From positions 1 to 33,559 of the forward strand of contig DSAE01000120.1 in the NCBI GenBank assembly GCA_011372855.1: DNA of 33,559 bases. Direction: 5' to 3'. Origin of the DNA: Desulfobacteraceae bacterium (GTDB taxonomy: Bacteria > Desulfobacterota > Desulfobulbia > Desulfobulbales > Desulfobulbaceae). A program made the translations under genes and the position numbers. The notes below the pieces were generated by a model, which worked only from the letters and a program-made list of their open reading frames with translations, ran no database searches and was not told the origin of the DNA. Position 1 is the stretch's first letter. The number at the start of each line of letters is the position of its first letter. Positions 1 through 33,559 of the stretch are shown one piece after another.

Positions 1-269
1 AGCTTCCACAGGGGGCCTTTTCTGCTGTCGGTTTCCACCATATGGGCGAGCCTGTTCCAGATCTCCGCCCGACAGGATGCGGTACTCTGATCGAGAAGAT
101 CGGCACAGTTCCATTTCCCCGGATGACGGCAGTCGAGATAAACCAGGTACATCTCCTGGAAGAGGCGGTTGAGCTGGAAAAAATCGTCAATCAGCTGCCG
201 GACGAAAAAATTCTTGCGCTTCTCAAACCACCTGTTCCGGGGGCTCCCTGACGATTCGATGCCGGTCAT
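1..269 (-). CDS. Partial CDS (C-terminus off window), hypothetical protein starting [61 protein letters not shown]...; missing from the ORF track because it runs off the edge
   Basis: Minus strand is open from an ATG at 269 to the window edge (about 89 codons). The ATG overlaps the glgA stop (ATGA), typical of translational coupling. Confidence 0.7.
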   Translation of the reverse strand, partial: MTGIESSGSPRNRWFEKRKNFFVRQLIDDFFQLNRLFQEMYLVYLDCRHPGKWNCADLLDQSTASCRAEIWNRLAHMVETDSRKGPLWK

Positions 270-1933
270 TCTTCCCACCCCTGCGGCGCGGGATCACAGG
301 CCATCCGCACCGACTCCTCATATAAAGCCAGGTAGCGGTCCCTGACCCGGTCCCAGGTGTGGTGTTCCCGGATACGGTGAACCGCCTGCATCTGCATGCC
401 CTTTATCCGGTCCGGGTCCGTCCTGTACAGGGACAACGCCCTGCGGACCGCCTCGGTCATCGCCTCAACGGTATGGTCGGCATAGGAAAATCCCGTCTGA
501 TCGTCAATGACCTTCACCAGGCCGCCGACCGCGTGGACGATCGGCAGGTTGCCGAACAGCTGGGCGATGTAATCGGTCAGCCCGCATGGTTCATACTGGG
601 AAGGGATAAGAAAAAAATCGCCCGCCGCGTAGACCTGCAGGGCCAGGTCCTGATCGTATCCCTTGAGGAAGCAGACACGCCCTGTAAACTCTTTCCCCCC
701 CGCCAATGCGGCCAACCGCTCTTCGTGTTCCCGTCCGCCGCTGCCCAGCACCAGGAGGTGAAAATTTTTGTCGTCGACGAGGAACTGCTCCATGGTGTCG
801 ATCAGCAGGTCCACCCCCTTCTGGGCGGTCAGGCGGCCGATGAAGGTCAGCAGCGGCTCGTCCGGGTGCATTGCCAGGCGGCCGAGCTGGATGACCCGGG
901 ACCACTTTTTCCTGCCGCCCAGGGTACGGAGCAGGGTTTCCTTGCAGACCCGCTTGCCGTTCAGCCGGCCCCGGCCGGGATCAAATCCGGCGGCCAGCCC
1001 CAACTGTTTCCCCTTGGCCGCGTCGAAATCCCTGGGATTGATGCCGTCGGTGACCCCGGCCAGCTTGACCCCGCGGCGGAGGAGATGATGTCCCAACCAG
1101 CCGGTTCGGGCATCGTCCGCCGTTTCCTGCAGTTCACGGGCATACTGTTCGCTCACCGTGTTCATCACCGCGTAGCCGGAGGCGGCGATGAACGGATCGA
1201 AGGCGCCGCCGAGCAGGCAATCCCCCACCACTCTGTCCGGCAGGCCGGTGACGGCCCGGGCAAAGGGCAGGTCGGCGACATCCTGGTGGTAGCCGATGCC
1301 GGCGTTGTGGACGGTGACCACCGTCCCGGTATGGCGGAAGAAATGGCGGTATCCCTCCAGCTCGCGGATCATGGCCGGCAGGACCGCCGCATGACCGTCC
1401 TGGCAGTGGATGACGTCCGGCTTCTCACCCAGGATGCACATCAGGCCGAGGGCGGCCTTCTGGAGCAGAATGTTCATGGCGAAATAGTCCAGATGCCCCG
1501 CACCGCTGCGCTGCCAGGCATGGAGCTCCTCCTCGGCGGCAGTGTAGGTGTAGACCCCCATTTTTTCGGCAAACCGTTCCGCCTCGACGAGATAAATGGT
1601 CACTTTTTTCCTGACCGCCTGCCAGATCGATACTTCTTCCCGCCGCACCACATCGACATAGTCCATGTCAACAGCAAAGGTATTGATCGGTCCGGCCGTC
1701 CGCTTCTCCGGACACGATCCCATCAGTTCCAGTGGTGTGAAGCCCAGGGCCGGGGCATCCATGAAGCCGTAGCGCGGCAGGACCACCCGCACCGAACATC
1801 GCCCCACGGCCAGGCTTTCCGCCAACTGCCGGCAGACGTCCTTGACGCCGCCGGCGCCCGCCAGCCCGTCATATTCCCGGGAGACCATCCATACGGAGCG
1901 GATCCGGGATTTACTCACTCTTTCTGCTGCCAT
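266..1933 (-). CDS. glgA: Glycogen/starch synthase, GT5 family
   Basis: [23 protein letters not shown]-terminal motif and C-terminal [31 protein letters not shown]. Likely start is MAAERV (1933) rather than the 1993 ATG. Confidence 0.92.
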
Positions 1934-3023
1934 TGCTTTCCGTTGTCCTTCGTGTTTCCAGGAGCACCAGATGCCGGAGGAGATGATCGGCAAGGGTCAG
2001 GCGTACCATGGCCTCGCATACCGGAACGATGCGGGGTATAGCCGATATGTCGTGCCTGCCCCCGACCGTGATGGTCACCGGCTCGTTGCGGAGGTTGACG
2101 GTCTGCTGCTCCTTGCGGATGGAGGGAATCGGCTTGACCGCGACCCGCATGACCAGGTCGTCGCCGTTGGCGATCCCGGCCAGGATCCCCCCGGAATTAT
2201 TGCCGAGGAAGCCCGCCGGGGAAATCGGATCGTTGTTTTCCGAGCCAAGCATGTCCGCCGCCTGGAAGCCCGCGCCGATCTCCACCCCCTTGACCGCGCC
2301 GATGGACATCAGGGCGCGGGCCAGTTCGGCGTCCAGCTTGTCGAACACCGGCTCCCCCAGTCCCGGGAGGCAGGTTGCCCGGATCTCGACGATGCCCCCC
2401 AGGGAATCCCCCTGGGCGCGCACTTCCTGGATCCGCCCGGCCATTTTTTCCGCCGCCTCGTCGTCCGGGCAGAAAAAAGGATTCCGCTCCACCGCATCCA
2501 TGTCTCGCCGCCGGGCCCGCACTCCTCCCAGGGCGATGGTATAGCCGGTGACCGTGATGCCGTACAAATTGAGCAGACGGCCGGCCACCGCGCCCGCCGC
2601 GACCCGGGCCGCCGTCTCCCGGGCCGAGGCCCTGCCGCCGCCGCGGTAATCGCGGATCCCGTATTTGACCTGATAGGTCAGGTCGCCGTGGCCGGGGCGG
2701 AAGACGTCCTTGAGGTTGTCGTAAGATTCGGAGCGGGCATCCCGGTTGAAGATGACCAGGGAAATCGGAGTGCCGGTGGTCAGGTCGCAGGCGGCCCCCT
2801 CCGGACGGAACGTGCCGGACAGGACCTCCACCGCATCGGGCTCCCGGCGGGGGCTCTCCCCCCTGCCCTTGCCCGGTCTTCTCTTCTCCAGTTCCTGCTG
2901 AATGATATCCGTCGAGAGTTCAATGCCCGGGGGGCAGCCGTCAATGACGGCGCCGACGGCCCGGCCGTGTGATTCTCCCCAGGTTGTCACCCTGAACAGG
3001 GTGCCGAAGGTATTTCCCGCCAT
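1911..3023 (-). CDS. aroC: Chorismate synthase
   Basis: [87 protein letters not shown]. Confidence 0.97.
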
Positions 3024-3025
3024 AA

Positions 3026-3613
3026 TCAGTCCCTTTCCCCGGTCCGCGCCACCATGTCCTTGATCAGAGATACCACTGTTTCCGGCGGCCGTCCAGTCGT
3101 ATCGATGACGACATCCGAACCCTGCCGGTAGAGCGGCTCCCGTTCGGCAAGCACCCTGTCGACTTCGGCCAGCATATCCCCGCCGGTCAGGGAAGGGCGC
3201 TGGGCCGCGCTCCTGCCGTCATCCTGCAGCCTTTGCCGGATGGTCGCGGCTTCGGCCCTCAGCCAGACCACCAGGCTGTTTTTGCGCAACTGCCGCCATT
3301 CTTCCCTGTGCATGATCGACCCGCCTCCGGTAGCGATCACCAGGCGGTGCCATCCGGCCAGCCGGACCAGCAGCCTCCGCTCCAGTTCCCGGAACGCGGG
3401 CCATCCATGGCGGCGAACATACTCTTCGATGCCGCACTGCATTTCGGCGGCCAGCTCCTCGTCGGTGTCAAGAAAGCGGTAACCGAGGGCCTGCGCCAGT
3501 TTTCGGCCGACGACCGACTTGCCGCTTGCCCTGAACCCGGTCAGCACGACCCGATCTGCCTGCTCCGCCCCTTTCCATGACCCGGCCCCTGCATCCGGAT
3601 TTTTTCCCACCAT
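3026..3613 (-). CDS. aroK: Shikimate kinase
   Basis: P-loop [37 protein letters not shown]. Adjacent to aroC. Confidence 0.93.
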
Positions 3614-3745
3614 ATAGAAACCGCTTCGTCAGTTCAAGCCTTAAGCGATCCATGAACTTTTTTCTTTTCTTTCCAGATTGATATACTTACAGTATCTTCC
3701 ATCTTCAGACAATGCAAAGAAGAAACCAGGAAGCCTTCCCCGAAA

Positions 3746-4684
3746 ATGGAATACAAGGATTATTACGCCATCCTCGGCGTCAAGCGTGACGCCACGCAGG
3801 ATGAAATAAAAAAGGCCTACCGGCGTCTCGCCCGCAAATACCACCCCGATGTTTCCAAGGAAGCCGATGCCGAATCCAAATTCAAGGATATCGGCGAAGC
3901 GTACGAGGTGCTCCGCGATCCGGAAAAAAAGGCCGCCTACGACAGGATCGGTTCGAACTGGAAGGCCGGCCAGGAATTCAAGCCGCCGCCGAACTGGGAC
4001 GCCGGATTCCAATTCAGCGGCGGCGGGTTCAGTGGAGCGGATTTCGGCGGGTTCAGCGACTTTTTTGAGGAGCTTTTCGGCCGCGGCCGGTTCACCGGTT
4101 CCCGGCAGCGTTCCACCGGCTTCCGGATGCAGGGCGAAAATCAATACGCCAAGATCGTCATCCGTCTGGAAGACGCCTATCACGGGTCGAAGCAGACCAT
4201 AACCCTTTCCCGGGCGGTGGTCGATCAGAACGGCCATGTCAGGACCGAACCCCATACCCTGCAGGTCACGATTCCCAAGGGCATTACCGAAGGGCAGCAT
4301 ATCCGGCTGGAGGGCCAGGGAATGCCGGGAATCGGGGGCGGGTCCAGCGGGGATCTCTATCTGGAGATCGCTTTTGCCGAGCACCCGCTTTTTCAGATCA
4401 AAGGGAGGGACATCTACTACACACTGCCGGTGACCCCCTGGGAGGCGGCCTTGGGCGCTACGGTGACCGTGCCCACCCTGGGGGGCAAGGTCGAGCTCAA
4501 GATCCCCCCCAATTCGCAGGGGGGAAGAAAACTGCGCCTGAAAGGACGCGGCCTGTCAACCGCCGCCAAAACCGGTGACCAGTACGTGACCCTGCGCATT
4601 GTTGTTCCCGAAGCCAAAACCGAGCAGCAGAAAAAACTGTATCGGGACATGGCCCGGCTTATGCCGGTGAATCCGAGAAAATAA
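3746..4684 (+). CDS. cbpA: DnaJ-family co-chaperone, CbpA-like
   Basis: J domain with HPD ([37 protein letters not shown]), G/F region, no Zn-finger, C-terminal peptide-binding domain. Confidence 0.92.
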
Positions 4685-4700
4685 GCGCATACGCCCAATT

Positions 4701-5006
4701 ATGACCAATGAAATAATCATTCTCAACGGCACCATTCTGGACGAGGAAACCGAATTCAGCCTGGTCGAGATCTGCAGCATCTGCACCGTCCCGGCGGAGC
4801 TGGTGCGGGACATGATCGACGAGGGGCTGATCAATCCAAGGGGTTCGGAGCCGAGGTACTGGCGTTTCACCTCCCTGGAAATCCGCCGGATCAAGCGGAC
4901 CGTCCGGCTGCAGCGGGATCTGGGGATAAACCTTCCTGGTTGCGCCCTGGTCCTCGACCTCCTCGATGAACTGGAGGAACTGCGCCGGCTCAGCCGCTGC
5001 AGCTGA
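4701..5006 (+). CDS. cbpM: CbpM-like chaperone modulator (MerR-like fold)
   Basis: Small protein directly after cbpA: FSLVEICSICTVPAELVRDMIDEGLINPRG...YWRFTSLEIRRIKRTVRLQRDLGINLPGCALVLDLLDELE. Confidence 0.85.
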   Translation: MTNEIIILNGTILDEETEFSLVEICSICTVPAELVRDMIDEGLINPRGSEPRYWRFTSLEIRRIKRTVRLQRDLGINLPGCALVLDLLDELEELRRLSRCS

Positions 5007-5035
5007 TTGCGACTTCATCCTGCCGGGTCATCCCC

Positions 5036-6406
5036 ATGTTCCTCAATGCCTCCACCCTGCTCGTTCTCACGATCATCCTGTTCGGCGGACTGACCGTTTT
5101 GCTTGCCGCCCTGCTGCTTACGCTGCGCCGGGAGCATTCCCGCCGGCTTCAGCTGTCGGCCCGGGAGGAACTGCTGACCCGCGAAATCGCCGCCCTTGAG
5201 GCGACCTGCGATCGGCTCCGGGATGAACGGACCGAACTGTATGCCGAAAACCGCGACCTCTCCTCCAGATTCGCCGCCCTCCAAACGACCGTCGCCGAGG
5301 CGGGAAAACAGTCCGCCGATCACCGTGCCCTGCTCGAGAAGACCCGTGAACAGATGGAAAAGGAATTCGAGCTGCTGGCCGGCAGGATCCTCTCGGAAAA
5401 AGGCGCGGCCCTCACCAACAGGCATCAGGACGAACTCAACACCATACTGGCCCCTGTCCGCCAGCAGATCGCGGAATTCAGAATGAAGGTGGAGGATGTC
5501 TATGACCGGGAATCGAGGGACCGGGTCTCCCTCATCAAGGAGATCGAACATCTGAAACTCCTCAATCTCCGGATCAGCGAAGACGCAATCAATCTGACCA
5601 ACGCCCTCAAGGGGCAGAACAAGATGCAGGGCCTGTGGGGGGAACTGGTACTGGAGCGGCTGCTGGAGGACTCCGGTCTGACCCGCGGCCGGGAATTTGA
5701 CCTCCAGGTCTGCCTCAAGGACAATCGCGGCAAATCCCGCTTGCCGGATGCCGTTGTCCGGCTCCCCGGCGGCAGGCAGATCGTCATTGACGCCAAGGTT
5801 TCGCTGACGGCCTATGAAAAGGCGTGCCGAGCCGGGGAGGAGGACGAACGTCAAGGCTGCCTGCGGGGTCACCTCGATTCCCTGAAAAAACACATCGCGG
5901 GGCTGGCGGCCCGGGAATACCATCTCCTGGACGGCGTCAACGCGCCGGATTTTGTCGTTCTCTTTCTCCCGGCGGAGGGTGCGTTCCAAGCGGCGGTGAC
6001 CATGGAGCCCGCTCTGCTCACCCGCGCCATGGAGCAGAAAGTGATCCTCTCGTGCCCCTCGACCCTGCTGGCAATTCTGCGCACGATCAACCACATGTGG
6101 CGGCAGGACGAGCAGGCCCGCAACAGTTTAGCTATTGCCAAACAGGCGGGGAGTCTATATGATAAGTTCATCGGGTTCATTGAAGCATTTGAAGAAATCG
6201 GCGCCCGCCTGCACCAGAGTCACGAAGCCTGGAACAGGGCCAGAAATCGCCTGACCACCGGCAAGGGGAATCTCATCACCCGGGCCGAAGCGCTCAGGGA
6301 ACTGGGGGTGCAGAGCAGCAAAAACCTGCCCCGGTCCATATGCTCCGAGGAGGAAGGACGTTGCCCCGGTGCAACCAAGAAAGGAACTGACGGTACAGCC
6401 AACTAA
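5036..6406 (+). CDS. rmuC: DNA recombination protein RmuC
   Basis: N-terminal TM plus coiled coil, then LKGQNKMQGLWGELVLERLLEDSGLTRGREF and VIDAKVSLTAYEKA. Confidence 0.93.
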   Translation: MFLNASTLLVLTIILFGGLTVLLAALLLTLRREHSRRLQLSAREELLTREIAALEATCDRLRDERTELYAENRDLSSRFAALQTTVAEAGKQSADHRALLEKTREQMEKEFELLAGRILSEKGAALTNRHQDELNTILAPVRQQIAEFRMKVEDVYDRESRDRVSLIKEIEHLKLLNLRISEDAINLTNALKGQNKMQGLWGELVLERLLEDSGLTRGREFDLQVCLKDNRGKSRLPDAVVRLPGGRQIVIDAKVSLTAYEKACRAGEEDERQGCLRGHLDSLKKHIAGLAAREYHLLDGVNAPDFVVLFLPAEGAFQAAVTMEPALLTRAMEQKVILSCPSTLLAILRTINHMWRQDEQARNSLAIAKQAGSLYDKFIGFIEAFEEIGARLHQSHEAWNRARNRLTTGKGNLITRAEALRELGVQSSKNLPRSICSEEEGRCPGATKKGTDGTAN

Positions 6407-6423
6407 AAACCATGGAGGATGCT

Positions 6424-6873
6424 ATGAAACATTTTATTGTCGTCCCGCTCATAATCGCGTGTTTTTTCCTTGCTTCCTGCGCGGATATGCCGAAGAAAGG
6501 CCAGTACGGCGCAGTCGGCGGGGCAGCAGGCGGCGCCCTGCTCGGCCAGATCATCGGCCATAACACCGAGGCCACCCTGATCGGCGCCGCCATCGGCGGC
6601 CTGCTGGGTTACATTGTCGGCAACGAGATGGACAAATATGACCGCGAACAGCTGAACCATGTCTATGAGCGCGGTGTCTCCGGATCGTCGTCTTCGTGGA
6701 TCAATCCGGACAGCGGCAACCAGTACCGGGTGACCCCGCAGCCGGCCTACAGCGCCACCGGCAACCAGGTCTGCCGCAAGGCGGAGATCCAGGCCATCAT
6801 TGACGGAAAAACAGAAACCACCTATGCCACGGCCTGTCGCGACGAAAACGGAGTCTGGCAGGTCCAGCCGTAG
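6424..6873 (+). CDS. Glycine-zipper lipoprotein (17 kDa surface antigen / YMGG-like)
   Basis: Lipobox LASC after a signal peptide; GAVGGAAGGALLGQIIGHNTEATLIGAAIGGLLGYIVGNEMD glycine zipper. ATG at 6424 is preferred over 6412. Confidence 0.85.
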   Translation: MKHFIVVPLIIACFFLASCADMPKKGQYGAVGGAAGGALLGQIIGHNTEATLIGAAIGGLLGYIVGNEMDKYDREQLNHVYERGVSGSSSSWINPDSGNQYRVTPQPAYSATGNQVCRKAEIQAIIDGKTETTYATACRDENGVWQVQP

Positions 6874-6874
6874 C

Positions 6875-7282
6875 ATGACATCGGCGGCGGGGAAATTTCC
6901 CCTGTCCACCTCCAGCCGCATGGAGATGGTGGACATCACCGCCCAGGTCCAGGAGGCCGTTGCCGGCAGCGGTGTCGACAGCGGCCTCTGCACGGTATAC
7001 AGTCCCCATACCACCGCCGGCCTGACCATCAATGAAGGCGCCGACCCGGCGGTCCGGCAGGATCTGGTGGGCGTGCTGCGGCAAATGGTTCCGCTCGACT
7101 TCCCTTACCGCCACCAGGAAGGCAATTCCCCCGCGCACATGATGACGACCCTGACCGGCGGCAGCGTCACGGTGTTCATTGAATCGGGACGCCTCCGGCT
7201 CGGCACCTGGCAGCGCATCTTTTTCTGTGAGTTCGACGGCCCCAGGAATCGCACCGTCTGGTGGAAGATTCTCCAGGGATGA
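6875..7282 (+). CDS. YjbQ family protein (UPF0047)
   Basis: VYSPHTTAGLTINEGADPAVRQDL...YRHQEGNSPAHMMTTLTGGSVTVFIESGRLRLGTWQRIFFCEFDGPR. Start taken as the ATG right after the previous stop. Confidence 0.92.
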   Translation: MTSAAGKFPLSTSSRMEMVDITAQVQEAVAGSGVDSGLCTVYSPHTTAGLTINEGADPAVRQDLVGVLRQMVPLDFPYRHQEGNSPAHMMTTLTGGSVTVFIESGRLRLGTWQRIFFCEFDGPRNRTVWWKILQG

Positions 7283-7283
7283 C

Positions 7284-7532
7284 ATGCCTTCAGATCGCAC
7301 CGGCTCAGCCGACAATATCGTCTTCGGCCTGACCAGGGCGGAGGATGAAAGGTCGCTGGCGGCCTTTCTCCGGCTGTTCAGCGAGGATGAACTGCTGTCC
7401 ACGCTCATCCCCAGGATGAGCGACGATGAAATCCGCCGCGTCGTCCAACTGCTCACCGAGATCATGCGCAACCACCTGAGCGGTCAGGAATACCATTCCC
7501 TTTTCCTTGGCGGCCGCGACCACTCGCACTGA
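7284..7532 (+). CDS. Small conserved-looking hypothetical protein (82 aa)
   Basis: Starts 2 nt after the yjbQ stop; amphipathic helical sequence EDERSLAAFLRLFSEDELLSTLIPRMSDDEIRRVVQLLTEIMRNHLSGQEYHSLFL. Confidence 0.65.
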   Translation: MPSDRTGSADNIVFGLTRAEDERSLAAFLRLFSEDELLSTLIPRMSDDEIRRVVQLLTEIMRNHLSGQEYHSLFLGGRDHSH

Positions 7533-7555
7533 GCCGTCCGCGGAGAACCACCGGC

Positions 7556-9328
7556 ATGCCTCCCATTGACAACCTGCGCTCCTTTCTTGAGCTCCTCAAA
7601 AAGGAAGACGAGCTGCTCACCATCGACACCCCTGTCGATCCCTATCTGGAAATTGCCGAAATCCACCGCCGGGTCATCGCCCGCGGCGGGCCGGCCCTTC
7701 TGTTCACCCGCGTCAGGGATTCATCCTTTCCGGTCGTCACCAACCTGTTCGGCACCAACCGCCGCATCGAACTGGCCTTCGGCTCCCGGCCCCTCGATTT
7801 TGTCCGCCATCTGGTCGAACTCATCGAACACCTCATGCCCCCCTCCCTCGAGACCCTGTGGCGGGCACGGCCCCTGCTCAGCCAGGCCCTGAAAATCGGC
7901 ATGAACACCACGCGGCGGGCGCCCATCCTTGAATGCTGTCAGCGGCCGGCCCGGCTGACCACGCTGCCGATGCTCACCTCATGGCACAGCGACGGCGGCG
8001 CCTTCGTCACCCTGCCCCTGGTCTACACGGAACATCCCGACGGCAGCGGCCACAACCTCGGCATGTATCGCATCCAGCGCCATGATGACCAGACCACCGG
8101 CATTCACTGGCAGATTCACAAAGGCGGCGGCTATCACTACCATGCGGCTGAACGGCTCGGCCAGGCCCTGCCCCTGACCCTGTACATCGGCGGACCGCCG
8201 GCCCTGATGCTGGCCGCCATCGCCCCCCTGCCCGAGGATATCCCCGAACTCATGCTCGCCTCGCTCCTGCAGGGCAGCAGACTGGCGATGACCCCGGACC
8301 CCCTCGGCGGTCACCGGCTTGTCGCCCAAACCGAATTCGCGGTGAAAGGGATCGTGCCGCCCGGAATCAGGCGGCCGGAAGGACCGTTCGGCGACCACTA
8401 CGGGTACAACTCCCTGCAGCACGACTATCCGGTTTTTCAGGCCACCCACCTCTATCACCGAAAAGATGCCATTTACCCGGCCACGGTCGTCGGCCGCCCC
8501 CGGCAGGAGGATTTTTTCATCGGCGACTTTCTCCAGGACCTGCTGTCGCCGCTTTTTCCCCTGGTCATGAAGGGTGTGCGGCAGTTGAAGACCTACGGCG
8601 AAACAGGATTTCACTGCCTGGCTGCCGCCCGCGTGGCAAACCGCTATCCCCGGGAGGCCTTCGCCGCCGGTCTGCGCATTCTCGGCGAGGGTCAGCTGTC
8701 GTTGACCAAGTTTCTCATCGTCACCGACGGCGACCTCGACGCCGGGGACTTTCCCCGCCTGTGGGTCCATGTGCTGGAACGGGTGCAATGGGACGAAGAC
8801 CTGTTCATTTTCGCCAACGTCTCCCAGGACACCCTTGACTACACCGGCCCGTCGGTCAATAAAGGATCCAAGGCCATGCTCATGGGCCTCGGCGGGGACA
8901 AGCGGCGCGATCTGCTCCAGGAGTTCTCCGGCACCGTGCCCGACGGGTGCCGCCGGCCGACGGTCTTCCTTCCCGGCACCCTGGTTGTGGAAGGTGCGGA
9001 CTACGGCGGCGCCCCCGCTCTGGCTGAACAACTGGCCCGATGGCCCGGGCTCGGCGACTGGCAGGCGGTGCTCCTGGTTGATTCCGTCGGCGAGGCGACT
9101 TCCAGCCTGCAGGAGTTTCTCTGGACCTTCTTCACCCGGTTCGAACCGGCCGCCGACATTCACGGCGCCGCCCAGTCGGTCCGCCGTTTCCATGTCGGCC
9201 TCACCCCCCCGGTCGTTTTTGACTGCCGCATGAAGCCCTGGTACACCGAGGTGCTCGAAGTCGATCCGCAAACCAGGGCACTGGTGGACGGGAAATTCAA
9301 CGCAATGATTCCGTCCCGCTGGCGCTGA
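7556..9328 (+). CDS. UbiD family decarboxylase
   Basis: 590 aa: IHRRVIARGGPALLFTRV, NLGMYRIQRHDDQTTGIHWQIHKGGGYHYH, PEGPFGDHYGYNS. Confidence 0.93.
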   Translation: MPPIDNLRSFLELLKKEDELLTIDTPVDPYLEIAEIHRRVIARGGPALLFTRVRDSSFPVVTNLFGTNRRIELAFGSRPLDFVRHLVELIEHLMPPSLETLWRARPLLSQALKIGMNTTRRAPILECCQRPARLTTLPMLTSWHSDGGAFVTLPLVYTEHPDGSGHNLGMYRIQRHDDQTTGIHWQIHKGGGYHYHAAERLGQALPLTLYIGGPPALMLAAIAPLPEDIPELMLASLLQGSRLAMTPDPLGGHRLVAQTEFAVKGIVPPGIRRPEGPFGDHYGYNSLQHDYPVFQATHLYHRKDAIYPATVVGRPRQEDFFIGDFLQDLLSPLFPLVMKGVRQLKTYGETGFHCLAAARVANRYPREAFAAGLRILGEGQLSLTKFLIVTDGDLDAGDFPRLWVHVLERVQWDEDLFIFANVSQDTLDYTGPSVNKGSKAMLMGLGGDKRRDLLQEFSGTVPDGCRRPTVFLPGTLVVEGADYGGAPALAEQLARWPGLGDWQAVLLVDSVGEATSSLQEFLWTFFTRFEPAADIHGAAQSVRRFHVGLTPPVVFDCRMKPWYTEVLEVDPQTRALVDGKFNAMIPSRWR

Positions 9329-9329
9329 C

Positions 9330-10073
9330 ATGGAGGAGCGGCTGCAGAAGATCCTGGCCCGGGCCGGTGTCGCCTCGCGCCGCAAGGCCGAAGAATTGAT
9401 CCTCCAGGGCAGGATTGCCGTGGACGGCAGGGTGGTGACCGAGCTCGGCGCCAAAGCCGATCCCCACGCCGCCAAGATAACCATCGACGGCCGCCCGGTC
9501 GCCGCGGAAGAAAAAATATACCTGCTCCTCAACAAACCCGCCGGCTATGTCACCACCCTCGCCGACCCCCAGGGAAGACCCATCGTCACCGACCTGCTGA
9601 CCGGCATCCGGCAGCGGGTTTTCCCGGTCGGCCGGCTTGATTACGACACCGAAGGCGCCCTGATTCTGACCAATGACGGGCAGCTGGCCCATTTCATCCT
9701 CCACCCCGGTTACGAAGTCAACAAAACCTATTTCGCCGTGGTCAAGGGTTCTCCGTCAGAGGGCAACATCAACCTGCTGCGGGAAGGCATCGTTCTGGAC
9801 GGCCGGCAGACCTGGCCGGCCCTGGTCCGGGTGGTGGCCCGGAAAAAAGGGACAACATCCCTGGAGATAACGATTCACGAAGGAAGAAAAAGACAGGTGC
9901 GGCGAATGCTTTCGGAAATCGGCTACCCTGTCATCACCCTGAAAAGAACGGCGTACGGGAACCTCAAACTCGGCTCCCTGCCCCCGGGCTCGTACCGGCT
10001 CCTCACCAAAAAAGACCTGAAAAAAGTGTTTTCCGGTAAAATCCCCTTTACTTTCAAAAAATTACCTGATTAA
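9330..10073 (+). CDS. rluB: 23S rRNA pseudouridine synthase, RluB/RsuA family
   Basis: S4 domain (ERLQKILARAGVASRRKAEELI), YLLLNKPAGYVTTLADPQGRPIV, FPVGRLDYDTEGALILTNDG, IHEGRKRQVRRM. Confidence 0.93.
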   Translation: MEERLQKILARAGVASRRKAEELILQGRIAVDGRVVTELGAKADPHAAKITIDGRPVAAEEKIYLLLNKPAGYVTTLADPQGRPIVTDLLTGIRQRVFPVGRLDYDTEGALILTNDGQLAHFILHPGYEVNKTYFAVVKGSPSEGNINLLREGIVLDGRQTWPALVRVVARKKGTTSLEITIHEGRKRQVRRMLSEIGYPVITLKRTAYGNLKLGSLPPGSYRLLTKKDLKKVFSGKIPFTFKKLPD

Positions 10074-10110
10074 ATTTAAGTAGTTATCGAAGACGGCCCG
10101 CCCGTAAGTC

Positions 10111-10133
10111 AAAAAACCGGGCAGGCGCGCCCG
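10111..10133 (-). terminator. Intrinsic-terminator-like hairpin plus T6 on the minus strand, with no minus-strand gene upstream
   Basis: Minus-strand CGGGC-GCGCCT-GCCCG-GTTTTTT. Arms at 10118-10122 and 10129-10133, A-run at 10111-10116 on the plus strand. Confidence 0.5.
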
Positions 10134-10261
10134 CAAGGAGTTGCCGCCCTGATCCGTCAGCGGTTTCTGCGGGGCAGACCGGATGGCCGTCTTCACACGG
10201 ATGAGGTTCCATAACCGCCAATGGTATTGCTTTTGTGTGCGGCTCAACGGGAGAGAACAGC

Positions 10262-10561
10262 ATGAACAAATCTGAACTGATCGAAGCTCTGGCCGAAAAA
10301 ACCAGCCTGTCCATCCGCGAGGCAAGTTCCATTACCAACACCCTCATCGATACGATGAGCGATGCCCTGGCGCAGGGTGATTCCATCGAAATCCGCGGAT
10401 TCGGCAGTTTTGTGGTCAAGGAGTATGATTCCTACATCGGCCGCAACCCGAAAACCGGCGAAAAGATCAAGGTGGCCCCGAAAAAGCTTCCTTTTTTCAA
10501 GGTCGGCAAGGACCTCAGGGAAAAAGTGAACCAGCTGCGGAAAAAGAAAAGCGCGAAGTAA
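10262..10561 (+). CDS. HU/IHF-family DNA-binding protein (IHF-like)
   Basis: MNKSELIEALAEKTSLSIREASSITNTLIDTMSDALAQGDSIEIRGFGSFVVKEYDSYIGRNPKTGEKIKVAPKKLPFFKVGKDLREKVN. Confidence 0.95.
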   Translation: MNKSELIEALAEKTSLSIREASSITNTLIDTMSDALAQGDSIEIRGFGSFVVKEYDSYIGRNPKTGEKIKVAPKKLPFFKVGKDLREKVNQLRKKKSAK

Positions 10562-10566
10562 TTCCG

Positions 10567-11910
10567 CTAATCACTCCCCTCCTCTGCGATCTCGCCAACG
10601 AGGTCGTAGGTATGGGCTTCGGTAATGCGCACCCCGACGATGTCCCCGGGATCTGCCGTCCCCGAGGTGATGTACACGCAGCCATCGATATCCGGGGCCT
10701 GGTAGCGCGTCCTCCCCTCCAGCAGCAGATCGCTTTCCCTGCTGACCCCCTCAACCAGCACCGGTTCGATGCGGCCGACATATTTTTGCAGGCACCGGGC
10801 GCTGACTCCAGCCTGCACTTGCATGACCCGGTCATAGCGCCGCTGTTTTTCTTCCTCGCCGATCTTGCCCGGCAGAAGAAATGCCGGACTGCCCTCTTCA
10901 TCGGCGTACCGGAACAGCCCCACGTGGTCGAGGCGCCATTTTTCCAGACAGGCGGTCATCGCCTCGACATCCTCCTCCATTTCCCCGGGAAAACCGACCA
11001 TCAGTGTGGTTCGGACCGCGCAGCCGGGAAGGGTGCTCCTGATCCGGCCAAGCAGGCGGTCAAGGTCCCCGCCGGTGTACGGCCGATTCATCCCCCGCAG
11101 CACGGCGTCGCTGACATGCTGAAACGGAATATCAAGGTACGGAAGGATGCGTTGTTCCCTTGCCATCAGGGCGAGCAGGGCGGCATTGATGCCGGTCGGA
11201 TAAAGGTAGAGCAGGCGGATCCAGGGGATGCGCGTTGCGGCGAGGAGTCCCTCCAGCAGAGCGGGCAGGTCCGTGCCGTTGCGCAAATCCTTGCCATAGG
11301 CGGTCAAGTCCTGGGCGATCAGGGTCAGCTCGCGGACGCCCTTCTCTTCCAGCTGCCGGGCTTCCGCAACCAGATCATTAATCGTTCTGCTCCGCAGATT
11401 GCCGCGCAGGGACGGGATCATGCAGTAGGAACAGCGATTGTCGCATCCCTCGGTTATCTTCAGGTACGATCTGAAAAAAGGGGTGGAAAGCCGGCGGGGG
11501 GCCGAACTGTCCATCAGGAATCGCGCCGGCCTGAGGTCCAGCAACGGGCTGCCGTCGGCAAAAGCACGGCGGATGAGGACATCGATCTCCTGGAACCCGT
11601 CCGTACCGGTAAAAAGATCGACCTCGGGCAGTTCGTTCCGCAATTCCCGGCCGTAGCGCTGGACAAGACAACCGGTCACCACCAGCATTTTTGCCGGATC
11701 CCGGCGCTTGTATTCCGCCAGGCGCAATATCGCATCAACCGCCTCCTCGACGGCGGAAACGATGAATCCGCAGGTATTCACCAGCAGGAGGTCGGCCTCG
11801 GCCGGATCCGGGACAACAGTGTAGCCGTCCCGCTCCAGGCACCCCAGCATGACTTCGGAATCAACCAGATTTTTCGGGCAACCCAAACTGACTAAATGAA
11901 GACGCTTCAT
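10567..11910 (-). CDS. rimO: Ribosomal protein S12 methylthiotransferase RimO
   Basis: LVSLGCPKNLVDSEVMLG, radical SAM ITEGCDNRCSYCMIPSLRGNLRSR, C-terminal TRAM domain. Confidence 0.96.
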   Translation of the reverse strand: MKRLHLVSLGCPKNLVDSEVMLGCLERDGYTVVPDPAEADLLLVNTCGFIVSAVEEAVDAILRLAEYKRRDPAKMLVVTGCLVQRYGRELRNELPEVDLFTGTDGFQEIDVLIRRAFADGSPLLDLRPARFLMDSSAPRRLSTPFFRSYLKITEGCDNRCSYCMIPSLRGNLRSRTINDLVAEARQLEEKGVRELTLIAQDLTAYGKDLRNGTDLPALLEGLLAATRIPWIRLLYLYPTGINAALLALMAREQRILPYLDIPFQHVSDAVLRGMNRPYTGGDLDRLLGRIRSTLPGCAVRTTLMVGFPGEMEEDVEAMTACLEKWRLDHVGLFRYADEEGSPAFLLPGKIGEEEKQRRYDRVMQVQAGVSARCLQKYVGRIEPVLVEGVSRESDLLLEGRTRYQAPDIDGCVYITSGTADPGDIVGVRITEAHTYDLVGEIAEEGSD

Positions 11911-12100
11911 GCCAATTCATCCTGAAGGCGACACGGGCCGAACGCTCACCGCCCGCGTGCCGGAATCGAGGCAGAACCGACGAATCCGGTCTCGAAACAG
12001 TTTATTGGGGAAATAATCACCAAGGAAACAGCCGGCCGGACGCAAACCAGCCGACCGCCGTTCCAGGGACAACAACATATATGATGCCCGCCGGTTTGCA

Positions 12101-12138
12101 AATAAAAAAAGGGCTGCAGCACATTGTGCCGCAGCCCC
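12101..12138 (-). terminator. Intrinsic terminator of the F0 ATP synthase operon
   Basis: Minus strand GGGGCTGCGGCACAATGTGCTGCAGCCC followed by TTTTTTTATTT, about 30 nt downstream of the atpE stop. Confidence 0.85.
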
Positions 12139-12169
12139 GATGATCAACAGATCCTGTCCGGTAATCGGT

Positions 12170-12454
<285 letters not shown>

Positions 12455-12512
12455 TTATATATTGGCCTTCTTCACTACAACTTGATTGCTTTATGCATTG
12501 TTCAGTGCCCCA

Positions 12513-13235
12513 TCAATGGGCGTGCTCCATGGCCTGCGCGCAGTACAGGACGGACAGCAGGGTAAAGACCAGGGCCTGGATCAGGGAAACCAGGACGCCG
12601 AGGCATAAAATCGGCAGGGGGGCGAAGTACGCGCCGGCCAGCATGAACAGAACCGACAGCAGCGTTTCCTTGGCCATGATGTTGCCGAAAAGCCTCATCG
12701 ACAGGGAAAGCAGCCGGGCGGCATTGGAAATCAGTTCGATGGGCAGCATGAGCGGAATCAGCAGCGGCATCGGTCCGAGAAAATGTTTGATATAGCCGAG
12801 CCCGTGATACCGCAGGCCGAGGACATGGTGGGTCAGCCAGACCATGATGGTCATGCCCAGGGTGATGTTGAGATTGGAGGTCGGCGACATAAAGCCGGGA
12901 ATCAGTCCGATCAGGTTGGCGATGACAATGTACAGGGCAAAGGTGGCCAGAAACGGGAACAGCATGCGGGCACGGTCCCGCCCCATGTTCTCGGCAAAGA
13001 AGTTTTCCATGCCGCCGATGACGATCTCCCAGAAATTCTGCCCCTTGCCGGGAAAGATTTCCAGCCGGCCCATGGTCAGCTTGGGAACGATGATCCAGAA
13101 GGCCATGACCAGCCAGGTATAGGTCATGTACGGCGTGCACAGCTTTTCCAGCAGCGTGTGGCCGGTGATTGTATGCGGTACGGGCAGACCCAGTGCTTCA
13201 AGAATAACATTGATGAAAAGAATCGGATGTTCCAT
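12513..13235 (-). CDS. atpB: ATP synthase F0 subunit a
   Basis: LIPGFMSPTSNLNITLGM, LLSLSMRLFGNIMAKE (essential Arg). Confidence 0.95.
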   Translation of the reverse strand: MEHPILFINVILEALGLPVPHTITGHTLLEKLCTPYMTYTWLVMAFWIIVPKLTMGRLEIFPGKGQNFWEIVIGGMENFFAENMGRDRARMLFPFLATFALYIVIANLIGLIPGFMSPTSNLNITLGMTIMVWLTHHVLGLRYHGLGYIKHFLGPMPLLIPLMLPIELISNAARLLSLSMRLFGNIMAKETLLSVLFMLAGAYFAPLPILCLGVLVSLIQALVFTLLSVLYCAQAMEHAH

Positions 13236-13238
13236 GCG

Positions 13239-13697
13239 TTATGCCCCTTTAAAACGTTGCGCCGAATACAGCATGCTCCCCTTGCCTATGACAACCACAA
13301 TGATACTGAACATGATGGTCGACAGACCGACAATCAGGCCGATGACGTCGATGCTGACCCGGGTGATCAGCAGATAGAGAACGAGGGCCAGAACCGCCAG
13401 CCGGCCGTAAAATTTAACGAAAAAATTGACCTTTACCAGGCTTTTGACTGCCTGCCAGCTCATGCCGGCCTGACTGAAATTATCCATGAAAACGGCAACA
13501 TCACGTCGCAGGAAAAAAAAGCTGATATTTGCCAGCAGTCCGCCGATAAGCACGCTTTGCGCCCGGGGCCAGGAAAAGACGTACCAGGCCCCCGCAATCA
13601 ACACCGCAAGCAGAATCCAGTTGAAACGCTGAATATATGCCAGCAGCCGGGTTCCGGCCTCCACCGCTGTCCCGGCCTGTTGTTGCGATTCCCCCAT
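13239..13697 (-). CDS. atpI: ATP synthase subunit I-like membrane protein
   Basis: Four predicted TM segments, located between atpZ-like and atpB. Confidence 0.75.
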   Translation of the reverse strand: MGESQQQAGTAVEAGTRLLAYIQRFNWILLAVLIAGAWYVFSWPRAQSVLIGGLLANISFFFLRRDVAVFMDNFSQAGMSWQAVKSLVKVNFFVKFYGRLAVLALVLYLLITRVSIDVIGLIVGLSTIMFSIIVVVIGKGSMLYSAQRFKGA

Positions 13698-13698
13698 G

Positions 13699-13926
13699 TT
13701 ACTCGTCCGACATGCGCTTCGTCAACTGCCAGAGATTCTTGAAGCCGGCGGCAATGCCGAATCCAAGAAATATAAACGTCAGATAGGGCGCCGTGCGGCC
13801 GTCAAACACTTTGTTGTCCAGATACCAGCCGATCCCGAAGCCTACGAAAATACAACAGACAAAGGTAATGCCGACATGACTGTAGACACCCAGCTGCCTG
13901 AAAATCTCCTTGCGCGTTTCAGACAT
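13699..13926 (-). CDS. AtpZ/AtpI family protein
   Basis: 75 aa, two TM: GITFVCCIFVGFGIGWYLDNKVFDGRTAPYLTFIFLGFGIAAGFKNLWQLTKR. First gene of the F0 cluster. Confidence 0.8.
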   Translation of the reverse strand: MSETRKEIFRQLGVYSHVGITFVCCIFVGFGIGWYLDNKVFDGRTAPYLTFIFLGFGIAAGFKNLWQLTKRMSDE

Positions 13927-14010
13927 GGTTCACTCCCTTTGTCTGCGTCATTCCGACAGGGATGACCGTTTCAGTGGTAGCACGACTAACCGGCAAACGC
14001 AATGATTTTT

Positions 14011-15303
14011 TTACTGATCGCCAATTTTTTTGAATGACGATTCAGTCATATTCAGCGCTTTCTCAAGCTGTGCGCGGTCATGTGCGGCCGAGACGAAAGC
14101 GGCTTCAAACTGGGACGGAGCCAGCCAGACTCCTCCGGCCAGCATGTACCGGTAATGTCGGCCGTACCGTTCCGTATCGGCTTTCATGGCCGTGGCGAAA
14201 TCCCTGACCGGGCCTTCGGTGAAGAAGCAGGTCATCATCGAGCCGATGCGGTTGAGGACCGTGGGAAAGGAGGCGTTATCGGCGATCCGCTGCAACCCCT
14301 CGGCAAAGCGGGAGCTTTTTTCCTCCAGCTCATCGTAGAAACCCGGCTTGCGCAACTCCTTGACAAGCGCCAGGCCGGCCGCCATGGCCAGGGGATTGCC
14401 GGACAGCGTGCCGGCCTGGTAGACCGGTCCCTCCGGAGCGACGGTGTCCATGATTTCCTTTTTCCCTCCATAGGCGCCGACCGGCAGGCCGCCGCCGATG
14501 ATCTTGCCCAGGCAGGTGAGGTCGGGCATGATGCCGAACCGCTCCTGCGCTCCGCCCAGGGCCAGCCGGAAGCCGGTGATGACCTCGTCGAAAATCAGGA
14601 TTATGCCGAGTTCACTGGTTAATTCCCGCAATTTGCGCAGAAAGTTCAATTCCGGGACGATGACCCCCATGTTGCCGGCCACCGGTTCAACTATGACGCA
14701 GGCGATGGCGAGAGCCGGGTCACGCAGGGTCTGCTCCAGGGTCTCCACGTCATTGTACGGGATGGACAGGGTGTTTTTGACAATATCCTCCGGGACCCCG
14801 GGACTGCCGGGTATGCCGAGAGTAATCACCCCGGAGCCGGCCTTGACCAGGAACGAATCGGCATGGCCATGATAGCACCCGTCAAACTTGACCACCACAT
14901 TGCGGCCGGTATAGCCGCGGGCCAGGCGGATGGCGCTCATTGTGGCCTCGGTGCCGGAATTGACGAAGCGGACTTTTTCCAGGGACGGGACCGAATCGCA
15001 GACGAGTTCGGCAAGTTCGACCTCCAGGGGGGTCGGCGCCCCGAAGCTCGTGCCGTCCAGGGCCGTCTGCCGCACCGCCTCGACCACCGCCGGATGGGCA
15101 TGGCCGAGGATCATGGGCCCCCAGGAACCGACGAAGTCGATGAATTCATTGCCGTCGACATCGGTAATGGTCGCTCCCCGCGCCTTGCTGACAAAGAGCG
15201 GGTCGCAGCCCACCGACTTGCACGCCCGCACCGGGCTGTTGACGCCCCCGGGAATGAACATTCTGGCTCGGGCAAAAAACTTGGCGGAGAGTTCTGTCTT
15301 CAT
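14011..15303 (-). CDS. hemL: Glutamate-1-semialdehyde 2,1-aminomutase
   Basis: FIPGGVNSPVRACKSVGCDPLF, VGSWGPMILGHAHP, NSGTEATMSAIRLARGYTGR, LGKIIGGGLPVGAYGGK. Confidence 0.96.
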   Translation of the reverse strand: MKTELSAKFFARARMFIPGGVNSPVRACKSVGCDPLFVSKARGATITDVDGNEFIDFVGSWGPMILGHAHPAVVEAVRQTALDGTSFGAPTPLEVELAELVCDSVPSLEKVRFVNSGTEATMSAIRLARGYTGRNVVVKFDGCYHGHADSFLVKAGSGVITLGIPGSPGVPEDIVKNTLSIPYNDVETLEQTLRDPALAIACVIVEPVAGNMGVIVPELNFLRKLRELTSELGIILIFDEVITGFRLALGGAQERFGIMPDLTCLGKIIGGGLPVGAYGGKKEIMDTVAPEGPVYQAGTLSGNPLAMAAGLALVKELRKPGFYDELEEKSSRFAEGLQRIADNASFPTVLNRIGSMMTCFFTEGPVRDFATAMKADTERYGRHYRYMLAGGVWLAPSQFEAAFVSAAHDRAQLEKALNMTESSFKKIGDQ

Positions 15304-15345
15304 GCAATACCTCACGGAACGAATTGATTGATCATTAACCTGCGG

Positions 15346-15375
15346 ACTATAGCACGGCTATTTTTCATCTGTCAA
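15346..15375 (-). promoter_or_regulatory. Sigma70-like promoter for hemL
   Basis: Minus-strand TTGACA (15375-15370), 18 bp spacer, TATAGT (15351-15346), about 40 bp upstream of the hemL ATG. Confidence 0.65.
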
Positions 15376-15379
15376 AAGC

Positions 15380-15426
15380 AAAAAAGCAGCTTCCCCGGCG
15401 GGAGAGCCGGCGCCGCTCCCGCCGGG
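15380..15426 (-). terminator. Strong intrinsic-terminator-like hairpin on the minus strand, upstream of the hemL promoter
   Basis: Minus-strand CCCGGCGGGAG (15426-15416), 11-nt loop, CTCCCGCCGGG (15404-15394), then GAAGCTGC-TTTTTT (T-run 15385-15380). Confidence 0.7.
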
Positions 15427-15541
15427 AAAATCTTCCCGAAGCCTCCACGGCCCCCTGCCGACCTGCGATTGCGCCCGCTGCGGGGCGGTTTTCCCGAAGG
15501 ATTCCGCCTGCTCGGCTCGTCGGCTTTTGGGGAATTTTTCC

Positions 15542-15570
15542 TTGTCACGGTTCGTTCGGCAAGGTAGAGT
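15542..15570 (+). promoter_or_regulatory. Sigma70-like promoter, likely trxA-trxB
   Basis: TTGTCA - 17 bp - TAGAGT, about 100 nt upstream of the trxA ATG. Confidence 0.5.
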
Positions 15571-15670
15571 ACCCGATGATGTGGAGCACCCCATGCTATT
15601 ATATATTTCCGGACCCATCCCGGATGCTGTACTGCGAATTCAGAGAATTAAATGATGAAGGAGAAACCTC

Positions 15671-16000
15671 ATGGCAAGCGATAACGTGATTCAGATTTCC
15701 GACAATGAATTCGAATCCAAGGTTCTGCAGGGAGACCTTCCCTGCCTCGTTGACTTCTGGGCGCCCTGGTGCGGACCGTGCAAGGCCATCGGCCCTGTCA
15801 TCGATGAACTTGCGGCGGAATTCGCAGGCCGGGTCCTGATCGCCAAGATGAACGTGGACGACAATCCCGCTACTCCTGGGAAATACGGCATCCGGGCCAT
15901 TCCCACGCTCATCCTTTTCAAAAACGGCGATGTTGTGGATCAGATCACCGGCGCAGTCGGCAAGACGCAGCTCACCGAACTGATCAACAAGGCCGTCTGA
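15671..16000 (+). CDS. trxA: Thioredoxin
   Basis: VDFWAPWCGPCKAIGPVIDELA ... YGIRAIPTLILFKNG. Confidence 0.97.
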   Translation: MASDNVIQISDNEFESKVLQGDLPCLVDFWAPWCGPCKAIGPVIDELAAEFAGRVLIAKMNVDDNPATPGKYGIRAIPTLILFKNGDVVDQITGAVGKTQLTELINKAV

Positions 16001-16050
16001 TGTAAGAATTGCAGAAACCTGCTCCTTGACCGTTTTCCCTGTTCTCCACC

Positions 16051-16989
16051 ATGGATAAGGCTGATTACCAGCTTGTTATCATCGGCGGCGGCCCGGCCGG
16101 GTTAACCGCGGGCCTGTACGCCGCCCGTGCGCGCCTCAACACTGTCCTGGTGGAAAAAGCGGCCCTTGGCGGCCAGGTCCTGATCACCCACTGGGTCGAT
16201 AATTACCCCGGAGTCGTCGACGGGGCGGCGGGTTACGACCTGATTGAAACGTGGACCGCCCATGCCAGACGTTTCGGGTTGGAAACCAGGTCCGTTAATG
16301 TTGTTTCCCTCGACCTGAAGGACTCAATCAAGATCCTGCACCTGGAAAACGGCGACCGTATCACCGCCCGGGCGGTGATCATCTGCACCGGCGGCAGCCC
16401 CGGCAAGCTCAACGTCCCCGGCGAAAAGGAATTCACCGGCAAAGGGGTCTCCTATTGCGCCACCTGCGACGGACCGTTTTACAAAGGCCGGGAAATTGCA
16501 GTGGTGGGAGGAGGCAATACCGCCATCCAGGAGGCCGTCCATCTCACCAGGTTCGCCGCCAAGGTTACGGTCATTCACCGCCGGGAGGAATTGCGGGCGA
16601 CAAAGGTCGTCCAGGAAAAAGCCTTTGCCGACGAGCGGATCGAGTTTATCCTCAATGCCGAGGTGGAGGAAATTCTGGGGGGGTCCGACGGGGTAGAGGG
16701 ACTGCGGCTGCGGCACCGCGACGGATCCGCTTCCTCCCTTGCCGTGACCGGAGTTTTTATTCTCATCGGCGTGGTCCCCAATAACGAAATACTTCCCCGG
16801 GGAGCCCTGGAACTCGACGAATACGGATTCATCATTACCGACACGGAAATGCGGACGGCCCTTCCGGGAGTCTTTGCCGCCGGGGACATCAGGAGCAAAA
16901 ACTTCCGCCAGATTGTGACCGCCGCCGGAGAGGGGGCAACAGCGGAATTGTCCGCTGAACATTACCTCGCCAACATGAATGAACAGTAA
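16051..16989 (+). CDS. trxB: Thioredoxin-disulfide reductase
   Basis: FAD GGGPAGLTAGLYAARA, redox CATCDG, NAD(P) VVGGGNTAIQEA, GVFAAGDIRSKNFRQIVTAAGEGATAEL. Confidence 0.95.
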   Translation: MDKADYQLVIIGGGPAGLTAGLYAARARLNTVLVEKAALGGQVLITHWVDNYPGVVDGAAGYDLIETWTAHARRFGLETRSVNVVSLDLKDSIKILHLENGDRITARAVIICTGGSPGKLNVPGEKEFTGKGVSYCATCDGPFYKGREIAVVGGGNTAIQEAVHLTRFAAKVTVIHRREELRATKVVQEKAFADERIEFILNAEVEEILGGSDGVEGLRLRHRDGSASSLAVTGVFILIGVVPNNEILPRGALELDEYGFIITDTEMRTALPGVFAAGDIRSKNFRQIVTAAGEGATAELSAEHYLANMNEQ

Positions 16990-17076
16990 ACCGGACCAAC
17001 GGGTGCCGGACGACGGCCGGGCAGTCCCTGCAGCGACGCCGACAGACCATCCAGAACATTGCATAGTGGAAACATC

Positions 17077-17880
17077 ATGACATATCTGCATCACCGCCGC
17101 TTACCGGCTCTCCGTCCTGCCCTGACGGTACTGGTCCTGATTCTGCCGCTTGCTCTGGCTGGCTGCGCATCGCTCAAAAGCTGGTTCGGTTTCGACGACT
17201 CAACCACGGTCCAGCAGTCGGCCGAGAGCCTGGCCATGGAGGGCATGGACGATTTCAACGTCGGCAAGTACCACAGCGCCCTGAACAGTTTTGAAGAGAT
17301 CCTGGACCGCTTTCCCTTCAGCCCCCAGGCCATGCTGGCCGCGCTCAAGGCGGCGGATTCCCATTACTACCAGAAGAATTACCTGGAGGCAAAGGTTCTC
17401 TACCAGCAGTTCGAGGAGCGCCATCCCACCAACGAGGCGATACCGTACGTGATGTTCCAGATCGGCATGTGCGACTACGCCCGGACGGACAGGATCGACC
17501 GGGACACCAGCGGCGCCAGGGACGCCCTCCAGTCTTTCTCCCGCCTGTTGCGGGCCTATCCCGACTCACCCTACAGCGCGGAAGCGAAAGCCCGCATCCA
17601 GGCGGCGCAGGAATTTCTCATCAACCATGAATACTTCGTGGCCGTCTTTTACGTCCGGACAAAGCGCTACGAAGAAGCGGCCCACCGGTTGCGGTACCTG
17701 ATTGCCATGTACCCCGGCTCCCCCATCACCGCCAACGCGGAAAAACTGCTGGCGCGCATCGAGGAAGGCAATCCTCCCAGGATGGGCTTGACCCGCTGGC
17801 TGCCGCGCCTGACCATGCCGGACTGGAAGCTGTTCAAAGCCGGGGAGACCCCCGGCCCGGAGGAACCAACGGATCTGTAG
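17077..17880 (+). CDS. bamD: Outer membrane protein assembly factor BamD
   Basis: Lipobox LAGC; TPR-type repeats FNVGKYHSALNSFEEILDRFPFSPQAMLAALKAADSHYYQKNYLEAKVLYQQFEERHPTNEAIPYVMFQIGMCDY. Confidence 0.9.
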   Translation: MTYLHHRRLPALRPALTVLVLILPLALAGCASLKSWFGFDDSTTVQQSAESLAMEGMDDFNVGKYHSALNSFEEILDRFPFSPQAMLAALKAADSHYYQKNYLEAKVLYQQFEERHPTNEAIPYVMFQIGMCDYARTDRIDRDTSGARDALQSFSRLLRAYPDSPYSAEAKARIQAAQEFLINHEYFVAVFYVRTKRYEEAAHRLRYLIAMYPGSPITANAEKLLARIEEGNPPRMGLTRWLPRLTMPDWKLFKAGETPGPEEPTDL

Positions 17881-17882
17881 GG

Positions 17883-18317
17883 CTATACCAGGGCCTCCTC
17901 CACAATATTGTCGAAGGAAACCTCCATCGCCCTGACCGGGCAGCCGGTCACGCAGAGGCCGCACCCCGTACATCTGTCCGGGTCAAAAATGACGGCCATC
18001 TCGGGCCTTCTGATATACAGAGCGCCCACCGGACATATGCCCGTACACGCCCCGCACTGGAAACAGCGGTCTTCATCCCGGCGGATCTTGCCCGCCAGCC
18101 GCTCGGCTTTGACTCCCAGATCATGGAGGTACTGGAGTGATTCCTTGACATTTTCCCGCAACCCCTTGAGCTCGAGGATCATGATGCCCTCCCGCTGGGG
18201 CAGGATGTCGGCCTTGAGGATGTTGAATTCGACATCGTAGCGGCGCACCAGCTGGTAAATGATCGGCTGATCGCATGTCTCCTTGGGAAAGCGCAAAAAA
18301 TAGATTCGGGTATACAT
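17883..18317 (-). CDS. NIL domain plus 2x[4Fe-4S] ferredoxin protein
   Basis: N-terminal NIL-like domain; CFQCGACTGICPVGAL and CTGCGLCVTGCPVRAM clusters. Confidence 0.88.
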   Translation of the reverse strand: MYTRIYFLRFPKETCDQPIIYQLVRRYDVEFNILKADILPQREGIMILELKGLRENVKESLQYLHDLGVKAERLAGKIRRDEDRCFQCGACTGICPVGALYIRRPEMAVIFDPDRCTGCGLCVTGCPVRAMEVSFDNIVEEALV

Positions 18318-18373
18318 ATTCTCCTCACCATCACGTGAATTATCGGCGATTGCATCGGGTGGTCCCGGCGGCG

Positions 18374-18964
18374 TCAGGCATCCGCCCTGAATTCCCCCCG
18401 CCCCTGTTCCATGTTCAGCTCCAGGGCAAGGATGTCCAGGAGCCGGGCGACGGGCAGTTCGGTGGACAACGTAATCAGTTCGGCGTCCGCCAGTTCAGCG
18501 GGGGGCTGAAAAGCTTCCTTCTGCACCAGGTAGATTTCCCAGCGTCCGTCGGATACCGACAGGGGGTCGCGCGCCCTCCGGGCAATTCTCCGCCTGGTCT
18601 CGTCCTCGCCGCAGACGCAGTGGATGAAAACCGCGGCGACACCCTCTGCCGCCGCCAGACGGCGGACCCTGCTCCGTTCCTCCCGGCTGTGATAGGATCC
18701 GTCCAGCACGACCCCGTCCCGGCCGGCGCGCATCTCGCTCCGCACCCGGTCAAGCATGGCCTGATAGGTTTTTCGCGAAAACTCCCCGGTATATATGCCC
18801 CTGCCGTATCCGTCCGCCGCGGACCGGTGGGCTTCAAGCCCCGCCAGTTCCTTGCGGACGCGGTCGGTGTTGTAATAGGGCAGATCATACCGCCGGGCAA
18901 ACGCTTCCGCAAGGGTCGATTTTCCCGAGGCGATCAGGCCGAAAAAGACAAACACCCGCCGCAC
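18374..18964 (-). CDS. P-loop kinase (COG0645-like, AAA_33)
   Basis: VFVFFGLIASGKSTLAEAFARRYDLPYYNTDRVRKELAG. Proposed GTG start 5 nt beyond the upstream stop codon. Confidence 0.8.
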   Translation of the reverse strand: MRRVFVFFGLIASGKSTLAEAFARRYDLPYYNTDRVRKELAGLEAHRSAADGYGRGIYTGEFSRKTYQAMLDRVRSEMRAGRDGVVLDGSYHSREERSRVRRLAAAEGVAAVFIHCVCGEDETRRRIARRARDPLSVSDGRWEIYLVQKEAFQPPAELADAELITLSTELPVARLLDILALELNMEQGRGEFRADA

Positions 18965-18968
18965 GTCC

Positions 18969-19982
18969 CTACCCTCCGGCGTAGTTTGCCGCCAGTTCGA
19001 AATATCGGCCTGCCCCGGCCAGGCACGCGACGCGCGCCGCTTCCTCCACCGCCGGATCATTGGCGGTGAACAGCCCTATCTTGCCCCGGACAAAGGCCCG
19101 GTAGCATTTGTAGAAATCGAGCATTCCCCGTAAACCTTCGTCGCCGGAGGCGGCGGTGAAACGGTCGATGAAATAGGCGGACAATGCCTGCAGACCGTGA
19201 TAATCGAGATCCATCGCCAGGAAGGCAACGTCGCCGGCCACGTCGCAATAGCGGAACCGCTGGTTGAATTCTATGCAGTCATAGATATAGACCTTGTCCG
19301 CCAGGCAGATGTTGGCCGAATAGAGGTCGCCGTGGCCGTCGCGGATCATGCCGGCGGCAATGCGCTCATTGAACAGATCCTCCCGGGCGAGGACCGCCCT
19401 GGCGTAGGCGGATACCCTCTCGAACTGGGAAGGCGACAGGGCCGCGCCGCCGACAAATGCTTCGGTCTGGTCGAAATTCTCCAGCACGTTGACGGCCACG
19501 GCCGCGGCCGTGCCGAACCGATCGATTTCCGGGCTCCGCTCGGCCCGCTGATAAAACGGCGCCAGCACCTCCACCAGGGCGTCGATGTGCGACCTGTTCA
19601 ATTCGCCCGCCCGGATGAGCTGGACCATCATGCGCTCTTCAGGCATCCTGACCATCCTGACGCCGTACTCCGCGGCCTTGCCCGAACCGCCGAGGACAAA
19701 GCGGCCGCCGGCACGGTGTACCGTCACCAGGTCCAGGTAAATTTCCGGACAGAGCCTGCGGTTCAGACGGAGTTCCTCCTGACAGTAAAATTTCCTCTTT
19801 GCCAGGGTGGAAAAGTCGAGAAACCCGAAATTGACCGGTTTCTTGAACTTGTAGACGTAGTCGCCGGCCAGCAGGACATAGGAAATATGGGTCTGGACCA
19901 GGCGGACGTCCCCGGCGGGATGGGCGTACGCCCCGGGCTCGAGCAGATCCCTGATAAACGGCGGCAGGTTTTCATTGACCAT
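18969..19982 (-). CDS. Aminoglycoside phosphotransferase-family protein (COG2187-like)
   Basis: VQTHISYVLLAGDYVYKFKKPVNFGFLDFSTLAKRKFYCQEELRLNRRLCPEIYLDLV; catalytic DGHGDLYSANICLADKVYIYDCIEFNQRFRYCDVAGDVAFLAMDLDYHG. Confidence 0.88.
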   Translation of the reverse strand: MVNENLPPFIRDLLEPGAYAHPAGDVRLVQTHISYVLLAGDYVYKFKKPVNFGFLDFSTLAKRKFYCQEELRLNRRLCPEIYLDLVTVHRAGGRFVLGGSGKAAEYGVRMVRMPEERMMVQLIRAGELNRSHIDALVEVLAPFYQRAERSPEIDRFGTAAAVAVNVLENFDQTEAFVGGAALSPSQFERVSAYARAVLAREDLFNERIAAGMIRDGHGDLYSANICLADKVYIYDCIEFNQRFRYCDVAGDVAFLAMDLDYHGLQALSAYFIDRFTAASGDEGLRGMLDFYKCYRAFVRGKIGLFTANDPAVEEAARVACLAGAGRYFELAANYAGG

Positions 19983-20115
19983 GACATTCTCCGGTGCTCA
20001 TGTGGACGGGGAAAAAACAGCCGCAGTGTACCAGAAGAGGGAGGCACCGTAAATGTTTACCAATGGAAAAAGCCGTGGTAAAGTCATTGGCTTACAAACC
20101 GGGGGAGCATGGAGC

Positions 20116-20877
20116 ATGAACGAACAGGATATACGCAACCTTCTTGAGCGGGTCAGGGACAACACATTGGCCGTCGGCGATGCCGTCGAGCAGTTGCGGC
20201 ACCTTCCCACCGAAATACTGCCCTCGGCCCGGCTCGATCATCACCGCCAGCTGCGCACCGGTCTGCCCGAGGCTGTTTTCGGGGAGAGCAAGACAGCGGC
20301 CCATCTGATCGAAATTCTTGCCGCGCAACTGAAAAGGCAAAACGTGGTCCTGGCGACCAGGGTGTCGCCGGATAAAGCGAGGGAAGTCTTCGGCAGACTC
20401 GACGGGCTGACCTACCATGACACGGCCCGGATGCTCACCGGCAATGAACAGCTCATTCAGGCTGACAGCGGCAGGGGGACAGTGGTTATCGTCTCCGCCG
20501 GCACCTCGGACCAGCCGGTCGCCGAAGAGTGCAGGATATCGCTGGAGCTGTTCGGCCACCGCGTCCGCTGCGTCTACGACGCGGGGGTAGCGGGCCTGCA
20601 CCGCATCCTGGCTCATTCCGAACTGTTGCGGGAGGCCGGGGTCATCATCGTCGTCGCCGGCATGGAAGGCGCCCTGCCCAGCGTGGTTGCCGGCATGGTG
20701 AGCGCCCCGGTCATCGGCGTTCCGACCAGCATCGGCTACGGTACCGGGGCGGGAGGCATCAGCGCCCTGCTCGGCATGCTCAACAGCTGTTCGCCCGGCC
20801 TCGCGGTGGTCAACATCGACAACGGCTTCGGCGCCGCCTGCATGGCCGCCGCCATTAACAGGCGGGGCGAAAAATAA
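20116..20877 (+). CDS. larB: LarB, nickel pincer cofactor biosynthesis carboxylase
   Basis: VIVSAGTSDQPVAEECRISLELFGHRVRCVYDAGVAGLHRIL, VVAGMEGALPSVVAGMVSAPVIGVPTSIGYGTGAGGISALLGMLNSCSPGLAVVNIDNGFGAA. Confidence 0.93.
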   Translation: MNEQDIRNLLERVRDNTLAVGDAVEQLRHLPTEILPSARLDHHRQLRTGLPEAVFGESKTAAHLIEILAAQLKRQNVVLATRVSPDKAREVFGRLDGLTYHDTARMLTGNEQLIQADSGRGTVVIVSAGTSDQPVAEECRISLELFGHRVRCVYDAGVAGLHRILAHSELLREAGVIIVVAGMEGALPSVVAGMVSAPVIGVPTSIGYGTGAGGISALLGMLNSCSPGLAVVNIDNGFGAACMAAAINRRGEK

Positions 20878-20886
20878 AGGCCGGCA

Positions 20887-20915
20887 TTGCCAAATACCGG
20901 GCAACGGTATATAAT
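20887..20915 (+). promoter_or_regulatory. Sigma70-like promoter of the secDF operon, with a TTGCC-N8-GGCAA dyad over the -35/spacer
   Basis: TTGCCA (20887-20892) - 17 bp - TATAAT (20910-20915). Confidence 0.65.
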
Positions 20916-20976
20916 AACCGGTTTTAACTGAAAAATTGCATGGTACTCCTCTGACCCTTACTCAAGAGCTTAACCG

Positions 20977-23544
20977 ATGAACACGTCGCTCAAATTGAAA
21001 CTCGGCCTGGTGGCCGTGCTGATACTCTTTTCCGTTGTGGCCGTCGTCCCCTCCTTTTATCCCAATGTTCCGGGGTGGTGGAAAAAATATCTGGCCCCGG
21101 AAGGACTGAAGCTGGGCCTCGATCTGCAGGGAGGCATCCACCTTGTTCTCCGGGTTGACATTGACCGGGCGATCCAGAATTCCCTGGATCTGGCCGCATC
21201 CGACCTCAAGGAGGTGCTGGCCGACAGGGATATCACCGCCGTGCGCATGGATTCGGGCGATGCGAGCCGGGTAATGTTCACGCTCCCCAACATCGGTGCC
21301 GTCGATACCGTTCGCGAAGTCATCCGGGGCGAATTCGAAAATCTCGATATCGCGGTTGAGGCGGAGGAAGGAAGTTTCCCGAAAATCACCCTGCAGTTGA
21401 AGAAGAACGAAATCGAAAATATCAGAAAAAACGCCGTCGTCCAGTCCCTGGAAATCATCCGCAATCGAATTGACCAGTTCGGCGTCACCGAGCCCGTCAT
21501 CATCCGCCAGGGGGACAACGAAATCGTGGTTCAGCTCCCCGGCATCAAGGATCCGGACCGGGCCATGGACCTCATCGGCCAGACCGCCCAGCTTGAATTC
21601 AAGCTGGTGGCCGACGACACCGGCATCAATCTCAACCAGTTGATCAACCAGGCCGTGCAGAACGGTCAATGGCAATGGGGGGAAAGCCGCCGGCAGCTGA
21701 ACCTCGCTCTCCAGGGCCAGATCCCGCCGGACACAGAAATCTATTTTGAACGGGTCGTCGACAACCAGACCAGGGCGGAAACCAGGGTCCCCATTCTCCT
21801 CAAAAACCAGGTCCTGATGACCGGGGAAATGGTCAAGGATGCCCAGGTGCGGATCGGCGGCAACTTCAACGAACCCTACGTCAGCCTCGACCTGACGGGG
21901 CGCGGCGGGACGGTATTCGGCCATGTCACCGAAAAAAATGTCGGCAAGCGGCTGGCCATCGTGCTGGACGAGGTTGTCCGTTCCGCACCGGTCATCCGGG
22001 AAAAAATCCTCGGCGGCAAGGCCCAGATATCAGGCAGCTTCACCCATGAAGAGGCAACGGACCTGGCCATTGTCCTGCGGGTGGGGGCCCTGCCGGCGCC
22101 GGTGGAAATAATCCAGAACCTTACCGTCGGTGCCAGCCTCGGCAAGGATTCCATCAACAGGGGACTGATGGCCGGCCTGTTCGGCACCTTCCTGGTCATC
22201 GTCTTCATGCTCGTCTATTACCGGATTTCCGGCATAATAGCCATTTATGCGCTGCTCCTGAACATGCTCTTTCTCTTCGTCGGCCTGGCCATGCTCACCG
22301 CGACCCTGACCCTGCCGGGTATTGCCGGCATCATCCTGACCATCGGTATGGCGGTGGATGCCAACGTGCTTATTTACGAGCGCATGCGCGAGGAGTTTGC
22401 CCTGGGCAAATCGGTCAAATCAGGAGTGGACGGCGGCTTTGACAACGCCTTCTCGAGCATCGTCGACTCCCAGGTCACCACCCTGATCACCGCCCTGGCC
22501 CTGTTCCTGTTCGGCACCGGCCCCATCAAGGGTTTTGCGGTGACACTGTCCCTGGGCATCATGCTCAACCTGTTCACTGTCCTGTTCTGCACCCGGCTGG
22601 TGTACGACGGGCTGTACAGCATGAAATGGCTGAAAGAGCTGCGGTTCCTGGAATTCATCAAGAAATCCGATTTCGATTTCCTCAAAGTCCGCAAAATAGC
22701 CTTCGGTTTGTCCGGGGTCATGGTCATGATCGGCCTGATCGGCTTTGTCCAGATCCTCAGAGGCCAGGCCAATCTGGGAGTGGATTTTTCCGGAGGGTCG
22801 CTGCTGCAATACCAGGCCCAGAAGCCGTTCGCCCTCGATGAGGTCCGTTCCGCCTTTGCCAGGAACGGCTGGGACAACATCGACCTGCAGGAAGTTCCCG
22901 GCGAAAACCGGCTGATCGTCAAGGTAAAGAAATCCGAGGAAACCGTCGGCCACCTGGGCGAGGAACTCACCGACATCCTCAATGCCGAACTGGCGGACAG
23001 GGCATTTATCGTCGAAAGCCAGTCGGAGATCGGCTCCTCGGTCAGCGCCGTGCTCCGCAACAAGGCCATCCTCGCCATTGCTATTTCCCTGCTCGGCGTC
23101 CTGGCCTACCTGGCCCTGCGTTTTGACCTGCGCTTCGGGGTCGCCGCGGCGGCCGCCACCTTTCATGACGTGCTGGCCGTGCTCGGCATCTGCTGGCTGC
23201 TCGGCCTGGAGTTCAACCTGCTGATCGTCACCGCCCTGCTCACCCTGGCCGGCTATTCCCTCAACGACACCGTTGTCGTTTTTGACCGCATCCGCGAAAA
23301 TCTGCACAAGAAAAAGGAAGGGGAGAGCCTGTTCTCGGTCATCAACCTCAGCGTCAACCAGGTCCTCAGCCGAACGGTGGTCACCGGCCTGACCACCCTG
23401 CTGACCCTCTTTTCCCTCTATTTCCTGGGCGGCTCGACCATCCACGATTTCAGCTTCGCGCTCCTGGCCGGCATCATCATCGGGACCTTTTCCTCCATCT
23501 TCGTGGCCAGCCCGATTCTTACCTTCTGGCCGGAGAGGGATTGA
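20977..23544 (+). CDS. secDF: Fused protein translocase subunit SecDF
   Basis: SecD half (LGLDLQGGIHLVLRVDID...GMAVDANVLIYERMREE) continuous with SecF half (ANLGVDFSGGSLLQYQ...LNDTVVVFDRIREN) in one 855-aa ORF. Confidence 0.95.
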   Translation: MNTSLKLKLGLVAVLILFSVVAVVPSFYPNVPGWWKKYLAPEGLKLGLDLQGGIHLVLRVDIDRAIQNSLDLAASDLKEVLADRDITAVRMDSGDASRVMFTLPNIGAVDTVREVIRGEFENLDIAVEAEEGSFPKITLQLKKNEIENIRKNAVVQSLEIIRNRIDQFGVTEPVIIRQGDNEIVVQLPGIKDPDRAMDLIGQTAQLEFKLVADDTGINLNQLINQAVQNGQWQWGESRRQLNLALQGQIPPDTEIYFERVVDNQTRAETRVPILLKNQVLMTGEMVKDAQVRIGGNFNEPYVSLDLTGRGGTVFGHVTEKNVGKRLAIVLDEVVRSAPVIREKILGGKAQISGSFTHEEATDLAIVLRVGALPAPVEIIQNLTVGASLGKDSINRGLMAGLFGTFLVIVFMLVYYRISGIIAIYALLLNMLFLFVGLAMLTATLTLPGIAGIILTIGMAVDANVLIYERMREEFALGKSVKSGVDGGFDNAFSSIVDSQVTTLITALALFLFGTGPIKGFAVTLSLGIMLNLFTVLFCTRLVYDGLYSMKWLKELRFLEFIKKSDFDFLKVRKIAFGLSGVMVMIGLIGFVQILRGQANLGVDFSGGSLLQYQAQKPFALDEVRSAFARNGWDNIDLQEVPGENRLIVKVKKSEETVGHLGEELTDILNAELADRAFIVESQSEIGSSVSAVLRNKAILAIAISLLGVLAYLALRFDLRFGVAAAAATFHDVLAVLGICWLLGLEFNLLIVTALLTLAGYSLNDTVVVFDRIRENLHKKKEGESLFSVINLSVNQVLSRTVVTGLTTLLTLFSLYFLGGSTIHDFSFALLAGIIIGTFSSIFVASPILTFWPERD

Positions 23545-23547
23545 ACC

Positions 23548-24279
23548 GTGACCGTCCTGCCCGACGGCTTTGTCCCGATCAGCACCACATCCCGCTTCCG
23601 TTTTGCCTGTCATCCGGAAGTTCCCTGCTTTACCGAATGCTGCCGGCAGCTGGACCTGGCTCTGACCCCCTATGATGTTCTGCGCCTGAAAAACAGGCTG
23701 AAGCTGCATTCCGGCCGCTTCCTCGAGCAGTATGTCATCATCGAGTGGGACCCGAGTCTGCTGTTCCCGCAATGCTACCTGACCATGATCGACGACGGCC
23801 GGGCAAGCTGCGTGTTCGTCTCTCCCGCCGGCTGCACCGTGTACGAGGACCGACCCGGCGCCTGCCGGGCCTATCCGGTGGGACGCGGCGCATCGGCCGG
23901 CAGGGACGGCGGGGTCGAAGAAACGCTGGTCCTGGTCAGGGAACCCCACTGCCTGGGCTTCAGGGAAGGACCCAGCCAGACGACCGGCGAATACTTTGCC
24001 GGCCAGGGCCTCGACGACTACTCCCGATGCAACGACACGCTCCTGGATGTCACCCAGCACCAACGGATACGGAACGGTTTCCGCCCTTCCCGCCGGCAAC
24101 TCGATCAGTTTATCCTGGCCCTGTACAACCTCGATACCTTCCGGCAGGAATTCAATGACGGCCGCATCACCCTGCGGCGGCCGCTCAGGGCGGATGAACT
24201 GCAGGGACTGGCCGGCGACGATGAACAGCTGCTCCTCCTCGGCATCCGCTGGCTGCGACAGGAATTGTTCGACGAATGA
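23548..24279 (+). CDS. YkgJ-family cysteine cluster protein
   Basis: FRFACHPEVPCFTECCRQLDLALTPYDVLRLKNRL ... CVFVSPAGCTVYEDRPGACRAYPVGRG. Confidence 0.88.
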   Translation: MTVLPDGFVPISTTSRFRFACHPEVPCFTECCRQLDLALTPYDVLRLKNRLKLHSGRFLEQYVIIEWDPSLLFPQCYLTMIDDGRASCVFVSPAGCTVYEDRPGACRAYPVGRGASAGRDGGVEETLVLVREPHCLGFREGPSQTTGEYFAGQGLDDYSRCNDTLLDVTQHQRIRNGFRPSRRQLDQFILALYNLDTFRQEFNDGRITLRRPLRADELQGLAGDDEQLLLLGIRWLRQELFDE

Positions 24280-24983
24280 CTGTTGACGGCAACTCACCCC
24301 TCGGCCCGGAGCTGACTGAAGCTCTGTGGCAGGCAAACCGCCGCTATTGTGAAGAGGAAGGTGGTTCGCACGGTCCCGACCACATTGACCGCGTCTACCG
24401 CACGGCCCTGGCCATCGGCAGGAAATTGCATGCCCGCCTGGACATTCTTGCGGCGGCAGCCCTGTTGCACGACATCGGTCGCCGTCATGAAACCGCGGGG
24501 CGGGGCAGTGTCTGTCATGCCCGCAAGGGAGCGGAAATGGCCGCGGAGATTCTTGTTGACCTTGGATTTTCCCCCGGGGATATCGAGGCCATCGTCCATT
24601 GCATCCGTTCCCACCGGTTCCGGGGCGGGGAGAGCCCGCAGACTCTGGAGGCTGAAATTCTGTTTGACGCCGACAAGCTGGACTGTATCGGCGCCATCGG
24701 CATCGGCCGGGCCTTTCTATTTGCCGGCCAGGTCGGGGCCAGACTGCATGACGCGGAAATCGACCATGCCCATACCCGCCCCTACTCGGCCGAAGACACC
24801 GCCTATCGGGAATTCCGGGTCAAGCTGAGCAGGGTCCGTGACCAGATGCATACCGGGCCTGGCCGCAGGCTGGCGGAACAGCGGCACGCGTTCATGGAAA
24901 CTTTCTTTGACGAACTGAACCGGGAAATATACGGTTCCGACAGTGAACGATGCGACCCACCCGACGGACGAAACCGATGCTGA
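24276..24983 (+). CDS. HD domain phosphohydrolase
   Basis: HGPDHIDRVYRTAL...AAALLHDIGRR...DADKLD. ATGA overlap with the upstream gene. Confidence 0.9.
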   Translation: MTVDGNSPLGPELTEALWQANRRYCEEEGGSHGPDHIDRVYRTALAIGRKLHARLDILAAAALLHDIGRRHETAGRGSVCHARKGAEMAAEILVDLGFSPGDIEAIVHCIRSHRFRGGESPQTLEAEILFDADKLDCIGAIGIGRAFLFAGQVGARLHDAEIDHAHTRPYSAEDTAYREFRVKLSRVRDQMHTGPGRRLAEQRHAFMETFFDELNREIYGSDSERCDPPDGRNRC

Positions 24984-25615
24984 AACTTGTCATCTTCGAC
25001 TGCGACGGTGTCCTGTTTGATTCCCGGGAAGCCAACCGCGCCTACTATAATCACCTGCTCGCCCGCTTCGGCTGCCCCCCGATGGACGAGGATGACCTCG
25101 ATTACGTGCATTCCCACAACGTCACCGATTCCATCGCCCACATCTTCCGCAACCAGCCCCTGATCAAAAGGGAGGCCGCCGACCGGTATCGGACCGAACT
25201 CGATTACGGTCCCTTCCTGCGCTACATGGTAATGGAGCCGGACCTGCTCGATTTTCTGCGCCTGATCAAGCCGAAATACCACACGGCCATCAGCACCAAC
25301 AGAACCACCACCATGCCGATGCTCCTTGACATCTTCCGCCTTCGACCGTGGTTCGACCAGGTGGTGACCGCCCTCGATGCGCCGCGGCCCAAGCCGGCGC
25401 CCGACGGCCTCTATATGATCCTGGACAATTTTCAGGTGGACGTCGACGAGGCCATTTATATCGGCGACAGCGAGGTTGATCGCGAACACACGAGGATCGT
25501 GGGGATGCGGCTCATCGCCTTCAAATCTCCCTCCCTCGAGGCCGAATACCACGTTGACAGCTTTACGGCCATTCCCCGGCTTGAACCATTCACCCGGACG
25601 AAAGAGGAGCGATGA
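24977..25615 (+). CDS. HAD-family hydrolase (phosphoglycolate phosphatase-like)
   Basis: MLKLVIFDCDGVLFDSREANRAYYN, KPAPDGLYMIL, AIYIGDSEVDREHTRIVGM. Confidence 0.9.
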   Translation: MLKLVIFDCDGVLFDSREANRAYYNHLLARFGCPPMDEDDLDYVHSHNVTDSIAHIFRNQPLIKREAADRYRTELDYGPFLRYMVMEPDLLDFLRLIKPKYHTAISTNRTTTMPMLLDIFRLRPWFDQVVTALDAPRPKPAPDGLYMILDNFQVDVDEAIYIGDSEVDREHTRIVGMRLIAFKSPSLEAEYHVDSFTAIPRLEPFTRTKEER

Positions 25616-26094
25616 TCCTGTTCATGGAACACGACATGCTGATGAGCGGACCCGACCGTGAAACCTGCGAACAGCATATTCGCCTGTTTTTCGATAAATC
25701 CCAGTTGGTCCACTATGACTCCATCGATTTCGACCGGGCCAACTCGGTCAATGGCACGGACGGGCGGTTTGAAGAGCTGTTGAGCAGCGCCATAGCCGGG
25801 AACCGCCAGGTGCTGTCCGACCTGCTCAACAAACTGCGGCAGGAAGGCTGCACCTCCCTTGACGACCTGCTGGTCATGCCGCAGGGATTCATGAGCAAGC
25901 TGCTGCACACCATGTGCCACCTGCTGGATGGTTTTTTCGGGGTGGACTCCCGCTTCTTCGACATCGATGAGATTTCCCACTGGCTGACGGAAAACCGGAA
26001 ACAGGAAATTGCCCGGTCCCCGGAGCAGTGCTGGCTTATCCGGGTACAGGGCCGCTCCGTCTATGGCCAGGGGTTTGAAGACAGGGAGGATTAA
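25612..26094 (+). CDS. Hypothetical protein (160 aa), last gene of the secDF operon
   Basis: ATGA overlap with the HAD gene; soluble acidic protein with no motif recognised. Confidence 0.75.
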   Translation: MILFMEHDMLMSGPDRETCEQHIRLFFDKSQLVHYDSIDFDRANSVNGTDGRFEELLSSAIAGNRQVLSDLLNKLRQEGCTSLDDLLVMPQGFMSKLLHTMCHLLDGFFGVDSRFFDIDEISHWLTENRKQEIARSPEQCWLIRVQGRSVYGQGFEDRED

Positions 26095-26141
26095 CCTGCC
26101 GGTTTGCTGCCGGTTTGTCGCTCATCCGGTCTTTTGATTCC

Positions 26142-26163
26142 TTCCATGAGCAGCATCATGGAA
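26142..26163. repeat. Perfect inverted repeat TTCCATGA-GCAGCA-TCATGGAA
   Basis: 8-bp arms at 26142-26149 and 26156-26163 in intergenic DNA. Confidence 0.7.
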
Positions 26164-26298
26164 TCGCCGATTTCCGCCACCGCGGTCAGGGCGGCCGGTA
26201 TCCGGAATGAGGAAGATGCTCACCCACCCGTTCTCCGATCGTCATGAACCGGCCGCCATTCCGGCTGCCTCCGGGCGCTGCCCTTGCAAAAAAGCTTC

Positions 26299-26327
26299 TT
26301 GTTGGAACTATTCGAATACTATACAAT
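26299..26327 (+). promoter_or_regulatory. Sigma70-like promoter for the E2-like/TPR gene
   Basis: TTGTTG - 17 bp - TACAAT; ATG at 26408. Confidence 0.5.
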
Positions 26328-26407
26328 AAGTGACCAGGGAGGCTGTCAGCCGGCCGGCCGTCCGGATCCTGTTTCGCCGTTTTCATCATTCACTGTGCAG
26401 GTTTACC

Positions 26408-29335
26408 ATGTCCGTTGACGTGCAGCAGCTTCAATCCGATTTCGCGCGGGTCAAAAAAATCCTCGCCTTGTATCCCGGCAGTATCACCCTCCTGCAAACC
26501 CGGGGAGATCCGCCCGAGAGCTATGACATTGAATACAATGTCAAGGGCTACAGGGCAAATCCGGATGGAACCGCTTCTCCCGCGGACAGGCATCTGATCC
26601 GCATATCCCTTCCCTTCGGCTACCCCCATTCTGCCCCGATCGTCAAACCCCTTACCCCGGTTTTTCATCCCGACATGGACCCCGATGCTGTCCGGATAGC
26701 CGACTTCTGGGAAAAACATCAATCCCTGCCCGAACTGATCGTTCATATCGGTCAAATGATCTGCGGGGCCCGGTGCAGCACCCGGGAACCGCTCAACCAG
26801 CGGGCTTTCGACTGGTATGAGGAACACAAGTCACTGCTGCCCTTTGCGGAGCTTGCCCCACGGAAAAATGAAACGGATGACGATGGAGCCTGGCCCGGGG
26901 GAGGCGCAACGGCGAGCGGCGACAACCGCTTCACGGGCATTGATCGCGCCGGGAAACAGACCCCGGGCGACGCGGAGACCGGACCGAAATCCCCTGTAGA
27001 ACTGCCGGGCGACGATTTCCCCTTTGCACTGGAACTGGAAAGCAAGGGCGGGGCCGGGGCCGGGCAGGGACTTGAGGATTGGACCGCTATTCAGGAAAGC
27101 GGGGATTTTCCCTTCGAGGACGAGGGCTCAGGTAATACGGTCCGGACCGGCGCTTTCCCGGAAGAGCCGCCGGCCGAAATGGAGGATATTTTCGACATCG
27201 CCTTTGAGCCTTCCGCTGACGAGGCGGCTCCGCCGGGCTCGGATATGCCTGGCGAAGGCGGCGCAACGGATCTGAACGGGCCTGCCGGTTTCCGGGAAGG
27301 GTCCGGGTCATCCGGCCGCTCCGGGGCCGATGACCGGCTGGAACCGGAAGAGGAAATCATTGCCCTTGACCTCGATAGCGATGAATCGCTGCGGCCTGCC
27401 GGATCAGGGCGGGCCGGCAGACAAAAGAAGGCCGGGACAGAGGACAGACTCGGCCTGGAGGGACTCTCCCTGGAACTGGACGAGGACCCCTCGCGGAGAT
27501 ATGGCGGACCCGCCCGATCGATCGCTCCTCTCATCGAGCAGAAAGAAATTTTTACCGCCAAAAAGGTGCTGGCCGAACTCGAAGAGCCGGAAACGGTCGC
27601 CGATCTGGAAGAATACCGGCAAACCATTGCCGACGCGATCAGCAGGGCCGATGAACTGTATAAAAAGGCCGATCAACATAAACAAAACGGCGAACTGGAA
27701 AAAGCCGGCATCATGCTCGACCTGGTCGCCAATATCGCCATTGACTATCCCGGCCTGGAGTTTGCCCGCAACCGGATCCGGGAATCCCTCATGGCCCTGG
27801 GACAGAAAAAACCGCCCCCGCCTCCCGCGGAGAAAAAAGAACCGGCTGCCGAGGGCAAGGACCGGAAAACCACGGAGGAAACAGCCCCGGTGAGAAAGCC
27901 TCGCCGGCAGACCAGGGTCAAACTGCCGTTGAAACTGATCGCCGCCGTCCTTGTCGCAGCCGTTTGTTTCGTCGGCGGCGCCCTGCTGTTCAAAAACGAT
28001 TCGGAAAACATCCGGCTGGCACAACAGGAATTCGAAAACGGCCGCCGGCTCATCCAGGACAAGGATTTCCAGCCTGCCCGGCAGGCGTTGGACAGTGCCC
28101 GGAGCGCACTGGACAACATTCTCCTTCTGCACCCCTCCGCAAAACACGACCTGCGGACGGAGATCGACACCATCCTCAACTCCCCTGCATACAAGGAGGG
28201 CCTGCGGGGAAGGGTCCTGTACGATGGCCGCTATATCAGTATCGAAACGGCCAGGGCCATTGATCAATTCAAGCTGCTGACCGAAGCCGCGGAAACCTCT
28301 CGGCAGGAGGGACAACTGGACCGGGCGGTCGAATCCTACGAACAAAGCCTTGTCCATCTTGAACCGGCCGGTTTGCAGGAGCGTGAGCAGGAGATCCGGC
28401 AGACCATCACTGCCCTGCGGCTGCAGCAGAGCCTCAACCTGGCCGCTGAAGCGGAAAAAAGCGGGGCATGGGAACAGGCTGCCGCTGCCTACCGGCAAGC
28501 CCTGGAACTCCCCGGCGCCTTCCCCTCACTGGAGAACCGTGAACAGGTCGAGCTGCAACTGGCAACCGTTTCCTTCCGGCGGGAACTGGACGCCGGCAAA
28601 CGCGCTTACAACGCCTCGGATTGGCAGGAATCCATGACCGCCCTGGAACGGGCGCAGCACATTCTCTCCGCCCAGCCGACCATCGCCGAAAGCCGGGAAG
28701 CGGCTGAACTGGCCAAAATGCTGATCAACTCCCGGCTGTTCCACCAGTTGGCGATCGCCAGAACGGCCTTTGAACTGCAGCAATGGGATCGGGCGGTGAC
28801 CGAGTATGCGAAAGCGGTTGCCCTGATTGACGAAAACGCCGCCATGCTGGGAAATGAGGAGGCCGCCGACAGTAAAAGGAAAATAGAACGAACCACCCTG
28901 ATGACCCGCATTGCCGGGGAGCAGCAACGGCTCGACAACACCCTGGAGCTTGGCGACCTGGAGGTGGCAGTGGCGCAATACCGGGTCATTGCCCGTCTCA
29001 TCGAGGAGAGTCCCTTCCGGGATGACGAAATCCTCGGCAAAACCCTTGAACATACCCGCCATCGGACCAACGACCTGGAAAAAGAACTGCTGATCAACCG
29101 GAGGATCGACTGGCTCACGCAGAATGCCGAGCGGATCTTCAGGGAGCATTATCCGTCGGCGAAACTGTCGGAACTGTCGAATCCGAACGTCTCCTTCATC
29201 AGGCGGGAGGGCAACATCATGATCTTTGCCATGAGTTGTACGGAAAGGCGCCAGGGAAGGGTGTTCCGGCTGGAACTCAACTACCGGTACGACCTGGACA
29301 CCGACACCTGGAACATCTACTCGGGAAAATTATGA
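26408..29335 (+). CDS. Membrane protein with N-terminal E2/UBC-like (catalytic Cys absent) domain, acidic low-complexity linker, one TM helix and C-terminal TPR-like region
   Basis: E2-like pattern: YDIEYNVKGY...HLIRISLPFGYPHSAPIVKPLTPVFHPDMDPDAVRIADFWEKHQSLPELIVHIGQMICGARCSTREPLNQRAFDWYEEH. TM LIAAVLVAAVCFVGGALLF preceded by RKPRRQTRVK. Helical repeats such as AAETSRQEGQLDRAVESYEQSLVHLEP and EKSGAWEQAAAAYRQALELPG. Confidence 0.75.
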   Translation: MSVDVQQLQSDFARVKKILALYPGSITLLQTRGDPPESYDIEYNVKGYRANPDGTASPADRHLIRISLPFGYPHSAPIVKPLTPVFHPDMDPDAVRIADFWEKHQSLPELIVHIGQMICGARCSTREPLNQRAFDWYEEHKSLLPFAELAPRKNETDDDGAWPGGGATASGDNRFTGIDRAGKQTPGDAETGPKSPVELPGDDFPFALELESKGGAGAGQGLEDWTAIQESGDFPFEDEGSGNTVRTGAFPEEPPAEMEDIFDIAFEPSADEAAPPGSDMPGEGGATDLNGPAGFREGSGSSGRSGADDRLEPEEEIIALDLDSDESLRPAGSGRAGRQKKAGTEDRLGLEGLSLELDEDPSRRYGGPARSIAPLIEQKEIFTAKKVLAELEEPETVADLEEYRQTIADAISRADELYKKADQHKQNGELEKAGIMLDLVANIAIDYPGLEFARNRIRESLMALGQKKPPPPPAEKKEPAAEGKDRKTTEETAPVRKPRRQTRVKLPLKLIAAVLVAAVCFVGGALLFKNDSENIRLAQQEFENGRRLIQDKDFQPARQALDSARSALDNILLLHPSAKHDLRTEIDTILNSPAYKEGLRGRVLYDGRYISIETARAIDQFKLLTEAAETSRQEGQLDRAVESYEQSLVHLEPAGLQEREQEIRQTITALRLQQSLNLAAEAEKSGAWEQAAAAYRQALELPGAFPSLENREQVELQLATVSFRRELDAGKRAYNASDWQESMTALERAQHILSAQPTIAESREAAELAKMLINSRLFHQLAIARTAFELQQWDRAVTEYAKAVALIDENAAMLGNEEAADSKRKIERTTLMTRIAGEQQRLDNTLELGDLEVAVAQYRVIARLIEESPFRDDEILGKTLEHTRHRTNDLEKELLINRRIDWLTQNAERIFREHYPSAKLSELSNPNVSFIRREGNIMIFAMSCTERRQGRVFRLELNYRYDLDTDTWNIYSGKL

Positions 29336-29574
29336 TGGTGATGATGGTGGTGGTGGTGGTCGTTGCCCGGTTTTCCGCCTGATTTGCGCAGAGCTGCTTC
29401 CAGTGCCGCGTCCGCCTCCCGCAGTGAGGCGTCGGCCTGCTCCAGCAGTTCCGCAATCTCCCCGCGCCCCGCGGCGCGCATCAGTTCCGCCCATTTGGCG
29501 AATTCCCGCCCGTGGTCCCGGTTGTGTTCCAGCCAATGCGGAAGAAGGACCCGCAGCTTATCCACGTCGTTCAT
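29317..29574 (-). CDS. Small helical protein with a C-terminal His9 tract (probable metal, likely Ni, binding)
   Basis: MNDVDKLRVLLPHWLEHNRDHGREFAKWAELMRAAGRGEIAELLEQADASLREADAALEAALRKSGGKPGND-H9-NFPE. Adjacent to a cooT-like gene. Confidence 0.85.
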   Translation of the reverse strand: MNDVDKLRVLLPHWLEHNRDHGREFAKWAELMRAAGRGEIAELLEQADASLREADAALEAALRKSGGKPGNDHHHHHHHHHNFPE

Positions 29575-29597
29575 AACAGCTTCCCTGTTTTTTTGGA

Positions 29598-29795
29598 TCA
29601 GGACCCGTCCCTGGCCAGGATCACCCTGCCGCCGAGAAAATCGATACGGGAAATGACGAAGTGGGGCAGGGTTTTCGGTTCTTCAAAAAAGGCCGACAGG
29701 ACGACTCCCTCCGGCGTAACTGCCAGGCCGGTTACATTCTCCATCACCTTTTCCTGCTTTCCTTTCTCCTCGACAAAAACACTGATCTGACACAT
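29598..29795 (-). CDS. CooT-family nickel-binding protein
   Basis: MCQISVFVEEKGKQEKVMENVTGLAVTPEGVVLSAFFEEPKTLPHFVISRIDFLGGRVILARDGS; conserved Cys2. Confidence 0.88.
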   Translation of the reverse strand: MCQISVFVEEKGKQEKVMENVTGLAVTPEGVVLSAFFEEPKTLPHFVISRIDFLGGRVILARDGS

Positions 29796-29808
29796 GGCCG
29801 TTCCGAAT

Positions 29809-30780
29809 CTAGATTAAAAACCTGAACTCTCCCTTGCCCAGCAGATCGTGCAGATGGAGAATCCCTTCCAGTTTCCCGTCCTTGCCCACCACCGGCAGGA
29901 CAGTGATTTCATGGCGCTGCATGATGCTCAGGGCGTCGGCGGCCAGCAGATCCCCGAGGATGCTCACCGGGTCAGCGGTCATGACCCTGCCCAACTCCAG
30001 ACCCTGAATATCCCTGTTCTGGATGATCATCCGCCGCAGGTCGCCGTCGGTGATGATCCCCCTGAGCATGTGGTCTGCCGCGGCTATGAGAACAGCGCCG
30101 AGACTCTTTGCGTTCAACTCGGCAATCGCCTCGGCGACCGATGCGCTCTCAACAACGACGGGGATCTTGTCCCCGCGCAGCATCACTTCCCGGACCGCGA
30201 CCTTGAGCCGCTCCCCGAGACTGCCGCCGGGATGGTTGCGCCGGAAATCCTCGGCCCTGAACTCCTTCCTTTTCAACAGCGATATCGCCAGGGCGTCGCC
30301 CAGGGCGAGGGTGGCGGTTGTGCTGGAGGTCGGCGCCAATCCGAGGGGGCAGGCCTCCCGGGGAACCCTGACGTTCAGGAACACATCGGCAAACCCGGCG
30401 AGGGTGGAATGGGGATTGCCCGACATGGCGATAATCCGAACCGCCCTGCCGCGCAGGCTGGCCAGCAGGGCATTGAGTTCCGTTGTTTCGCCCGAATAGG
30501 ATATGGCCAGGATAACATCGGAAGAGGAAACCATGCCGAGGTCCCCGTGCATGGCCTCGACAGGATGGAGAAAGAAGGACGGCGTTCCCGTTGAATTCAG
30601 GGTGGCGGATATCTTCTGGCCGATGATGCCCGATTTGCCAATGCCGGTTATGACCAGCCGGCTCGGACAATCCATGATCATGGCGACCGCCTGTTCAAAC
30701 TCCTCGCCCAGGCGCTCCTTGACCGCTTTGAGTCCCTCAATCTCCACGTTGAACACTTCTTTCGCCGATTCTACACTCAT
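29809..30780 (-). CDS. kdsD: Arabinose-5-phosphate isomerase (SIS + 2 CBS), KpsF/GutQ family
   Basis: VITGIGKSGIIGQKISATLNSTGTPSFFLHPVEAMHGDLGMV; NHPGGSLGERL; two CBS domains. Confidence 0.95.
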   Translation of the reverse strand: MSVESAKEVFNVEIEGLKAVKERLGEEFEQAVAMIMDCPSRLVITGIGKSGIIGQKISATLNSTGTPSFFLHPVEAMHGDLGMVSSSDVILAISYSGETTELNALLASLRGRAVRIIAMSGNPHSTLAGFADVFLNVRVPREACPLGLAPTSSTTATLALGDALAISLLKRKEFRAEDFRRNHPGGSLGERLKVAVREVMLRGDKIPVVVESASVAEAIAELNAKSLGAVLIAAADHMLRGIITDGDLRRMIIQNRDIQGLELGRVMTADPVSILGDLLAADALSIMQRHEITVLPVVGKDGKLEGILHLHDLLGKGEFRFLI

Positions 30781-31796
30781 TCCTCCTCCCCGAGGTTGAT
30801 AACAATTCTGCCCATGAGCTTGCCTTGAAGCATCCTGTCAATATAGGCATCAACTTCCTGAAGAGCAACGGTCCGGCACATTTCACCAAGGGCTGGAAGG
30901 CGCCATTCACCGGTCAGGCGTTGCCAGATCGCCTCTCTCCTGGCCAGGGGGCAGCGGGCGGAATCTATGCCCTGCAGCCTGACGCCCCGCAGAATAAAGG
31001 GATAGACATTGAGGGGCAGGCTGCCGGAAGAAGCGTTGCCGCAGCAGGTTACCGTGCCGTCATACCGGGTTGCCTTGATGGCGGTGGCGAGTATGTCACC
31101 CCCCACCGTATCAACGACCCCGGCCCATCTTTCCCTGAGCAGCATGCGGTCCTCGCCGATCACCGCCTGCTCACGGCTGAGAAAAGCCGCCGCTCCGAGT
31201 TTTCTGAGAAAGGGATGGGCCTGGACCTTGCCGGTAACCGCGGTGACGGTGAATCCGCACTGCTTGAGCAGGGCCACCGCAAAGGAGCCGACGCCGCCAG
31301 TGGCCCCCGTTACCAGGACCGGTCCGGCCCCCGGCCCGACGCCCGCTGCCTGCAGGGCGGTCACCGACTGGGCCGCCGTGAAGCCGGCGGTGCCGATCTG
31401 CATGCACTGCTCGGCAGTCAGTCCGGGCGGACGGCGAAGGACCCAGGTCGCCGGCACCCGGATATACTGTCCGAACCCCCCGGGAGTGTTCATCCCCAGA
31501 TCAAAGCCGCTGACAATGACTTCATCCCCGGATTGGAAAGAGTCGGTTGCGCTCCAGACCACGATGCCGGCTGCATCGATTCCCGGGGTATGAGGATATT
31601 TTCTGGTCACGCCCCGATTGCCCGAGGCCGACAGCGCGTCCTTGTAGTTCAGCGAGGAGTAGCGGACCCGAACCAGGACATCGCCGGGAGGCAGTTCGCC
31701 GGTCATTTTCCGCTCAATCTTCCTGGTATAACAGCCCGGTTCGCTCTCGCGGACCACCAGGCTGCGGAAGGAAATCGAATTCCCGGTGTGATCCAT
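30777..31796 (-). CDS. YhdH/YhfP-type (AcuI-like) quinone oxidoreductase / acrylyl-CoA reductase family
   Basis: VRVRYSSLNYKDALSASGNRGVTRKYPHTPGIDAAGIVV, GATGGVGSFAVALLKQCGFTVTAVTGK. Start at MDHTGNS. Confidence 0.9.
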   Translation of the reverse strand: MDHTGNSISFRSLVVRESEPGCYTRKIERKMTGELPPGDVLVRVRYSSLNYKDALSASGNRGVTRKYPHTPGIDAAGIVVWSATDSFQSGDEVIVSGFDLGMNTPGGFGQYIRVPATWVLRRPPGLTAEQCMQIGTAGFTAAQSVTALQAAGVGPGAGPVLVTGATGGVGSFAVALLKQCGFTVTAVTGKVQAHPFLRKLGAAAFLSREQAVIGEDRMLLRERWAGVVDTVGGDILATAIKATRYDGTVTCCGNASSGSLPLNVYPFILRGVRLQGIDSARCPLARREAIWQRLTGEWRLPALGEMCRTVALQEVDAYIDRMLQGKLMGRIVINLGEEE

Positions 31797-31801
31797 ACTA
31801 T

Positions 31802-32557
31802 TCAACCCCGTCCGGCGCGGATAATCAGGTCCCCGGCCAGAACCGCATGTTCTGCACTGTTCTCCATTGTGAGGCGGTAGCACCCGTCGTTCATCAACCC
31901 GGCGCCGTATCCCTGCACCCTCCGTCCCTGGGGATCCAGCCATTCGATATGCCGGCCAAGAAGAATATCACGCCGCCGCCAGGCAGCGAGAACTCCATCA
32001 ACATCTCCTTCGAGACCGGCAGCGGTTTCGATGAGCTGTTCGGCGATGGCGGCCGCCAGGTCGGGGATGTCAATGGGGCGGCGGAGCACATCATACAACG
32101 AGACAAGGTGATTGCGCAACTCCTCCGGGAACGTTTCCGCCGGGGTATTGACATTGACGCCGATGCCTACGACGACAAAGGGAATGACTCCCCTCGCGAC
32201 GGAAAAGGGGGCCGCTTCGGTTAATATGCCGCCGAGTTTTCTTTCGCCCAGATACAGGTCGTTGGGCCATTTGAGGCGTATACCCAGCCCGGTCTGCTCC
32301 TCCAGCGCACCGGAGCACGCGACTCCCGCCGCCAGGGTGACCAGCGGCAGACGTTCTGTGACAAGGGCGGGCCGCAGGATGACCGACATATAGAGCCCGC
32401 CCGGCGGAGAAAAAAATTGCCGGCCGCGTCTGCCGCTGCCGGCTGTCTGCTGGTCGGCCAGAATGACCGCTGAGTCCTTCTCATTCCGGCTGGCCAGCTC
32501 AAGAGCAATTGAGTTGGTTGACCGGACCCGGCCGTAGCGGAAAATTCTGATCGTCAT
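31802..32557 (-). CDS. birA: Biotin-[acetyl-CoA-carboxylase] ligase, no HTH domain
   Basis: VRSTNSIALELA, ADQQTAGSGRRGRQFFSPPGGLYMSVILRP, LKWPNDLYLGERKLGGILTE. Confidence 0.92.
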   Translation of the reverse strand: MTIRIFRYGRVRSTNSIALELASRNEKDSAVILADQQTAGSGRRGRQFFSPPGGLYMSVILRPALVTERLPLVTLAAGVACSGALEEQTGLGIRLKWPNDLYLGERKLGGILTEAAPFSVARGVIPFVVVGIGVNVNTPAETFPEELRNHLVSLYDVLRRPIDIPDLAAAIAEQLIETAAGLEGDVDGVLAAWRRRDILLGRHIEWLDPQGRRVQGYGAGLMNDGCYRLTMENSAEHAVLAGDLIIRAGRG

Positions 32558-32573
32558 CTCCTCGTTGTTGCAA

Positions 32574-32608
32574 CCAAAATAAAAAAGCAGAGGCGTGCGG
32601 CCTCTGCT
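32574..32608 (-). terminator. Intrinsic-terminator-like hairpin immediately upstream of birA
   Basis: Minus-strand GCAGAGGC-CGCAC-GCCTCTGC followed by TTTTTTATTTT. Confidence 0.75.
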
Positions 32609-32658
32609 TATGACTGCCATCCTCAGCTAAAGTATCGCCGGGATCAGGGAAAATGAGT

Positions 32659-32723
32659 CATTTCGAACGGATTCGAGCAATCTCCCTGCACCGTGGACCT
32701 GAGATTTTCCTCCGGTCGAAATG
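32659..32723. repeat. Inverted repeat CATTTCGA ... TCGAAATG in the dsrD-birA intergenic region
   Basis: 8-bp perfect arms at 32659-32666 and 32716-32723, extending with CGG/CCG after one mismatch. Confidence 0.6.
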
Positions 32724-32820
32724 ATTGAAACTCGCCGAATCAATCAAGCCGGAACCCTGACAATGTAGCGGCTGAGATTGAGTAGTAAATCTTATACGAT
32801 ATATGCTTTTTTTTTACAAG

Positions 32821-33063
32821 CTATATGTGTTTCGATCCTTCTTCGTCTTTGGCGCGCCCCTTGGCCGCGTACATCGTTGTCGAGCCGGAGGACCAGAAAG
32901 TCAGTTTGCCCTCCTTCACCATTTCGTTGGCCGCATTCTTGATCGCCCGGGGCGAGGAATCAGGATCACAGGCATAAAAATCTTTGATGTAAAGCTGAGC
33001 TTTCGGTGATTTGAGTGCCTTCTCCAGTATCGCTTCCTTCAATTGTTCCTTACTCAAAGCCAT
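32821..33063 (-). CDS. dsrD: Dissimilatory sulfite reductase-associated protein DsrD
   Basis: MALSKEQLKEAILEKALKSPKAQLYIKDFYACDPDSSPRAIKNAANEMVKEGKLTFWSSGSTTMYAAKGR (winged-helix DsrD). Confidence 0.96.
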   Translation of the reverse strand: MALSKEQLKEAILEKALKSPKAQLYIKDFYACDPDSSPRAIKNAANEMVKEGKLTFWSSGSTTMYAAKGRAKDEEGSKHI

Positions 33064-33098
33064 GTTGTGGCCTCCTTTGATGAGGTGAGTTGAAGCAG

Positions 33099-33132
33099 TA
33101 AAAAAAGCCCGGCGCTCCCTGAGCGCCGGGCT
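33099..33132 (-). terminator. Intrinsic terminator/attenuator between dsrB and dsrD
   Basis: Minus-strand AGCCCGGCGCTC-AGG-GAGCGCCGGGCT followed by TTTTTTTAC. Confidence 0.85.
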
Positions 33133-33145
33133 GTACAACCCACAA

Positions 33146-33559
33146 TTACCCGGTGTACTTGGCCGTAGCGTTGGTAAACTTGAACTGGGTGGTTGTTCTC
33201 CAGGTGTCGTATGCCAGACGGTAGTCGTCGATGGACTTGTCGGTAAACGGGATTTCGCATTTCTCGAAGAATTTTTCCCAGCCGATCCGTTCCGCCCATT
33301 CGCCGACGCGCTCGTACTTCTTGGCGTCCTTGGCGTAGACCTCGACTATCTTCTTCACCGTCGCCACGGTCTCCGGCCAGCGCGGCGGATTGTTCGGCAG
33401 GAAGGGGACCACCAGTTTCGAGAACTTGGGCGCCGAGATGCGGTTGGACACCTTGCCGCCGACCAGGATGGCGATTCCGTCGCCTTCGGGATCGGCCAGG
33501 GGCATGGCCGGACACATCGTGTAGCAGTTGCCGCAGAACATGCAGCGGGCTTTGTTGAC
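33146..33559 (-). CDS. dsrB: Dissimilatory sulfite reductase beta subunit, C-terminal part (5' end off window)
   Basis: VNKARCMFCGNCYTMCPAMPLADPEGDGIAILVGGKVSNRISAPKFSKLVVPFLPNNPPRWPE... Open frame continues to the window edge. Confidence 0.96.
   Translation of the reverse strand, partial: VNKARCMFCGNCYTMCPAMPLADPEGDGIAILVGGKVSNRISAPKFSKLVVPFLPNNPPRWPETVATVKKIVEVYAKDAKKYERVGEWAERIGWEKFFEKCEIPFTDKSIDDYRLAYDTWRTTTQFKFTNATAKYTG

Follow-up and report, generated by a model that had tools for sequence, protein, structure and literature searches.

A degenerate E2-like domain on a membrane-anchored TPR protein of Desulfobulbales, encoded divergently from a DUF4388-family gene

The window analyzed here, a whole 33,559-nt stretch of DNA from a Desulfobacteraceae bacterium (contig DSAE01000120.1), encodes at 26408-29335 on the plus strand a 975-aa protein in which an E2/UBC-like domain is followed by a single transmembrane (TM) helix and a TPR-containing half (hereafter the E2-TPR protein). 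We think it probable, at roughly 0.6, that the protein is a membrane scaffold linked to a DUF4388-family regulator, with the exapted pseudo-E2 as its docking domain in the cytoplasm. The E2 fold itself is already known; what is unusual is the architecture, which comes with a natural series of Cys- and Arg-bearing orthologs. The start codon (ATG at 26408) agrees with the starts in relatives, and the protein gives the one match to the Pfam UQ_con model in the window's 2.7-Mb draft genome. No NCBIfam family covers the protein, and no description of an E2-TM-TPR protein was found in the literature searched, which left subscription papers mostly outside its coverage.

The original prediction of an E2-like N-terminal domain was borne out at the level of both sequence and structure. 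The first 151 residues match UQ_con with an E-value of 4.5e-6 and 26.8 bits, just below the cut-off of 27.0, and the Prok-E2 model gave no match to the 975-aa protein in the Pfam output. A profile built from 78 relatives and searched against the PDB retrieved UBE2C at E=1e-8, and the best 60 of the 258 matched PDB sequences were all E2 chains. AlphaFold2 modeled residues 1-151 with a pLDDT of 92.6 and a pTM of 0.89, and the best 50 PDB matches of this model in Foldseek were E2 enzymes or complexes containing one. The top match was UBE2K (6.5e-6, probability 1.0, TMq 0.67), and chain 8qat_D (TMq 0.68) from the FTS-Hook-FHIP complex is also among the best; FTS is an inactive E2. Since the profile, AlphaFold2 and Foldseek evidence agree and the sequence and structure searches are independent, a chance resemblance to E2 was ruled out, and an E2/UBC fold for residues 1-145 (26408-26842, plus strand), predicted to be cytoplasmic, is well supported by profile matches and models.

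The remainder of the protein also follows the expected single-pass layout. Residues 146-509 (26843-27934) form an acidic, low-complexity linker with the lowest identity and the highest dN/dS of the protein; it includes a short helical/TPR-like stretch at about residues 385-455 and a basic patch adjoining the membrane, and is weakly similar to the cytoplasmic region of homologs that have no E2 domain (see below). One TM helix is predicted at residues 510-528 (27935-27991). Of 75 family members, 55 have more Lys and Arg ahead of this helix than behind it (reversed in 9, equal in 11), so an N-in/C-out topology fits the positive-inside rule and the E2 domain is predicted to lie in the cytoplasm and the TPR half in the periplasm, as first proposed. 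The putatively periplasmic TPR/alpha-solenoid, residues 529-920 (27992-29167), matches Pfam TPR_11 with 30.6 bits (cut-off 26.8). In the AlphaFold2 model, the TM and TPR half (pLDDT 93) consists of a single long helix, alpha-hairpins and, at the end, a meander of four strands; Foldseek returned for this half mostly TPR proteins with low TM-scores and no closer functional relative. The C-terminal beta-meander (29168-29332, plus strand), seen as strands in the model, is conserved in the alignment and contains the family-invariant Cys944 and Trp968. At the 3' end of the gene lies a small convergent gene at 29317-29574 (minus strand) that is conserved beside the E2-TPR gene in many relatives; its 85-aa product has a run of nine His near the end and gave no significant Pfam match.

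In a single pairwise comparison with the nearest relative, dN/dS was 0.19 for the E2 domain, in keeping with purifying selection, 0.41 for the linker, 0.32 for the TPR part and 0.08 for residues 901-975, which are the most constrained part of the protein. This constraint, together with the occurrence of the TM, TPR and beta half without E2 in other families of the order, could mean that the E2 domain is purely structural, serving for example folding or oligomerization with no ligand of its own, and that the periplasmic TPR and beta domain is the functional part. We regard this as unlikely, because across families the E2 domain has a mean column identity of 59-62% and the TPR half one of 33% (the two row sets differ), and conservation above that of the TPR half points to a surface that binds something. 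The docking reading is also consistent with the window's protein having an E2 fold without Cys that is conserved under selection, as in inactive E2 adaptors of the UEV/RWD kind: an E2 domain retained although its active site is gone fits a binding surface.

The active-site segment is degenerate in the window's protein. In the alignments it runs from His87-Pro88-Asp89 to Arg96 (26666-26695, plus strand), and Arg96 occupies the catalytic Cys position. The Cys had been predicted to be missing, with Ile97 at His+10 as its equivalent; the absence holds, but the equivalent residue has to be corrected. The HMMER alignment to UBE2C places a one-residue gap after HP(N/D), which puts the catalytic Cys opposite Arg96 (His+9), and this register is confirmed by sister families that carry Cys in the same His+9 column. 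The HPN motif is changed as well, with Asp in place of Asn in the window's protein and in 75 of 81 aligned rows, those bearing Cys included. HPN is kept in two relatives outside the family (L159 and L160), the former of which also has the Cys. Having lost both the Cys (to Arg) and the HPN Asn (to Asp), the window's protein should not form a ubiquitin (Ub) thioester, and the sequence strongly predicts that it is inactive as an E2.

Lack of the Cys, which had been taken as a property of the protein, stands for the window's ortholog and fails as a family trait. Across the 81 rows the column contains Arg in 55, Cys in 20, Ala in 2, and Lys, Asp, Gly and Thr in one each. In a wider sample of the order, with family codes read as f1 for Desulfobulbaceae, f3 for Desulfurivibrio-type bacteria and f12 for Desulfocapsaceae, most f12 genera and one f6 genome have Cys, three f3 genera have Lys or Arg, and Tyr, Ser and Pro turn up in isolated cases. 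The Tyr (L239) and Ser (L219) are nested in Cys clades and look like losses. An ancestral Cys that was lost several times is likely. Rooted parsimony with equal costs does not discriminate (6 against 5) and favors an ancestral Cys only when gains cost more than losses; its deep root, L159/L160, is weak, being the junction of two long branches.

These orthologs raise the question of whether the Cys-bearing sister families have a working membrane-anchored E2, which a general E1 such as MoeB/ThiF would load with a Ub-fold protein for attachment to substrates at the inner membrane; the Arg lineage would then represent a loss. Most Desulfocapsaceae genera and some Desulfurivibrio-type members carry the Cys in the exact catalytic column; its context there, FHPDFDxxAICIGDFW, resembles in the AICIGDFW part the canonical ICLDIL, and it persists over long divergence with few exceptions; an outside relative with both HPN and Cys lies inside a Ub-like operon. 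Retention in most Desulfocapsaceae genera suggests chemistry there and not pure scaffolding. On the other hand, the HPN Asn is replaced by Asp in the Cys-bearing rows too, the column shifts to R, K, Y, S, P, A and G while the gene is kept, no YukD-type Ub-like match was found in the Cys-bearing genomes tested (G050 and G421, which gave no JAB match either), and a Cys thioester is impossible at the Arg96 site of the window's protein. We therefore judge a live E2 in the sister families to be rather unlikely. The more specific version, that it does without a dedicated cassette and is loaded with some Ub-fold protein by a general MoeB/ThiF-type E1, would be quite unlikely.

The claim that the locus has no Ub-like cassette was upheld, and this agrees with the docking reading for the window's protein. 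No E1, Ub-like or JAB genes were found beside the E2-TPR gene at its loci, and the window's genome gave two ThiF-like matches and no YukD-type Ub-like or JAB match. Bacterial E2 domains often accompany E1, Ub-like and JAB genes (PMC1779556, PMC11354881), which could place the protein in an anti-phage or Bil/CBASS-like system. However, the PADLOC search gave no significant match (E2 model E=0.047), and the gene is near-core in a conserved housekeeping neighborhood, the wrong setting for such a system, in a genome with neither YukD-type Ub-like nor JAB partners; with no E1/Ub-like/JAB operon at hand, this candidate was rejected as very improbable.

The closest outside relative found is a 361-aa protein in genome G388 that has HPN and Cys and scores above the UQ_con cut-off. 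The operon around it encodes a YukD-type Ub-like protein (2.8e-16), a ThiF E1 (1.3e-54), a JAB protein (7e-13), a Prok-RING_1 protein (1.4e-8) and an FHA membrane protein. Together with the E2, which also has a zinc ribbon, these genes make up a complete Ub-like cassette at 8936-14443 (minus strand) of contig C35 of this genome (L161). Its occurrence is sporadic: of the 46 genomes examined from its class a single one has it, as expected for a mobile cassette. Across 395 genomes sampled evenly from the phylum, UQ_con matched only the E2-TPR family, G388 and G081. The last encodes, at 6757-9918 (minus strand) of contig C63, a protein of 1054 aa whose N-terminal E2 is Cys-less (UQ_con above cut-off) and is followed by long helical/TPR repeats; the 645 aa scanned contain no TM helix. 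This is a second bacterial E2-plus-repeat architecture. Other Desulfobulbales families contain homologs of the TM and TPR half (L184, L185, L186 and L187) in which a helical, TPR-like cytoplasmic region replaces the E2, the E2 domain not being detectable, and the partner gene described below was not found beside them. The simplest account would be that an E2 domain from a Ub-like cassette was fused onto the TM and TPR chassis, a direction of domain exchange that we infer from these relatives.

The E2-TPR gene is near-core in its family, within a group of sulfur-cycling bacteria. A first pass over 36 genomes sampled from the family, among them the window's own, gave matches in 34, and a search of the order found the gene in 171 of 258 genomes of the order and in 71 of 74 genomes of the family (f1), nearly always as a single copy. 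The named records that carry it are Desulfobulbaceae, among them cable bacteria, Desulfocapsaceae and Desulfurivibrio-type bacteria.

The suggestion that this is an orphan architecture did not survive comparison of these loci. Directly upstream, 61 of the 71 loci with enough upstream sequence carry an opposite-strand gene, always divergent and with a median intergenic gap of 232 bp, and it is present also where the remaining neighborhood differs. Its product combines an N-terminal CPxY...CSGCTGLIKF domain with DUF4388 (3.8e-21 in L069), which we take to correspond to PATAN, and in many lineages also contains a cNMP-binding domain. The nearest relative, L069, has an intact copy at 6070-6753 (minus strand). 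In the window, which belongs to a draft genome, the last ~40 codons are left as a 3' remnant at 26094-26219 (minus strand). We assigned it to the DUF4388 family from its HMM match (E=4e-8), its 68% identity to the C-terminus of the L069 protein, the domains of intact copies and a blastn breakpoint, where two matching stretches overlap in the window and the ~585-620 bp that separate them in L069 are absent. A paralog lies elsewhere in the genome (G000:C87) and might substitute for the truncated partner. Between the remnant and the E2-TPR gene, the intergenic region 26220-26407 corresponds to the divergent upstream region shared by relatives; a simple scan found no sigma70-like promoter in it.

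The partner gene was not found in 10 of the 71 loci, eight of them cable-bacteria-clade-like and two short Arg-type Desulfocapsaceae loci. In the former (L082, L092, L106, L109, L112, L121, L125 and L138), drawn from Electrothrix, Electronema and rows that group with these, the E2-TPR gene is retained. Since it is missing in these ten loci and truncated in the window, the partner is not essential for the E2-TPR protein. Gene order alone suggests a tie between the E2-TPR protein and the DUF4388 regulator.

Other neighbors were considered and set aside. A chromosomal neighborhood with SecDF, YkgJ-like, HD, HAD and KpsF genes (names assigned by eye) is kept across Desulfobulbaceae and Desulfocapsaceae. 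The secDF and kpsF neighbors are not shared by the Desulfurivibrio-type loci, where the DUF4388 gene is present, so we read them as inherited synteny and rejected a functional tie. Upstream of the E2-TPR gene, 25612-26094 (plus strand) encodes a 160-aa protein with no Pfam or NCBIfam match; it was rejected as a partner because it is confined to part of the Desulfobulbaceae, where it is kept upstream.

In our working model, the E2/UBC domain would have been joined to the TM and periplasmic TPR chassis within Desulfobulbales. The pseudo-E2 head would dock a cytoplasmic protein and present it at the inner membrane, and the periplasmic TPR and beta domains would bind an envelope partner. The whole may then be a signaling or assembly scaffold with cytoplasmic input through the DUF4388 (PATAN-like)/cNMP regulator class; docking, signal transfer and direct contact with the DUF4388 partner are what we infer from the architecture and gene order.

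Three groups of known systems offer comparison. First, the UEV proteins (UBE2V, TSG101), RWD domains and FTS/AKTIP share with the window's protein an E2 fold without the catalytic Cys, and in eukaryotes they are binding or docking modules. The protein described here differs from them in being bacterial and fused to a TM helix and periplasmic TPR half, and its family differs in having no Ub pathway found and a Cys in many orthologs. Second, the E2s of Ub-like/E1/JAB operons (PMC1779556; BilB, PMC11354881) are likewise bacterial E2 folds, some of them inactive, and the polyUbl operons include inactive RWD-like E2 domains (Iyer et al. 2006, PMC1779556); the G388 relative sits in an operon of this kind. 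These operonic E2s adjoin E1, Ub-like and JAB genes, whereas the E2-TPR protein is near-core and membrane-anchored without them and matches UQ_con and not the Prok-E2 models of Pfam. Third, PilB, the pilus motor of Synechocystis, is bound by the PATAN regulators PixG, PilG and TaxP2 (PMC10519157), and pilus control in M. xanthus involves the TPR regulator SgmX (PMC11580455). The likeness consists of a DUF4388 partner, a TPR protein and regulators that act by binding, while the partner described here carries other domains (cNMP-binding and the CPxY...CSGCTG N-terminal domain). The analogy offers a lead towards a pilus role for the E2-TPR/DUF4388 pair and is no evidence of one.

What is known of bacterial E2s comes mainly from Ub-like operons. 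In a 2024 survey, bacterial proteins homologous to the catalytic domains of human E2s appeared only as single instances in four phyla, and Desulfobacterota was not one of these (PMC11354881). Here a membrane-anchored UBC domain is near-core in whole families, and its catalytic column varies between Cys and Arg, Lys or other residues among orthologs that partly share synteny. With this natural Cys/Arg series, how an E2 becomes a pseudo-E2 is directly testable in bacteria, and the DUF4388 gene provides a concrete first partner candidate. If the Cys-bearing proteins are live E2s, the Desulfobulbales would hold a series from operonic E2 through free-standing E2 to pseudo-E2 scaffold. The family suggests how a bacterial E2 may leave its pathway and become a membrane-tethered binding module.
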